From Desulfocapsa sp. (GTDB lineage Bacteria > Desulfobacterota > Desulfobulbia > Desulfobulbales > Desulfocapsaceae): a stretch of DNA of 59,986 bases. Position numbers and translations under genes: made by a program. The stretch is taken from assembly GCA_030145625.1 (NCBI GenBank), contig JAQYVF010000022.1, positions 1-59,986 of the forward strand, given 5' to 3'. This document shows positions 1 through 59,986 of this stretch, in pieces (within the stretch, counting starts at the first letter, position 1; every line of letters begins with the position of its first letter). Under the pieces are notes generated by a model. The model did not search any database and had not been told where the DNA came from. It saw nothing but the letters and a program-made list of their open reading frames with translations.

Positions 1-1124
1 AGGGTGTGGTGCCGATAGGCTCTGGAACACACTTCTTCCAGGAGTTGCTGGAGTTCACGAACATTTCCAGGCCAGGAATGCGCTTGAAGATGTTCGACAA
101 ATTCCGAGGTAAGAACCTTTTGCTCAATCTGTAACCGATCACAGAGGCATGAGACAGTATATCTTGCCAGGACTGGAATATCTTCAATTCTCATGCGCAG
201 GGGGGGAAGAGAAATATAAAAAGATCGCAATCTAAACAGGAGATCCGCACGAAACGTTCCATCCTGAACCATTTTATCAAGATCACGATTTGTCGCAGCA
301 ACCACTCTGAAGTTTGAGTAAAGTTCTGTCGTGCTGCCCACTGGCCGATACCTGCCTTCCTGGATCACCCGAAGAAATTTCTTTTGTACATCAAGGGGAA
401 GTTCACCAACTTCATCCAGGAAGAGCGTACCATCGTTGGCAAGTTGAATAAGTCCTTCTCTTGCCTTTTCGGCACCGGTGAATGCCCCTTTGGCATGACC
501 AAACAGTGTGCTTTCAATAAGAGTCTCCGGTAATGACGCGCAGTCGATTATGACAAACGGCTTTTCAGCCCTTGGAGAATTTTCATGGAGGGCTCTGGCA
601 AAAACTTCCTTTCCCGTTCCCGTCTCCCCGGTGATGAGGACACTGGTCTCTCCGGTGGCAGCATTTGCAAGTTTGTCAAGACATGCGGTAATTGCCGGCC
701 CCTCACCGATAATTTTGTCCCGTTTCAGAGCCACCTTAACGGTGGAGGTCGTATGTTTTTCTTTTCTGTATTCAAGCGCACGAGTAAGAGGAAGCAAAAG
801 GTCCCGAATGACATGGGGCTTTTCCAGATAACTCCACGCCCCTGACTGAATAGCCTGTTTTGCACCACTCGACTCACCTGCCCCAGTCATTATAATTATT
901 TCCGGGGTAGAGCTTACGCGTGAAAAGTGGATGAGAGCATCCAGGCCATTCCCATCCGGCAACTGCACATCGAGAAAGACCACATCAAACGCACCTTCAC
1001 GTGCCACAAGAATACCATCGGCCAACCTATATGCGCATGCCACTGTATGCCCCACAGATTCAAGGCGCTGTACGAGCATGGAACAGAGCATTTTATCATC
1101 ATCAACTATGAGAATATCAGCCAT
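1..1124 (-). CDS. Sigma-54-dependent response regulator (NtrC family), C-terminus outside window
   Basis: A two-component response regulator that activates sigma-54 promoters. The N-terminal receiver domain begins MADILIVDDD and carries the phospho-acceptor Asp at about residue 52 (VVFLDVQLPDG). The AAA+ domain has the Walker A motif GETGTGKE near residue 165, the sigma-54 contact motif GAFTGA and the C-terminal WPGNVREL motif. The Fis-type DNA-binding domain must lie beyond the left edge, so the gene is cut by the window, not broken. Its ATG lies inside the last codons of the hybrid kinase (8-bp overlap, 1117-1124), which indicates translational coupling and a cognate kinase-regulator pair. 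Family and pairing are secure; the target genes are unknown. Confidence 0.93.
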   Translation of the reverse strand, partial: MADILIVDDDKMLCSMLVQRLESVGHTVACAYRLADGILVAREGAFDVVFLDVQLPDGNGLDALIHFSRVSSTPEIIIMTGAGESSGAKQAIQSGAWSYLEKPHVIRDLLLPLTRALEYRKEKHTTSTVKVALKRDKIIGEGPAITACLDKLANAATGETSVLITGETGTGKEVFARALHENSPRAEKPFVIIDCASLPETLIESTLFGHAKGAFTGAEKAREGLIQLANDGTLFLDEVGELPLDVQKKFLRVIQEGRYRPVGSTTELYSNFRVVAATNRDLDKMVQDGTFRADLLFRLRSFYISLPPLRMRIEDIPVLARYTVSCLCDRLQIEQKVLTSEFVEHLQAHSWPGNVRELQQLLEEVCSRAYRHHT

Positions 1125-3570
1125 GATCAAGAACCTTACGTATTGTTTCAGCCAAGACCTGAGGGAGAAATGGTTTCACCAGGTATTCACTGACTCCGTG
1201 AAATTTTGCTTCGACCTTGTTCACGGACTTACTGTAGCCGGAACAGAGTATGCTTGGGACCTCAGGTTTTATTTTTAGAATCTCTTTGATCAAATCGAGG
1301 CCAGTCAGATTCGGCATTGTCATATCCGTTACAACAATATCATACCAATCTGCTTTCTGCTGAAAATCCTTAAGAGCTTCAAGACTGTTGGAAAAGCATG
1401 TAACCTGATAGCCAAGCTTCTCCAGTGCCCGTTGATACAGGTCCGCCAGATCCTCTTCGTCATCTATCAATAAAACTCGTTCATGACCGCTCTGCGGGAG
1501 GTTTACATCAGTACTCACTGTGGAAAGCTGTTCTTCAATTATCGGCAGATATACCTGGAAAACAGTGCCTGCCCCTGGGGCACTCTCCACAACGATGGTA
1601 CCGTGGTGATTTTGCACAATGCCATTGACCACCGCAAGCCCCAAACCTGTACCTTTTTCTTTGTCTTTTGTCGTGAAAAAGGGATCAAAAATTTTTGTTT
1701 TAATTTCCTCCGCTATACCACTCCCTGAATCACAGACTTCGATACAGGCATAGCGCTGATCGGTTTGTGCTGCACCATTCAATGAGTACAGAGATGCGGG
1801 CGCTGAAGTCTCAGTGAGATTGATTGAAATGATACCGTAATCATTTTGTATTGCCTGCATGGCATTAGTACACAGATTCATAACGACCTGATGAAGTTGA
1901 GTCAAGTCACCAAGGATCCCTCCGCAATTCTCATCAATTGATACTGAAAACTGAATAGAGCTTGGGAGGGATGAAGAGAGCATATCGACAACTTCTTGTA
2001 TTGTGTCCTGTAGCCGCAGATGGAGAAAACCCTCTTTTTCCTGACGGCTATAGAGCAAAATCTGTTTAACAAGATCGGCGGCCCGGTTACCGGCAACTAT
2101 CATCTGATTGATATCTTTTGCAACTGGGCTGGATGGCGGGAGTTGCTCTAACGCCATCTGCCCATGCCCAAGAATCGATGTAAGAATATTATTGAAGTCA
2201 TGAGCTATCCCCCCGGCAAGTGTTCCGAGTGCCTCCAACTTAACCGCCTGCTGCAACTGCTGTTCAAGTAACTTTCTTTTTTGTTCGTCTTTTTTCTGCT
2301 CAGTAATGTCCTGAATAATTGAAAGAAGTTTGGCACGACCGTGGACCTTGATTATCTCGGTAAAATATAAACATCGTAGCTTGTCTCCTTTTTTATTTCT
2401 GATGGTTACGTCACGACTGCTGATCGTTTTTTTCTTCCGGGTATGGGCTTTCAGGTAGGATCGCATTTCCGGGGTGATGATGCCCAGATCAGTAGATCGA
2501 TTTCCAATCACCTCATCTCTGCTGAAGCCGAGAACCTGCACGAATTGGTCATTTACAGCGACATACTCACCGGTTTCAATATCACTGATGCTCATCAGGA
2601 GTGGATTTTTTTGAAAGGCTTTTTCAAATTTTTCTTCTGCCTGATTAAGTTGAGTGATATCTGTAAATGTTCCTACAACGCGTTTTACAGAGCCGTCCGG
2701 GGTACGGCTAACAACTTTTCCACGCGCACTCACCCAGATATAATCTCCCGAAATAGTGATAGAACGAAACCTGGTTCGGAATGGTTCGTCGGAGGAGATA
2801 TTTTGTAGAAGTACCTCATGGGTGCGAATGCGATCTTGCGGGTGAATGAGGTCTTGACAGACACGGTAGTTAATTGAAAAGGCGTCAGGCTCATAGCCCA
2901 GCATGGTATAGGAACGAGGACTCCAGGTCATAGTGTCCTGTTCCACATCAAAATCCCACAATCCATCATTAATGGCTTCCAGGGTCAGGCGAAGTTGTTC
3001 CTCATTTTTTCGTATCGTCTCAGTCTGTTCAAGCTCCTTCAACCGAGTCATTCCCATTGAAGCAATGTTCCTGGTGAGCACAGATACAAAATCAAGAATA
3101 CGGGTATGGGCTGCCGGTGAAAAGACGGGAACTTCTTCCAGAGCCTGGAGGTATTCATTTTCATCAAATCCATACCTCTGGGTTTGCTGGCGAAACCGAA
3201 CTTGCATTTCCGCTGAAACTGGTTCGTGCAGAACCTGTCCGGTAAGGATATTGGCCACATGTTGACCATTGATTACAATCGGACAAATGGAATTGACCAG
3301 TCCATGGGGACAGATGGACACAATCGCAGTGTGTTCATCTGGAAAATCACTCAATCGCTGGGTATTACATTCTTTGCATAACTTACATGATTCTGTATTC
3401 TTACGATGAAATTCACAACAGATCTTATGCCAGCCTACTCCTTTGAGAACATTGCCCTCAATATCTAAAATGGCCAATGGCATACTGGTAAGTTTAAACA
3501 ACTGGTCCAGCATCTTTGCCAGTTCATCAATATCCAGCAGATCAGCGAGTTTGTATTGCATTGTTAACAT
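1117..3570 (-). CDS. Hybrid sensor histidine kinase with PocR domain, two PAS domains and receiver
   Basis: About 817 residues with no transmembrane segment, so a cytoplasmic sensor. Order: a PocR-type ligand-binding domain (about 5-175, with a Cys cluster around SCKLCKEC), two PAS domains (about 190-310 and 320-435), HisKA with GGIAHDFNN (His457), HATPase with the G boxes GSGIAEE and GTGLGL, and a receiver with the acceptor Asp749 (VVTDMTMP). PocR domains are known to sense small organic molecules or, through cysteines, other cues; the ligand here is unknown. It overlaps the start of the NtrC-type regulator. The start is uncertain: TTG 3579, ATG 3570 and ATG 3561 are all in frame, and 3570 is chosen for the GGA a few bases upstream. 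Confidence 0.9.
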   Translation of the reverse strand: MLTMQYKLADLLDIDELAKMLDQLFKLTSMPLAILDIEGNVLKGVGWHKICCEFHRKNTESCKLCKECNTQRLSDFPDEHTAIVSICPHGLVNSICPIVINGQHVANILTGQVLHEPVSAEMQVRFRQQTQRYGFDENEYLQALEEVPVFSPAAHTRILDFVSVLTRNIASMGMTRLKELEQTETIRKNEEQLRLTLEAINDGLWDFDVEQDTMTWSPRSYTMLGYEPDAFSINYRVCQDLIHPQDRIRTHEVLLQNISSDEPFRTRFRSITISGDYIWVSARGKVVSRTPDGSVKRVVGTFTDITQLNQAEEKFEKAFQKNPLLMSISDIETGEYVAVNDQFVQVLGFSRDEVIGNRSTDLGIITPEMRSYLKAHTRKKKTISSRDVTIRNKKGDKLRCLYFTEIIKVHGRAKLLSIIQDITEQKKDEQKRKLLEQQLQQAVKLEALGTLAGGIAHDFNNILTSILGHGQMALEQLPPSSPVAKDINQMIVAGNRAADLVKQILLYSRQEKEGFLHLRLQDTIQEVVDMLSSSLPSSIQFSVSIDENCGGILGDLTQLHQVVMNLCTNAMQAIQNDYGIISINLTETSAPASLYSLNGAAQTDQRYACIEVCDSGSGIAEEIKTKIFDPFFTTKDKEKGTGLGLAVVNGIVQNHHGTIVVESAPGAGTVFQVYLPIIEEQLSTVSTDVNLPQSGHERVLLIDDEEDLADLYQRALEKLGYQVTCFSNSLEALKDFQQKADWYDIVVTDMTMPNLTGLDLIKEILKIKPEVPSILCSGYSKSVNKVEAKFHGVSEYLVKPFLPQVLAETIRKVLDHG

Positions 3571-3849
3571 ATTTTCCAAGAGCGAAGAACTGAGAACAAA
3601 TTACTTTTGAAGTTAGCCTCACTTGCAGACAGCAAGGGTAGAAATATACTTTTTTCATCCAACATCGCTTGCGACAACTTCATTAGCAGCCCAACATGAT
3701 TTTTTGAGTCAAAATGGCAATAACTATCACACGGTAATAGTTAACAAATACTACAGGAGCCGATCGGATGTCAAAGAATTATAGATTTTCCCTATAACGC
3801 CTGGACTTGTGTCCATGTCCAAACAAGTGGGACCACTTCTGCTGATTGA

Positions 3850-4044
3850 ACAGGGAACAAAAAGAAACTGCCGCTCAAATCCTTGATAGAAAAGGTAGAG
3901 AAAAAAATTCTGAGAGAGGTTTTAGGTAAAAATAGAGGTCAGATCACTCAAACATATCAGGACTTGGGGATTTCACGAAAAAGCCTCCACGATAAAGTGA
4001 ACAAGTACAATATTAATTTGGCTCTTTTCAGAGAGACTATTTGA
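3850..4044 (+). pseudogene. Orphan Fis-type HTH domain, remnant of an NtrC-family regulator
   Basis: Reading from 3868 the frame gives LPLKSLIEKVEKKILREVL, then GQITQTYQDLGISRKSLHDK, ending in TGA at 4042-4044. This is the classic C-terminal Fis/HTH_8 domain of sigma-54 activators. An in-frame TGA at 3847-3849 lies just upstream, and no AAA+ or receiver sequence precedes it. The piece is therefore the stranded 3' end of a deleted regulator on the opposite strand from the intact one at 1-1124. The stretch from 3580 to 3850 otherwise shows nothing recognisable. A MITE copy begins 20 bp after the stop. Confidence 0.8.
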
Positions 4045-4063
4045 CGAAAATATTTTAGCTTTA

Positions 4064-4204
4064 GGGTACCTTGAAAAATTAGAATTTTCGTTCAAAATCG
4101 AGGCATGAGAAAAAATTTACCGCAGGCATATGTTTGATATTCCGAGGATAAAATTTTTCTCATAACGAAGAGTTTGGGCGAAAAAGCAATTTTGCAAGGT
4201 GGCC
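4064..4204 (+). mobile_element. MITE-like palindromic element, copy 1 (141 bp)
   Basis: The left end GGGTACCTTG and right end CAAGGTGGCC form imperfect terminal inverted repeats that continue inward (AAAATT, TTTTCG). Flanking TTTA at 4060-4063 and 4205-4208 is a perfect 4-bp target duplication. The interior is also palindromic: ATGAGAAAAAATTTA pairs with TAAAATTTTTCTCAT, so the whole unit could fold into one hairpin. It has no ORF. Three relatives lie at 28908, 29913 (inverted) and 48943. GG-starting ends and 4-bp duplications resemble IS5-type transposons, but the parent transposase is not in the window. Confidence 0.92.
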
Positions 4205-4267
4205 TTTACCATAAATGGTAGTTTTCCCTGTCAAGCTTGCCAAGGCCAATATCCAAAACGATATGCT

Positions 4268-4651
4268 TCAAGAAGGGTTGGGAGGGATGCGGCTTAGGAG
4301 TGTCTCCACAGTAATCCTGCTCAACCAGCGGAAGAAGATAAGCGTGTACTTGGCACCTGAAAAATACATCCCCAGAAGAAAAACCAGGTGCGACAAACCA
4401 TAGACCAAAGGCCCGCCAATCACGGCAATCAGAGGTTCATGCAGCTTAAGGGCAACAACACCACATGCTGCCACAGCAGGCCAACCAAGAAGAAAACTCA
4501 TGCAGATCAAGAAAATCCCTGCAAGGACCTGTAGAGAAGGTTTTTCTTTAAAGGCGGTCAAATCAGCCTGTTCTTCGATGGCCGTACGCACAAAATCGAT
4601 GTCGGCAAATTTCACAAGACCTTTTCTGATTATCAGCATCACTTTATTCAT
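4268..4651 (-). CDS. Small integral membrane protein of unknown function
   Basis: About 127 residues starting MNKVMLIIRK. There are roughly three hydrophobic segments (LQVLAGIFLICMSFLLGW, AVAACGVVALKL with LIAVIGGPLVYG, and HLVFLLGMYFSG) after a polar 40-residue N-terminus. The frame stays open up to 4822, but that would run into the divergent glycosyltransferase start at 4785, so the internal ATG at 4651 is preferred; no strong ribosome site supports either choice. No family was recognised. Its position beside the GT25/MMPL cluster hints at an envelope role, but it is on the opposite strand. Confidence 0.6.
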   Translation of the reverse strand: MNKVMLIIRKGLVKFADIDFVRTAIEEQADLTAFKEKPSLQVLAGIFLICMSFLLGWPAVAACGVVALKLHEPLIAVIGGPLVYGLSHLVFLLGMYFSGAKYTLIFFRWLSRITVETLLSRIPPNPS

Positions 4652-4784
4652 AGATAAATTGAATTTTTTCTCACTGGTAAGTAGCATATTCAGAAATGAG
4701 ATATTTTGGAGTCTCACGGGCTTGCTTTTCTTTATGTTTACACCACAATCCTTTGTCCCGACAACTCTTTTACGCAGGTAGATC

Positions 4785-5504
4785 ATGGCACCAACTGCTG
4801 ACTCTTGGTTTTTTTTTGACAAAATCTATTGTATATCAATAGATACGCGTGCTGATAGACGATCAGAAGCCAAAAGACAGTTTGAAGATGTCGGCCTCCT
4901 GGAACGGGTGGAATTTGAACTTGTTAAAAAACATCCCCACAACCGGGAGAAAGGAATCTTTCAATCCCATATGCTTTGCCTGAACAAAGGGCTGCAGGCT
5001 GGAGCCCGCCATATCCTGATCTTTGAAGATGACATCCTTTTCCAGGGATTCAAGCCCAAAACTCTGCAGAATGCCACTCAATTTCTGCAAAACATCCCCA
5101 CCTGGAATGGTTTTTTTCTTGGAGGCATCACCACGAAAATGACAAAGACCGATGAACAATCCGTGGTCAACATACAATACCGCTGCCTGGCTCACGCCTA
5201 TGCACTCAACCGTTCCTGTGCCAAGCGTATTGTTCAGGAATCGTGGAATGATATTCCTTTTGATGATTTACTGCGCAGCCATTGTAAAGATTTTTTTGCC
5301 ATCTACCCTATGATTGCCTTTCAAAGTCCGGCCAGTACTGATAATCAGACCATTGTTATAGACAAGATGCGAAGATTTTTCGGCGGCCTGCCCTTTATTC
5401 AGAAAACGAATGAATTCTTTCAACGTCATAAAACTTTGATTATCACTATCCACCTATTTTTTCTCACAGTCATCGCCCTGGTAATCATGGACGCCTTGAC
5501 ATAA
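4785..5504 (+). CDS. Glycosyltransferase family 25 (LPS-type) with C-terminal membrane anchor
   Basis: 239 residues. The N-terminus IYCISIDTRADRRSEAKRQF and the acidic motif ILIFEDDILF are typical of GT25 enzymes, which transfer sugars during lipopolysaccharide or glycoprotein assembly. A hydrophobic stretch (TLIITIHLFFLTVIALVI) at the extreme C-terminus probably anchors it to the inner membrane, which is not standard for GT25. AGGT sits about 5 bases before the ATG. It is the first gene of a rightward run with the MMPL-methyltransferase fusion (26-bp gap) and the polysaccharide deacetylase, so it likely modifies a surface glycolipid or polymer. The sugar donor and acceptor are unknown. Confidence 0.85.
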   Translation: MAPTADSWFFFDKIYCISIDTRADRRSEAKRQFEDVGLLERVEFELVKKHPHNREKGIFQSHMLCLNKGLQAGARHILIFEDDILFQGFKPKTLQNATQFLQNIPTWNGFFLGGITTKMTKTDEQSVVNIQYRCLAHAYALNRSCAKRIVQESWNDIPFDDLLRSHCKDFFAIYPMIAFQSPASTDNQTIVIDKMRRFFGGLPFIQKTNEFFQRHKTLIITIHLFFLTVIALVIMDALT

Positions 5505-5529
5505 CAATCACCCTGACAGTCGACTCAAA

Positions 5530-8500
5530 GTGTTTAACTATCGCCTTCTCATCATTGTTTTTGTCCTGATCTTCGGGGCTGCCGCTTCAGGTATTCTTCG
5601 TCTCGACATCGACACCGACGTGGTTCGCTCTCTTCCCTCAGATCAAACCGTAATCAGCGACGCTCTGGAGATCTTCACCAACCATCCCATTCATGATCAA
5701 ATTGCAGTAGACATCACGCTGGATAGAGAAGATCAGGACATGCTGGTAGAATGCGGGAATTTTGTTGAACAACAACTTCGGGAAAGCGCTCTCTTTACAG
5801 AAGTAGGAACCAGCGAGATTGGCAAGCTCATCCCTGCTCTTGCCTTACATATTGTCAACAACCTGCCAATCATGTTCTCTCCGGAAGAGCTTCAAGAGCA
5901 GATTGCCCCTAGACTGGAAAAAGAATTTATCCAGCAGCGCCTGCAGAAACTGCTGCAGAAGCTAAGCGGTCTCGAAGGGATCGGCCAGTCCGAATTTATT
6001 GCAAAAGACCCTCTTGGCCTGATGGAACCGGTCATGGCAAAGATGGCAATGCTTGCTCCCACAGAAGGATCGAGGATGTACAGGGGCCATCTTCTCTCGG
6101 CAGACAACCGTCACCTCCTGGTAAGCGCACGGCCGATTACTGCCGGAACAAACACGGCTTCTGCTCGACAGATTTCCTTATTGCTGGCCGCAATTTCACA
6201 AAATCTTACAGACAAATATGGTTCTGAGGGAATCAAAGTCACCCTCACTCCGGTGGGCGCCTATCGGGCAGCGCTGGACAATGAACGTATCATTCGCCAT
6301 GACGTCCGCTTGGCCCTGTTGCTCTCAACAGCAGGCATTGCCCTGCTTCTGTTTTTTTCCTTTCCCAGACCTCTGCTCGGCCTCTTCTCGCTGCTGCCTG
6401 CACTTGCCGGGACTGCTGCCGCCCTGTTTGTCTTTTCTCTGTTTCATTCTTCCATCTCCATCATGGTCTTAGGCTTTGGCGGTGCCATTATTTCTATTAC
6501 CGTTGATCACGGCATTGCCTACCTCCTCTTTCTTGATCGTCCCAGAGAAACCACAGGCAAAGGGGCCTCCCGTGAAGTTCGAGCGGTGGGTATACTTGCT
6601 GTCCTCACCACAGGTGGTGCCTTTCTCATCCTCTGTCTTAGCGGTTTTCCCATCTTCGTGCAACTGGGTCAGTTTACGGCCTTGGGAGTCTTCCTTTCTT
6701 TTCTTTTTGTCCATTCCATCTTTCCCCGCATCACCCCTTCCATGCCCCCTTCCTCTAAACGACGTGCCCTCCCTTTACAAGGAATGGTAGACAAACTTTA
6801 CGGGACTGGCCGTATCGGAGCAGTTGCAGCAGCAATTCTGGCATGCACCCTGCTCTTTTTTGCCCATCCAAAATTCAATGTCAGCCTGGAAAGCATGAAT
6901 ACGGTAAGCACGGAGACCCTAGCTGCCGACAAACTCTTTTCTACGGTGTGGGGAAATATTGGTGATAAGGTTTTCCTCATGGTTACCGGCGATTCCATTA
7001 CTGAGCTCCAGAAACAAAATGATACGCTCCTGCAAAAGATAGAGAGCGACCAAGACGCCTCCATTATCAAATCCGCCTTTGTTCCCTCCATGATATTTCC
7101 GGGTGAACTCAGGAGCAGAGAAAATCTGACCGCTTGGCAGCAGTTCTGGGACGAAGAGAGGAGCGAGAAGCTGCATAAAGAACTGAAAGAAAGTGCTGTC
7201 TCTCTGGGCTTTGCAGCAAATGGTTTTGACTCCTTTCTGAACCAGCTGCAACCACCATTTCAAACCAATGTCTCCAGCCTCCCTTCCCACTATTACAACC
7301 TTATGGGGATATCGGAGAAAAATGACATATTGGTCCAATTCATCACCCTTTCTCCAGGACAAAACTATAACAGCCAATCCTTCTTTGATCAGTACAGCCA
7401 AGACGCCAAGATCTTTGACTCCCCTTACTTCTCTGAACAGCTGGCAAACATTCTGTTTACCACCTTTGCCACAATGCTTGCTATCATTGCCATCAGCGTT
7501 GCAATACTGCTGTTTTTCTTTTTCCTGAGCTGGCAGCTGACACTTATCACTCTGCTGCCTCCCCTCTTTTCCTATGTCTGCACCCTGGGAACCATGCAGT
7601 TGATTGGTCACCCATTAGATATTCCCGGTCTGATGCTCTCCATTGTCATCCTGGGCATGGGCATCGATTACTCCATATTCTTTGTCAGGGCCCACCAGCG
7701 ATACCGCAATCCCGATCACTCCTCCTTCAAACTCGTCCGCATGGCTGTCTTTATGGCAGCGATGTCCACTCTCATTGGCTTCGGCGTCCTCTGCTTTGCC
7801 GAGCATTCCCTGTTACGAAGCATAGGTGTCACATCATTGCTGGGAATCGGCTATTCCCTCCTCGGTGCCTTTCTCCTTCTGCCTCCTCTGCTCCAGGCTT
7901 TTTTCTCTGGGAAAAGACAGGCCCCTCTTACAGAACAATCCCTTGTTCAGCGTGTCATGGGCCGCTATCATCTCATGGAGGCCTATCCACGCATGTTTGC
8001 CCGTTTTAAGCTAAAATCGGACCCCATGTTTGGAGACCTTGCCACACTGCTTGCAAAATATACAGACAGTACCGAGACAATCCTCGATATCGGCTGCGGC
8101 TACGGGGTTCCCGGCTGCTGGTGCCTGGAATACTTTCCACAGTCAAAAATTATTGGTCTTGATCCGGACCCGGAACGAGTAAGAGTGGCAACGCTAGCCA
8201 TGGGAAAAAGAGGCGATATTGTGCAGGATATGGCCCCAAAGCTGCCTGCACTTTCCAAGCCGGCCGATCTTATACTGCTCCTTGACATGCTGCACTACCT
8301 GGATGACGAAACAATCACTACCCTGTTTACGAATTGTTTGCAGGCCCTTGCCCACGACGGCATACTGGTGATACGTTATGTAATCCGCCCAGATGCCCCG
8401 CCTTCCAAATCCTGGATGCTTGAACATTACAGAATCAAGTTTTCCGGTGGGACCCCCTGGTATCGTTCTTCCGAAAAGATGGCTGAACTCATGGCTGGGA

Positions 8501-8598
8501 CCGGTTTTCTTATTGAAAGCAACATGGTTTCACAATCAAATCCGGAGCTGATCTGGATAATCGGCAGGGCTGAAAAAGATGACGCCAGCACCAAATAG
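5530..8598 (+). CDS. MMPL/RND-type exporter fused to a C-terminal SAM-dependent methyltransferase
   Basis: 1022 residues. Residues 1-790 have the two-fold MMPL layout: TM1 (LLIIVFVLIFGAAASGIL), a periplasmic loop opening LDIDTDVVRSLPSD, a block of TMs at about 245-395, then TM7, a second loop (about 450-645) and a second TM block at about 650-790. This resembles the 'predicted exporter' group found in aryl-polyene and lipid-export clusters. From about 840 a class I methyltransferase follows, with SAM motif ILDIGCGYG near 850 and LILLLDMLHYL as motif II region. The GTG start has no clear ribosome site, so re-initiation after the glycosyltransferase is plausible. It overlaps the deacetylase by 20 bp. 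Substrate unknown; the fusion suggests methylation coupled to export of a lipid-like product. Confidence 0.88.
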   Translation: MFNYRLLIIVFVLIFGAAASGILRLDIDTDVVRSLPSDQTVISDALEIFTNHPIHDQIAVDITLDREDQDMLVECGNFVEQQLRESALFTEVGTSEIGKLIPALALHIVNNLPIMFSPEELQEQIAPRLEKEFIQQRLQKLLQKLSGLEGIGQSEFIAKDPLGLMEPVMAKMAMLAPTEGSRMYRGHLLSADNRHLLVSARPITAGTNTASARQISLLLAAISQNLTDKYGSEGIKVTLTPVGAYRAALDNERIIRHDVRLALLLSTAGIALLLFFSFPRPLLGLFSLLPALAGTAAALFVFSLFHSSISIMVLGFGGAIISITVDHGIAYLLFLDRPRETTGKGASREVRAVGILAVLTTGGAFLILCLSGFPIFVQLGQFTALGVFLSFLFVHSIFPRITPSMPPSSKRRALPLQGMVDKLYGTGRIGAVAAAILACTLLFFAHPKFNVSLESMNTVSTETLAADKLFSTVWGNIGDKVFLMVTGDSITELQKQNDTLLQKIESDQDASIIKSAFVPSMIFPGELRSRENLTAWQQFWDEERSEKLHKELKESAVSLGFAANGFDSFLNQLQPPFQTNVSSLPSHYYNLMGISEKNDILVQFITLSPGQNYNSQSFFDQYSQDAKIFDSPYFSEQLANILFTTFATMLAIIAISVAILLFFFFLSWQLTLITLLPPLFSYVCTLGTMQLIGHPLDIPGLMLSIVILGMGIDYSIFFVRAHQRYRNPDHSSFKLVRMAVFMAAMSTLIGFGVLCFAEHSLLRSIGVTSLLGIGYSLLGAFLLLPPLLQAFFSGKRQAPLTEQSLVQRVMGRYHLMEAYPRMFARFKLKSDPMFGDLATLLAKYTDSTETILDIGCGYGVPGCWCLEYFPQSKIIGLDPDPERVRVATLAMGKRGDIVQDMAPKLPALSKPADLILLLDMLHYLDDETITTLFTNCLQALAHDGILVIRYVIRPDAPPSKSWMLEHYRIKFSGGTPWYRSSEKMAELMAGTGFLIESNMVSQSNPELIWIIGRAEKDDASTK

Positions 8599-9421
8599 TA
8601 CCCAGCAAGGGGGTTTGTCCCCAGCAGAAAAAATCGGCTTTGTCGCCTTTCTGCTTGCAGCCCTGCTTTTTTTCATCGGCCCCTGGTTTGCCGCCATCCT
8701 CTCCCTCCTCCTGTTTCTGTTACTCTGCCTTGCAGCACCCTTTTTCCCGCAACATGGAATCTTTTTGCCCATAATCAGCAGAAGTATATCCGGCAGCAGG
8801 GGAGTGGCCCTTACCTTTGATGACGGACCATCGCCTACTTCCACGCCAATATTACTCAAACTGCTGGCCCGCTATAAGTTACAAGCCACCTTCTTTGTCA
8901 TCGGCGAAAAAGCTGCGCAATACCCTGAACTTATTGCAGACATTATTAACCAGGGACACAGTATCGGCAACCACTCCTGGCAGCATGACAATCTGCTTAT
9001 GTTGAGAAGCCGAAAGAAACTCCAGCAGGATATCCATAGGACTCAGGTCATATTACAACAATACGGAATTCAGCCCCTTCTCTTCCGTCCGCCGGCAGGA
9101 ATTACAAACCCACGCCTCAAACGGGTGCTTCACGATGAAGGATTGCTCGCAGTCACTTTCAGTTGTCGCCCTTTTGACCAGGGAAATAAAAAGATAAGCA
9201 ATCTGGCAAAACGCATTCTTCATAAGCTCAAGGAAGGAGACATCATTCTCCTCCATGATCTCGGCCCGGAAACAAAAAGCGCAGAGGCCCAATGGGAAAA
9301 TGAACTCAACAGTCTTTTTGATTCCCTGCAAACAAACCATTACAACGTTCAGCCTCTAGAAACTCTTATCGACCACCCGGTAATGAGGCTTATCCGAAAG
9401 ACATCGCTGACAACCAGGTAG
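8579..9421 (+). CDS. Membrane-anchored polysaccharide deacetylase (NodB/CE4 family)
   Basis: 280 residues. Two hydrophobic segments (about 18-60) are followed by a complete CE4 domain: TFDDGPS (Asp81/Asp82), metal-binding NHSWQH (His132, His136), RPPAG and DIILLHD. It would remove N-acetyl groups from an envelope or exported glycan on the outer face of the inner membrane. Its start lies 20 bp inside the MMPL-methyltransferase gene. Its stop codon TAG (9419-9421) is bases 2-4 of the first REP-like head (GTAGGAGCGG) of the array that begins at 9418, so the repeat array defines the protein's C-terminus (SLTTR). A few residues may have been lost or added there. Confidence 0.92.
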   Translation: MTPAPNSTQQGGLSPAEKIGFVAFLLAALLFFIGPWFAAILSLLLFLLLCLAAPFFPQHGIFLPIISRSISGSRGVALTFDDGPSPTSTPILLKLLARYKLQATFFVIGEKAAQYPELIADIINQGHSIGNHSWQHDNLLMLRSRKKLQQDIHRTQVILQQYGIQPLLFRPPAGITNPRLKRVLHDEGLLAVTFSCRPFDQGNKKISNLAKRILHKLKEGDIILLHDLGPETKSAEAQWENELNSLFDSLQTNHYNVQPLETLIDHPVMRLIRKTSLTTR

Positions 9422-9957
9422 GAGCGGTTTCAACCGCGAACAAACCACCGCATTACACAAACAAACCAGCAGGCCGCAACAACTCCGATTTCGCGGATAA
9501 ATCCGCTCCTACAGGCGATGATGTTCAGCAGGAAAACTGCGGTGACAAACAGGTAGGAGCGGTTTCAACCGCGAACAAGCCACCGCATTACACAAACAAA
9601 CCAGCGGGCCGCAATAACTCCGATTTCGCGGATAAATCCGCTCCTACAGGCGATGATGTTCAGCAGGAAAACTGCCGTGACAAACAGGTAGGAGTGGTTT
9701 CAACCGCGAACAAGCCACCGCATTACACAAACAAACCAGCGGGCCGCAACAACTCCGATTTCGCGGATAAATCCGCTCCTACAGGCGATGATGTTCAGCA
9801 GGAAAACTGCCGTGACAAGCAGGTAGGAGCGGTTTCAACCGCGAACAGACCACCGCATTACACAAACAAACCAGCGGGCCGCAATAACTCCGATTTCGCG
9901 GATGAATCCGCTTCCACAGGCGATGATGCTCAGGCGGAAAACTGCAGTGACTGTAAC
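9418..9957. repeat. Tandem REP/BIME array 1: four units of 135 bp
   Basis: Units begin at 9418, 9553, 9688 and 9823. Each holds two REP-like hairpins in opposite orientation: GTAGGAGCGG-TTTCAA-CCGCGAA and, about 75 bp on, TTCGCGGATAAATCCGCTCCTAC. Both carry the GTAG head typical of REP elements mobilised by RAYT (TnpA-REP) proteins. Unit identity is very high, and differences cluster in the last unit (gatgaatccgcttcc). The array fills the gap between two convergent genes. The open frames inside it are repeat artefacts. The same hairpins with different linkers form the array at 26983. Confidence 0.95.
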
Positions 9958-10010
9958 CTTTGAGGGATCAGGGAGGAAAAAAACAACTTCTTTTGCACCA
10001 CTTCTGCTGA

Positions 10011-11558
10011 TCAGGCCCTGGTTTCGAGCATAGATTGCCTCGCCGGGAGGACTTTCTGCAGAAGAGCGGCTCCGGGTGATTCAGCACCGGTGGCAAAACT
10101 CAGAGAAAGCAAAGGGGCGGTGCTGACACGCTCTTTCAGCTCCTCATCAAAATTTGACACAAACTCTGCCTTTTCCGAAGATTCGAGAAAAAAGGAGAGC
10201 CTGATTGCCTCCTCGCTCTGAACACAGTTGACTCGAACATCTCCAAGCCCCTCCAGGGTAAGATGCAGGGTACAGGAGAAGCTCTCTTCCTGCCCCTCCT
10301 TTCCTCCCTGCTCCCCTCCATCACTCTCCACCATGAGGTAACCCTTTTCTATAAAGGAAAAAGGAAGGGGAAAGAGAAAAATAGAATCATTATTCAGCCC
10401 TGCCTGCAGAAACTGACTATTCTCCAGGGTAGACAGCAGACGATTAGCTGAAGCACTGATCTCCTCCTGCCCCTTAAAAAGTTTTGTGATCTCAGCGAGG
10501 AGCGTTTTGAGTTGAGCTGCAGTCTCCTGCCCCCTTCCCTGGGCCACCATAGCCTCTGATCGTATACCCAGCTGTTCCAGCCCTTTTTTCAAAAGATTCC
10601 CTGCACCCGGTTTCTGTAACTGTGCCGGCTGCAGCGATTGAAAATCTTTCAACACCTGTTGTTGAGATGATTGGAGAAGATCGAAACCGGTAAAAAGAGG
10701 AAGTTGCAGAGCCCGGACCAGGGCAGGCAACTCCTGTCCCTGACCTTGGGTAATAAGACTAAGAGGCAGCGCTGCTTTTGCATGATAACCTCCATCAGCC
10801 ACCGGCAAAAAGGTCACAGCAGGCTGCAGAGACTGCAACTGCAACATCCTGCTCTCTCCCGGACGTGCATCAATACGACCATCCAACAGGTAGGATTCAC
10901 TACCGATACGAACCAGGGTTCTGTTATCTCCCTGATTTTCAAGCACCGTTGCCTTTACCGTATAGTTCCCCTGGCGAACCAGCTGTGCCAAGGCTCCAGC
11001 CTCCATCTTCTGCACCTGGGACTGAACTGTTTGGCTGTTGGCTGGTGTTGTTCCCTGAATCGGGCTGCCTTTCTCTAGAGATGGCAACACAGTGTTTTTC
11101 TGCACAACTGACTGTTCTGGCGCTGACCTTGTACCAGGCAAGGCAGCATTTCCCTGCTCAACTGATTGTCCAAAACCTGGTCCAGGACGAGAAAAAAAGG
11201 TCGTCTGCAAATTCCGCAGGAGAGGAGAAAGGTTGACAGGCTCACCGGTCAAGGGAAGGGTTCTCCTGATCTGGGCAGGAAGAGGATTCTCAACTTTCTG
11301 CAGCTCAAGAACAGGATTCGTCGACACGACCTGAAACCGGATCTGCTCTCCTTTGTTAAGCGGCACGCCGGATTGCACGCTGAACTTTGTCCCTGCCGTC
11401 TCCAGCAAAAAAATATCCTTCCCCCGACTCTCCACCACAGTGGCAGAAAGTATCTTTCCTGTTTCCAACTGAGGTACAAGAGGCGACCTCTCCCCAGGCT
11501 GACCAGGCTTGATCTGTCGCCCGCCAAGGGAGGCAATCGGTGCCAATTTGTTGATCAT
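10011..11558 (-). CDS. FliK-like hook-length control protein
   Basis: 515 residues, rich in Gln, Pro and Ser across the middle. The last 110 residues match the Flg_hook (FliK C-terminal) pattern: LHLTLEGLGDVRVNCV followed by an amphipathic LSFFLESSEKAEFVSNFDEE stretch. The N-terminal third has repeated beta-like segments (ILSATVVESRGKDIFLLE; VKATVLENQGDNRTLVRI). FliK proteins measure flagellar hook or injectisome needle length and switch export specificity. No other flagellar gene is in the window, so a flagellar role is inferred from the domain only. A GGAGGA sequence directly precedes the ATG. It converges on REP array 1, and its 5' end faces the K+ channel gene divergently. Confidence 0.7.
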   Translation of the reverse strand: MINKLAPIASLGGRQIKPGQPGERSPLVPQLETGKILSATVVESRGKDIFLLETAGTKFSVQSGVPLNKGEQIRFQVVSTNPVLELQKVENPLPAQIRRTLPLTGEPVNLSPLLRNLQTTFFSRPGPGFGQSVEQGNAALPGTRSAPEQSVVQKNTVLPSLEKGSPIQGTTPANSQTVQSQVQKMEAGALAQLVRQGNYTVKATVLENQGDNRTLVRIGSESYLLDGRIDARPGESRMLQLQSLQPAVTFLPVADGGYHAKAALPLSLITQGQGQELPALVRALQLPLFTGFDLLQSSQQQVLKDFQSLQPAQLQKPGAGNLLKKGLEQLGIRSEAMVAQGRGQETAAQLKTLLAEITKLFKGQEEISASANRLLSTLENSQFLQAGLNNDSIFLFPLPFSFIEKGYLMVESDGGEQGGKEGQEESFSCTLHLTLEGLGDVRVNCVQSEEAIRLSFFLESSEKAEFVSNFDEELKERVSTAPLLSLSFATGAESPGAALLQKVLPARQSMLETRA

Positions 11559-11678
11559 TCCTCCTTCCCCCCTTAAATAATTAGCAATTCCAACATGCCC
11601 TCAGAAAGTATCTTTTCAATTATATCTGCAAAAGCGTTGAAAAAGCAACTTGGCGTAGAGTAAAATACATGCTTTACT

Positions 11679-13445
11679 ATGAACAATAGTATTCATCAGA
11701 ATTATTTTTTTGTCTGTCCCCAACCCTTAGTCAGGAAAAAATATCTCGTTATGAAAATGCTCCTGGCCCAGCTCCTCTTCTTTGTCAGAAACAAAGAGGC
11801 AAAGAAAAATGTCGCCCTCCTGCTTCGCTTCCTTTTCTTTCTCACTTTTATCATCGCTCTGTACAGTATCAGCTTCCACCTGATCATGCTCTATGAAGAC
11901 AGAAATTTCAGCATGATCACAGGATTTTACTGGACGCTGACAGTGATGTCGACCCTCGGTTTCGGCGACATCACCTTTTCCTCTGACCTGGGCCTCCTCT
12001 TTACCCTGCTCGTCCTTGTTTCAGGAATCATCCTCCTCCTGATCATGCTGCCCTTCACCTTTATCCAGTTTTTTTACGCCCCCTGGCTAGAGGCCCAAAG
12101 CCAGTCCAGAACTCCCCGCTTTCTCCCGAAAAACATCAGCGGCCATGTTCTCCTGGCAAACTTCGATTCATTGACCAGAAACCTTGTAAAAAAGCTTAAG
12201 AAACATCACTATGACTATACCTTCATCACCGGTGATCAGCATAAGGCAATGGAAATCTATGACGCGGGGTATAAAGTTGTCCTGGGGGATGTCGATAATC
12301 CTGAAACCTACCAAAAGACTCGCGCTGCCCAGGCGGCTCTGGTCGTGGCCACCGCCGATGACCTGATAAACACAAACATCTCTTTTACCGTACGGGAAAT
12401 AAGTGAGATAGTGCCCATTGCCAGCAGCGCCGACAAAGAACACTCCCTCGACATCCTAAAATTTACCGGCAATACCCATGTCTTCCAATTTATGAGTATG
12501 TTGGGCATCAGCCTGGCAGAAAAAACCATCGGTGTTGTCGACCCTAATATCATTGGACGTTTCCAAGAGCTCCTAATCGGAGAATTTCCTGTTCGCGACA
12601 CTATTCTCACCGGCCAGACCCTGGCCCAGTCTCAACTGAGACAGACCCTTGAACTTACCGCTATCGGTATCCTGGAACGAGGACAGGTTCTCCCGCCGAA
12701 TCCGCAAACAATACTCGCCCCGACAAACATTCTGATCATGGCCGGGACACAAGCTGCCATGGACCGGACAGGCAGACAGCTGGCAGTATCCCCCACAGAG
12801 CCGCCTGCCGATCCTTCGGTACTCATCCTCGGTGGTGGAAGAGTGGGACAGGCAGCAGCCTATTTTCTCCAGCAAAACAGTATTTCCTATAAAATAGTCG
12901 AGAAATTAGCTACAGTGAACAAAGGGAAGGCTCATTGTATCCTTGGCGATGCTGCTGACATCAATACCCTGGAGAAAGCCGGTATCACTAAGGCCCGATC
13001 GGTAATCATCACCACCCATACCGATGCCATGAATATCTACCTCTCCTTTTACTGTCGTCAACTGAGACCGGATATTCAGATCGTCACCCGGGCCACGGCA
13101 GAACGTACCATGTCAAAGCTGCACAGGGCCGGTGCCGACCTGGTGGTTTCCTCTGCAGCCATGGGGGCAAACTCTATCATGAACCTTCTTCAGCCCTCTG
13201 ACGTCTCAATTTTTTCGGAGGAACTCAATGTCTTTCTGGTTCCGATCACTGATGCACTTGCAGGAAGAACTCTGGTAGAGATAAAATTGCGAGAACAGAC
13301 AGGATGCAGTGTATTGGCAATAAAAACCAACAAACGTTTTCTTATGACCCCAGACCCGACAGCACCTCTGGCAAAAGCAGGTGAGTTACTCCTGGCCGGA
13401 TCACTGGAAGCAGAAAAAATTTTCAGACAGGAGTATCTGAAATAA
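11679..13445 (+). CDS. Potassium channel with two RCK/TrkA domains
   Basis: 588 residues. Two transmembrane helices (about 48-70 and 107-130) flank a pore loop with the selectivity-filter variant STLGFGD (Thr92-Asp97; consensus TVGYGD). Two cytoplasmic RCK units follow: the first from GHVLLANFDSLTRNL (about 151), the second with the glycine-rich nucleotide motif ILGGGRVGQAAA (about 382), then a TrkA_C-like end. This is the architecture of Kch/MthK-type ligand-gated K+ channels. ATG 11679 opens the frame; ATG 11751 (MKMLLAQLLFF), preceded by AGGAAA, is a credible alternative giving a shorter N-terminus. The PilZ gene follows after 70 bp. Confidence 0.92.
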   Translation: MNNSIHQNYFFVCPQPLVRKKYLVMKMLLAQLLFFVRNKEAKKNVALLLRFLFFLTFIIALYSISFHLIMLYEDRNFSMITGFYWTLTVMSTLGFGDITFSSDLGLLFTLLVLVSGIILLLIMLPFTFIQFFYAPWLEAQSQSRTPRFLPKNISGHVLLANFDSLTRNLVKKLKKHHYDYTFITGDQHKAMEIYDAGYKVVLGDVDNPETYQKTRAAQAALVVATADDLINTNISFTVREISEIVPIASSADKEHSLDILKFTGNTHVFQFMSMLGISLAEKTIGVVDPNIIGRFQELLIGEFPVRDTILTGQTLAQSQLRQTLELTAIGILERGQVLPPNPQTILAPTNILIMAGTQAAMDRTGRQLAVSPTEPPADPSVLILGGGRVGQAAAYFLQQNSISYKIVEKLATVNKGKAHCILGDAADINTLEKAGITKARSVIITTHTDAMNIYLSFYCRQLRPDIQIVTRATAERTMSKLHRAGADLVVSSAAMGANSIMNLLQPSDVSIFSEELNVFLVPITDALAGRTLVEIKLREQTGCSVLAIKTNKRFLMTPDPTAPLAKAGELLLAGSLEAEKIFRQEYLK

Positions 13446-13515
13446 TGCAGAAACAGTCACGTAACAGCAGACAACCAGCAATTCAACATACAATTATTAC
13501 ATAGCAAATCACCCT

Positions 13516-14445
13516 ATGTCCGACGACAAAAATGAAAAATTTCTTCAGAGTGTTAAGAAAAAGCTTACCCTTTTCTTTCCCGAAGACGCTTACTCCTTTA
13601 CCCAGCAAACGATCGAAGAAGGATTGGATAGCGGTGATTTCATGGTCAAAAGTGCAGCGATTCTCCCCTACCTGCAAACCGCCCTCTTTGACGACAAGAT
13701 TATCGAAGTAGAACTCGACGGTATGACCCGAGTCTATTTCAGCAGGATCTACGATGACACCCCTGATCTTATTAAGGTGGAAGAGGATGGAGAAACTCGA
13801 ATCGAAGAACCTGAGTATACAGCAGGTGATTATCTGAAATTGATGTCGCACATCATTACGCTGCCTCTGGAACCCGGCCTGGGCAATATCCATATCCGAG
13901 ATAGTCAGAAAATCATGCTCCGCCTCTTTACCGCCACCTGCGCCATTGAATTGGGTACTTTTTTTCAGGATCTGGCCTTAGTTCGCGACATTCCCGTGCT
14001 ACGCCTGGCCTTTCCCGTTGTCGCCAGACAGGTCCGAGGAGCCAGGGCCTTCCGGGCAAAGGTTCCCACCGACATGGACTTTCTTCTTCTTATCATGGGT
14101 AAACGTAAACGCCCGAAAATGCGAAAACGAATGATGGATATCAGCGCCAACGGCATGTCCTTTCAGGTACGCAAGGAAGAACGTACTCTCTTCAAGATAG
14201 ACGAGATCTGCAGTATCCAGTTTGTCATGAATGATGAACTGCTGCTGAAGGTGAACTGTACCGTCCGTCATATTTCCAAGGTTCGGGGAAAAAAAGGAAT
14301 CGAATACCGTTGCGGCGTCCAGTTTGACCTGCCCACCCGTTCCGTTGCCGCCAGTATAGAAGCCATTGTGGCCACAGTGCAGCGAGCGCATCTGAAGGAA
14401 CTCTCCGACAAATCACTGGAGAGCGGCATTAAACTGGTTCATTAA
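13516..14445 (+). CDS. PilZ-domain c-di-GMP-binding protein
   Basis: 309 residues with no signal peptide. A PilZ domain spans about 195-295. It has the two c-di-GMP signatures: RPKMR (RxxxR) and, about five residues later, DISANG (D/NxSxxG). The N-terminal 190 residues match no family recognised here; they may act as the effector or partner-binding module in the manner of YcgR-like proteins. The gene lies 70 bp after the K+ channel on the same strand, so the two may be co-transcribed. No clear ribosome site precedes the ATG. Confidence 0.85.
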   Translation: MSDDKNEKFLQSVKKKLTLFFPEDAYSFTQQTIEEGLDSGDFMVKSAAILPYLQTALFDDKIIEVELDGMTRVYFSRIYDDTPDLIKVEEDGETRIEEPEYTAGDYLKLMSHIITLPLEPGLGNIHIRDSQKIMLRLFTATCAIELGTFFQDLALVRDIPVLRLAFPVVARQVRGARAFRAKVPTDMDFLLLIMGKRKRPKMRKRMMDISANGMSFQVRKEERTLFKIDEICSIQFVMNDELLLKVNCTVRHISKVRGKKGIEYRCGVQFDLPTRSVAASIEAIVATVQRAHLKELSDKSLESGIKLVH

Positions 14446-14464
14446 GACACCGCCTATTCCCCAC

Positions 14465-17044
14465 TCATGGACTTGCCTCCTTTTCCCGCAGATCAATACC
14501 CGTCAATTCTTTCTTTATCGCAACGCCAAGTTCTTCCATCGTGTAAGGCTTCTTGACAAAACTCCCTGCCCCATGGGTCTGGATTTTCTTCACCTCTTCC
14601 GTCTCAGCAAAACCGCTGGCAATAACCGACCTCAATCCAGGCAGCGCCTTCAACATCTGTTCATAGGTCTCCCGACCATTCATTCCTGGTTCCATAAGCA
14701 TATCCAGGAGAACAAGATCCGGAACCTTTTTTTCAAGAGAGGCAATAGCATCTTCACCTGAACTTGCCGTGTCAACGGTGTAATCCAGCTTTTCCAGAAT
14801 GCTGCGGGCAATGAGCCGTTGTTCTTTAACATCATCAACCACCAGGATACGCTCATGGTTGCCACGAAGCTGATTTAAAGGAATAACACTCTCGGCCAGA
14901 GACAGTTCTTCATTACTCACAGGGAAAAAGAGTTCAAAACTCGTCCCTGCTTCACCACTGTTGACATGGATATAGCCCTGATGATCCAGCATTGTATTCC
15001 AGACCACGGTCAATCCCAGACCAGTCCCGCTTCTTCCCATAACTTTCCTGGAATAAAAAGGATCAAAGATACTCTCCAGGTCATCCTCTTTGATACCAGG
15101 CCCGGTATCGGCCACCTGAAGGACAACGTATTCGCCTGAAATGACTTCCTTATAGCTTTTAGGGGAACTATCAACATCCTGATTCCTGGTAGTTATGGTC
15201 ACTGTCCCCTCGCCATTAATGGCCTCTGCCGCATTAGCGGCAAGGTTGGTAATCACTTTCCGAATATGAACCATGGAGCAACGAGTATGACGCAGATCAG
15301 CCTCCGTCTTCAGAACAAAAGAGACCTGCGGGTGAGATTTTTTGAGCTGTTGAATTTCCACCGAGTCGTAGGAATCTTTGAGCAGGCTATTCAAAGAAAC
15401 GACTTCCCTGCTACTGGCAACCCCTCTGGCCACGGTAAGGAGATCGGCAACCACTGCTGCCGCCCTGCGTCCTGAACTGAGTATCTCTTCCAGCGGCCGA
15501 CGCTGCGGGCTGTCCTGAGGAAGATCAAGAAGGAGGAGTTCAGGCAGACTGACCACCCCTGAGAGGATATTATTCAAATCATGGGCGACTCCACCAGCCA
15601 GAAGACCTAAAGACTCCATCTTTTTGGCTGTGGCCTTCCGGTGTTCTCGCTTCTCCTCTTCTCTTTTCAGACGATTCTGCTCCGTCAGATCGTTAAAGGT
15701 GAAGATAAAGCGTTCCCCGAGCTGTGTACAAGTATACTCAACCTCTGCCACTGTCCTGTCTTTTTTTAGGATTATTCGCTGGAAGGCGTTGATCTGTAGA
15801 TTTCCCTCCCTGGAATCAGTCACCATCTTCTGCCAAAAAGCCCTACCCTTCTCGACAGACTCCTTGTCATTATAAACGTTATCAAACCAATCATCCATAA
15901 CCTGTAGATCCTGTTCATCATACCCGTACAAGAGACGCAAAGTATCATTGATCAGCTCTATTCGACCATTTACATTGACTATGGCCATGGGGACTTTGGC
16001 CTGTCGAATCAAATCAGTCAGAGTCTGTTCACTCTGCGCCAATTTCTGTTGGGTCGTCCGCAGCTTTTTCTCTTCACGACTGATAATAATCTGACGAACC
16101 TGCCAGGAGATCCAGGAAAGAAGGGACAAGGTGACAGCAACGATGATGATTAGCCAGTGATTACGGAAGGTCTCCATGGGAGCCAGGGCCTGCTTTCCAG
16201 CTGTGGCAACCACAAGAGACCAGTGGTTATGAGGAAGATCAATGTGTACATAACTTGCGTACTTGAGGATAGTCTCCGTCTCCTCTCCCCTGATCCGATC
16301 ATAGCTGTATGTTGTATCTCCAGTCTCACCCTTCATCATCTTTTTCGCCATATCGATGACGGAAGGAAACTGTGAAGAGGTTTCATAAACCGTCTTGCCG
16401 ATATGGCCGGGAACCGGACAGTAGAGTTCCACTCCACTGGTGTCGATAAGCCAGGCATATCCCTCTTTGCCGATCTTTATATTTTCCACATATTCGCTGG
16501 AGATCAGTTGAAAAGGAATGAGAACAGTAATGGCCCCAGCATATTTCCCGGCATCAAAAACCGGATACGCAAAGGCGACACTGGTATAGCCCTGAACAGT
16601 CTGAAAGACATTACTGACAACAGGCTTCTGCTCGTTCATGACATAGCGGTTATGTTCCTGTCCACTGATATCCTTCCCAATCGCCTGATCATTTCGAGGA
16701 AAGGTGTAAAGTATATGGCCAGTTGCATCCACACGGGTAATAGCTCGAATCGCCTTCTTGTGGGATTGATAAAAAATATCCATCTGCTGCTTACCTGTTT
16801 CATCCAGAGAGATAATAGTTTGATGCTGAGACAGGTAAGCCAGATTATTGGCAAGATGCTTGAAAAACTCCTCTATACCTTTGGCAGCCTGCATAGCCAG
16901 CAGACGCTGATGACCATATAAATTAGTAATGACTGTCTCTCGAATGGCCTTGTAGGGAAGATAAAAAATAAAGGCGCAGAACCCAAGAAAGAGAAAAAAG
17001 AAAAGAAGACGTCGTCGAATCATCTTGCGGTAGCGTATTGGCAT
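14465..17044 (-). CDS. Membrane hybrid histidine kinase with periplasmic dCache sensor
   Basis: 859 residues from ATG 17044 (MPIRYRKMIRRR); the frame opens earlier, at 17116, but that stretch lacks family character. TM1 (LLFFFLFLGFCAFIFYLPY) is followed by a double-Cache periplasmic domain (about 40-295, including EGYAWLIDTSG), TM2 (LIIIVAVTLSLLSWISW), a PAS domain (about 345-460), HisKA with GGVAHDLNN (His488), HATPase (GPGIKEDD, GTGLGLTV) and a C-terminal receiver with Asp781 (LVLLDMLMEPG). dCache domains usually bind amino acids, carboxylates or similar small ligands; the ligand is not predictable here. It converges with the PilZ gene and has no adjacent response regulator. Confidence 0.92.
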   Translation of the reverse strand: MPIRYRKMIRRRLLFFFLFLGFCAFIFYLPYKAIRETVITNLYGHQRLLAMQAAKGIEEFFKHLANNLAYLSQHQTIISLDETGKQQMDIFYQSHKKAIRAITRVDATGHILYTFPRNDQAIGKDISGQEHNRYVMNEQKPVVSNVFQTVQGYTSVAFAYPVFDAGKYAGAITVLIPFQLISSEYVENIKIGKEGYAWLIDTSGVELYCPVPGHIGKTVYETSSQFPSVIDMAKKMMKGETGDTTYSYDRIRGEETETILKYASYVHIDLPHNHWSLVVATAGKQALAPMETFRNHWLIIIVAVTLSLLSWISWQVRQIIISREEKKLRTTQQKLAQSEQTLTDLIRQAKVPMAIVNVNGRIELINDTLRLLYGYDEQDLQVMDDWFDNVYNDKESVEKGRAFWQKMVTDSREGNLQINAFQRIILKKDRTVAEVEYTCTQLGERFIFTFNDLTEQNRLKREEEKREHRKATAKKMESLGLLAGGVAHDLNNILSGVVSLPELLLLDLPQDSPQRRPLEEILSSGRRAAAVVADLLTVARGVASSREVVSLNSLLKDSYDSVEIQQLKKSHPQVSFVLKTEADLRHTRCSMVHIRKVITNLAANAAEAINGEGTVTITTRNQDVDSSPKSYKEVISGEYVVLQVADTGPGIKEDDLESIFDPFYSRKVMGRSGTGLGLTVVWNTMLDHQGYIHVNSGEAGTSFELFFPVSNEELSLAESVIPLNQLRGNHERILVVDDVKEQRLIARSILEKLDYTVDTASSGEDAIASLEKKVPDLVLLDMLMEPGMNGRETYEQMLKALPGLRSVIASGFAETEEVKKIQTHGAGSFVKKPYTMEELGVAIKKELTGIDLREKEASP

Positions 17045-17267
17045 TAAAAAAAGAGAAAGGGTGGGAAATGAACAGGGCCTCCCCCGGAAGAAACACCAGT
17101 CCTGTTGCCGGTGCATTGCATCTTTTAATGCTATACCATTACACCAACAAAAGACAAGGAAGCTCTCTCATGCTCTTCAAAATGTTACAGAGCCACAAGC
17201 CAACAGGCTTGCCCAGCAAAGAGAAATGAATCAGAAAAACAATTGAAGTCGTCATCACTGTCCAGAC

Positions 17268-17307
17268 AAAAATGGTCCCGGATCAATTAAGATCCGAGAC
17301 CATTTTT
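17268..17307 (-). terminator. Rho-independent terminator for the chemoreceptor gene
   Basis: A strong hairpin, AAATGGTCcCGGATC / GATCCGaGACCATTT, with the loop aattaa, ends in a T run in both directions. It lies 26 bp past the chemoreceptor stop at 17333 and upstream of the dCache kinase start. Confidence 0.9.
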
Positions 17308-17332
17308 ATGGAGACGCCCTGCTAAAAACCCT

Positions 17333-19915
17333 CTAGATGACGTAGAGTTCATCCAGCTTATCAAAAAGGGCCTTGCGCTCGTCCTCAAACATCATCAGTT
17401 TGTCTTGGGCCTCCTGTTCCTTCCCCTGATTGTAGAGAGAAACTATCTCCCTGGCTATGGTATGGACAGCCTCATGGTGTACGCCTATTTCCTGGAACAG
17501 GGGCAGATTGGTAAAAATTGCTGCACTCTTACCCTGATACCACTTCCCAAATTCACAATGAGTATGAGCAACTACCTCGTCAGGCTGCATTTTTTTCCTC
17601 CCCTGGAGGACGACTTCCAAGCGCTGTTTCCAGGCGAGATGAGCCTCTTTGACCTTGGCAATATTAAATTTTTCCTCTCCGAGGTCAAACTCCTCGACCA
17701 TCTTGTTGAGATAGGCGGAGATCTTATTCATCTCCCTGGAAAACTCCTTGGTTTCCAGGCAGTTTTCTGCAATGAGACTGGCACTCTTCTGGAGTTGCAC
17801 GATGTCGCCTGTTACAGACTGATTGACCACCGAGGCCTGGGCCACGTTTTCATTGACCTCCTGGATCCCCTGCGCCACCTGGCCGACATTTTCAGCTATT
17901 TCACTGGTAGCAGCCGACTGCTGGGAAACCGAACTGTTAATTGAAGTAACAATCTCGTTGACCTTGGCAATGATTGTAGTAATTCCGGCAATCTGTTCAA
18001 CGCTTGCTGATGTAGAGTTCTGAACACCGGCGATCTTGCTTTTAATCTCTCCGGTGGCATCTGCCGTCTGCTTGGCCAGCTCCTTGATCTCGTTGGCAAC
18101 CACGGCAAAGCCTTTACCCGCTTCACCTGCCCGAGCCGCCTCGATGGTAGCGTTGAGGGCCAGGAGGTTAGTCTGTTCCGAGATCTCGGTAATCACCTCG
18201 GTGACCTTATTAATTTCTCGGGCAGCAGCCCCAAGAGTATTCATACCCTCTGAGACCTGGTCACTATCCTGCACCGCCTGTTGAGTGATGTCGGTGGCAA
18301 TGACCAGCTGCTCACCTATCTCCCTGGTTGTGACATCCATTTCTTCGGTTGCCGCCGCTACCAACTGAACATTCGTGGCAGCCTCCTCCATAGAACTGGC
18401 AACTGATTGCATGTTTGTACTCATCTCTTCGGCAGATGTGGCCACCGTTATGCTCCTGTCTGACATTTCATCAGCCTTGCCGGCCATCTCTCCTGCAAAA
18501 TCGAGCATGGTGGTTGAAGAAGCATTAAGAGTGTGAGAATTGTTCATAACTCCCTTAAACATTCGGCTCAGATCCCTGACCATTTTATTCAGGGCCTTGG
18601 TCAGGTCTCCGATTTCATCCTCACTTTTGGCCTTAATCTGACCAGTCAGATCACCATTTGCCACCCTGGAAGCAAAACCAATATTTTCTTTGAGGGGATT
18701 GATCAAGAGACGATTGTTGAGAAAACGGATCACAAAGAAAAGCAGACTCAAGGTGACCAGACTAAAGAGGAGAATCTTGTAAGCCAAACTGCGAGTGGTG
18801 GCGGAGATTTCCTCGGACTTGGTCTTGATGATCATTTCAATGTCATCGGTATACTCGCCAGTGCCGATAACCCATCCCAGCGGGGCAAAGCGTTTGACAA
18901 AAGCAAGTTTTGGGGCAGCCGCGTTACTGCCACTGTTACTTTGAGGCCTGGGCCACACATAATCCACAAAGCCCTCACCCGTATCCCTGGTCTTATCGAC
19001 AAAGGCCAGGAACATATTTTGATCCTTACCCAAAGCGCAGTTGTATTTCGGGTCATCCATGACCTTCCCCACCAGTGTCGGACTGATGGGGTGCATGACC
19101 ATCTTGGGATACGGTTGGCTGATATCATTTATCCAGAAATAACCATTGCCGTTATTAAAACGCATGCGGGAGATTTCATTCTTGGTCCGTTCCACAGCAT
19201 CACGAATTGCTTCATCCACATACACTCCGGTACCGATGATCCAGTTCCACTGGGGAATACGACGAACGTAAGAGAGTTTCGGTTGATCTTCACTGAGTTT
19301 GCCATCGGAACTCGGCTTAGACCACACGTAATCCACAAAGCCCTGGTTATCAGCATTGGCAGTCACTTCGACAAAAGCCTGAAAAAGGTTCTTCTTTTTC
19401 CCCTGGGCACAGTTATATTTTGGATTGTTCAACACCTGCCCTGCCAGCTGAGGTGCAGTCGGGTGCATGATCATTTTTGGATAAGGAGTGCCTGTGTCAT
19501 TAATCCAGACATAGCCGGTGCCATTATCATAACGGATTTTAGCGATCCCATTTTGGGCATTCTCCCGAGCCTGTGCCTCGTCAAGCTGGCCAGATTTGAC
19601 CTTTTCCAGATTATCTTTGATAATACCTTCGGCTATATCGATAATGGCAATCAAACGGGGACCATATTCTTTTTCCAGATAAGAATTATCGTGGGCCTTT
19701 TGGTAGCTGTACTCAAGAAGATCATATGCCATGAGTACATTTCCCTTGAGAGTCTCTTCTACATTTCCCATCTCATGCTCTCGGAACTGAATTATTTCCC
19801 TCGCCTGATAAGATGAAAAAACAGTGTAGATCATTGAGCAGATAGCAACAGAAAAAAGGATAATCCCTACCATAAATAAACCTGAGAGTTTAGATTGAAT
19901 CCCCAGTGATTTCAT
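17333..19915 (-). CDS. Methyl-accepting chemotaxis protein: tandem Cache_2 domains, HAMP, CZB zinc-binding domain
   Basis: 860 residues. TM1 ([18 protein letters not shown]) precedes two consecutive, clearly homologous Cache_2-type sensor units (about 60-245 and 246-370). Each contains a GYxWINDxxxPYPKMxMHP block, an NPKYNCAxGK or [10 protein letters not shown] block, a GFVDYVW block and a W(I/V)IGTGxY block. TM2 is near 385, followed by HAMP, then the MCP signalling domain with hairpin tip [21 protein letters not shown]-terminal CZB domain (about 770-845) shows [18 protein letters not shown] and HHEAVH, the Zn-binding His/Cys pattern. It is probably a membrane chemoreceptor for small organic ligands with extra metal or redox tuning. 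No che genes are adjacent. A good terminator follows. Confidence 0.95.
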
Positions 19916-20564
19916 AGTGCATTCCTTGAGTAGATAGTGACCGCTTATAAAAACAGCCTTTTGTTTTCTTATATGTCTTATTCAATTAACCTATTGAATA
20001 ATCATGACTTGTTTTGCCACACCAGCTTTCCAAAACAAGAAAAAATCAAAAACACCAAAAAATGCTCCCCTTTGTTCGACAATAGGAATTACTGCCTGTA
20101 AAGAATTGCAGACCTCTACCTTCCGACTGTATCATTCGTCACCAAAACTCATGAGAAACAGTACAGCACCCTATCTTCTCAAGAAGAACAATACAACCGA
20201 ACCTATTATGCTAAAGAAGCACCACAAAAAAAGACAACAAGTGAATTATTTCGCCCCCTCCAGGGATTTTTTTCCTTTTATTCAATTGTATTTATAGCCA
20301 GGTAATAATCAAGAAAAAAAGAGTGTATTGCCTTGCAACAAGAATGAGTGGAACAGGAATAAGAACGAAAAGGGAGGGCACAACATTTGGGAAGGGAAAT
20401 GACAAGAGGGGAATATCGCTATGATTTATATTTCTCAACAACCCCATCAAGAGGGAAAATGCGTGTATAGCCTATCTACAGAATGATCTAAAAAAAAGAC
20501 GCTCAATAAGGGGATCAGGTAAAAGAATGGAACAGTTCAGCGCTATAGGAAAGCAAACCGTCTG
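19916..20564. other. Intergenic stretch without recognised genes
   Basis: AT-rich 650-bp gap between the chemoreceptor start and the small PilZ gene. It presumably holds the chemoreceptor promoter, though no convincing -35/-10 pair was picked out. No tRNA, hairpin-plus-T-run or conserved ORF was seen. Confidence 0.5.
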
Positions 20565-20897
20565 CTATACTCCCGAAGTCTTAAGGGTTGCAGCTACAAA
20601 CTGCTTCCAGTTCGCTGTCGGATGAACAACCTGAAAGCCTATCAACTGGTACATCTCTTTTTTTGTCTCCAATCTCCAGCTGGGGTGTAACATTACTTTA
20701 AAGTCCTGAAGAGGACCATGCACGACGGTGAAGCATTCCTGGGAGTTTTTATCGAATTTTGACGGAATTTGAGACACCCGAATACCGGTGGCTGAAACAT
20801 CTTCAACAACACCAATACAAGCGGACTCGCCATCCCACATACTGGATAGAAGTCCCATGGTAGACTGTCGTTTGCTTCCTCTCCGATTCGTCCGCAT
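20565..20897 (-). CDS. Single-domain PilZ protein
   Basis: 110 residues from ATG 20897, preceded by AGGAGG with a 4-base spacer, which decides this start over the TTG/ATG further upstream. Essentially the whole protein is a PilZ domain: RRGSKR supplies RxxxR and EDVSATG supplies D/NxSxxG, so c-di-GMP binding is likely. It is the second PilZ protein in the window. A small uncharacterised gene follows upstream on the same strand. Confidence 0.8.
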   Translation of the reverse strand: MRTNRRGSKRQSTMGLLSSMWDGESACIGVVEDVSATGIRVSQIPSKFDKNSQECFTVVHGPLQDFKVMLHPSWRLETKKEMYQLIGFQVVHPTANWKQFVAATLKTSGV

Positions 20898-20957
20898 ACT
20901 GCCTCCTGCCAATACTACTCCTTATCATGATAATGGAAGCTGAACCGTCACGCGCAC

Positions 20958-21185
20958 CTATTCTATTTGGGTAATAGTTATGACAGCTGTCTTGGAGTTA
21001 CTCTTGCATTCAAGTGCAACAGTCACATCTCCATCATACATGGAGAAATAAGCCGTTAAATCATCATCAACCATATCTTCAAAAAATTGTCCTGCCTCAG
21101 TTTCGATTGTTGTAACCGTCATTCCAGGTATTTCTTCGAAGGTCAATAAGGCGTGTGGAGTATCTACAACAAAAATACCATTCAT
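20958..21185 (-). CDS. Small acidic protein of unknown function
   Basis: 75 residues, beginning MNGIFVVDTPHALLTF. GAAGAGG lies about 8 bases before ATG 21185, and this favours it over a TTG at 21221. It is acidic and Thr-rich with alternating hydrophobic residues (VTVALECKS, TAVITITQIE) suggesting beta strands. It has no signal peptide and no recognised family. It lies about 60 bp upstream of the PilZ gene in the same orientation, so co-transcription is likely. Confidence 0.5.
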   Translation of the reverse strand: MNGIFVVDTPHALLTFEEIPGMTVTTIETEAGQFFEDMVDDDLTAYFSMYDGDVTVALECKSNSKTAVITITQIE

Positions 21186-21819
21186 AGCATAAGCCTCTTC
21201 AGCAATGATTTCCTCGAACAATTAACAAACTGAAACAAACAGATTGGGAAAAAACAGGATAGCAGACTGCAGCGACCATGGGTGGGGGAGTCGCCGCAAT
21301 CTTTCGAATCATTGTTTGAGCACTATCCTGTTTCCCAAAACTGACTGTATAGACTTCTCCTCCTTCTGGTTTATAACTTTCCAATATTTGTTTGACACAC
21401 AACAGCCACAGACATTTTTCTCATAAGACATTTACAACATCTCTGCTCTTGGACAATTTTCTCTTTCAGAATTCAATAAAATTCTTACTTCTTTTAGTAT
21501 GAGACGGATAGCACTACAAAAGGTTACATTTTTTTATTAAAAAAAATCCGATTACCACTAATATTCCGCTCATCTCGGTGTCATTCCCGCGCGGGAATGA
21601 CTTTATGGCAAGGAAATAATTGTGAAATATCAATGTGCCACCTGGATTACTTCTTGTTTGGCTGAGTTTGAATGGTAATCATAAAAAAAATCTCTTTCAT
21701 ATGAACTTCATCTTTTCCGGGCCGTTATAGCGATTGTTTTTTTTGGACATATGCGCGATAAAATTTCAGATCCCTAGTCCCGGTAAAGGAATCGAAGACA
21801 GCTGCAGCATTATTGCTCT
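21186..21819. other. Intergenic stretch, AT-rich, with one perfect palindrome
   Basis: No gene was recognised. Short open frames overlap here on both strands but lack ribosome sites and composition. The only structured piece is the palindrome at 21581-21600. Confidence 0.5.
21581..21600. repeat. Perfect 20-bp palindrome
   Basis: The sequence TCATTCCCGCGCGGGAATGA is its own reverse complement. Similar TCATTCCCGCG...CGGGAAT hairpins are common dispersed repeats in proteobacterial genomes. This one is a single copy in the window, 220 bp past the end of the clostripain-like gene, and it lacks a T run. It may be a repeat remnant or a transcript-end stabilising hairpin. Confidence 0.6.
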
Positions 21820-23190
21820 CTATTCAATCCTCTCAAAAACACCAGGTTTCGGGGGTTCATCCCCTTCAGGTCCATTACCGGCTAGATTGGCATCAGCGCG
21901 GTCAAAATATTCAAAGAGATAGGAACGCCAGTTCGAATCGGCGATCCAATCAAGATCGATAGCCGGATCTTCATAATACATGGTGGAGCCAAACACCTCA
22001 TCACTCTCATCCCGAGTATCATATTTATTCCAGGTAGGTGGGTACCAGACACTCAATCCTGTGGCCGCTTTCAGCTTAAAGCCATCAGCCGGGTTCCGCT
22101 CATAAATAACAAGTTTATCTTGTTCAGCAAGGTAAGCCTGCACTGCATCATTAAGGTCGGGAAATGACAGACCCTCCTCCGCGATCAGACGGAGACCTTC
22201 AACCATAAATGTCTCAATATCAAAATTATAATCAAACTCAGTAATCTCTCCAAAACCACCAACTTCAGCAAGATCACGCGCATGGGGCAAGATATTATAG
22301 ATATCATCAAAAAGAAGCCAGGTCGTTGCTGCCCAAAACATGTGTGCGTCACGTACATCAGAGATATGTGAAAGATCAAAAACCGTCAGAGCGGCAAAGT
22401 TGGTTGAGGTATCAGCACTGGGTGTCCCATTATTTCCTTTATCTGAATAGTATTCGATGTGGTTATCAGTAATGGCGATACCAAGTTCTTTACTTGACAT
22501 CGTCGGTGTTGCTCCCAGATCCTCGATCACCATCTCCCAGGGCAGGCCATCAGGTTGAATCTTGGACTGCGACGCCACAAGAATAGGTGCAGCATCCCTG
22601 CATTCATAGACGACCTCCATAAAGGCCATAATTGCCCCTTCAAGCACCAGGAGATCCACATTTTTCCCAGCCAGAGACTGTGCGGCCAAAAGCGACTCCG
22701 CCAGATCACCATTTGTCATGAGCTGATCGGACGCTTCCTCGTCGTGGGTGTTATCTCGACCAATACCGCGCCAGGACAGCCCTTCACTTTTCATCACAAA
22801 AGCAATATTTTCATATTTGGCAAGTCCAAGGGCATAGCTTGTAAAATCCTGCAAAACTGAACCATCTGCACTATTCTGTTCTCCATAACTCGCCAGCGGT
22901 ACTCTCTCCCCTCCTGCAATCTCAAACACCTCTGTTCCAGGAACAGAAAATCGATCGATCAAGACCAGGATCTGCGGATGATTCGGCACCTTTGCCGTCC
23001 CGGCAAGAAGCTGGGCAATACTATTGTCGGCGTAGAACTCCTGCTCATTGTCGGCAGCCAGATAATAAATAAAAGTCCATTGCGGGTCTCCGCCCGAATC
23101 AGCATCATTCATGCTCTGCCCCGCCCAGCATATCCCTGTGACCAGTAAAATCAGAAACATTGTTCCTAAAGCACATATCCCTTTTCGCAT
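21820..23190 (-). CDS. Secreted clostripain-family (C11) protein lacking the catalytic His and Cys
   Basis: 456 residues with a signal peptide (GTMFLILLVTGICWAGQS). The fold markers of clostripain peptidases are present: WTFIYYLAADNEQEFYAD near the start, and further on ILVASQSKIQPDGLPWEMVI. Where active enzymes have HGSGW, this protein reads EGLSW (Glu136 in place of His). Where they have DACLMA, it reads EGAIMA (Ala186 in place of Cys). Both catalytic residues are thus missing in an otherwise intact frame. It is probably a secreted or periplasmic pseudoenzyme, perhaps a binding protein. It has no obvious operon partner. Confidence 0.82.
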   Translation of the reverse strand: MRKGICALGTMFLILLVTGICWAGQSMNDADSGGDPQWTFIYYLAADNEQEFYADNSIAQLLAGTAKVPNHPQILVLIDRFSVPGTEVFEIAGGERVPLASYGEQNSADGSVLQDFTSYALGLAKYENIAFVMKSEGLSWRGIGRDNTHDEEASDQLMTNGDLAESLLAAQSLAGKNVDLLVLEGAIMAFMEVVYECRDAAPILVASQSKIQPDGLPWEMVIEDLGATPTMSSKELGIAITDNHIEYYSDKGNNGTPSADTSTNFAALTVFDLSHISDVRDAHMFWAATTWLLFDDIYNILPHARDLAEVGGFGEITEFDYNFDIETFMVEGLRLIAEEGLSFPDLNDAVQAYLAEQDKLVIYERNPADGFKLKAATGLSVWYPPTWNKYDTRDESDEVFGSTMYYEDPAIDLDWIADSNWRSYLFEYFDRADANLAGNGPEGDEPPKPGVFERIE

Positions 23191-23567
23191 AATTCCCTAC
23201 CTCTCCTTTTTGCCAACACAGAGCAATTGTTTTTTAGTGAGCACATCCTTTCATAAAAGATTTTCACAGGCATCACGACGTTCGGCCACAACCACCCTGT
23301 GGTATCTTGCAGAGGAAACGAGCAGGCCTTTGTTTGGTTACAAAGAAAATTTAAAAGAGGTATTCAAGAGTCTCATTCGTGTGTAGCCATGAGTGACCGA
23401 ATAAGTCCTAAACCGTTTTCAAACAAGCAAGAGATTTCAAATCAACAAGCCGGAATAATTCAGCATTCACACCAATCAACTAAAATATAACATTGAGTAA
23501 AACATGCGGAGAGACACTATCCGGAGAAGAAGACGGATAGCATAAAACAAGAATGTAAAAAAATCTT
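23191..23567. other. Intergenic stretch with a small hairpin
   Basis: No gene was seen. A 7-bp stem, CTATCCG / CGGATAG (23517-23540), lies 28 bp beyond the modC stop. It lacks a T run, so it is at best a weak terminator for the mod operon. Confidence 0.4.
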
Positions 23568-24623
23568 TCAGTACAGTCTGCGAAAAGCTGAGGCCTTGAT
23601 AACCGCAACAACTTCCATTCCTTTTCTGATATCAAGTTCACGGACGGATTCCGGGACGATCTGCGAAATGAGTTGGCCGCCATTACAGGTGAGTTCCACG
23701 CCGATTCTGTTACCACCACCAAACAGATCACTCACTTGACAGGGCAAAAGATTACGGGCACTGGTGGCCACCGGATGCTGTTTGAACAGAGTAACATCCT
23801 TGGCCCCCAGCTCAAAAAGGTTATCACCTTTCTCACCCGGCTCAACAAGAATCAGCTCCGTCCCTCCCCAACGATAGGACCACAGGTCACCATGGGGTTC
23901 CGGAGAGGGCAAACGAAGAAGGTTTGCGTATCCGCGACGTTCGGTCACCAGGCGACGCCGTGCAAGTTCTTCTGCAGATAAACGGGCTTGCAGCCTCCCT
24001 TCTTCAAACACAAGCACTTCATCGGTCATCAGTCGTATCTCCTGCAATGAATGACTGATAAAGAGAAAGGGGATATCAAATTGCTCAAGGACATCTCTGA
24101 GATAGGGGATAATCTGAAACTTCAAATCCCGGTCAAGCCCGGTCAGCGGCTCATCCATCAAAATGAGACGAGGCCAGGAGAGGACAGTACGTCCCAGAGC
24201 AACGCGCTGCCTCTCTCCACCAGAAAGACTGTTCACACCACGTTCCAGCAGATGCTCAAGATTGAGAACCTTGATTATCGCCTCCGGCGTCCCCCGACGC
24301 TCCTGAGGCGGAGTACGCTGCCAGCCATAGAGGAGATTACGACGCACATTCATGTGCGGAAAGAGATGGGCATGCTGGAAAACCACACCGATCCGGCGTT
24401 CCTGAGGCGATAAATTTATTTTCCTTTTCTGGTCAAAAAGAGGAACCCCGTCAAGAACGATCTTGCCCTTGTCCGGCTTGAGCAATCCTGCCAGGATATG
24501 CATAAGGGTCGACTTACCACTTCCGGAAGGTCCGAAAATGCCGCATTTTTTCTCAGACAGGCTAAAGTCAACTTGTAAGGAAAAGTCCCCGATTTTCTTT
24601 TCAACATCTACTTCAAAGAGCAC
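23568..24623 (-). CDS. modC: Molybdate ABC transporter ATP-binding protein
   Basis: 351 residues from a GTG start with AAGG just upstream. Walker A is GPSGSGKST (about 32-40), the signature is LSGGERQRVALGR, and Walker B is LILMDEPLTGLD. A C-terminal molybdate-binding (MOP/TOBE) region starts near 285 (SARNLLPCQVSDLFGGGN). It powers molybdate uptake with ModB and ModA. It is the last gene of modABC, starting 4 bp after the modB stop. Confidence 0.95.
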   Translation of the reverse strand: MLFEVDVEKKIGDFSLQVDFSLSEKKCGIFGPSGSGKSTLMHILAGLLKPDKGKIVLDGVPLFDQKRKINLSPQERRIGVVFQHAHLFPHMNVRRNLLYGWQRTPPQERRGTPEAIIKVLNLEHLLERGVNSLSGGERQRVALGRTVLSWPRLILMDEPLTGLDRDLKFQIIPYLRDVLEQFDIPFLFISHSLQEIRLMTDEVLVFEEGRLQARLSAEELARRRLVTERRGYANLLRLPSPEPHGDLWSYRWGGTELILVEPGEKGDNLFELGAKDVTLFKQHPVATSARNLLPCQVSDLFGGGNRIGVELTCNGGQLISQIVPESVRELDIRKGMEVVAVIKASAFRRLY

Positions 24624-24627
24624 ACTA

Positions 24628-25308
24628 TTACCTTTTTTTAAATGAGCGGGCTGTCGCCTCGCTTATGAGAAGGACGATAAAAGAAAGCCCAATGGAAACC
24701 AGACAGAGGGAGAGCGCCATACTGTCTCCTCCCGGTGTGTTGGTATATTCATAGATCGCCAAAGGAATGGTCTGCGTGACTCCCGGGATATTTCCAGCCA
24801 GGATAATGGTGGCCCCGAATTCACCTAGACTTCTTGCAAACATCAGAGTCATCCCGGCAAGAATGGCCCTGCCCGACAGAGGAAGAATAATGGTATAGAG
24901 GATATCCCACCACTGTGCTCCAAGTGTCCGTGCCGCCTGGAGATACTGATTGTCGATACCATCCATACCGATGCGGATGGAACGGACCAACAAGGGAAAT
25001 CCAACCACTGCAGATGCGATAACCGCCCCCTTCAAGGTAAAAATAATTCGTAGATCAAGAAGGCTCAGCACTGGCCCAAAAGTGCCAGACTGACCAAAGA
25101 GAAGAAGCAGCAGATAGCCGACAACCACCGGCGGCAAAACCAGAGGCAGATTGACAACACCCTCGAGAACGGCCCTGCCGGGAATTCTGGTGAAGACCAG
25201 GAGATAGGCCGCTCCGAAACCAAAGGGCAGGGAGAACAACGTCGCTGCCGTGGCCACCTTAACCGACAGAGCAATGGCCTGAATATCTTGGGGAGTTAAA
25301 GAGAGCAT
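24628..25308 (-). CDS. modB: Molybdate ABC transporter permease
   Basis: 226 residues with five or six hydrophobic helices and the permease EAA-type loop AARTLGAQWWDILYTIILPL facing the ATPase. The motif RSLGEFGATIILAGN is strongly typical of ModB. It forms the membrane channel of the ModABC importer and lies between modA and modC. Confidence 0.95.
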   Translation of the reverse strand: MLSLTPQDIQAIALSVKVATAATLFSLPFGFGAAYLLVFTRIPGRAVLEGVVNLPLVLPPVVVGYLLLLLFGQSGTFGPVLSLLDLRIIFTLKGAVIASAVVGFPLLVRSIRIGMDGIDNQYLQAARTLGAQWWDILYTIILPLSGRAILAGMTLMFARSLGEFGATIILAGNIPGVTQTIPLAIYEYTNTPGGDSMALSLCLVSIGLSFIVLLISEATARSFKKR

Positions 25309-25340
25309 AATCTTATAAATGACCTTTCTGGTGAAGGAAA

Positions 25341-26108
25341 TCAGTGTTCCGCCATGGCCTCTTCAAACTTGTACTTATGTAGTATCCTGATGGCCTCGGG
25401 ACTTTCCAGGTAGGCGAGAAAAGCCTGAGCATCGCTGTTCTTTGTCCCGGTATGCGTCAGGCCCAGGGGGTACGAAATACGGTCATGCAAAGCAGCGGGA
25501 ACGGCAAAGAGCACCACTGCATTTTGGACGAGCAGACCATCGGTACGGTAGACAAAGGCCCCGTCCACCTCGCCACGGTCGGCATAAATCAAGGCCTGCC
25601 GGACATCCTTAGCCATGACCAATTTATGTTCATGGGCAAGCTTTTCATACACACCTACTGCCTCCATCGCCTGGACAGCGTACTGTCCTGCAGGGACACT
25701 CTTGGGGCTGCCGATAGCGACAAGGGAGAGGAGGGTAATGTCATTTAGTGTTTTCATCTTTGGATTTTCTTTTCCCACAAAGACCAGGCCATTATAGGCA
25801 AAGACATGCACCGTTTCCGCAGCAATCTTCTCTTCCTGTACGAGATAATCCATCCATTTCTGATTGGCAGAGATATACAGATCTGCAGGAGCCCCCTGAA
25901 CAATCTGTTTGGCCAGGGAACCAGACGATGCAAAATTCGGGAGAACAGATACCTGCGGATGGACTTTGACAAAAGAGTTCACCAGCTCCTTGACGACATC
26001 GGTCATACTTGCCGCAATGGATAAGCGCACCTCACCGGCCTGAACGGACAGTGCAGAGAAGAAGAATAGCTGCAGTAGGAAAAGCAGAATATATATTTTT
26101 ATCCTCAT
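25341..26108 (-). CDS. modA: Molybdate-binding periplasmic protein
   Basis: 255 residues from ATG 26108, which has GAGGAA about 8 bases upstream; the longer open frame to 26189 lacks a ribosome site. A signal peptide (LLFLLQLFFFSALSVQA) is followed by the ModA hallmarks LSIAASMTDVVKEL, FASSGSLAKQIVQGAPADLYISA and the C-terminal YLESPEAIRILHKYKFE. It captures molybdate (or tungstate) in the periplasm for ModBC. The roughly 300-bp gap to modE contains no clear ModE-type palindrome, so modA may be read from the modE promoter or from an unseen one. Confidence 0.95.
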   Translation of the reverse strand: MRIKIYILLFLLQLFFFSALSVQAGEVRLSIAASMTDVVKELVNSFVKVHPQVSVLPNFASSGSLAKQIVQGAPADLYISANQKWMDYLVQEEKIAAETVHVFAYNGLVFVGKENPKMKTLNDITLLSLVAIGSPKSVPAGQYAVQAMEAVGVYEKLAHEHKLVMAKDVRQALIYADRGEVDGAFVYRTDGLLVQNAVVLFAVPAALHDRISYPLGLTHTGTKNSDAQAFLAYLESPEAIRILHKYKFEEAMAEH

Positions 26109-26407
26109 GATACAATTCCTCTTTTTCAATGAATTATCAACGCTAAAGAGTTGCTCTGTTTCGGCACATCTACTACTGTCCTTGACCATTTCCGGAGTGT
26201 GACCTGACTGTTTTATCTCAAAAAATGTGCCAGTCCTGTTTTCATTAAAAAAACCGAGCTAATTTGTCGCTGGCACCTCTTTCATTATGATAGAAGGAGG
26301 TATGAAGCCTCTTTTCGACCAAACAATTTAGTCCCATTGCTTCATTTTGGTCTTATATGCTACAAAAACGTACTGTTCGAGATATACAAACAGAGACTTC
26401 ACAAAGA

Positions 26408-26782
26408 TCACATCTTGAGATCTTCCGTTTCCCTCTCCAAAAAAATTTTAAACCGCCTCTGTAACTCCAGAAAAGCTGCGATGGCCCGTTCACCGGCCTC
26501 GGTAATGCGAGTACCGCCTCCCCCTTTTCCTCCCTTACTGGTTTCCACCAGCGGCGAAGAGGCCTGACGATTCATGGAATCGACAAGATCCCATGCATGT
26601 TTGTAGGACATCTCCATGGAACGAGCTGCTGCGGCAATAGAGCCATCCTCCTGTATCCGTTGTAAAAGTACAACACGGCCGACACCAAGGAAGGTCTCTC
26701 CATTATTCTCTATCCACATTCGCCCATTGCAGGAATAACCGGCAATAGGGTCCTTCTTCTTTCGTGACTGATGTTTTTTCAT
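26408..26782 (-). CDS. modE: ModE-type transcriptional regulator, DNA-binding domain only
   Basis: 124 residues carrying the winged-helix ModE_N domain: FLGVGRVVLLQRIQEDGSI, AAAARSMEMSYKHAWDLVDS and the Gly-rich KGGKGGGGTRITEAGE. Full-length ModE proteins (about 260 residues) add tandem molybdate-binding domains; these are absent, so sensing must work another way or through ModC/MOP partners. The frame continues upstream to TTG 26824, but ATG 26782 is the likelier start. A ModE-like palindrome ends 5 bp before that ATG, leaving little room for a ribosome site. Confidence 0.85.
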   Translation of the reverse strand: MKKHQSRKKKDPIAGYSCNGRMWIENNGETFLGVGRVVLLQRIQEDGSIAAAARSMEMSYKHAWDLVDSMNRQASSPLVETSKGGKGGGGTRITEAGERAIAAFLELQRRFKIFLERETEDLKM

Positions 26783-26786
26783 ATTT

Positions 26787-26810
26787 CGATATATATTATA
26801 AAATATATCG
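26787..26810. promoter_or_regulatory. Putative ModE operator in front of modE
   Basis: Perfect 8-bp arms CGATATAT and ATATATCG are separated by eight AT-rich bases. Known ModE sites are TATATA-rich palindromes of this size with CG near the outer ends. The position, immediately upstream of modE, suggests autorepression. Site identity is inferred from pattern and context. Confidence 0.65.
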
Positions 26811-26848
26811 CCAGGCAAGGACAAAACAGTCTGGCTGTAATTTCAAAC

Positions 26849-27647
26849 TAACCGCGAACATGCAACCTCGCGACGCAAACAGCTCAGCGGCGTGAATCAC
26901 ACCGATTTCGCGAATAAATCCATTTCCACAGACTATGGTGGCCAGCTGAAGAGGATGTGACTGTAAACATTGAGGGTGCAGTGTAGGAGCGGTTTTAACC
27001 GCGAACGGCCTCCCGCGTACTTGAAAAAGTAGTTCTGATCTTGGGCCAACTCCGATTTCGCGGATGAATCCGCTCCTACAACGTACCTGGAAGACAACGA
27101 AAACTGCAAATGTTGCGGCAGCAGGTAGGAGCGGTTTTAACCGCGAACGGCCTCCCGCGTACTTGAAAAAGAAGTTCTGATCTTGGGCCAACTCCGATTT
27201 CGCGGATGAATCCGCTCCTACAACGTGCCTGGAAGACAACGGTAACTGCAAATGTTGCGGCAGCAGGTAGGAGCGGTTTTAACCGCGAACGGACTCCCCC
27301 ATACTTGAAAAAGAAGTTCTGATCTTGGGCCAACTCCGATTTCGCGGATGAATCCGCTCCTACAACGTACCTGGAAGACAACAGTAACTGCAAATGTTGC
27401 GGCAGCAGGTAGGAGCGGTTTTAACCGCGAACGGACTCCCGCATACTTGAAAAAGAAGTTCTGATCTTGGGCCAACTCCGATTTCGCGGATAAATCCGCT
27501 CCTACAACGTGCCTGGAAGATAACGGTAACTGCAAATGTTGCGGCAGCAGGTAGGAGCGGTTTTAACCGCGAATGGACTCCCCCATACTTGAAAAAGAAG
27601 TTCTGATCTTGGGCCAACTCCGATTTCGCGGATAAATCCGCTCCTAC
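26849..27647. repeat. Tandem REP/BIME array 2: five units of 142 bp plus a decayed leader unit
   Basis: Regular units begin at 26983, 27125, 27267, 27409 and 27551; the last is truncated at 27647 after its second hairpin. Each has GTAGGAGCGG-TTTTAA-CCGCGAA and an inverted TTCGCGGATGAATCCGCTCCTAC, joined by linkers unlike those of array 1. A degenerate unit (26849-26982) precedes them. It shares the tail 'gtgactgtaa..ttgaggg' with the end of array 1 (about 9947-9965), so the arrays are related. Open frames of about 85-150 codons across this stretch are repeat artefacts. It separates pdxH from modE. Confidence 0.95.
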
Positions 27648-27676
27648 AAGAAAACACTTACCAAAAAGAAACTCCT

Positions 27677-28312
27677 TCAGGGAGCCAGGCGTTCAACTTC
27701 CCAGGCACTGTCGGAGCGAGTATAGAGAAAGCGGTCATGCAGGCGGTTGCGGCGGCCCTGCCAAAACTCGATAGAGGAAGGATTCACCCGGTAGCCGCCC
27801 CAAAAGGAAGGTAACGGTACTTCGCCGTCTGCAAACTTCTGTTTCATCTCCTGAAAGGCCTTCATCAGGAGTTGCCTGGAGGAAATTTTACTGCTCTGGT
27901 TGGAGACCCATGCCGCGATCTGCGACTCACGGGGCCTGGTCATAAAGTAACGAGCAGATTCGGAAGGGGTAATGGGGGTGGCAATACCGGCTATACTGAT
28001 CTGTCTTTCCAGTTCAAGCCAGACAAAATGAAGATTGACCTTGGGATTCACCTCAATCTCACGGGCCTTACGACTCTTTTGATTGGTAAAAAAAACGAAA
28101 CCGTTTTCATCAAAATATTTCAAGAGAACAGTGCGCTGGCTGGGCTGACCATCCCCACTGACCGTGGCCAGAGTCATGGCATTAGGATCCGGGATATCAG
28201 TCTCATTGGCCGACTTGAACCAGCGACTGAACTGCTCTATGGGATCAGCAAGCAGATCACTCTGCTCCAGCCCACTCTTTAAATACTCACGACGAAAATG
28301 ACCAATATCCAT
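27677..28312 (-). CDS. pdxH: Pyridoxamine 5'-phosphate oxidase
   Basis: 211 residues, full length for the family. It oxidises pyridoxine or pyridoxamine 5'-phosphate to pyridoxal 5'-phosphate with FMN and O2. Hallmarks are AMTLATVSGDGQPSQRTVLLK (FMN-site region), FFTNQKSRKAREIEVNP, ESQIAAWVSNQSS, and a C-terminal WGGYRVNPSSIEFWQGRRNRLHDR. The O2 requirement is notable in a presumed anaerobe. Nitroreductase lies upstream on the same strand. Confidence 0.96.
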   Translation of the reverse strand: MDIGHFRREYLKSGLEQSDLLADPIEQFSRWFKSANETDIPDPNAMTLATVSGDGQPSQRTVLLKYFDENGFVFFTNQKSRKAREIEVNPKVNLHFVWLELERQISIAGIATPITPSESARYFMTRPRESQIAAWVSNQSSKISSRQLLMKAFQEMKQKFADGEVPLPSFWGGYRVNPSSIEFWQGRRNRLHDRFLYTRSDSAWEVERLAP

Positions 28313-28370
28313 TTAACTTCCTTACAAACTCTTTTCTAAAATTTTATTTTCATCAACCCACTGCCAGGCT

Positions 28371-28892
28371 TCACCCTTTTTTCCAACTCACCCTGTCAAC
28401 AAGAAGAGAGGACGCGGGATGGCCCTTTTTTTCTTCGGCAGGATACCCGATGGCTATCATTGCCTCCACCACCAAGCCTTCTTTCAAACTCAGAATATCA
28501 GCAACATAGGCCTCTGCACTTTGTTGGGCATCATGTTCACGCAGACGTACCTGTACCCAGCAACTTCCCAAACCGAGATCGGTAGCAGTCAGGTGCAGAA
28601 GGATGGAGGCGATGGAACAATCTTCTATCCACACATCACACTTTTCAGGATCTGCACAAATGACGATGACCAGAGGAGCATTTTTCACAAAAGCGGCACC
28701 ATGGGGTTTGGCCGTGGACAGGGCTTGAATGGTTTCCTTTTCGGTAACCACCACAAAGCTCCAGGGATTCAGACTCCGTGAAGATGGTGCTCGAAGCATA
28801 GCCTCAATCAACAGCTCCTGCTTCTCCTGCTCCACCCCTTTCTCCTGGAACTGACGAATGGATCTGCGTTTTCTTAAGAGATCGATAAACAT
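28371..28892 (-). CDS. Nitroreductase family protein (FMN-dependent)
   Basis: 173 residues. RKRRSIRQFQEKGV, LRAPSSRSLNPWSFVVV and the later LTATDLGLGSCWVQVR and AMIAIGYPAEEKKGH are standard for nitroreductase-fold flavoproteins, which reduce nitro groups, quinones or related substrates with NAD(P)H. The actual substrate is unknown. MITE copy 2 ends its insertion 12-15 bp upstream of the ATG, so the element now provides or separates its promoter region. The pre-insertion layout implies it once followed the YgjP-type gene by about 10 bp. Confidence 0.9.
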   Translation of the reverse strand: MFIDLLRKRRSIRQFQEKGVEQEKQELLIEAMLRAPSSRSLNPWSFVVVTEKETIQALSTAKPHGAAFVKNAPLVIVICADPEKCDVWIEDCSIASILLHLTATDLGLGSCWVQVRLREHDAQQSAEAYVADILSLKEGLVVEAMIAIGYPAEEKKGHPASSLLVDRVSWKKG

Positions 28893-28907
28893 ATTTTTCT
28901 CATTATT

Positions 28908-29048
28908 GGGTACCTTGAAAAATTAGAACTTTCGTTCAAAATCGAGGCATGAGAAAAAATTTACCGCAGGCATATATTTGATATTCTGAGGATAAAATTT
29001 TTCTCATAACGAAGAGTTTGGGCGAAAAGGCAATTTTGCAAGGTGACC
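28908..29048 (+). mobile_element. MITE-like palindromic element, copy 2 (141 bp)
   Basis: Same family and orientation as copy 1, about 95% alike by eye. It has ends GGGTACCTTG and CAAGGTGACC and a perfect target duplication TATT at 28904-28907 and 29049-29052. The insertion is exactly at the stop codon of the metallopeptidase gene: TA of its TAG comes from the duplicated target and G from the element. Removing the element restores CAA CAA TAA. Confidence 0.94.
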
Positions 29049-29725
29049 TATTGTTGTTTCAGTAACGTGTCGACATTGCGCCATCGCGGCAGCAATCTGT
29101 CCATATGTGCATAAAACCGTTCACTATGCCCCCGTTCCAAAAGATGCACCATCTCATGAACGAGGATGTATTCCAAACACTCTTCAGGCCTTTTGGCAAG
29201 CTCAAGGTTCAGCCAGATACGACTTTTGCCAATATTACACGTTCCCCATCGAGTTTTCATCTTTTTAATATGCCACTCATTAACCCTTCTTTGCACGCGG
29301 GGCTGCCACTGTTCCAGCAAAGCCGGAACACGGATCTTGAGTTGAGCACGATACCACTCATTCAAGAGCTGTATTCTTTTGACAGAGGCTGTGCCCTTAC
29401 GGACATGGAGCCTGATTCTATCACCGTCAAGAGAGACATGATGACGGCCACTCCCTTCAATGACCTCCAGCGGATAGGTCTGCCCAAATAAATAATGGAG
29501 CTCTCCGCTAACCGCCTGCAACTCTTCCTGCACCGGCAACATACGAAAACGGGCCTGCTGCTTCCTGATCCACCCCATACGGGCCATAACCACCTGTCGC
29601 ACCCGCTTATCAGACGTGAACAGAGGAACAGAAACCCGCACCCTGCCATCAGGTCCATATACGGCCAGGTTTAGATTTTTTACCGGCTTTCGCCAAACCT
29701 GGACAGCAATGTCAGCCACCATCAT
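29048..29725 (-). CDS. YgjP-type M48-like metallopeptidase (DUF45)
   Basis: About 225 residues from ATG 29725 (MMVADIAVQVWRK); an upstream TTG at 29740 is also in frame. The YgjP pattern is complete: KNLNLAVYGPDGRVRVSVPL, KMKTRWGTCN, then the zinc motif LVHEMVHLLERGHSERF (HExxH plus the downstream His). Members are putative zinc peptidases, sometimes found with restriction systems, and of uncertain substrate. The stop codon TAG is half made by MITE copy 2. Copies 2 and 3, in opposite orientation, bracket the gene. Confidence 0.9.
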   Translation of the reverse strand: MMVADIAVQVWRKPVKNLNLAVYGPDGRVRVSVPLFTSDKRVRQVVMARMGWIRKQQARFRMLPVQEELQAVSGELHYLFGQTYPLEVIEGSGRHHVSLDGDRIRLHVRKGTASVKRIQLLNEWYRAQLKIRVPALLEQWQPRVQRRVNEWHIKKMKTRWGTCNIGKSRIWLNLELAKRPEECLEYILVHEMVHLLERGHSERFYAHMDRLLPRWRNVDTLLKQQ

Positions 29726-29789
29726 AATATGTTCTTGCAATGTCTTCCCGGAACCTTTACAAAATACTCAAAAAAATATCACACCGATC

Positions 29790-29812
29790 TTATGGTAATC
29801 ATTTTACCGTAA
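29790..29812. promoter_or_regulatory. Inverted repeat upstream of the YgjP-type gene
   Basis: TTATGGTAA and TTACCGTAA form a 9-bp inverted repeat (one mismatch) with a 5-base spacer, about 65 bp before the start codon. It could be an operator. No regulator can be assigned. Confidence 0.35.
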
Positions 29813-29912
29813 AGAAGCGAAAACGCCACTCACAAAAGCAGGTCTTTCCAGGCCCCCCAACACTGAGTTTTTTTTAAACAAAAGATAGCAGCCCCACTCA
29901 AGGGAACCTTAA

Positions 29913-30053
29913 GGCCACCTTGCAAAATTGCCTTTTCACCCAAACTCTTTGTTATGAGAAAATTTTTATCCTCGGAATATCAAATATATGCCTGCGGTAA
30001 AATTTTTCTCACGCCTCGATTTTGAACGAAAATTCTAATTTTTCAAAGTACCC
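29913..30053 (-). mobile_element. MITE-like palindromic element, copy 3 (141 bp, inverted)
   Basis: Reverse orientation relative to the other three copies, with the ends GGCCACCTTG and AAGTACCC. The target duplication is a perfect TTAA at 29909-29912 and 30054-30057. It lies about 105 bp upstream of the dCache_3 hybrid kinase and about 190 bp upstream of the YgjP-type gene, so it sits in a divergent promoter region. Confidence 0.94.
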
Positions 30054-30160
30054 TTAAGAGAATCAAAAAAGCAGAGATTCCATTGGCTAATTCAACCGTC
30101 CCTGCTATGGTAATAACGTATCTCAACTAGCAATCACACCAAAAAAAACCCTTGATTTTT

Positions 30161-32380
30161 ATGAGCATCCGAACAAAAGCAATCTCCTGTGTTCTTCTAA
30201 TAATCACCCTCCTGGCCACCGTGTACCTGACCCTCAGCATCAGCCACCAGCGCCAGGATCTGGCTGATAAGATCCTGGCCAAAGAAAAAAGTGCCCTCTT
30301 CTTGGCTGAAAATCTTCAAGAGCAGGCATTTGCCCATTACCGAACGCGGATAATTAGTCTGGCCACCGGCAAACAGAAAGTTATTGAGGCCTTTGCAAAA
30401 CGCGACAGAGCCAAGCTGGAAAAAGCCGTAGCCGGTTTTTACAACGTCCTCAAAAAGGAAAATCCTCATTTTCGCAACATGCAGTTTAACCTGCCAGACG
30501 GCACTACGTTCTTACGCATGCACCTCCCCGATTTCCACGGTGATAATTTAACCAACGTTCGCCCTATCCTTGACCATGTCCACAGCATCCGGCAACAAGC
30601 AACCGGCTATGAATTCGGCCGTTCAGGCCTCTTTTTTCGAGTAATACAGCCCATGTTTTACCAGGGTGACTACATCGGCAGTATTGGTTTCGGCATCAAA
30701 TATGAACAACTCCTTGAACTCCTGCAAAAAGGAATAAGCCCTCATATTTCATTAGTCAGCAGCGCCAGCAACTGGCAAAAGGTGACCCGCTCTCCGTCTC
30801 CTGTCACTCAGCATGGTGATAATGTCATTTTGTCACCCGACAATGATATTTTCTCTGATCTTCCCCTCTCCAATTCAGCTTTAGATCAAGAAAGAATTCA
30901 CTTTAACGGGCGTGACTTCATCCTCTTTTCCAGCATAACTCTCAATGATTTCCAAGATCAGCCCATAGCAAAACTCCTTGTAGCCTTTGATATCACGGAT
31001 GACTTGAAAGCTCTCAACCACTTCATCATCCAAATTGTTCTTCTCACTCTGGGCCTGCTTGCCCTCACAGCTTTTGTTCTGCATTTCAGCTTCGGCCAAC
31101 TGCTGGACACGATACTCAACTTAAACAGTTCTCTGGCCAAAGCAAACGAGGAGTTGGAACAACGTGTTTACGAGCGTACAACAGAGCTTGCCGAATCCAA
31201 CTTGACTTTGAAAAACGAGATAAAAGAGCGCCAACGCATTGAAAATGATTTACGCCAGGCAGAAAAAATGCAGGCCATCGGAACCCTGGCCAGTGGAATT
31301 GCCCATGACTTCAACAATATCCTCACAGCCATTTTGGGTTACACCTATCTAGCCCTCATCAAACTCACACCCGGACAAGACATCGCCCTTCATCTCGATG
31401 AGGTCCAGAAGGCTGGAATGCGAGCCAAAGATCTTGTGGCCCAGATTCTCTCCTTCAGCCGCCATTCTGAACACAAAAAACAGATCCTCAAACTCCAGCC
31501 CATCATCCATGAGGCCCTCAAACTGCTCCGGGCCTCAATTCCTGCCAATATCAATATCGTCAAAAATATCGATGCAGAGTGTAGTCCGGCCCTTGTCGAT
31601 TCCTCTCAGATTCACCAGGTATTGATGAATCTCTGCACCAATGCCTATCATGCCATGGAAAACAGCGGCGGTACACTGACCATCAATTTGAGTCAGCTTG
31701 AGATGAGTGAGGAAAATCTTATACTGGAGCTTGCTCCGGGCCCCTATCTCAAACTCGAGATTGGCGACACAGGCAAGGGAATGGAAGAAAATACCCTGGA
31801 ACGAATATTTGAACCCTATTTCACCACCAAGGAGACAGGCGAAGGTACCGGTCTTGCTCTTGCTGTGGTTCACGGCATTGTCAAAAACTGCCATGGCCAT
31901 ATTATAGCCCAGAGCAGTCCTGACCAAGGGACCACCTTTACCGTACTCCTTCCCTGTCATCAGGGAAAGGAAAACCTTGAAGAGCCACCTCCGGAAAGTA
32001 CCATGGTCATGGGCAAGGGCGAACATCTCCTGGTTGTTGATGATGAAAAAGAGATCATTCTCTACTGGAAAATTCTCCTAGAAGAGATGGGCTACCAGGT
32101 CACCTCCATAGCAGACAGCAGCGCCGCCTGCCAGTGGCTGACCGAGCACACTACAGAGATTGACGGAGTCATCACTGATATGTCCATGCCGAAGATGACC
32201 GGCCTGGAACTGAGCCGGAAAATCCAAGAATTTGCCCCTTCCATGCCCATTGCACTCTGCAGCGGCTTTACCAGCACAGAGCTGCAGGAAAAAGCACGAA
32301 CACTTGGAGTTAAGGCCTTTATCAAAAAACCGGTGGACAACATCCTGCTTTCCCAGACCCTACGCAACCTCCTGTCGTAA
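30161..32380 (+). CDS. Membrane hybrid histidine kinase with dCache_3-type sensor
   Basis: 739 residues from ATG 30161; a TTG lies three codons upstream. TM1 (AISCVLLIITLLATVYLTL) is followed by a periplasmic sensor (about 30-285) with the RxxxxxGDGTTFLRMHxPxxxGDN-like stretch (LPDGTTFLRMHLPDFHGDN) and GYEFGRSGLFFRVIQP, typical of dCache_3. TM2 is near 290-315, then a coiled coil (SLAKANEELEQRVYERTTEL), HisKA with SGIAHDFNN (His382), HATPase (GKGMEENT, GTGLALAV) and a receiver with Asp673 (VITDMSMP). It has no PAS domain and no partner regulator nearby. Phosphorelay to an unlinked protein is likely. Confidence 0.92.
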   Translation: MSIRTKAISCVLLIITLLATVYLTLSISHQRQDLADKILAKEKSALFLAENLQEQAFAHYRTRIISLATGKQKVIEAFAKRDRAKLEKAVAGFYNVLKKENPHFRNMQFNLPDGTTFLRMHLPDFHGDNLTNVRPILDHVHSIRQQATGYEFGRSGLFFRVIQPMFYQGDYIGSIGFGIKYEQLLELLQKGISPHISLVSSASNWQKVTRSPSPVTQHGDNVILSPDNDIFSDLPLSNSALDQERIHFNGRDFILFSSITLNDFQDQPIAKLLVAFDITDDLKALNHFIIQIVLLTLGLLALTAFVLHFSFGQLLDTILNLNSSLAKANEELEQRVYERTTELAESNLTLKNEIKERQRIENDLRQAEKMQAIGTLASGIAHDFNNILTAILGYTYLALIKLTPGQDIALHLDEVQKAGMRAKDLVAQILSFSRHSEHKKQILKLQPIIHEALKLLRASIPANINIVKNIDAECSPALVDSSQIHQVLMNLCTNAYHAMENSGGTLTINLSQLEMSEENLILELAPGPYLKLEIGDTGKGMEENTLERIFEPYFTTKETGEGTGLALAVVHGIVKNCHGHIIAQSSPDQGTTFTVLLPCHQGKENLEEPPPESTMVMGKGEHLLVVDDEKEIILYWKILLEEMGYQVTSIADSSAACQWLTEHTTEIDGVITDMSMPKMTGLELSRKIQEFAPSMPIALCSGFTSTELQEKARTLGVKAFIKKPVDNILLSQTLRNLLS

Positions 32381-32475
32381 GGACGCTCCCCCCAGCGCAC
32401 CGGCTTTCTCCATTTCCTGAACTGGTCGGGACCTGGAAGACGTGGTAAGGCAAAGTATTCAACCTGCCACAAGGA

Positions 32476-33717
32476 TTACTTTTGCTGACTTGACGTAGCA
32501 GAAGATCTATCCATAGGAACCTGACGGACGAGATTGCGCCCTTCTCTCTTGGCTGCATACAGCGCTTGGTCTGCCAAAGCCAGAAGCCATTTGAGATCAC
32601 TGGTATCCTCGGGAAAAATAGCCACGCCAATACTGACAGTGAGAGAGAGCGTATTGTTGTCATCGATCTGAAAGCAATGCTTCTCCACCTTTTTTCTCAC
32701 CTTCTCAGCAACATGCAGGGCACCTCGTTTTGAGGACTGTGGCAGCAAAATGACAAATTCTTCTCCACCATAGCGGGCTAAACAGTCTTCACCACGGAGC
32801 TGACTTGCCATAATGAGAGCGATATCCTGAAGCACCTTATCACCAGCCGGATGACCATAATTATCATTAACCTGCTTAAAATGATCTATATCGACCATCA
32901 TCACCGCCAAAGGATGCTTATAGCGCAAACTTTGTGCACATTCCTCGGTTAAACGGATTTGGAAAATATTCCTGTTAAATAGGCCGGTAAGGTTATCATG
33001 ACACACCTCTTTCTCGAGCTTACCCGCCATTTCGTAAAAGGTGCGGGTCAGTTCACCAATCTCATCGCTATACTCGTTTTCCATCTTCTTGGTATCAAAA
33101 CGGTAGCTGCCCATATTCCTGGCCACATTACAGAGATGAATAAGGGGCCGGGTAATATACTCACCAACCAAAACGGCACATATACTGGCAACACAGGTTC
33201 CGATGAGCAGGATAAAAAGGATATTTTTTTTGAGATCGTAAAGTTCATGTTGAACCCCGGCATGGGAATAACTTATTACTGCAGATCCCAGCTGGACTCC
33301 GGCAACCTCAATAGGTACATGAATATCAATAACCTGCAGACCGGTTTCAAGGGAGTAATGGTCACTGTAGACGGCCCTGTTATCCTGACAGTTTTTTTCA
33401 TAGATGGAACCGATCTCGTTAAGATCATTATGCATGATAACACGGCATTTTTGATCAATGATCATGGCCTGCGCCACATGCTCCTGCTGCATACTAAAGC
33501 TGATATAACTGCGAAGTTCTGCCAGGTCGTAGCTGATAAGGGAGCGGGCACTGGTATGAGCCAGATCAAGAGTCACCGCCATTCCGCGCCGGTGGTTTTC
33601 ATGATGCATAGCCTCTTCCACCTGATTCATGATAAAAGCGCCGGTGGCAAAATGGGCCGTCACGACAAGACCAATGATCAAAATAATGAGTTTGGTCTTC
33701 AGGCTTCTCATGATCAT
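32476..33717 (-). CDS. Membrane-bound diguanylate cyclase (HAMP-GGDEF)
   Basis: 413 residues. TM1 (LIILIIGLVVTAHFATGAFI), a periplasmic region of about 130 residues, TM2 (ILFILLIGTCVASICAVLVG), HAMP, and a GGDEF domain with active site GGEEF near residue 316. The product-inhibition I-site RGED lies five residues before it. The enzyme makes c-di-GMP from GTP. The ATG immediately follows the stop of the PhnD-like gene with zero spacing, which points to co-translation and to the binding protein acting as its periplasmic input. Confidence 0.94.
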   Translation of the reverse strand: MIMRSLKTKLIILIIGLVVTAHFATGAFIMNQVEEAMHHENHRRGMAVTLDLAHTSARSLISYDLAELRSYISFSMQQEHVAQAMIIDQKCRVIMHNDLNEIGSIYEKNCQDNRAVYSDHYSLETGLQVIDIHVPIEVAGVQLGSAVISYSHAGVQHELYDLKKNILFILLIGTCVASICAVLVGEYITRPLIHLCNVARNMGSYRFDTKKMENEYSDEIGELTRTFYEMAGKLEKEVCHDNLTGLFNRNIFQIRLTEECAQSLRYKHPLAVMMVDIDHFKQVNDNYGHPAGDKVLQDIALIMASQLRGEDCLARYGGEEFVILLPQSSKRGALHVAEKVRKKVEKHCFQIDDNNTLSLTVSIGVAIFPEDTSDLKWLLALADQALYAAKREGRNLVRQVPMDRSSATSSQQK

Positions 33718-34650
33718 CTATTGAAAGCCTTTTGCCAGCTGCCGGATTTGGTTATATTCACTGTCATTGGTAGACACAAAACCACCTATTTCAGCCGCCT
33801 CCAAGAGAGCTTCATGTTGCTCGTTTTCACGATCAAGTGCACGTAAGGCCTGAGAAACTCTGGTAGCCATTTCACTGTCAGTGTTTTTCAGGGAACTGAA
33901 GACCCAGGTGGGAATCTCTATGGTTTCAGCAACAATTCGCATCTGACCGGCAGGGATGTCACCTTTTTCCGAATCCTCCGGTTCATTGATTTCCTCGAAT
34001 GAATAATCACAGATAACTCCGGCATCCACAGATTTAAGAAAAACATTCAGGGCAATGGATTCGCAGCTGCCGTTGTGTATATAGCGCTTCAGATCTCTAT
34101 CGATGTCAAAGCCATTCTCCCTGAACAGCTGCTTAGGGGCCATACACTTAGCAGTGGAAAGCTCCGAGCCAAACATTACAACCTTGCCCTTGAGGTCCGC
34201 CAGGGTTTTGACAGGGCTGTCCTTGCGAACAATGATCACCCCATGATGCCTACTTTCCCCTTCGGGAGTAAGGGCCTTGAGCAGGATTTCCTGATTATAG
34301 AGGTGGGCCAGCCGTACATAAGTATGGGGTGCCTGATAGGCGAAGTCAACCTTGCCATTTTTCACAAAAGATTCAAACTCATAAAAATCCTTGGGAATGA
34401 TCAGCTGGACCGGACGGTTAATCATGCCTTGCAGATAGACGACCAGCGGCTGAAAATTTTTAAAGGTTTTGATAATATCCGTACACGGGGTAATGGCAAT
34501 AACGACAGTCTCTTCTTCAGCGACAACGGGAGGGGGCAGGAACAGAGCGAAGCAGAGTAGAGAAGCAAGAATACCAAGCCGTACACTTTGCCAGTTGGAC
34601 AAGCGACGTTGAAGCCCCTTAACGATAGAAGACAAAAAAACTACACCCAT
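33718..34650 (-). CDS. PhnD-like periplasmic substrate-binding protein
   Basis: 310 residues, start fixed by AAGGAGG six bases before the ATG. An N-terminal signal or anchor (LGILASLLCFALFLPPPVVA) precedes a PhnD-type fold: YLQGMINRPVQLIIPKDFYE, GKVDFAYQAPHTYVRLA, IVRKDSPVKTLADLKGKVV. PhnD proteins bind phosphonate, phosphite or phosphate for ABC import, but no permease or ATPase gene is here. The only partner is the diguanylate cyclase that follows directly, so it is probably a sensor component; the ligand is unproven. Confidence 0.9.
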   Translation of the reverse strand: MGVVFLSSIVKGLQRRLSNWQSVRLGILASLLCFALFLPPPVVAEEETVVIAITPCTDIIKTFKNFQPLVVYLQGMINRPVQLIIPKDFYEFESFVKNGKVDFAYQAPHTYVRLAHLYNQEILLKALTPEGESRHHGVIIVRKDSPVKTLADLKGKVVMFGSELSTAKCMAPKQLFRENGFDIDRDLKRYIHNGSCESIALNVFLKSVDAGVICDYSFEEINEPEDSEKGDIPAGQMRIVAETIEIPTWVFSSLKNTDSEMATRVSQALRALDRENEQHEALLEAAEIGGFVSTNDSEYNQIRQLAKGFQ

Positions 34651-34964
34651 TATTCCTCCTTAATATTATTCAACAAACACCCTCTTCATTGTTTTTTTAT
34701 CATAGTTAGGAGTAAACAGCAAATTTTAGAAAAGTGAGGTCACCAGCCAGTTCAAAATACCTTCCGCACCTCGTTTGCCTCCTATTACATGACAGGCGAA
34801 GTAACTTTTAAAATTGCTCCCCCCTGTTTACAGTTTTCTGCGGAGATAATAAGAAATCACGTTCTCTTACAAAGCCGTAGAAGTGCAAAAATGTTCATGC
34901 GCAACACTTTACTGCTTCTACTTGTTATACAACCTCTAATGCAAGTATTTTCCAATATGACATA

Positions 34965-34993
34965 TTGACAGAACGACTTACTTTCAATAAAAT
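34965..34993 (+). promoter_or_regulatory. Sigma-70-type promoter for the SBP-type hybrid kinase
   Basis: TTGACA (34965-34970), a 17-bp spacer and TAAAAT (34988-34993) form a near-consensus promoter about 80 bp before the ATG at 35073. The remaining gap from 34651 shows no gene. Confidence 0.7.
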
Positions 34994-35072
34994 AATTTAT
35001 TATGAGATGATCAACTTGCTAATGATATCAGGTTGCCGCCGTCTTTAATATTTTCTTTCAGTTCATTCTAAC

Positions 35073-37658
35073 ATGAAGAGAACGAAAACATTGCCTCACT
35101 ATTGCATCGGGTATAACAATAGAATTGATCTATGTCATACGTGCTGTAACTGTGCAGTGTTCTCGCTATTTGTTTTCCTTGTCCTCTTTTTCATCTCTCT
35201 TCCACAGGCTTTCTCCCATGAAAACAGCAATAGAAGCAAGAAAGTAACCGCTGCTGTCCTAAACGATTTCCCCCCTCTCTATCTTCTTGATGACGCAGGC
35301 AAACCCGCAGGTTTCGCCATTGACATATTGGCCAGAGTAGCCGAAAAGACAGAATTTCAAGTCCATTACCTGATCGTGGAAAATTGGGCTGCAGCCATGG
35401 AGGCTGTACGAACCGGTGAAGCAGATTTTATCCCGGGAATCGGCATCAGCAAGCCACGCTCAGCAGAGTTTCTCTTTTCTGATGAAATAGAGACAGTTCC
35501 CGTTTCCTGTTTTGTCCGCTCACAGAATTATTCAATAGACAGCCTCACAGCTCTCAATAATCAACGTGTTGCCGTTATAGCAAAGAGTGCGGCAGAGACA
35601 AAGCTCAAGCCCCGAAGTGACATCAAACTGGTTCCATTTCAAAATATTGACAATGCCTTGATACAGCTCCTCTCAGGAGATGTGGATGCCTTTGTATTTC
35701 CTGAGCCCGTTCTCTGGAAAAAGGCGCGTGATGCTGGAGTGGCGGATAAAATCAAAGTCGTGGATTTACCTCTGATGGAACTGAAGAGAGGGTTCCTGCT
35801 TCGCAAAACAGATACCGAACTGCTCAAAAAAATAAACTATGGCATTCAGGTTTATATCCAGTCCGGAGATTATCTGAAGGACTATGCCAAGTGGTACGGC
35901 AGGCCCGATCCTTTCTGGAATCTGCAAAGGACCTTTTTCGGCATGTCCGGCGTGGTCATTCTCGTTATTATCGGCATGGTCGCATGGCGTTATTACTCCG
36001 TCGTTCAATTCAGCCGGCAATTAAACAATAACATTACCATCAGAATTGAGGCGGAAAAGGCCCTGCAAAAAGCTCACGACGAACTGGACGAGAGGGTTGC
36101 GACACGAACAAATGAATTAAAAGAAGAAAAGGAAAGAGCCCAGAATTATTTAAATATTGCCGGAGTGATGATAGGAGTTTTCAACGCTGCCGGTGAAATA
36201 ACTTTAATGAATCAGAAAGGCTGTCAGATATTAAATGTAACGGAAGATGAAGTTATAGGAAAAAACTGGTTTAATCATTTCCTGCCCAAAAAAACCGTCA
36301 ATGAGATAAGAGAAGTATTCAAAAAACTGATGATGGGGCAAACTAAACTAGTAGAATATTATGAAAATCCTGTTCTGACAAGTGACGGAAAGGAACGAAT
36401 CATCGCCTTCCACAATACTATTTTGATTGATGAAGAGGAACAAATCAAAGGTGTTCTTTTTTCAGGTCTGGACATCACGGAACGTAAAAAGGCTGAAGCA
36501 GATAAGGCAAGAATGGAAGTACAACTTTGGCAGGCCCAGAAAATGGAAGCCATTGGTACCCTGGCCGGTGGAATCGCCCACGATTTTAATAATATTCTCA
36601 GTGCGATCATTGGCTATAGTGAACTCGCAAGTAGAGATCTTCCCAAAAATTCAAAAGTTGCCAAGGACATTGATGAGGTCATTAACGCAGGGTTCAGAGC
36701 AAGAGATCTGGTAAAACAAATCCTCTCCTTCAGCCGCCAGGCAAACATTGATCCGATCTATCTTCACCCGGCAAGCATCATCAAAGAGGGGATAAAACTG
36801 CTCAGATCCTCAATCCCGTCCACCATTGCTATTCATGAGGATATTGACCCGACAACAGGCATGATCCTTGCCGATCCCACCCAAATTCATCAGATATTAA
36901 TGAACCTGTGCACCAATGCCTTCCATGCCATGGAAGAAAAAGGTGGAAGGCTGGAGATATCATTGAAGGAAATCAAACTCAACACAGAAGATATAGGCAA
37001 TGAACCAGGAGTTGCAATCGGAACGTTTGCACAATTAACTGTACATGACAGCGGCACCGGCATTGACCCTGCAATAGGAAACAACATCTTTGACCCGTAC
37101 TTCACCACCAAGGAAGCAGGGAAAGGCACAGGAATGGGACTGGCCATCGTCCATGGTATCGTAAAAAATTATGGCGGAACTATCTCTCTTGCAAGCGAAC
37201 ATGGCAAAGGGACAACGTTCAAGATCTCAATACCTGTTGTTACTGAAGACATTACAGCCACAGAAGAATTTCTCGACAACATTCCGAACGGCAATGAGAA
37301 GATTCTTTTTGTTGATGATGAAGAAATAATCGTTAACGTAACACAGGAAATCCTTGAAAGTCTCGGCTATACCGTCACAGTCTGTAAAAGCGGTTTTGAG
37401 GCACTCGAATCCTTCAAAAATCAGCCTGACAATTTTGATCTAGTCATCACCGACCATACAATGCCCGGTATGACCGGCATTGAACTCTCCAAACGCATGC
37501 TGCAGATCCGTCCTGACCTCCCTATTATTCTCTGTACCGGATTTAGTTCAACCGCTTCGAAAACTGAGGCCAAATCTCATGGCATTAAAGAGTTCGTCTT
37601 CAAACCCATTCCGATAAAACCTCTTGCCAGACTTATCCGCAAAGTGCTGGACGAATAA
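35073..37658 (+). CDS. Hybrid histidine kinase with periplasmic SBP_bac_3 sensor
   Basis: 861 residues. A signal/TM segment (VFSLFVFLVLFFISLPQAF) leads into a family-3 solute-binding domain (about 55-275: VTAAVLNDFPPLYLLDDAGK, FAIDILARVAE, GEADFIPGIGIS, RGFLLRKTDTELLKKIN), as in amino-acid-binding proteins and BvgS-type sensors. TM2 (MSGVVILVIIGMVAWRYY) is followed by a coiled coil, PAS (about 360-470), HisKA with GGIAHDFNN (His503), HATPase (GTGIDPAI, GTGMGLAI) and a receiver with Asp794 (LVITDHTMP). It is preceded by a near-consensus promoter. The ligand is probably an amino acid or small organic acid. Confidence 0.94.
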   Translation: MKRTKTLPHYCIGYNNRIDLCHTCCNCAVFSLFVFLVLFFISLPQAFSHENSNRSKKVTAAVLNDFPPLYLLDDAGKPAGFAIDILARVAEKTEFQVHYLIVENWAAAMEAVRTGEADFIPGIGISKPRSAEFLFSDEIETVPVSCFVRSQNYSIDSLTALNNQRVAVIAKSAAETKLKPRSDIKLVPFQNIDNALIQLLSGDVDAFVFPEPVLWKKARDAGVADKIKVVDLPLMELKRGFLLRKTDTELLKKINYGIQVYIQSGDYLKDYAKWYGRPDPFWNLQRTFFGMSGVVILVIIGMVAWRYYSVVQFSRQLNNNITIRIEAEKALQKAHDELDERVATRTNELKEEKERAQNYLNIAGVMIGVFNAAGEITLMNQKGCQILNVTEDEVIGKNWFNHFLPKKTVNEIREVFKKLMMGQTKLVEYYENPVLTSDGKERIIAFHNTILIDEEEQIKGVLFSGLDITERKKAEADKARMEVQLWQAQKMEAIGTLAGGIAHDFNNILSAIIGYSELASRDLPKNSKVAKDIDEVINAGFRARDLVKQILSFSRQANIDPIYLHPASIIKEGIKLLRSSIPSTIAIHEDIDPTTGMILADPTQIHQILMNLCTNAFHAMEEKGGRLEISLKEIKLNTEDIGNEPGVAIGTFAQLTVHDSGTGIDPAIGNNIFDPYFTTKEAGKGTGMGLAIVHGIVKNYGGTISLASEHGKGTTFKISIPVVTEDITATEEFLDNIPNGNEKILFVDDEEIIVNVTQEILESLGYTVTVCKSGFEALESFKNQPDNFDLVITDHTMPGMTGIELSKRMLQIRPDLPIILCTGFSSTASKTEAKSHGIKEFVFKPIPIKPLARLIRKVLDE

Positions 37659-38183
37659 GCGGAACAGAAATTTAACAACAGAATTTCAACCGCTTTTATC
37701 CACCACAATTACCCCCCACCGGAAGTTTCACACCTACTTTTTTTGAATATATTTCAATATCTCCCCTCAGTGGAATCCCCCCACAAACAGAACACCAGCT
37801 TGTAGATGAACAGGAAAAAACGAAGCAAGCAATTCAACAGCAGACTGTCACCGAAGAATTTTCCCATGACGGTGCGACATCACTGTTTTCTCTCTCACAG
37901 GCCTGAGTAAATTTCATGGAATGAGCGACTCTCATCACCATGATGTCTGAACTCCCTGAAGAAATCAGCACTGCCACCACTCACCATTCCAGCCATACCT
38001 CCCTGCAAAGACCGGGACTTTTCAGCTAACTTTAAAAGTCAGGAACACGCCCAAACAACATACGTATGCCTAACCAGATATATAGTATTTATGTGGTACA
38101 GGCAAATTTCTCCTACCCCAAACAGGTCTCATAACAAAAGAGCCTACTTTATCTCGTTTTTTTCAACGAAAATTATTTTTTTA

Positions 38184-38240
38184 TTGTCTTTTTGAAAAAC
38201 ACTGGTATATATCCCCTTAACGATAACAATAACTATTGCC
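38184..38240 (+). promoter_or_regulatory. Putative promoter with Fur-like box for the DUF2202 gene
   Basis: TTGTCT (38184) and TATATA (38206) are 16 bp apart. Directly downstream, GATAACAATAACTATTGCC (38222-38240) matches 13 of 19 positions of the Fur consensus, where it would overlap the transcription start. The rest of the gap from 37659 shows no gene. Regulation by iron is inference. Confidence 0.45.
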
Positions 38241-38311
38241 GTTACTGACCGCAGGAGTTAACTACCTTAACCCTATAACTTTTATATCTTTCTAATAGGA
38301 GACCCACTACC

Positions 38312-38974
38312 GTGAAAAAATTTTTTTCTGCATTAGCTTTCAGCGCCCTAACCCTTTCTTCCCCTCTTTATAGCATGGCTGCAACCCTTGATATCGGAGA
38401 AGAAACCCACCTCATCTTTATGCGAGAAGAAGAAAAACTGGCTCGGGATGTGTATCTTACCTTAAGCGAAGTCTACCCTGGTGACCTTACCTTCTCAAAC
38501 ATTGGCGATAATTCAGAGCAGACCCATACCGATACAGTTCGCGACATGCTGGCCAACTTTAATATCGCAGATCCCAACCCGGATGCCAATAACCTGCCTG
38601 ACAGCATTGGAGTCTACACCGGAGTAGATTATGGTTGGTATTTTACCGAGAAATTCAACCTTCTTGTCGAGTGGGGTTCACAGAGTCAACTCGATGGCTG
38701 GTACGTTGGTGCTTTTATCGAAGAATTGGACATGCTTGACATTATCGGTTGTCCGAAAATCATTGTTGAAACCGACAACGGAATCAATGCTGGTGAGTGT
38801 GGAATGGACTACACAGATGAGCCCGAGTTGAAAACAATGTATGGCCATCTCGTAGACGGTTCTGAAAGCCACCTCCAGGCCTATGTCAAAAACATTGAAA
38901 ACGTCATTGGTGAAGGGAATTATGTGGCTCAGGTTCTGACTCAGGCAGAGGTTGATGCCATTTTAGGACGCTAA
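38312..38974 (+). CDS. Secreted DUF2202 ferritin-like protein
   Basis: 220 residues from a GTG start preceded by TAGGAG. A signal peptide (FSALAFSALTLSSPLYSMAA) is followed by a helical domain with IFMREEEKLARDVYLTL and NSEQTHTDTVRDML, the metal-ligand-like E/H pattern of DUF2202 proteins in the ferritin superfamily. The function is unproven; relatives may bind iron or act in stress. A terminator follows and a rubredoxin gene lies next, which fits a redox or iron theme. Confidence 0.85.
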   Translation: MKKFFSALAFSALTLSSPLYSMAATLDIGEETHLIFMREEEKLARDVYLTLSEVYPGDLTFSNIGDNSEQTHTDTVRDMLANFNIADPNPDANNLPDSIGVYTGVDYGWYFTEKFNLLVEWGSQSQLDGWYVGAFIEELDMLDIIGCPKIIVETDNGINAGECGMDYTDEPELKTMYGHLVDGSESHLQAYVKNIENVIGEGNYVAQVLTQAEVDAILGR

Positions 38975-39021
38975 TAAAATCCAGTTGTTACAAAAACCTA
39001 TTTTTTGTATTGAAGAGAAAA

Positions 39022-39060
39022 CAAGCGGGCCGTATTTTTTAACGTCCCACTTGTTTTTTT
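39022..39060 (+). terminator. Rho-independent terminator of the DUF2202 gene
   Basis: The stem CAAGCGGGcCGT / ACGtCCCaCTTG with an AT loop is followed by seven T residues, about 50 bp after the stop. Confidence 0.85.
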
Positions 39061-39351
39061 CGGGCCCGCAAAAAACGAATTCACTTCATTCAACCTTCCT
39101 GTCAAAAAACCTTCAAAATACGAGGATAACCGCTGCTCCACACCACGATCAATAACAGCTATATTCCTTGTTATACCTCCTGGCCAGGAACAGTTGCTCT
39201 CTCATTCATGGTCACCATCAATCAGAGCAGCAAAAAAGACGAAAACTGTCAATTTCATTTTTCCTACCATAAACAGACAACAACTGGTAAACAGAGAAAA
39301 GGACAGCATCACACAACCGCTAATCATACGAAACAACAAAGGAGAACTGGT

Positions 39352-39510
39352 ATGCAAAAATGGGAATGCCCCTGTGGCTACATCTATGACCCTGAAGAAG
39401 GTGACTATGAAAATGGCGTTGACCCCGGAACCCCTTGGGAAGACGTGCCGAAAAGCTGGGTTTGTCCGAAGTGCGGCGCAGAAAAGGAATCTTTCTGGGA
39501 AGCCGATTAG
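39352..39510 (+). CDS. Rubredoxin
   Basis: 52 residues. The start ATG 39352 follows AAGGAGA closely; a longer frame beginning at 39208 lacks a ribosome site. Two iron-binding motifs are present: [21 protein letters not shown] near the N-terminus, where the first is CxCG (Cys6, Cys8) instead of the usual CxxCG, and CPKCGAEKE (second). It is a small FeS4 electron carrier used by anaerobes with rubrerythrin, superoxide reductase or oxygen reductases. The first motif is one residue shorter than standard, a variant known in some short-loop rubredoxins. A bidirectional terminator separates it from rimK. Confidence 0.93.
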
Positions 39511-39572
39511 GTTCAACACTTAAGAATATAATAGCACGGCATGTACACTTTCTACAAATATCAGCAAAAAAA

Positions 39573-39613
39573 GGGAGGTTTAAGTCTTCAATGACCTAAA
39601 CCTCCCCTTTTTA
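39573..39613. terminator. Bidirectional terminator between rubredoxin and rimK
   Basis: GGGAGGTTTAAGTC / GACcTAAACCTCCC has the loop TTCAAT, with T runs on both sides (A-rich on the left, T-rich on the right). It serves both converging genes. Confidence 0.92.
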
Positions 39614-39658
39614 TACAGTCCTGAAAGCTCTCCGATTCAATAACACTTCACAGACACC

Positions 39659-40564
39659 TTACCCTTTTCCGCGAGTTTTGGTTCTTCCCGGCTGAGCATT
39701 TTTCTCTATAAATGCGATAACACTATCCGCCACATTCTTCCCAGTGGCTTTTTCAATGCCTTCCAGACCAGGTGAAGAATTCACTTCCATAACAACCGGA
39801 CCATGATTTGCACGCAATATATCCACCCCGGCTACATTCAGACCCATTATTTGGGCAGCGCGAACGGCTGTAGAGCGTTCTTCCGGCGTTATTTTTACTC
39901 CTTCAGCTTTTCCGCCCCGGTGGATATTGGAGCGAAAATCTCCTTCCTTGCCGGTGCGCATCATTGCTGCTACGACCTTGCCGCCAACAACAAAACAACG
40001 GATATCTTTGGCATCGGCCTCCTTAATAAATTCCTGGACCAGGATATTCTGTTTCAATCCCCGAAAGGCCTCAATAACACTCTCAGCAGCGTTATTGGTC
40101 TCAGCAAGGACAACACCAATCCCCTGAGTCCCTTCCAACAGTTTAATCACCAGTGGAGCGCCACCGGCAAGATCAATTAAATCCTGAGTGTACATGGTTG
40201 CATGGGAGAAACCTGTTACGGGCAGACCTATTCCCCTGCGAGCCAGAAGCTGAAGAGAACGAAGCTTATCTCGGGAACGGGAAATAGCCACAGATTCATT
40301 GACGGAATAGACTCCCATCATTTCAAACTGCCTGACAACAGCAGTTCCATAAAAAGTAATAGAGGCACCTATTCGTGGAATAATTGCACTATAGCCTTCC
40401 AGAGGTTCTCCCTTAAAATGGATTGAAGGCTTATGAGAAGTAATATTCATATAACAGCGCAACGGATCAACAACCAGCACCTCATGGCCTCGTTTTTCTG
40501 CACTATCAAGAAGTCTAGCGGTGGAATAAAGTTCTTTATTCCTGGATAAGATACAAATTTTCAT
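39659..40564 (-). CDS. rimK: RimK-type ATP-grasp glutamate ligase
   Basis: 301 residues from ATG 40564, with GGAAG seven bases upstream. It matches E. coli RimK along its length: [80 protein letters not shown] and [14 protein letters not shown]. RimK adds glutamates to the C-terminus of ribosomal protein S6 and can make poly-glutamate; the family also contains LysX/ArgX ligases that modify the carrier protein LysW. It is the second gene of an operon with the retropepsin-like gene (1-bp gap). LysW-like proteins are encoded divergently nearby, so its target here is open. Confidence 0.93.
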
Positions 40565-40565
40565 T

Positions 40566-41036
40566 TTATCTTCCTTCATTGTAAATTTTAGGAGATTTTC
40601 GTCCTGCTAAGTAAGAAGCAACAGGATCAACGCAAAATATTCCCGCCATGGCACTGCGCCCCAATAACATCCGAAACTGCATGGTATCTCTATCGGTCAA
40701 TGTAATTTCTACCCGGCTGCTAACATTGCCCAGGACAAGTGTTGTTTCAATGACATAACGCATTTCTTTATGGCCTCCGGAATCCATAACCATACGCTGA
40801 TCAACAATGGGTGCCTGGCACGTCAGGACAATAGCAGTCTGTTTCTGCAACGGATGAATCTTAAAACGAACTTTATTTATTCCTTCTTCCTGAAAAGGTT
40901 CAACTGCAAAGGCATGGAGGGCAGACGTTTTAGCCCCTGTATCCACCTTGGCCTTAATAGCCGGAATACCAATATCGGGAAGAGAAATCCATTCCCGCCA
41001 TCCCAGAATTTTTTTATCTCCCGTGTCTTCTGTCAC
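40566..41036 (-). CDS. RimK-associated retropepsin-like protease (Zn_protease/RimB-type family)
   Basis: 156 residues. The start is taken as GTG 41036 because AAAGGAG stands eight bases before it; a TTG at 41087 extends the frame without a ribosome site. The aspartyl-protease motif [13 protein letters not shown] is followed by [15 protein letters not shown], as in the family often annotated 'ATP-dependent zinc protease', which sits beside rimK in many genomes and is thought to cut RimK-made tails. It is the first gene of the rimK operon. Confidence 0.88.
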
Positions 41037-41561
41037 CTGTGTAACTCCTTTTGCCAACGAGCATATTACTCTTCTATAAAAATCCAACCACCATCATTTG
41101 GGGACGGAGTTTATAGACCCAATTCCTGAAACTGTCCACCTTTATTTTCAGTCGTGAATTCAAACATACAAGACAACTCTTATTTTCTACACCCCTTCTC
41201 CCTGCAGGGCATCCGACATTTAATCGAAAACAAGAAACAGGAAGAACAAGTTCCGACCACCACAACCACAAGAACATTCAGTTCCTACTATTTTTTATAT
41301 GTAATTCCGAGCCATAACAAACGACACATACATTTATAGCAATGATTAACAGCCCACAAAAAAAATAAGAGAACTCAAAGTTCCTTTTAGTCCAATACAT
41401 CTCCTGATCACACGAGACGAATCTCTTCAAAAAAACAACCATCACATCCCCTGACTACAAAACAAAAAACACCTATAACATCTTTTATTTTCAGGATATT
41501 TTACAAATACAGACTCTTTCCCTTCGCCTCTGCCTTCTCTTTTCTCAGTAAAATTTACAGA
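41037..41561. other. Divergent intergenic region between the rimK operon and the LysW-like operon
   Basis: AT-rich and without a convincing gene on either strand. It should contain the rimK-operon promoter, though none was pinned down. The sigma-54-type promoter for the rightward operon is annotated separately. Confidence 0.5.
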
Positions 41562-41578
41562 TTGGCATTTCTTTTGCT
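41562..41578 (+). promoter_or_regulatory. Sigma-54 (-24/-12) promoter of the LysW-like/MATCAP operon
   Basis: TTGGCATTTCTTTTGCT fits TGGCAC-N5-TTGC: GG at 41564-41565 and GC at 41576-41577 are exactly 12 bp apart, start to start. It lies about 100 bp before the first gene of the operon. Sigma-54 use agrees with the regulator types in the window; the activator is unknown. Confidence 0.65.
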
Positions 41579-41679
41579 CCTATATCGAAAGCAAAGCATT
41601 CAGGATAATAGAAGGTCAACCTTGGCCACGAGTTAACTATTCAATAGCCACATTCTACTCGTGGAGGATATAGGAGTTC

Positions 41680-41997
41680 ATGAAAATCAAAAGTGCAATG
41701 ATCAGCATACTGTTTCCGGTTATCGTTCTCTGCAACACGGTGTCACAGGGAGCAGCAATGGTTATTGAAAATGACACAATTAAAAAAGCACAGCAAAATC
41801 TGGAGGAAGAACCTCATGACCAGAAAAATCGGCAGCAGAGAGAATCCAAAACGGAAAACGAATATCAACAAACCTTCCCCTCAGCACCTGACGCGACAGA
41901 GAAGGATGAAGAAATAGAGATCGTGGGGGAGTTTTTTGGAGAAAGTTTTTTCGAAAGAGAACCATCTAAACAAATAGATTGGGCTGTCACAGAATAA
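41680..41997 (+). CDS. Small secreted acidic protein of unknown function
   Basis: 105 residues with a strong ribosome site (GGAGtt before ATG) and a signal peptide (SILFPVIVLCNTVSQGAA). The mature part is highly charged, Glu/Gln/Lys-rich, probably helical then disordered (KKAQQNLEEEPHDQKNRQQR), and has no cysteine. No family was recognised. It opens the putative sigma-54 operon containing the two LysW-like genes and the MATCAP-type peptidase. Confidence 0.6.
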   Translation: MKIKSAMISILFPVIVLCNTVSQGAAMVIENDTIKKAQQNLEEEPHDQKNRQQRESKTENEYQQTFPSAPDATEKDEEIEIVGEFFGESFFEREPSKQIDWAVTE

Positions 41998-42025
41998 CAA
42001 CAGCAATAAACAAGGATAAAAAATT

Positions 42026-42232
42026 ATGAAAACTCGCAAATGCCATTCATGTATGGGTCAAATAACAATTTCCCATAATGACGAGCCTGGTGATATAATT
42101 TTTTGCAAGGTCTGTGGGGGCGAATACGAACTGTACTCTACCAACCCAATACGACTTAGGCCTTTAATTTATTTTACTGAGCATGACCTTTACGATGGAC
42201 TTGAGTTCAACGAAGATTTCGATTCTTTCTGA
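42026..42232 (+). CDS. LysW-like small zinc-ribbon carrier protein 1
   Basis: 68 residues, with AAGGA nine bases before the ATG. Four cysteines (C6, C9, C27, C30) form a zinc ribbon. The spacing and surroundings resemble LysW, the amino-group carrier of lysine/arginine biosynthesis: CxxC, then EPGDIIFCKVCGGEYEL, then NPIRLRPL (LysW: DPLRLEP). LysW ends in EDWGE, with a terminal Glu modified by RimK-like ligases; this protein ends NEDFDSF, so the acceptor residue would differ. No lysine genes are near. It is followed by a paralogue. Confidence 0.75.
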   Translation: MKTRKCHSCMGQITISHNDEPGDIIFCKVCGGEYELYSTNPIRLRPLIYFTEHDLYDGLEFNEDFDSF

Positions 42233-42376
42233 CCCCTTACCCATCAAATGATTTTGAGCGGGATAGAAGATTGTTGAAAATTATCATTTCCCCTTACCTT
42301 CTTTTATCCCTACCATTTGTGAGATGCGGCATCTCAACACAATTGTCATCATACTGTTCAAAAAAAGGATATTATA

Positions 42377-42625
42377 ATGTTTGAGCAAACAAGAAGATCA
42401 GGAAGCGGAGGAAAACGAATCAGATCCTTTACCAACCAGTTTCGGAGTTGCAAACTCTGCGGAAGTGCCGATGGACTGGAAATTTCCAGTTACCACAGAA
42501 AGAATGACATTGTTTTCTGTCAGGTTTGTGGTGTAAAATATCTTTTACAGAGTACCCAGCCAATTAGACTCCACCTGCAGGATAGTGACACTGCACAAGA
42601 CTATTTCATAATGGCTGAGGATTGA
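42377..42625 (+). CDS. LysW-like small zinc-ribbon carrier protein 2
   Basis: 82 residues, with AAGGA nine bases before the ATG. The same pattern as the preceding gene follows a basic, Gly/Ser-rich 20-residue extension: C25, C28, C48, C51; NDIVFCQVCGVKYLLQSTQPIRL. The C-terminus is acidic and ends MAED. The duplication, with divergence outside the ribbon and PIRL core, suggests two carriers or substrates of one system. The gap between the two genes (about 145 bp) has no gene. Confidence 0.75.
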   Translation: MFEQTRRSGSGGKRIRSFTNQFRSCKLCGSADGLEISSYHRKNDIVFCQVCGVKYLLQSTQPIRLHLQDSDTAQDYFIMAED

Positions 42626-42725
42626 AAAAATCATTAAAGAATACCCTCCCCCCCTCAATTCTTGGTAAGTGAAACAAGAATTGAGGAACTGTTTTCTCTA
42701 TCTGTTACCCGTAAGGGTGTCGCAA

Positions 42726-44717
42726 ATGCAAACCTTATCTGAAAAGGAGATCCTTCTCCACATAAGACAACAAGAACCCTTTGCGGCAGTTATCGACACA
42801 GGTGCCTTCAGTATCAAAGTCGACCGTTATATCCCCGCAGTCTACACAGCAATTCACGCCGGCCATACTCTTCGCAAACAGTTCGAAGGGAGACTGTTGC
42901 TGGACCAAAGAAAAAGACAATATGAAGAGGACCCCTATACCGGTATAATGCTGGGCTCGTTCCCTATTGTTCTACAGGGCCTTGACTCTCGATACCTGTA
43001 TGACCTGAATCGTCCGCCCGAAGCCCCCCCCTACGAAAAAGCCCAGGGGAAAAAAGTTTGGCTCCCCCCCCTCACCGCCAGGGAACGAAAAGAAAACGTT
43101 TCCCGATACGACAGTTATTACAGAGTACTGCATGCCCTTCTCACAATTCTTGAAACGAAATTTTCCCGTTGCATCATTTATGACCTGCACTCCTATAACT
43201 ACCAGCGCATTACAACGGACACACCGCTGTTTAATGTCGGCACCCATTACATTGATCAAGAGACATATCAACCAGTGCTAGACCATCTGCAACGACGGCT
43301 CCTGGGAGCGGAATTTCCAAATATCACAAACAGAGCAGCCTGTGATGAAGTTTTCCCGGGCAAGGGTTATCAGGCCTCTTTCATTCACGAACATCATCCT
43401 GAAAGCCTTTGCATCCCCCTTGCCATCAAAAAAGTGTATATGGATGAGATCTCCGGAGTTGCTTACCCGCTTATCCTTGAAGCGGTTATCGAAAGCCTGA
43501 AACAGGCACTAAGTTACAACGCATCCTACTTCAGCAGAAGATTTTCCGGCAAAAGGATACAGCGTTCACTGTTCTTTGCCGAAGAGAGCAGCAAGATTAT
43601 CAGAAGAATAGATGCAGCACTCTATAAAGTTGCAAAAGGTGCTGACACATTACGCTATATCAATCCCATCAACCTAGCTCATGAACGTAAACTTTTTTTC
43701 GCCAAACATTGCAACTACACACCACAATTCTACTATAGACAGTTAAAGATTGATCCCTTTGTCTTTCGTGAACAAATATATGGCATTCCAGTGGACAATA
43801 TCCAGGATGTCAGCATACGTCAGCTCTACCGCAGCACTATTGATATGCTTGCTCAAAAAGTTGACTTGCTGACCACCATAGGTACTGAGCATTTTCTCTA
43901 CAACTCTCTAAGATTTCATGGAGAGCCAAGGGCGGTAGACATTCAGCTGGCCCGTTTTTTTATCGCGGCTCCCCCTATTGAAAATGAAGAAAAGCAGGAA
44001 TATCTCAGCGCCAGTGACTGTATCAATGCATTTCAGAAGGCAATAAACGACTATGGTTTTCACTGTCAGGTGGAACTGAGCAGCCGTATTGTGGCCAGGG
44101 CCATGGTCAGCAGTGCTCGACGCAAAGTTCTGATCAATCGCTCTGCTCATTTCACAGAAACGGAAATCCAGGCCCTGATCCACCATGAGCTGGGGATACA
44201 CATGACAACCACTATCAATGCCAACAAACAGGGACTGAAAATATTCAAACTTGGTCTGGCTGGCAACACGGAAACCCAGGAAGGCCTGGCTATTCTCAAT
44301 GAATTTTTATCCGGCAACCTAACCCTGAGCCGGATAAAAATGCTGGCCTATCGGGTCATGGCTGTCCATATGATGGTCCAGGACTATAGCTTCAGCAGGA
44401 CATTCAAGGCCCTGACCGATGATTTCGGTATGTCAAAAGAAGATTCCTTCAGCACATGCGTACGGGTGTATCGAGGAGGAGGATTCACCAAAGATTATCT
44501 CTACCTGACCGGACTCCGTAAGCTCTTGCAACTCTACCGTTCCGGTACGGATCTACAGCCCCTGCTTGTGGGCAAGACATCCATCACTTTTCTCGACACC
44601 CTAAAAGAGATGCTTGACCGAAAAGTTGTAACAGGCCCGACCCACCTGCCCCTGGCCTGGAAGATGAATGTTAAAAGTAATCCGATTCTAACCTACCTCC
44701 TGCGCTCCATATCCTAA
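42726..44717 (+). CDS. N-formylglutamate-amidohydrolase-like domain fused to MATCAP/DUF1704 carboxypeptidase (QEGLA protein)
   Basis: About 663 residues from ATG 42726 (AAGGG upstream); GTG 42669 is an alternative. The N-terminal half resembles N-formylglutamate amidohydrolases: IHAGHTLRKQFEG, DPYTGIMLGSFPIVLQGLDS, YLYDLNRPPE, IIYDLHSYNY. The C-terminal half is the DUF1704 family: HHELGIHM (HExxH, His487-His491) and QEGLA (Glu519) as the third zinc ligand region. That family includes eukaryotic MATCAP enzymes that remove C-terminal Tyr or Glu from tubulin. A carboxypeptidase that removes C-terminal residues from the operon's LysW-like proteins is a reasonable inference, but untested. Confidence 0.85.
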   Translation: MQTLSEKEILLHIRQQEPFAAVIDTGAFSIKVDRYIPAVYTAIHAGHTLRKQFEGRLLLDQRKRQYEEDPYTGIMLGSFPIVLQGLDSRYLYDLNRPPEAPPYEKAQGKKVWLPPLTARERKENVSRYDSYYRVLHALLTILETKFSRCIIYDLHSYNYQRITTDTPLFNVGTHYIDQETYQPVLDHLQRRLLGAEFPNITNRAACDEVFPGKGYQASFIHEHHPESLCIPLAIKKVYMDEISGVAYPLILEAVIESLKQALSYNASYFSRRFSGKRIQRSLFFAEESSKIIRRIDAALYKVAKGADTLRYINPINLAHERKLFFAKHCNYTPQFYYRQLKIDPFVFREQIYGIPVDNIQDVSIRQLYRSTIDMLAQKVDLLTTIGTEHFLYNSLRFHGEPRAVDIQLARFFIAAPPIENEEKQEYLSASDCINAFQKAINDYGFHCQVELSSRIVARAMVSSARRKVLINRSAHFTETEIQALIHHELGIHMTTTINANKQGLKIFKLGLAGNTETQEGLAILNEFLSGNLTLSRIKMLAYRVMAVHMMVQDYSFSRTFKALTDDFGMSKEDSFSTCVRVYRGGGFTKDYLYLTGLRKLLQLYRSGTDLQPLLVGKTSITFLDTLKEMLDRKVVTGPTHLPLAWKMNVKSNPILTYLLRSIS

Positions 44718-44787
44718 AAGAGATGTCCTGCGCCCACCACCCTCCTCTCTCAAATCTCCCTTTTTGCCATATCAGGGAGAGAAAAAA

Positions 44788-47139
44788 TCAGAACCTATCT
44801 GACTCATCTAGCTCGCTCTGCATTTCACCCTTGGCCTTAGTCTTCTTTTCTCCGGACAGGCCGTTTTTTATATGCACATCACGCTGGGGAAAGGGAATTT
44901 CCACCCCATGTGCACGAAAAGCCTGATCGATTGCGAAATGCATATCACTTCGCACATCAATGCGCCGATCAACATCCTTTAAGTGACATAACAGTTCAAA
45001 ATCCAAAGAAGACTCACCAAAGGCCTGAAAACGAACAACAGGATAAGGGGCGGTGCCGTTCACAATCACCTCCGGATGCGTATTTGCCACTTCGAGAAGA
45101 ATCTCTTTCACCAATGCCGTGTTACTGCCATAGGCGACTCCCACTGATACCCGGACCCTGCCACGGGTATCCTGAAGCATCATATTGGTCACCTGGCTGG
45201 AAATCAATTCCGAATTGGGGACAATGACGTCGGATCGATCAAAAGTTTGAATGATAGTTGATCGAACACTGATCTTTTTCACATACCCCTCAGTGGTTCC
45301 CACACTGATCCAATCCCCTCTTTTAATAGGACGTTCAAAGAGCAGAATAAGACCGGAAACAAGATTGTTGACTATATTCTGCATACCGAATCCGATGCCA
45401 ACGGACAGGGCACCTGCAACCATTGCCAGACCAGAGAAATCAATGCCCGCTGTACTGAGAGCAACAAGGATTGCTATACTGTAACCGATATAGCCAAGAA
45501 CCGTTGTGAAGGCATCCTGAACACTGGGCGCCATTTCGGATTCAGTCAACCAGGGTCGAATTATACTGTCCCTAACAACAGAAACAACAGTCCAACCAAA
45601 GGCAAAAATCAAGAACCCGATTCCCACTCGTGAAGGTACAATGGTCATCTTTCCAATACTGAAACCTTCCACCAACCAACCATAATAGGTTGACCTATAC
45701 ACTCTTGAAATACCCCATAACCGAAGGACACTATAGATAAAAGCAAAAACAAGTAAGAGTTTAAACAGACTGTTTATCCAGATGACCCCTCTCAAGACTT
45801 CAGTTTGTTTGACACCGGCTTTTTGACGAATATTCTGTTGCCAGGTATATTTCCCTCTTCCAAAACCACCTACCACCTCACTTATCAGATGCTTGCCAAT
45901 AATAAAAAATAAGGCGATAAACAAGGTACCTAGCGTCCCGATCAGGATATGCGTGGCAAGAGTCCGATAACCAGTGAGCTCGGCGAGTACCACACTGCCA
46001 AGGATTAAGATCAGGAAGATACGAACAATTCGCCTCATTGCCTGCAATTTGGAAAAACTGCAGGCCAGCCAGAATGCCCAGAGCAAGACTCCATACCAGA
46101 GCATTATAATCAGTGCACGAAGCAGATTAAAAGACATCTCCGGCAAAAGAGTTTTTAACGGGCTTGCAACAACGAACCACAGCAATCCGGAAAATAAAGC
46201 CAGCAAATGCAGTCGCCACAAACCTGATGCGGTGCCCCCCTCCCCCATGGCATCAGGTTGACCGGCCCCAACAAGAACAAGCCCATAGACCTTGCCGAAA
46301 ATTGACAAAAACAATACGATCAGCAAACTATCTAGAGCACACGGCAAATAAGACGGCGACTGCAGATCTGCCATAAAAAAATGTATCGAGAGGGATACCC
46401 CACCCAGCGCAGCAAGTAGCCGGAAGGTGCTTTTCTGTTGCCCGATTGTACGTAAGAAATCGAAGAAAAATCCTTCTTGTTTAATATTGCCAATGCGGTA
46501 ACTGAAAAGAACATCCATTCTACCACCAAAAAAATACCCCAATCCGGCCAGGAAAAATATGAGAACAAAATGCAACCGCGTCAAAGATGTAATCCCGCTT
46601 CCCATGATAAAAAAATTACCGGCTGTCAGCATCCATTCCACAGATCGTATTTCCGGCTGGTGAAGTATGTAAAGGATATCATTGCCACGGGCAAACAGGT
46701 CTCTGGTGAAGATCTGTTTTTTATTCTTTTTCAATTTCTGCTCAAGATCCGTTGCCTTGTAATTCAGAAGGCGGCATTGGGCTAGACGAACCTCGGCCAG
46801 ACTTTTCAGGGACACCAGACTGGCTCGTTCTTTGGCAATATCCTTTGGCTCACCACTCATTTTTTCGCCAAGTGCAGCAAAAGCCTTAGCGACCTGTTCC
46901 ATTTCCTGCTGCGATATGGATATGCAGTATTGCCCCTGTTTAAGATAGACCTGCACCTGCTGCATAAAAAGTTCTATCTGCGTTATCGAGAGGGTTTCCA
47001 GGTCGATCTGATTAATTTTATTAAGTTCTTGTTGAGCAGCAACAAAATCGTACGAATCCAAATCAGCAGAATTGGAGAAGGATGGATAGAACAGGAAAAA
47101 AACAGAGATAAAACCTATTAACAACGTGCCTAATTTCAT
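44788..47139 (-). CDS. Large MscS-family mechanosensitive channel (MscK-like)
   Basis: 783 residues from ATG 47139 (GGGGGTGG upstream); the frame extends to 47178. A signal peptide precedes a periplasmic coiled domain (about 25-155) and about ten hydrophobic helices. The MscS core follows: GLAMVAGALSVGIGFGMQNIVNNLVSGLILLFERPIKRGDWI (pore helix and beta domain) and VRVSVGVAYGSNTALVKEIL. The end, EIPFPQRDVHIK, is standard. It opens on membrane tension to release solutes during osmotic downshock. It converges with the MATCAP gene. Confidence 0.93.
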   Translation of the reverse strand: MKLGTLLIGFISVFFLFYPSFSNSADLDSYDFVAAQQELNKINQIDLETLSITQIELFMQQVQVYLKQGQYCISISQQEMEQVAKAFAALGEKMSGEPKDIAKERASLVSLKSLAEVRLAQCRLLNYKATDLEQKLKKNKKQIFTRDLFARGNDILYILHQPEIRSVEWMLTAGNFFIMGSGITSLTRLHFVLIFFLAGLGYFFGGRMDVLFSYRIGNIKQEGFFFDFLRTIGQQKSTFRLLAALGGVSLSIHFFMADLQSPSYLPCALDSLLIVLFLSIFGKVYGLVLVGAGQPDAMGEGGTASGLWRLHLLALFSGLLWFVVASPLKTLLPEMSFNLLRALIIMLWYGVLLWAFWLACSFSKLQAMRRIVRIFLILILGSVVLAELTGYRTLATHILIGTLGTLFIALFFIIGKHLISEVVGGFGRGKYTWQQNIRQKAGVKQTEVLRGVIWINSLFKLLLVFAFIYSVLRLWGISRVYRSTYYGWLVEGFSIGKMTIVPSRVGIGFLIFAFGWTVVSVVRDSIIRPWLTESEMAPSVQDAFTTVLGYIGYSIAILVALSTAGIDFSGLAMVAGALSVGIGFGMQNIVNNLVSGLILLFERPIKRGDWISVGTTEGYVKKISVRSTIIQTFDRSDVIVPNSELISSQVTNMMLQDTRGRVRVSVGVAYGSNTALVKEILLEVANTHPEVIVNGTAPYPVVRFQAFGESSLDFELLCHLKDVDRRIDVRSDMHFAIDQAFRAHGVEIPFPQRDVHIKNGLSGEKKTKAKGEMQSELDESDRF

Positions 47140-47466
47140 ACCACCCCCAACAACAAAAAACCCCATTGATTTATGCAAAAGTGCATTAATCCTTAATTAT
47201 ACCCCTATCAAAGAGATTCCTCAGCAGAAAACAATTCAGTTCTTGAGTAGAATCAAACAACCGGCAAAATATCCAAAAAAAACTGCCTCCAGTCTCTTTC
47301 ACATCTTTTCTCCCTCCCCCCCTTGCCCTCCACTGGCAATCCATGCTAACCTATTTACTTAACACAAAAACACAGGAATATACATAAGTACCATGCTAAG
47401 TCGTACTCGGTCCTGCCTACACCTTTTGGGATAACTGGAACATTTGCAAAAGCGCAAGAGAGCAAC

Positions 47467-48525
47467 ATGAAAAAAACCATCGAGAAAATATCAGATAAAG
47501 CGTGGCTTCCACCAGGAAGTCTTGTCTATGTCGGTCAAGTCAAAAATCAACCGATACGTATAGTCGGCATGGATTATGATGAATCAGGTTGTGAAGAATG
47601 GGAAGGTGTTACAGTAGATGAGAAACTACCAACCAAGAAAAAAGAAGTTCACTGGATACACCTGGACGGTGTTCACCAGCCCGAAGTGGTCAAGTCAATT
47701 GGAGAGATATATGGGATTCATGCCCTGACCCTTGAAGATATCCTCAACACGGAACATCGTCCGAAACTTGATGAAACAGATGAGTGTTTTTTTCTTATTG
47801 TCAAGCAACCTGTGTTCAATGAAGAACGTGCTCTCTCCTTCCGGTCGATAAGTATTCTTCTTGGTAATTTTGGTGTTATCTCCTTCACCGACACAGATGA
47901 AGATCTATTTAAATCTGTACGATCAAGAATACGCAGCGCCAACGGAAGAATCAGAAAGCAGGGTCCGGACTACTTGCTCTATTCACTTCTCGATACCGTG
48001 ATTGACTCATATCTGGTTGTCATGGATCAAATACAGGAAGAAATCCTTCAGCTTGAAGAAAAGGTTTTACATAACGCTGAGTCCGATTCTTTGCAGCAAC
48101 TCCAAAATCTGCAGCGTACCGTATTACAGTTACAGCAGGTGATCCGCCCCAGCCGGGACCTGACAACGGCACTGTGCCGAATTGACGATCCATTCATCAA
48201 TGAATCAACAAAAAAGTATTTTGAAGATGTCCTGGATCATATCCTTGCCATCTCTGCAAACACTGATCACTTCCGAGAAATGCTTTCCTCTATACTCAAC
48301 CTGTATATTTCCATGATGAATACCAAAATGAACCAGGTTGTTCACCTGTTAACCGTTTTTGCCGCCATCTTCATGCCACTGACCTTCATAGCCGGTATCT
48401 ACGGCATGAATTTTAAGTACATGCCTGAACTTGATCACCCATACGGTTATTTCATAACCCTTTTTCTTATGCTCGTAGTCGTTATTTCAATGATCCTTTT
48501 TTTTCGTCAAAAAAAATGGCTTTAA
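47467..48525 (+). CDS. corA: CorA magnesium/cobalt transporter
   Basis: 352 residues. The cytoplasmic funnel domain (HWIHLDGVHQPEVVKSIGEIYGIH; LEDILNTEHRPKLDE) is followed by the long stalk helix and two C-terminal TMs with the invariant YGMNF signature and the loop MPELDHPYGY. It mediates Mg2+ uptake down the membrane potential. The 327-bp gap before it shows no gene. Its neighbours are ion channels and an antiporter. Confidence 0.96.
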   Translation: MKKTIEKISDKAWLPPGSLVYVGQVKNQPIRIVGMDYDESGCEEWEGVTVDEKLPTKKKEVHWIHLDGVHQPEVVKSIGEIYGIHALTLEDILNTEHRPKLDETDECFFLIVKQPVFNEERALSFRSISILLGNFGVISFTDTDEDLFKSVRSRIRSANGRIRKQGPDYLLYSLLDTVIDSYLVVMDQIQEEILQLEEKVLHNAESDSLQQLQNLQRTVLQLQQVIRPSRDLTTALCRIDDPFINESTKKYFEDVLDHILAISANTDHFREMLSSILNLYISMMNTKMNQVVHLLTVFAAIFMPLTFIAGIYGMNFKYMPELDHPYGYFITLFLMLVVVISMILFFRQKKWL

Positions 48526-48682
48526 CGGAATACAGAATATTTCAGATGTAGAATCACAGTATGCCGCAAAACTCTACTTTATATTAATACGATATAAAAA
48601 GGATAAGGACAGTGGTATTCTCACTACAGATATTACGAAGCCTTGCCAGCGAGTCATTTAAGGTGAAAAGGTTAGATTCCAT

Positions 48683-48942
48683 TCAACCAATCGAACCGCT
48701 GCTATCGTAGCAACAACTCCTGACAGACAGCATTTCCTTCTTCCCCTGAAGAACCGCCAGTACGCTTTCAAGAGTTTCTGGTGAAAGAAACTTCCAAAGA
48801 GGTTGATCTAACTGTAACAGCCTGGGAAAAAAATCTGCAATATTTTTGTCCCACAGTTGCGCATATTGGAGAAGGTCGTTGGGGTAAACAACTGTTCGAC
48901 CTCCACTTTCAGATTGAGCTTCGAAGGGCTCAATAATATTAA
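48683..48942 (-). pseudogene. 3' gene fragment truncated at MITE copy 4
   Basis: An 85-codon open frame without a start runs leftward from the element to a TGA at 48683-48685. It includes PNDLLQYAQLWDKNIADFFP and LWKFLSPETLESVLAVLQGK, which looks protein-like (amphipathic, no low-complexity bias). No family was recognised. Since the sequence on the far side of the element does not continue a coding frame, the gene was already broken or lost its 5' part around the insertion. Confidence 0.45.
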
Positions 48943-49082
48943 GGGTATCTTGAAAAATTAGAATTTTCGTTCAAAACCGAGGCATGAAAAAATTTTACTG
49001 CAAGCATATATTTGACATTACGAGAATAATATTTTTTTCATAACGAAGAGGTTGGGCGAAAAGGCAATTTTGCAAGGTGGCC
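48943..49082 (+). mobile_element. MITE-like palindromic element, copy 4 (140 bp, more diverged)
   Basis: Ends GGGTATCTTG and CAAGGTGGCC. Internal changes (AAACCGAGG, ATTACGAGAATAATATT) make it the most diverged copy. The flanks TTAA (48939-48942) and TATA (49083-49086) no longer match, as expected for an older insertion or a rearranged side. It lies about 50 bp upstream of the CPA2 antiporter start. Confidence 0.9.
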
Positions 49083-49135
49083 TATAGAAAATGTCCACTT
49101 TTACTTGACCACATCAATAGGGAAAGAAGATTACC

Positions 49136-51421
49136 ATGCATACAATAGGCTTGATTAACGACCTGACGGTTGTACTGATATGTGCCAGCCTTGTCAGCCT
49201 GCTGTTCACTCAACTGAAATGGCCTGTTTTCCTGGGATACATCGTTAGCGGTCTCTTGGTCGGCCCTAACCTCTTTCCCTTCTCCCCCGTCAGCGACCTG
49301 CACAACATCGAACAACTCTCCCAGCTTGGAATCATCTTTCTGATGTTTCACATCGGCATGGAGTTTGATCTAAAAAAAATGCGGCAGGTCCTGTTACCGG
49401 CCCTGCTTGCTGTGGGGATCCAGACCGCTACTTTTATCTTTATCGGCCTGCAGACTGCTCCTCTTTTTGGCCAAGGTTCACTTTTCGGAATCTTTCTCGG
49501 CTGCCTCCTGGCCATCAGCTCCTCCATGGTGACCGTCTCCATCCTGCATGATCTGAAATGCATGAAGCAGCCCCATGCCCAGATTGCTATTGCCATACTC
49601 ATATTCGAAGACATCCTGGCCATTACCATGCTGGTTGTTCTGTCAGGAATAGCCGTATCCAATACCATAAGCATCAGCACAATCACCAAAGTGACATTTT
49701 TCATCCTAGTCTTTGTTGCAGTGGTATTTTTCCTGGGGAAACTCCTTGCCTCAAAGGCCATCAACTTCCTGGCCGATCAGAAGAATGAGGAACTCATCAC
49801 TCTCACCGCAGTAGCTTTTGTTCTTGGCATCAGTCTGCTAACGGTAAAATTTCAATTTTCCGAAGCTCTGGGCGCCTTCCTGGCCGGTTCTATCCTGGCC
49901 CAATCAAGACTCATCACAAAAATAAAACATGCAGTAGAACCATTACGCAATGTTTTCACCTCGATCTTTTTCGTTTCCATCGGCATTCTTGTCCAGCCAG
50001 CACTTATTCTGCAAGAGTGGTATATTATTTTCGGCATGAGCGTGCTGGTCATTCTGATAAAAATTATCACTGTATGGCTTGGTCTGGTATTGGGAGGAAT
50101 AACACCGGCAACAGGATTTCGTACTTCGGTGGTAAAATCCCAGATCGGAGAATTCAGTTTCATCATTGTCGCCCTGGCCATCCAACTGCAGGTCGCAGAT
50201 AAAAGCTTCATGACAATTGCCGTGGGTATTTCCGTACTGACCTCTATCATGAGTCAGCTGCTTTCCACCAAGGTAGACCGTATCCTGCAACGTATTTCTC
50301 CCTCCCTTCCCGATGTGCTTGTCAATCTTCATCACTACCACCAATCCATGGTAGAGGGCCTGCAGCTCCGCTTAAGACGAAATGAATTTCTCCATCTCAT
50401 CCGCACCCCTCTCCTGCATCTTTTGTTTCATATTCTCTTTATCAGCGGTCTGATCATCAGTTCATATTTTCTGGTGATGGCACTCAATGACTTCGAACCA
50501 CTGCAGAAATATACTACCTGGGTTTCTGCCGGTATTTGGCTCATTACAGCTGCCGCTCTGCTTCCATTCGGCAGTGCCACCATAAAAAACATCCACCTCC
50601 TGGTGGTAATGAGCACAGAGGCCGCCTTTTTCAACACCGGTATTTTCCGCAACGTTGAAGGACGATTTCGCACTCTCTTGCACAATGTGATTTCCGCTGC
50701 AGTTATTATTGCTATGGCCGGCTTCTATTTTTCCATGGCTGCCTCCTATATGCCCAAGGGAACAGCATTAGCGGCTTTTATTGTTGTCACAACGGTAGCA
50801 TTTATCTTTTTCTGGGGACGCATCATCTTGCTAAACAAGCACATTGAGACAATGTTCATAAAGAGCTTTGAAAGGCAATTGAGCAAGGAAGAGGCAGAAA
50901 GAAAAAAAGAAATGAATAAAATAGCAGAGAAATATGAATGGCCGGTATCTATCAGTGAGGTGGAGATTGACTCTGCATCTTACGCCTGCGGCAAGAAGAT
51001 ACGTAACCTCAATATTCGCAGTATCAGCGGAGCAACAATTATCGGCATTTCCCGAAATGATGTTATACAGTATGACCCCGGAGCAGATACCATGCTGTTT
51101 CCCCAGGATCACGTATTTCTCTTCGGCGATCAGGAACAGACCGAGCAAGCCGCATCGCTGCTTCTGCAACAGCAACATGAAACCGCCGCCCCTTCGGAGC
51201 TGACCATTGAGATTGAACGTATTTACATCAATCAAGACTCCGACCTGAATGAAGCAACACTTGCCGGAGCCAACCTTCGACAGCGGTACGGCTTAACTGT
51301 GCTTGGGGTTCAGCGGGGAGAGAAACGTATCACTTCACCACGACCGGACTTTATCATCAAGCCTGGCGACATCCTTTTTGTCATCGGCAACGTTGCCTCC
51401 ATCAGCGAATTGCAAAAATAA
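49136..51421 (+). CDS. CPA2-type cation:proton antiporter with TrkA_C domains
   Basis: 761 residues. About 12 TMs make a KefB/KefC-like antiporter (GYIVSGLLVGPNLFPF; LGIIFLMFHIGMEF; LEALGAF-like motif SEALGAFLAGSILAQS; SIFFVSIGILV; KSQIGEFSFIIVALAI). Four further hydrophobic segments (about 430-590) follow. Two C-terminal TrkA_C-like domains (about 615-690 and 700-755) end in FIIKPGDILFVIGN. A usual KefC-type RCK_N Rossmann domain is not visible. It likely exchanges K+ or Na+ for H+ under regulation by a small ligand. MITE copy 4 lies in its promoter region. Confidence 0.9.
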   Translation: MHTIGLINDLTVVLICASLVSLLFTQLKWPVFLGYIVSGLLVGPNLFPFSPVSDLHNIEQLSQLGIIFLMFHIGMEFDLKKMRQVLLPALLAVGIQTATFIFIGLQTAPLFGQGSLFGIFLGCLLAISSSMVTVSILHDLKCMKQPHAQIAIAILIFEDILAITMLVVLSGIAVSNTISISTITKVTFFILVFVAVVFFLGKLLASKAINFLADQKNEELITLTAVAFVLGISLLTVKFQFSEALGAFLAGSILAQSRLITKIKHAVEPLRNVFTSIFFVSIGILVQPALILQEWYIIFGMSVLVILIKIITVWLGLVLGGITPATGFRTSVVKSQIGEFSFIIVALAIQLQVADKSFMTIAVGISVLTSIMSQLLSTKVDRILQRISPSLPDVLVNLHHYHQSMVEGLQLRLRRNEFLHLIRTPLLHLLFHILFISGLIISSYFLVMALNDFEPLQKYTTWVSAGIWLITAAALLPFGSATIKNIHLLVVMSTEAAFFNTGIFRNVEGRFRTLLHNVISAAVIIAMAGFYFSMAASYMPKGTALAAFIVVTTVAFIFFWGRIILLNKHIETMFIKSFERQLSKEEAERKKEMNKIAEKYEWPVSISEVEIDSASYACGKKIRNLNIRSISGATIIGISRNDVIQYDPGADTMLFPQDHVFLFGDQEQTEQAASLLLQQQHETAAPSELTIEIERIYINQDSDLNEATLAGANLRQRYGLTVLGVQRGEKRITSPRPDFIIKPGDILFVIGNVASISELQK

Positions 51422-51597
51422 ACAAAATAGTTTTCCACCTTCTTCACTCTGCCCCATGAGGTCTGATACAAGACGATACCCACACTGCTGCAACAGAGAA
51501 CAGAGGAAATCTTAGTCCCTGTCCGTAGGCAAATCTGCTCCACCAGAAATATCACACCTTCAATGGCTCTCTTCTCTCAAGGGTGAGTACCGCCCGA

Positions 51598-53292
51598 CTA
51601 AGCCTCTTGTTCAACCCCATGAACCGTGAGCTGAGGGAAAGGAATTTCCCAGTTATTCTTCGTACAGCAATCGACACACCACTTCTGGATAGCCCTTTCC
51701 AGCCTTTTTAAAATATCCGCCACCTGTCCTTCAAAATCTGCCAGAACGATCAAATCAAGTGACGAGGAATTGGCTTGATAAAATTCAACCTGGAGATTGA
51801 GGCAACTGCTGTTATACCCTTCTTCAACCATTCGCAATTCCAAATACTCTTTCAGGGTCTGGGGAATTGCTGAGGTCACGGTTTCCTGTAGTCCATAACT
51901 GACTCCAAAGACCACCCGTATCCTGAAATTACGAGAAAGGTTGGCCGGACATGCCTGCAGAAATGCATCGGTGGGATAAGTCACCCTTCTTCCCCCCCGC
52001 TCAACCACTTCGACCTGCTCGTGAGAAAGACTCACCACCCGTGCCCGCGTTGCTGAACCAATCACCACCCAATCACCTTTTTTACACGGAAACCAAGGTT
52101 CTTCCTGATTATAAGGACGAGAAACAAGAGAAACCAAATCTTCAATGGGTAAACGCAATTCAACTCCAAGGGATGGATTCACAAGTCTGCAAAAAACATT
52201 AATGGATGCAACTCTCCAAGGTACTCCATGCAGAACAAGTCGTTCATTTTCGCGAACAGCACCGATATTGAGCATCAATCGACCCTGCTGCCATAACCTC
52301 GGCAGACCTTGACGGATGGTCCAGGCAACTCCCAAAAAGAAAATGATGGCCATACTTAGGAGAAACCAGTCTTCAGCAAGATAAAGGACAAAAAACAAGC
52401 CAATAACGGCAAGGATTACAGATAAAACCTGAAAGATTATATAAAGAAGTCGAATTTTAAACGACCGCTTATCCTTTTTTTTGTTCCACCTAACGGAAAG
52501 TGCAGCAATACCCCGGTACAACAATCTGCATCCCATCATAATGACAATGAAAACCAGAATCGCAACACCCAAATACAACCCTCTGTTTCTAAAAAATTTC
52601 CGCAATGAGTTACTTGAACTTTCAACCAGAGAGAACTCCTGCTCTTCCAGTTGCGCCAATTCCCTTTCAGCCAAGTCAAGCTTGTTCTCAAGTCGTTTTT
52701 CAACGTTAATCCACTCCGGCTGAAGAGCTCTCACTTCTTTCTGCACTTGTTTATCAGCTGTTTCCTCAAGAACAGCCTGAAGATGCACCACTGCTTGCCG
52801 GGATGCCGTTTTCAACAGGCGCAATTCAACAATCTTATCTTTCAGATCTGATTTCTGTCTGGCTCTGATTGTAAATCGTTTCAATTCCTTGATTGCCGGC
52901 TCAACAAGGCTGGTCAGTTCATCCTTCCAACTGAACATTGCCGTCTTTTTTTCTGCAAATAATGCAGGCTCTACACCTGTGGCAATGCGCTCAAAATCGC
53001 TAGTAGTTCCTGATAATTGCCTGTCTAGTTGAGTAATTTCTTCCTTCAAGACATTTCTTTCTGCTTCTGACTTGCTCTTTTTGAGTTTTTTTTGAGACAG
53101 CTGAAGCTGCTCTTTCAGATTATGCTGTAACTCCAACAGAGAAACGAGCATTTCAGGGGCTCCACTCGTAACCTCAACCGCACCCTGTTCTTCATTGGTC
53201 GCTGATGGAATCCCGGAAGTATCTGCCAAGGCAGAAAGAGAAAAACAATGAAACAGAAAACAGGAAATAATTAATACTATTTTTTTATGCAT
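51598..53292 (-). CDS. MscS-like membrane protein with periplasmic coiled-coil domain
   Basis: About 564 residues from ATG 53292 (MHKKIVLIISCFLF, signal peptide); a TTG 24 bases upstream is also in frame. Residues 30-235 are charged and coiled-coil-rich (LLELQHNLKEQLQLSQKKLKK). Four TMs (about 240-350) precede a beta domain and an MscS-like C-terminus (RNFRIRVVFGVSYGLQETVT; NNWEIPFPQLTVHG). The usual Gly/Ala-rich MscS pore helix is not recognisable, so gating as a channel is uncertain. It is the second MscS-type gene in the block. Confidence 0.78.
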   Translation of the reverse strand: MHKKIVLIISCFLFHCFSLSALADTSGIPSATNEEQGAVEVTSGAPEMLVSLLELQHNLKEQLQLSQKKLKKSKSEAERNVLKEEITQLDRQLSGTTSDFERIATGVEPALFAEKKTAMFSWKDELTSLVEPAIKELKRFTIRARQKSDLKDKIVELRLLKTASRQAVVHLQAVLEETADKQVQKEVRALQPEWINVEKRLENKLDLAERELAQLEEQEFSLVESSSNSLRKFFRNRGLYLGVAILVFIVIMMGCRLLYRGIAALSVRWNKKKDKRSFKIRLLYIIFQVLSVILAVIGLFFVLYLAEDWFLLSMAIIFFLGVAWTIRQGLPRLWQQGRLMLNIGAVRENERLVLHGVPWRVASINVFCRLVNPSLGVELRLPIEDLVSLVSRPYNQEEPWFPCKKGDWVVIGSATRARVVSLSHEQVEVVERGGRRVTYPTDAFLQACPANLSRNFRIRVVFGVSYGLQETVTSAIPQTLKEYLELRMVEEGYNSSCLNLQVEFYQANSSSLDLIVLADFEGQVADILKRLERAIQKWCVDCCTKNNWEIPFPQLTVHGVEQEA

Positions 53293-53672
53293 GACATTCC
53301 AGTTGCATCTCTTCAAAAGTTGTTCAATCCAAGAGCCAGAGAGATTGACTCAGTCATGACTTAAACCTCATCCTATAAATTCCCATATACAAAAAATATC
53401 CCAATGAAAACGTTATTTATTATTGCAGAATCGATAATTGTTTTTCTTATTTAAAACGGTAACTCTCCCAACTGCAATGAATTTTCAAATATCTAGCTCC
53501 GATACTATTCAAAACCAAAAGAAGAGCGACAAAAAATATTTTATGCAAGCCTATAAGTGTAGAACCTGCTATTTTTTAATGGTTTCTCATTTCCTTAGTA
53601 AGCTTGGCTTGTCCATTAAAGCAGCGAAAAGCCATAATTGAAGATAATTTTTGAATTAAAAAAGGAGGCACA
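53293..53672. other. Intergenic stretch upstream of the subtilase gene
   Basis: AT-rich and without a recognised gene. Contains the 5' region of both divergent neighbours; no clear promoter pair was assigned. Confidence 0.45.
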
Positions 53673-55292
53673 ATGCAATTAACCAAAAAAGGAATTATAG
53701 CATCACTTGCCATTATGGCACTCTTATCAATGGCAGGGCCAGTCTCAGCCGCCAGCGAGCCCCAACGACCTGAATTTGTTCCTGGAGAAGTACTCATCAA
53801 GTTCAATACCAATGCAACAGCGGAAGAAACCAACTCCATCCTTCAGAAAATCCAGGGTAAACTGAAGAAAAAATTTAACCAAACTGACATCCAGTTGGTT
53901 AATGTTCCAGTCGATACAGTCAAAAAGGCAATTCGCCAATTAAAACTCAACCCGCTGATCAAATTTGCTGAGCCGAACTACCTTCGCTATTTGAATACTT
54001 TTCCCGATGATCTGCAGTTTAGTGACATGTGGGGATTAGACAACGAAGGTCAGACAGGAGGAACAATTAATGCGGACATTAACGCTCCTGAAGCCTGGGA
54101 TATCTCCACAGGTAATGCAAACATGGTGGTTGCCGTGCTTGACTCCGGTGCAGACATGGAGCATGAGGATCTGGCAGCGAACATCTGGACAAATCCTGGA
54201 GAAATCCCGGAAAACGGTATTGACGATGATGGCAATGGCTACATTGATGATATCCATGGATGGGATTTTGCCTATAATGAAAATGACCCCTCAGATACGG
54301 ACACTATTTGCGGCGGCCACGGCACTCATACAGCCGGTACAATTGGCGCGGTTGGCAATAATGGTATTGGTGTCGCCGGAATTAACTGGGACGTACAGAT
54401 CATGCCCTTGAAAATTTTCAAGAAAACCCTTTTCATTTTTTGCTCTACCTCGTCCGCTGATATTGTTGAAGCCATCCAATACGCAACCACTATGGGAGTC
54501 AGGGTCTCTAACAACAGTTACGGCGGTGGGCCATTCAGCCAGTCGGAATACGATGCGATCCAGGCATCAGACATGGTTTTTGTTGCCGCTGCAGGCAATG
54601 AGGGAGTAAATAATGACACAACTCCTTCATACCCTGCCAATTACGACCTCGACAACATCATAGCCGTTGCCGCCACTGACCATAATGACGATCTTGCCGC
54701 TTTTTCAAACTTCGGTACCAGTGTTGACATAGCTGCCCCCGGTGTCGACATTCTCAGTACAATCCCCTATGACAGCTATGATTTCTTTGACGGTACTTCC
54801 ATGGCCAGCCCTCATGTTGCCGGGGCCGCCGCCTTATTAATTGGGTTTGACTCTACTCTGACCCCCCGGGAAGCAAAATGGGACCTGTTACAAGGTGCAG
54901 ATGACAAAGGCCTGCCGATTCTCACCAGCTCAAGGCTCAATCTGTACAATTCCCTCACCATGCCTCCCCCAGCGGTCACAGTCGCCGTGACACCATCCGG
55001 CCCCACCGTGGTTCATCCCGGCGATCTGATCAGTTATAATGTCAGTATCAGCAACTCATCCATGGAATACCTGAACACCCAGGTATCTCTCGTTGCACTA
55101 AAGCCCAACGGTAGTGAAATACAGCTGAGCAGTGCAAATGTTACTCTTGCCCCTGGAGATTCAAAAGACAAAGACTTCAATCTCAACCTGCCCGTCACCC
55201 TCCCTGAAGGCGACTATAGAATAAGTGGCCGTGCCGAGGTGAGTGATGTCAGTTTTGATGAGGATCAGGTTACCTACTCAATAGTCAGGTAA
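53673..55292 (+). CDS. Secreted subtilisin-like serine protease (S8)
   Basis: 539 residues with a consensus ribosome site (AAAGGAGG). A signal peptide (SLAIMALLSMAGPVSAA) is followed by a fervidolysin-like prodomain (about 30-105: PGEVLIKFNTNATAEE) and the catalytic domain with Asp157 (AVLDSGAD), His216 (GGHGTHTAG), the oxyanion Asn in AAAGNEG and Ser376 (GTSMASPHVAGAAAL). A C-terminal beta-rich domain (about 430-539, TVAVTPSGPTVVHPGDLISY) may bind surfaces. A DDDGNGYIDDIHG loop looks calcium-binding. It is an intact, probably active exported protease; a strong terminator follows. Confidence 0.96.
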   Translation: MQLTKKGIIASLAIMALLSMAGPVSAASEPQRPEFVPGEVLIKFNTNATAEETNSILQKIQGKLKKKFNQTDIQLVNVPVDTVKKAIRQLKLNPLIKFAEPNYLRYLNTFPDDLQFSDMWGLDNEGQTGGTINADINAPEAWDISTGNANMVVAVLDSGADMEHEDLAANIWTNPGEIPENGIDDDGNGYIDDIHGWDFAYNENDPSDTDTICGGHGTHTAGTIGAVGNNGIGVAGINWDVQIMPLKIFKKTLFIFCSTSSADIVEAIQYATTMGVRVSNNSYGGGPFSQSEYDAIQASDMVFVAAAGNEGVNNDTTPSYPANYDLDNIIAVAATDHNDDLAAFSNFGTSVDIAAPGVDILSTIPYDSYDFFDGTSMASPHVAGAAALLIGFDSTLTPREAKWDLLQGADDKGLPILTSSRLNLYNSLTMPPPAVTVAVTPSGPTVVHPGDLISYNVSISNSSMEYLNTQVSLVALKPNGSEIQLSSANVTLAPGDSKDKDFNLNLPVTLPEGDYRISGRAEVSDVSFDEDQVTYSIVR

Positions 55293-55319
55293 TAAAAAAA
55301 GACTGATATACAAGAAAAA

Positions 55320-55361
55320 GGGGTAATCAAGTCATTGAAGACTCGATTACCCCTTTTTTTT
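55320..55361 (+). terminator. Rho-independent terminator of the subtilase gene
   Basis: GGGGTAATCaAGTC / GACTcGATTACCCC with the loop ATTGAA is followed by eight T residues. The AAGTC-loop-GAC apex repeats that of the terminator at 39573. Confidence 0.93.
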
Positions 55362-55449
55362 ATACTCTCAAAGATACGGGGCGTGAATCAAAGCAATAAC
55401 ACACGATTTTTCAGATAGAAAACACTGACCAATCATGACCGGTTTTCGC

Positions 55450-56232
55450 TCACACCTTCATATATGCTTGTTGTATGGCATCGAAGCCATATTTTTTCTC
55501 AAGCCGTAAAACAATAAAATGACCGCGAGCCATTCTTTGAAAATGATCAATAAACAGTGTGTTTATAACAGCGCCACCTGCAGCACCTATTACAGGGATT
55601 GCCTGGGCAGCTACCTTTTCTGAAACCTGGATACCGAATCGAGAGGAAATTTGTGCGATAAGTTTGATAAGTGCCGGAGAGTTCTTTCCGACTACTCCCT
55701 GCCTGGCAATATATTGTGCTGCATCAGATACAGATTTCGCCAGTCCTGTGCGGACTGCAAAATATCCTGTTTCAGCTGCATCATCATCTTTACCCGGCCC
55801 GCCCAGAGCAAAAACCTCTATACACGCCACCTTTACCTGAGGGTCGGAAAGCGGTTGGCCTTCACTCCTGGCAATATCAGCTATGGAGCGCATCATAATG
55901 GTCGTTGAAACGGGAAGCTCTACAGGCAATGCAGGAAGCCCACAAAAGCCGCCAACGGCTCCGGAACCAGCTACCATAAGTTTATGGAAAACATTGGCAG
56001 GACTCTCTCCCTCCTTCTTCGTATTCATTGTCAGAATCGCTGAATTGACTGCAACCTGCAGCGCCTTACGGGTACTGGATGATACAATCTCAGACCAACC
56101 TTTAGGAAGAAGATCAAAACCTTTCTCAATGGGAGCACCAAGCAAATTTGTGATCTTTGCAGCTAAGCCTGGATTTTCCAATAAAGATTTTGCATATTTC
56201 AAATCATCCAGATCTTTTCCTAAAATATCCAT
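55450..56232 (-). CDS. EcsC family protein
   Basis: 260 residues from ATG 56232 (GGGGTGG just upstream; ATG 56244 also possible). The EcsC pattern is visible: LPVELPVSTTIMMRSIADIARSEGQ, VACIEVFALGG, FGIQVSEKVAAQAIPVIGAAGGAVINTLFIDHFQ. The family is widespread and poorly understood; the Bacillus namesake accompanies an ABC exporter, which is absent here. It may associate with membranes through its Gly/Ala-rich helices. Downstream lies the subtilase, convergent. Confidence 0.9.
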   Translation of the reverse strand: MDILGKDLDDLKYAKSLLENPGLAAKITNLLGAPIEKGFDLLPKGWSEIVSSSTRKALQVAVNSAILTMNTKKEGESPANVFHKLMVAGSGAVGGFCGLPALPVELPVSTTIMMRSIADIARSEGQPLSDPQVKVACIEVFALGGPGKDDDAAETGYFAVRTGLAKSVSDAAQYIARQGVVGKNSPALIKLIAQISSRFGIQVSEKVAAQAIPVIGAAGGAVINTLFIDHFQRMARGHFIVLRLEKKYGFDAIQQAYMKV

Positions 56233-56275
56233 TACCCACCCCATTCATCACAATAAAACAACGTGTGCTTCACCT

Positions 56276-56461
56276 TCAGCCAGCAAGTATCCGTTTGTAA
56301 CGAATTTCTATCTCAGAAACTGTATTCCACATGACATCCAACTCCTCATCACTCAATCTCTCACTGAAGTAACTGAAATAGTTTCGTAACAGTTGCTTAA
56401 CAAACCCTTTTTTGTCGAAATATTCACTCTGAGTGAGAAACAGGATATCAACATCATCCTG
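56276..56461 (-). pseudogene. C-terminal gene fragment with SEIEIRYKRILA tail, copy A
   Basis: An open run from a TGA at 56462-56464 to a TGA at 56276-56278 gives DILFLTQSEYFDKKGFVKQ, then NYFSYFSERLSDEELDVMWN and SEIEIRYKRILAG. The last part is closely related, in DNA and protein, to the sequence at the right edge of the window (59847-59986). There is no start or promoter. The family is not recognised; it looks like the 3' end of a gene duplicated in this region and truncated here. Confidence 0.5.
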
Positions 56462-56639
56462 TCATCACCCAGAAAGGAGTCCAGATCAGGCAGACAGGAT
56501 TCAGAGTCCTCAACATACATCAACCTGGTGACCTTTAGCAACTGTCCTCCGGTTTTCTGGGACTGTCAGCTTTCATTTCCAGTTACCCGGGGCAACACTA
56601 TCAGTCTCGACCTTTCTTATTATGCAAGATTGTTGAGCT

Positions 56640-57010
56640 CGGTCGGAAATAGTGGACACCAAATCGCTCATGCTACCAGCCATTTCTCGTGATATTTTTT
56701 CTCGTAGATAGCCGGCGAAAGATAACCTAACCTTTTCTTCCTCCTCTACCTGTTAGAAAAGACTTTTAATATATTCTGTGATCTCTCGATTCACCTGCCA
56801 CCTGCTTTTGTAGGAGCAGTGGTAAACAAGTTCGTTTTTCAACGTGCCCAAAAAACTCTCAATAGCAGCATTGTCCCCCTAGAGCAGGCTACACGCTCAT
56901 AACAATTTCCCTTACGACTCATTAAAGCCTTTATTGTGAACTGGTTCAACAGCTTCCAATAACTCTGTGAGCAATACTGGGTTACTCGGTCTGAGTGATG
57001 GGGCAAGCCT
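56640..57010 (-). mobile_element. Decayed IS3-family element (3' end of transposase OrfB)
   Basis: Read leftward: GLPHHSDRVTQYCSQSYWKL, MSRKGNCYERVACS, a frameshift, AAIESFLGTLKNELVYH (catalytic Glu region of the DDE domain), EITEYIKSLF, a second shift with an in-frame TAG, RLGYLSPAIYEKKYHEKW and a TGA at 56668-56670. This is the conserved C-terminal third of IS3-type transposases. An end-like sequence (TGTCCACTATTTCCGACC) follows at about 56640-56658. The N-terminal part is missing, and upstream sequence (57010-57200) is unrelated. The remnant cannot transpose. Confidence 0.88.
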
Positions 57011-57208
57011 GCAGAAGACAACAGAGAACAGTTCACAGGGGAAGGGAGCGAAATCCCGTGTGCCTTCCCTGACAAAACATACCCGCTCCGTTTATCTTTC
57101 AACGTATATCGGCTATACTGTATGTACGCCTACGCTGAAATATTCAGGAGATGTTCTTCCGGTTTCGAGTCAACTCAAACCAAAATATCATGAAATTGGA
57201 GACAATCG

Positions 57209-57940
57209 ATGCGAACCAGATTCCTTCTTATTCCCATACTGCTTATTCTCTCATCTTCCCATTTCATATCAGCAGCTGCCTATCAACCTTGGTCTGAAAG
57301 TGTTTTCACACATATCAACAAGGAGTTTGGCACTGAGGCTGAAAAGCGTGTGCGCTACCTCCATAATCTAGTTGTCGAAAACCAGGATAAATCAGTTGAC
57401 GAAAAGCTGCGCCTTGTCAACGACACCATGAACAAGCTCCCATGGATTGCCGACAAAGAGCATTGGCAGCAGCCGGATTACTGGGCTACCCCAATAGAAA
57501 CACTGTCAACATTTGGTGGTGATTGTGAAGACATAGCCATTGCCAAATGGGTAATGCTCAGACATCTTGGCGTACCGAAAGAAAATCTTCGGCTGGCCTA
57601 TGTCAAGGTCAAGGCAACGGGCGAAAATCACATGATTCTGGCCTATGTCGACAGAATTGATCTACCCAGGGAGCAGAGATTGGAAACAACCTGGATACTG
57701 GACAACATTGACAAGAGATTACGGAGGGGTACGGAACGAACGGACCTGCTGGCTATATATGCGACAGATGCCGATGGCAACATGGTGGTTTTCAAGGACT
57801 CCGATGGAGAGCTCTCAATTTTGAGCGTCCGGGAAAAGACCAAAATGCAAAAGCTTGAAGAGATAAAAAAGAAAATAGAGGAGAATACTGCCTTTATTCA
57901 GAAGCTTAATGCTGAACAGTCGACGCATTCTGCTGAATAG
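57209..57940 (+). CDS. LapG-like periplasmic cysteine protease (BTLCP/DUF920)
   Basis: 243 residues with GGAGA before the ATG and a signal peptide (LLIPILLILSSSHFISAAA). The transglutaminase-like triad is visible: Cys106 in FGGDCEDIAIAK, His141 in ENHMILAYV, Asp165 in ILDNID. LapG proteases cut large surface adhesins and are restrained by the c-di-GMP receptor LapD; neither LapD nor an adhesin gene is in the window. A C-terminal coiled-coil extension (KMQKLEEIKKKIEEN) is unusual. The 3' end overlaps a small convergent gene by 35 bp. Confidence 0.88.
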   Translation: MRTRFLLIPILLILSSSHFISAAAYQPWSESVFTHINKEFGTEAEKRVRYLHNLVVENQDKSVDEKLRLVNDTMNKLPWIADKEHWQQPDYWATPIETLSTFGGDCEDIAIAKWVMLRHLGVPKENLRLAYVKVKATGENHMILAYVDRIDLPREQRLETTWILDNIDKRLRRGTERTDLLAIYATDADGNMVVFKDSDGELSILSVREKTKMQKLEEIKKKIEENTAFIQKLNAEQSTHSAE

Positions 57941-58136
57941 TGTCCCCCTTTTCTTTCACCACTATGGGCGTTTTGCTCAGAACCTTGCCGGTGAGAGGTA
58001 ATGGGTAGCCTCCAGGCGTGACTCCCAGCTCCCTCGGAAAGCGGAAGTCACGTGCTTCGGTAGCGCAAGCCGTGGACGCAACCCCTAGTACCAGTATCAG
58101 TATCGTAATCCATCTTGTAATTCGCATGATATTCAC
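57906..58136 (-). CDS. Small exported protein of unknown function
   Basis: 76 residues from GTG 58136, chosen because AAGGAGG stands five bases before it; ATG 58127 is nine bases further on. A signal peptide (WITILILVLGVASTACA) is followed by a short mature part (EARDFRFPRELGVTPGGYPL). A Cys follows the signal peptide (TACATE), but the lipobox is imperfect. It overlaps the 3' end of the LapG-like gene. No family was recognised. Confidence 0.55.
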   Translation of the reverse strand: MNIMRITRWITILILVLGVASTACATEARDFRFPRELGVTPGGYPLPLTGKVLSKTPIVVKEKGDTIQQNASTVQH

Positions 58137-58448
58137 AGGTGCCTCCTTTTGAGTAGTAAGGCTAAAAACAAAACTGCCACACACGCTCTCCCCCAAGCAT
58201 ATCAGCAGCCCTTCGAGCAAAATACAATAACTTACCACCTCACTGATTTCACCTAACAATACAGTAGGTTAAAAGATATTTCAAATTCTGGCATGGTAAA
58301 GAAGAACCGCTGGCCATCTACCAAAGGCAAGTCAGTTTCGTGTTGTAACGTATCGACAAAGTAAGTTATATCGGTTAGAAAGGAGAGGTAGAGGGCATCT
58401 TTCTTCACATCACACCACCCACCTAACCATAAAAAGAGGCCAGTGGTC

Positions 58449-59468
58449 ATGAGAAATTCAGTATTCCAAAATGGGAAAGTCGTTTTGTTTTTTGTACTGG
58501 CGGCAGGATTGTTTATACCAAAAAAAAGCATGGCGAACGACCTGGAAATCTGCATTACAGAAATGGTACTCCAGGTAAGTGATTCGATGACAATAGGTGA
58601 GCTGCGCTCAGAGTGTGAGAAACAAATTCAGAAAGAGACCTCTCCAGAGGAGAACAATCAGTCTCCGGCTCTGGCTGAGCGAGCAAAACAGGATAAGGAG
58701 AATGTCCTGAAACCTTTTACCCTGATGGCCCACAAACCTAACTACCTCTTACTTGCCGCCCATAACACACATGGCTACAGTTCAGCGGTTTACCAAGAAC
58801 AGTACAACGATCCTTCGATTGAGGTAGACGACACTGAAGCCCAATTCCAGTTCAGTGTAAAATTCCCCTTGGCCATCAATCTTTTTGATACTGTGGATAT
58901 CTATTCAGCGTACACGAACCATTCTTTCTGGCAAGTATACAATGGCGACATATCTGCTCCATTCAGAGAAACCAACCACGAACCGGAAGGATGGGTACAG
59001 TTCAATCCTAAATGGGACTTTCTCGGGTTCACAAACACTGCCAACGCATTTGGTATTGTCCATCAGTCCAATGGCCGTGGTGGAGTTCTTTCCAGAAGCT
59101 GGAATCGACTTTATGCTAATTTTATCATAGAGCGTGGCAAGTTAGCCCTTAGTTTCAAACCATGGTACAGACTATCTGAAGATGAAGACGATGATGACAA
59201 TCCTGATATTACGGATTATCTTGGTCATTATGAAATTCGAGCAGCATATAAGTGGAAGGAACATGTTTTCAGTGCAATGTCACGCAACAATCTGGAGTCA
59301 GGATTTGAAAAAGGTGCAGTAGAATTGGCTTGGAGCTTTCCTCTCGGGAATTACCCCTACCTGAAGGGGTACGTCCAATATTTTACCGGGTATGGGGAAA
59401 GCCTTATCGATTATGACCAGTATGTGAACAAAATTGGGATTGGTATTTCCATCACAGACTGGCTCTAA
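58449..59468 (+). CDS. pldA: Outer-membrane phospholipase A (OMPLA)
   Basis: 339 residues from ATG 58449 (GAGG about ten bases upstream). A signal peptide (VVLFFVLAAGLFIPKKSMA) is followed by a polar linker (about 25-95) and a beta barrel with the OMPLA active site VHQSNGRGGVLSRSWNRLY: His205, Ser207 and Asn219, with the same +2/+14 spacing as E. coli His142/Ser144/Asn156. The Ca2+-dependent enzyme hydrolyses outer-membrane phospholipids and guards lipid asymmetry. The N-terminal extension before the barrel is longer than in E. coli. The preceding 310-bp gap holds no gene. Confidence 0.94.
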   Translation: MRNSVFQNGKVVLFFVLAAGLFIPKKSMANDLEICITEMVLQVSDSMTIGELRSECEKQIQKETSPEENNQSPALAERAKQDKENVLKPFTLMAHKPNYLLLAAHNTHGYSSAVYQEQYNDPSIEVDDTEAQFQFSVKFPLAINLFDTVDIYSAYTNHSFWQVYNGDISAPFRETNHEPEGWVQFNPKWDFLGFTNTANAFGIVHQSNGRGGVLSRSWNRLYANFIIERGKLALSFKPWYRLSEDEDDDDNPDITDYLGHYEIRAAYKWKEHVFSAMSRNNLESGFEKGAVELAWSFPLGNYPYLKGYVQYFTGYGESLIDYDQYVNKIGIGISITDWL

Positions 59469-59602
59469 TGAACCGGACAATACCGATTAAGGATTCCTCC
59501 TTTGCGCTGACAACTCACCTCAAAGATCATCGGTGCCCATCCGAACATCCGATTCAATATCTTTGCAGTTAAACCTGCATGTTTCTGTCGGGTTGGGAAC
59601 CC

Positions 59603-59815
59603 TTATTTCGGTATCACGTCAACCAGCGGGTTTCCCACCGAGCCTGACGGAGGCTTGATCCCCAAATAGGCAGACAAGGTCGCCGCAATATCGACCGGTT
59701 CCACCGATCGACTGACACGCTGAGCGGGCAGACCGTCGCCGGCGAACACGATCGGCACAAAGGTATCATACTGACCGGACGGTACATCAAATTCGACAAT
59801 ATCGCTGATCGCATT
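59603..59815 (-). pseudogene. C-terminal fragment of an alkaline-phosphatase-superfamily (type I phosphodiesterase) protein
   Basis: VPIVFAGDGLPAQRVSRSVE, then VDIAATLSAYLGIKPPSGSVG and a stop (TGA) at 59603-59605. This is the typical end of phosphodiesterase/nucleotide pyrophosphatase-type hydrolases. Upstream, the frame runs into unrelated sequence, and no metal-site motifs occur. It is a remnant 3' end, joined to another gene fragment near 59847. Confidence 0.75.
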
Positions 59816-59846
59816 ATCGAAGGGCTTGCGACAGTAGGAATAGAGG

Positions 59847-59986
59847 TCAGATGAACCGGAAAAATGCCGGATGAGATCGCAAATCAGCAAGTATCCGTTT
59901 GTAGCGAATTTCTATCTCAGAAATCGTATCCGACATGGCGTCCAGATCGCCCAGCCTTGAAAGAAAAGCCTGTAAGGCTGCATCAG
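59847..59986 (-). pseudogene. Gene 3' end with SEIEIRYKRILA tail, copy B, cut by the window edge
   Basis: Frame from the right edge: LQAFLSRLGDLDAMSD, then SEIEIRYKRILADLRSHPAF and a TGA at 59847-59849. DNA at 59886-59935 nearly repeats 56283-56335. Copy A stops right after RILAG while this one reads on, perhaps into a junction with the phosphatase fragment. The gene may be intact further right, so 'pseudogene' is provisional. Confidence 0.4.

What the first reader, a model, noticed from the sequence alone, without database searches (positions are those of the whole stretch)
39659..44717. Candidate carrier-protein/peptide-tagging system: RimK + retropepsin, facing two LysW-like proteins and a FGase-MATCAP peptidase
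Seen: a RimK ligase and its retropepsin-like partner are divergent from an operon with two LysW-like zinc ribbons (CxxC...GD-IxFCxVCG...PIRL) and a protein joining an N-formylglutamate-amidohydrolase-like half to a DUF1704/MATCAP zinc carboxypeptidase. Known: RimK relatives (LysX, ArgX) attach amino acids to LysW's C-terminal Glu; MATCAPs remove C-terminal residues; no lysine or arginine genes are present. Inference: the ligase charges or tails the small ribbons and the peptidases trim or release the product. Two carriers with different C-termini (DFDSF, MAED) suggest different cargo or a modification or signalling role rather than lysine synthesis.
Basis: partly seen in the sequence, partly recalled or inferred. 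Interest (0 to 1): 0.88.

Follow-up and report, generated by a model that had tools for sequence, protein, structure and literature searches.

The report
Possible protein-tail editing gene cluster
A bacterium carries, side by side, a glutamate-adding enzyme, a matching protease, a relative of the enzyme that trims our microtubule protein tubulin, and two small proteins with acidic tails, which suggests, without proving it, that bacteria edit protein tails somewhat as our cells edit tubulin.

Summary
In detail: rimK and a rimB-like gene face two LysW-like zinc-ribbon genes (LW1, LW2) and a gene for an FGase-MATCAP fusion with an intact HExxxH...E motif. LW1 is above the Pfam LysW cut-off, LW2 below it; both look selected (dN/dS about 0.32 and 0.17). 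The "LysW carrier" reading is weak: the Glu tail is missing and no LysX-like hit was seen. The exact cluster recurs in one relative, whose rimB looks frameshifted; in another, LW2 is a remnant. The wider link is better: among 20 genomes of the genus, LysW-like proteins and the fusion occur in the same 4. In one of these a GshB-like ATP-grasp, the fusion, an arginase-family gene, LW3 (ending EEDDY) and polyamine genes lie in one row. In the Photobacterium family a GshB-like gene of this kind follows maoP (another small acidic-tailed protein) in 55 of 55 genomes that have it. Published RNA-seq of a Photobacterium shows RimK, a GshB/QEGLA pair and polyamine genes rising at low salt. I favour a tail-editing module tied to low-salt and polyamine physiology. 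The substrate step is inferred; a link between terminal residue and operon did not survive a phylogenetic test.

The parts
39659..40579 (-). RimK, S6-type poly-alpha-L-glutamate ligase (ATP-grasp)
   Evidence: NCBIfam PRK10446 464 bits over cut-off 331; PF08443 and PF18030; 91% identical to the RimK of G009
40566..41087 (-). RimB-like retropepsin, overlapping the start of rimK
   Evidence: PF05618 128.6 bits; NF052261 128 bits, below its cut-off 200; split over two frames in the JAHIUA relative
41680..41997 (+). ORF105, hydrophobic N-terminus and acidic C-terminal half; fast evolving
   Evidence: no family above cut-off; homologue in the JAHIUA relative, 49.5% identity, dN 0.354, dS 0.853
42026..42232 (+). 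LW1, LysW-like zinc ribbon, 68 aa, tail ...GLEFNEDFDSF
   Evidence: PF21344 42.1 bits over cut-off 27; dN 0.207, dS 0.64
42377..42625 (+). LW2, divergent LysW-like zinc ribbon, 82 aa, ends MAED (MAEY in the JAHIUA relative)
   Evidence: PF21344 13 bits, below cut-off; matches LW1 by phmmer; dN 0.107, dS 0.639
42669..44717 (+). FGase-MATCAP fusion: FGase-like amidohydrolase half plus MATCAP/DUF1704 carboxypeptidase half (H506-E507-x3-H511, E538); the start shared with relatives is 42726
   Evidence: PF05013 64.8 and PF08014 349 bits; aligned to human MATCAP 7z5g with HExxxH and TxEGLA matched; these residues invariant in 6 sequences
44788..47178 (-). MscS/MscK-type mechanosensitive channel, convergent neighbour (context, not claimed as part of the module)
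   Evidence: PF00924 83.6 bits; same neighbour in L017 and L018

Best explanation
This is a protein-tail editing module. RimK adds alpha-linked glutamates to acidic C-terminal tails, the RimB-like retropepsin cuts them back, and the FGase-MATCAP fusion works as a two-domain metallo-hydrolase that removes residues from such tails. Besides ribosomal protein S6, the proposed substrates are the LysW-like proteins (LW1 and LW2 here; LW3 elsewhere in the genome), whose zinc ribbon would be the recognition body and whose short acidic tail, often ending in Tyr or Phe, would be the edited part. In other bacteria the same fusion is served by a GshB-like ATP-grasp and sits beside another small acidic-tailed protein, MaoP; this genome shows no such ATP-grasp, so RimK may fill the place. 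Physiology: low-salt response coupled to polyamine synthesis. Shown: genes, families, active-site motifs, selection, neighbourhoods, co-occurrence in the genus. Inferred: that the tails are substrates, the order of reactions, the role of the FGase half, the physiology in this organism.
For: Families and motifs. LW family and full-length fusion in the same 4 of 20 genomes of the genus. In G009 a GshB-like ATP-grasp, the fusion, an arginase-family gene (ORFs overlapping by a few bases), LW3 and genes that I read as arginine decarboxylase and carboxynorspermidine synthase and decarboxylase lie in one row, while its LW1/LW2-like pair lies beside an MscS gene and a RimK 91% identical to the window's. 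In the family of the Photobacterium genome G442 a DUF413/MaoP match ends 14-168 bases upstream of the GshB-like match in 55 of 55 genomes that have the latter, and the FGase half follows in the 30 of 30 loci that were read downstream. The last 15 residues of the 62 DUF413 copies read from these 55 genomes are 51% Asp/Glu. Eukaryotic MATCAP/TMCP removes C-terminal Tyr and shortens polyglutamate (PMC10499314, passages incl. abstract). RimB removes RimK-added Glu (PMC11957791, passages incl. abstract). RNA-seq table, Photobacterium damselae at 1% versus 3% NaCl: RimK 52-fold, GshB RS17020 38-fold, RS17025 (QEGLA, the MATCAP name) 27.5-fold, SpeB 11-fold, carboxynorspermidine synthase 5.4-fold and decarboxylase 4.5-fold (PMC10308900, passages).
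Against: No biochemical evidence that any LW or MaoP tail is modified. Acidic tails are also common where the enzymes are absent: MaoP in 59 operon-negative genomes averages 45% Asp/Glu over the last 15 residues, and E. coli MaoP ends EDYTDSDD. RimK plus RimB alone is a complete S6 system, so their presence may be independent. LW2 is a remnant at this spot in G002 and rimB looks frameshifted in G007, so parts are dispensable. In the 395-genome sample of the phylum 25 of 26 genomes with an LW-profile hit have no MATCAP hit. The link of a terminal hydrophobic residue with the operon does not survive phylogeny: 3 supported independent contrasts only, sign test p 1. 8 of the 16 genus members without LW and fusion are under 90% complete, and the four with both may be one clade.
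Confidence: 0.36

Rival explanations
1. Two units that happen to be neighbours: an ordinary RimK-RimB system for ribosomal S6, and an FGase-MATCAP enzyme that makes or breaks a small gamma-glutamyl or polyamine amide, with the LysW-like proteins as zinc-binding regulators or scaffolds.
For: RimK passes the S6-ligase model with a wide margin. In G009 and in the Photobacterium family the fusion pairs with a GshB-type ATP-grasp (PF02951 and PF02955), a small-peptide ligase family. Polyamine genes follow it in G009, and LW3 sits at polyamine genes in 4 of 4 fusion-bearing species of the genus. Parts of the window cluster decay separately in relatives.
Against: LW1/LW2-like genes lie near RimK in 3 of 4 species. 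The MATCAP half keeps the motif of an enzyme known to act on protein tails. RimK and a GshB/QEGLA pair rise together in Photobacterium.
Confidence: 0.34
2. The small proteins are unrelated housekeeping zinc ribbons (for example RNA- or ribosome-associated) and the clustering is chance.
For: An LW-family profile hits 26 of 395 genomes of the phylum at E 0.001, 25 of them without a MATCAP hit.
Against: Exact co-occurrence in 4 of 20 genomes of the genus, Fisher 2e-4 without correction for kinship; LW genes linked to the fusion in three species (LW1/LW2 in the window and G007, LW3 in G009).
Confidence: 0.18
3. The LysW-like proteins are amino-group carriers for a metabolite of the polyamine branch: RimK or another ATP-grasp charges the tail, the cargo is modified, and the FGase or MATCAP half releases it.
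For: LW1 is in the LysW globular family; LW3 lies between an arginase-family gene and a gene read as arginine decarboxylase in G009.
Against: The C-terminal Glu is missing in LW1, LW2 and LW3, while three LysW-type proteins of the phylum end EDWGE. No LysX-like hit was seen in the genome. None of the 10 ORFs profiled around the cluster is of the LysZ, LysY, LysJ or LysK kind; such genes were not sought genome-wide.
Confidence: 0.12

Closest known systems
RimK-RimB (RimABK) ribosomal S6 polyglutamylation
   Same: RimK equivalog and retropepsin-like partner, overlapping genes
   Different: Faces LysW-like genes and a MATCAP fusion; the RimB-like protein is below the RimB equivalog cut-off
Eukaryotic tubulin tail cycle (TTL/TTLL ligases, MATCAP/TMCP and CCP peptidases)
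   Same: ATP-grasp ligase plus a MATCAP-family peptidase with the same HExxxH...E motif; 10 of 16 LW-family proteins of the fusion-bearing species end in Tyr or Phe
   Different: No tubulin seen here (not searched); substrates unproven; the ligase is of the RimK or GshB type, not TTL
LysW/ArgW amino-group carriers
   Same: Zinc-ribbon body, PF21344 above cut-off for LW1; profile match to 5k2m and 3wwl
   Different: No C-terminal EDWGE; no LysX-like hit; no lysine or arginine synthesis gene among the 10 ORFs profiled
FGase / MATCAP (QEGLA) / GshB-like ATP-grasp operons
   Same: Same FGase and MATCAP domains; 45-48% identity to the Photobacterium and Pseudoteredinibacter fusions
   Different: No GshB-like gene of that kind detected in this genome; RimK/RimB-like and LysW-like genes instead
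MaoP (DUF413), Ori macrodomain protein
   Same: Small protein with acidic tail, directly upstream of the GshB-like gene in 55 of 55 genomes of the Photobacterium family that have it
   Different: Another Pfam family (PF04219); not found in the window region

Membership tests
LysW/ArgW amino-group carrier | LysW zinc-ribbon domain (PF21344 above cut-off 27) | tested here: met
   LW1 42.1 bits; LW2 13 bits, not met; LW3 24.3 bits, not met
LysW/ArgW amino-group carrier | NCBIfam LysW models above cut-off | tested here: not met
   LW1 TIGR01206 27.3 bits, cut-off 53.2; NF041070 30.9, cut-off 75
LysW/ArgW amino-group carrier | C-terminal Glu (EDWGE tail) | tested here: not met
   LW1 ends DSF, LW2 AED, LW3 DEY; three LysW-type proteins of the phylum end EDWGE
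LysW/ArgW amino-group carrier | LysX/ArgX ligase in the genome | tested here: not met
   PF08443 search of the own genome: 6 hits, the 5 besides RimK at 51 bits or less; the window RimK scores 133 bits to LysX, cut-off 275.6
RimK S6 glutamate ligase | PRK10446 equivalog above cut-off | tested here: met
   464 bits, cut-off 331
RimK S6 glutamate ligase | S6 with a Glu-ending tail in the same genome | not tested
RimB retropepsin | NF052261 above cut-off | tested here: not met
   128 bits, cut-off 200; the wider PF05618 is met
MATCAP/QEGLA peptidase | PF08014 and TIGR02421 above cut-off | tested here: met
   349 bits (cut-off 27) and 375.5 bits (cut-off 338.65)
MATCAP/QEGLA peptidase | HExxxH plus distal Glu | tested here: met
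   H506, E507, H511 and E538, invariant in 6 rows, aligned with human MATCAP
MATCAP/QEGLA peptidase | Removal of C-terminal residues from a protein tail | not testable with these tools
   needs an enzyme assay
GshB-like / FGase-MATCAP operon | GshB-like ATP-grasp beside the fusion | tested here: not met
   absent beside it in the window; besides RimK the best own-genome PF08443 hit scores 18.6 bits to that family, although PF08443 detects the family at 55 and 74 bits
Tubulin-like tail cycle | Tail residue removed and re-added in vivo | not testable with these tools
   mass spectrometry needed

The most novel reading that the evidence does not exclude
Bacteria run a tubulin-like tail cycle: MATCAP removes the encoded C-terminal Tyr/Phe of a small acidic-tailed protein (LW3 ...EEDEY, LW2 of the sister species ...MAEY, MaoP ...DLDY), exposing an acidic end that RimK or a GshB-like ligase then extends, with RimB and the FGase half trimming. 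Two unrelated protein families, LysW-like ribbons and MaoP, serve as the tail bearers in different phyla, and the state is set by low salt and polyamines.
Probability: 0.14. Interest if true: 0.88.

Novelty: new variant of a known kind. Interest (0 to 1): 0.6.

Why it matters
As far as I recall, the MATCAP family has a demonstrated job only in eukaryotes, where it trims tubulin. My searches of the held open-access library (listings only, several cut to the best 20-30) showed no paper on what its bacterial relatives do together with LysW or MaoP. Two candidate substrate families encoded beside the enzymes make that question testable with purified proteins and intact-mass spectrometry. If right, tail editing by ligase and carboxypeptidase is older and wider than tubulin, and MaoP, a chromosome-organising protein, could be regulated by it in marine bacteria.

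Tried and rejected
LysW-type lysine or arginine carrier: rejected as membership because the C-terminal Glu and a LysX-like hit are missing.

Tail-terminal Tyr/Phe as a mark of MATCAP genomes, LW family: 10 of 16 ORFs of the four fusion-bearing species of the genus end Y/F, against 1 of 13 in MATCAP-free or FGase-only genomes (tallied by hand; Fisher 0.006, not corrected for kinship). The list has 48 rows; I cut it at about E 1e-9 after seeing it. Not counted: 17 rows weaker than that, four of which (ends EDF or ENF) end in F without MATCAP; one 61-residue fragment ending Y in G002 (E 0.009); and the one LW of G029 (ends N, fusion present).

The same for MaoP: of 55 operon-linked copies 39 end aromatic, 8 aliphatic, 7 acidic and 1 Asn, so 47 of 55 hydrophobic; of 59 operon-negative genomes 4 do (3 Val, 1 Tyr). 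These 59 are of 76 operon-negative genomes with a DUF413 hit (best hit taken where there were several; 19 further genomes had no hit). Of the 8 exceptions 5 (G847, G878, G895, G906, G954; ATP-grasp 69-71% identical to the query) look like a second operon group with acid- or Asn-ending tails; the others are G825, G834 and G945. With phylogeny only 3 supported independent contrasts remain, sign test p 1, so I do not claim this link. In the family of the Pseudoteredinibacter genome 8 of 9 loci had DUF413 upstream and 6 of those 8 end in L or W.

MaoP beside the fusion is not universal: none was seen at L136, L137 or L138 (at L136 only 400 bases upstream are held), nor in the window's genus. The output was cut in the middle, so I did not see all 20 fetched loci.

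The AlphaFold model of the fusion was poor (mean pLDDT 46), so no fold search was run. The MscS of G009 is only 38% identical over 218 residues to the window's and is not counted as the same gene. One automatic ORF choice suggested a broken arginase-family gene near LW3 in the own genome; tblastn showed one unbroken match, 83% identical over 312 residues.


Full report
Observation. Profiles name RimK (464 bits to the S6-ligase model), a PF05618 retropepsin below the RimB equivalog cut-off, LW1 in the LysW zinc-ribbon family, LW2 only a distant match, and a 682-residue FGase-MATCAP fusion. LW1 and LW2 match each other by phmmer, and a profile of six LW sequences finds the LysW structures 5k2m and 3wwl. 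The MATCAP half aligns with human MATCAP (7z5g) across HExxxH and the distal Glu, and these residues are invariant in six sequences. Against the JAHIUA relative LW1 and LW2 have dN/dS of about 0.32 and 0.17, so they look like genes under selection.

Conservation. The whole cluster recurs in JAHIUA (G007), where rimB is split over two frames, possibly an assembly error. In JAHJNL (G002) RimK, the RimB-like gene, the fusion and MscS are there, but LW2 is a remnant with an internal stop and no LW1 match was reported at the spot; LW1, LW2 and LW3 homologues lie on another contig beside polyamine genes. In G009 the fusion follows a GshB-like ATP-grasp and precedes an arginase-family gene, LW3, and genes that I read as arginine decarboxylase, carboxynorspermidine synthase and decarboxylase (names from reading the sequences, not from profiles, except PF00491 for the arginase family); its LW1/LW2-like pair lies about 30 kb away next to an MscS gene and a RimK 91% identical to the window's. 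In 20 genomes of the genus the full-length fusion is in 4, an FGase-only match in 3 more, and LW-family proteins are in the same 4 as the fusion. The four may be one clade, I did not build a genus tree, and 8 of the other 16 genomes are under 90% complete, so the Fisher value of 2e-4 overstates the evidence. Outside the genus the link loosens: in a sample of 395 genomes of the phylum PF08014 is in 2, while the LW profile hits 26, of which only the own genome also has MATCAP. In the other family members sampled, LW hits without the fusion are in G020, G031 and G032, both together in G029, and LW with an FGase-only match in G026.

The ligase. The fusion's ATP-grasp partner in G009 and Photobacterium is GshB-like (PF02951 and PF02955). 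The own genome has six PF08443 hits; apart from RimK none resembles that partner, though PF08443 detects it at 55 and 74 bits. So in this genome RimK is the nearest candidate partner. This is inference from absence in a 229-contig assembly rated 100% complete. G002 and G007 were not searched for it.

Wider family. In a sample of 369 genomes of the class of the Photobacterium genome G442 (taken to be Gammaproteobacteria; names are not shown) 54 have MATCAP. In a sample of 150 genomes of its family (taken to be Vibrionaceae) 55 have the GshB-like gene, and in all 55 a DUF413/MaoP match ends 14-168 bases upstream (the gap counts any unmatched end of the tail). In the 30 loci that I read downstream the FGase half follows directly; these loci are cut before the end of the fusion. 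MaoP organises the E. coli Ori macrodomain (PMC5023128, passages). E. coli MaoP has an acidic tail but no such operon beside it. Thus the same enzyme pair has, as neighbours in two lineages, two unrelated small proteins with acidic tails. At L136, L137 and L138 no such neighbour was seen.

Physiology. In Photobacterium damselae at 1% versus 3% NaCl, RimK rises 52-fold, GshB (RS17020) 38-fold, the QEGLA protein (RS17025) 27.5-fold, SpeB 11-fold and the carboxynorspermidine synthase and decarboxylase 5.4- and 4.5-fold (PMC10308900, passages with the table). I did not check by sequence that these locus tags are the operon described here; their neighbouring numbers fit. MaoP is not named in the passages I saw. 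These are the same kinds of gene that cluster physically in the window's genus. Secreted relatives of RimB in Pseudomonas are needed for survival under hypoosmotic stress (PMC12239564, passages incl. abstract).

Mechanism. Known: RimK adds Glu to a tail and RimB removes it (PMC11957791, passages incl. abstract); eukaryotic MATCAP/TMCP removes C-terminal Tyr and shortens polyglutamate (PMC10499314, passages incl. abstract). That FGase is fold-related to M14 carboxypeptidases is recalled, not tested. Inferred: the LW tails are substrates. I give this 0.36. The main rival, that RimK/RimB serve S6 only and the fusion handles a small amide, I give 0.34.

Tail ends. LW3 ends EEDEY or EEDDY in five copies from four species; LW1-type tails end F, Y, F and I, and LW2-type tails D, Y, Y and G, across the four species. 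This resembles the alpha-tubulin tail (recalled) and is the basis of the boldest reading, but the link between terminal residue and enzyme did not survive phylogeny in the MaoP set, and F-ending LysW-like proteins occur without MATCAP.

Literature. Searches of the held open-access library listed no paper that treats bacterial DUF1704/MATCAP together with LysW or MaoP; searches list only the best part of their finds. Searches were too broad to tell. A 2009 amidoligase survey that I recall as relevant is not held, so prior description of parts of these neighbourhoods cannot be excluded.

Verdict. Real genes in a loosely conserved cluster; carrier hypothesis weak; tail-editing hypothesis reasonable and directly testable.

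Noticed in passing
L043 (own genome contig 45) 8392-14314; L102; L101; L024: A third LysW-like protein, LW3 (60 aa, ends EEDEY or EEDDY), lies at polyamine-type genes in all four fusion-bearing species; in three of them (L043, L101, L102) an ~85-residue ORF (no Pfam match for the L101 copy) and a response-regulator gene (sigma-54 type by Pfam for the L101 copy) lie beside it.
   Followed up: partly
L100 8271-12669 and L101 7519-11816: LysW-like paralogues occur in small clusters (five in G009, four in G002), some with long Asp/Tyr-rich tails.
   Followed up: partly
L177-L206, L246-L257: maoP (DUF413) directly precedes a GshB-like ATP-grasp and FGase-MATCAP in the Photobacterium family; in a second operon group the linked DUF413 is one of two or three copies in several genomes (G847, G878, G906, G954).
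   Followed up: yes
L018 about 7682-7813: Remnant of LW2 between rimB and the fusion gene in the JAHJNL relative, with an internal stop.
   Followed up: yes
L061, L064, L068, L073: A separate small CPxC-type protein family ending EDF or ENF in other genomes of the phylum, without a MATCAP hit.
   Followed up: no
window 41680-41997: Fast-evolving small ORF with hydrophobic N-terminus and an EFFGESFF motif shared with the JAHIUA relative, first in the LW row; unexplained.
   Followed up: no
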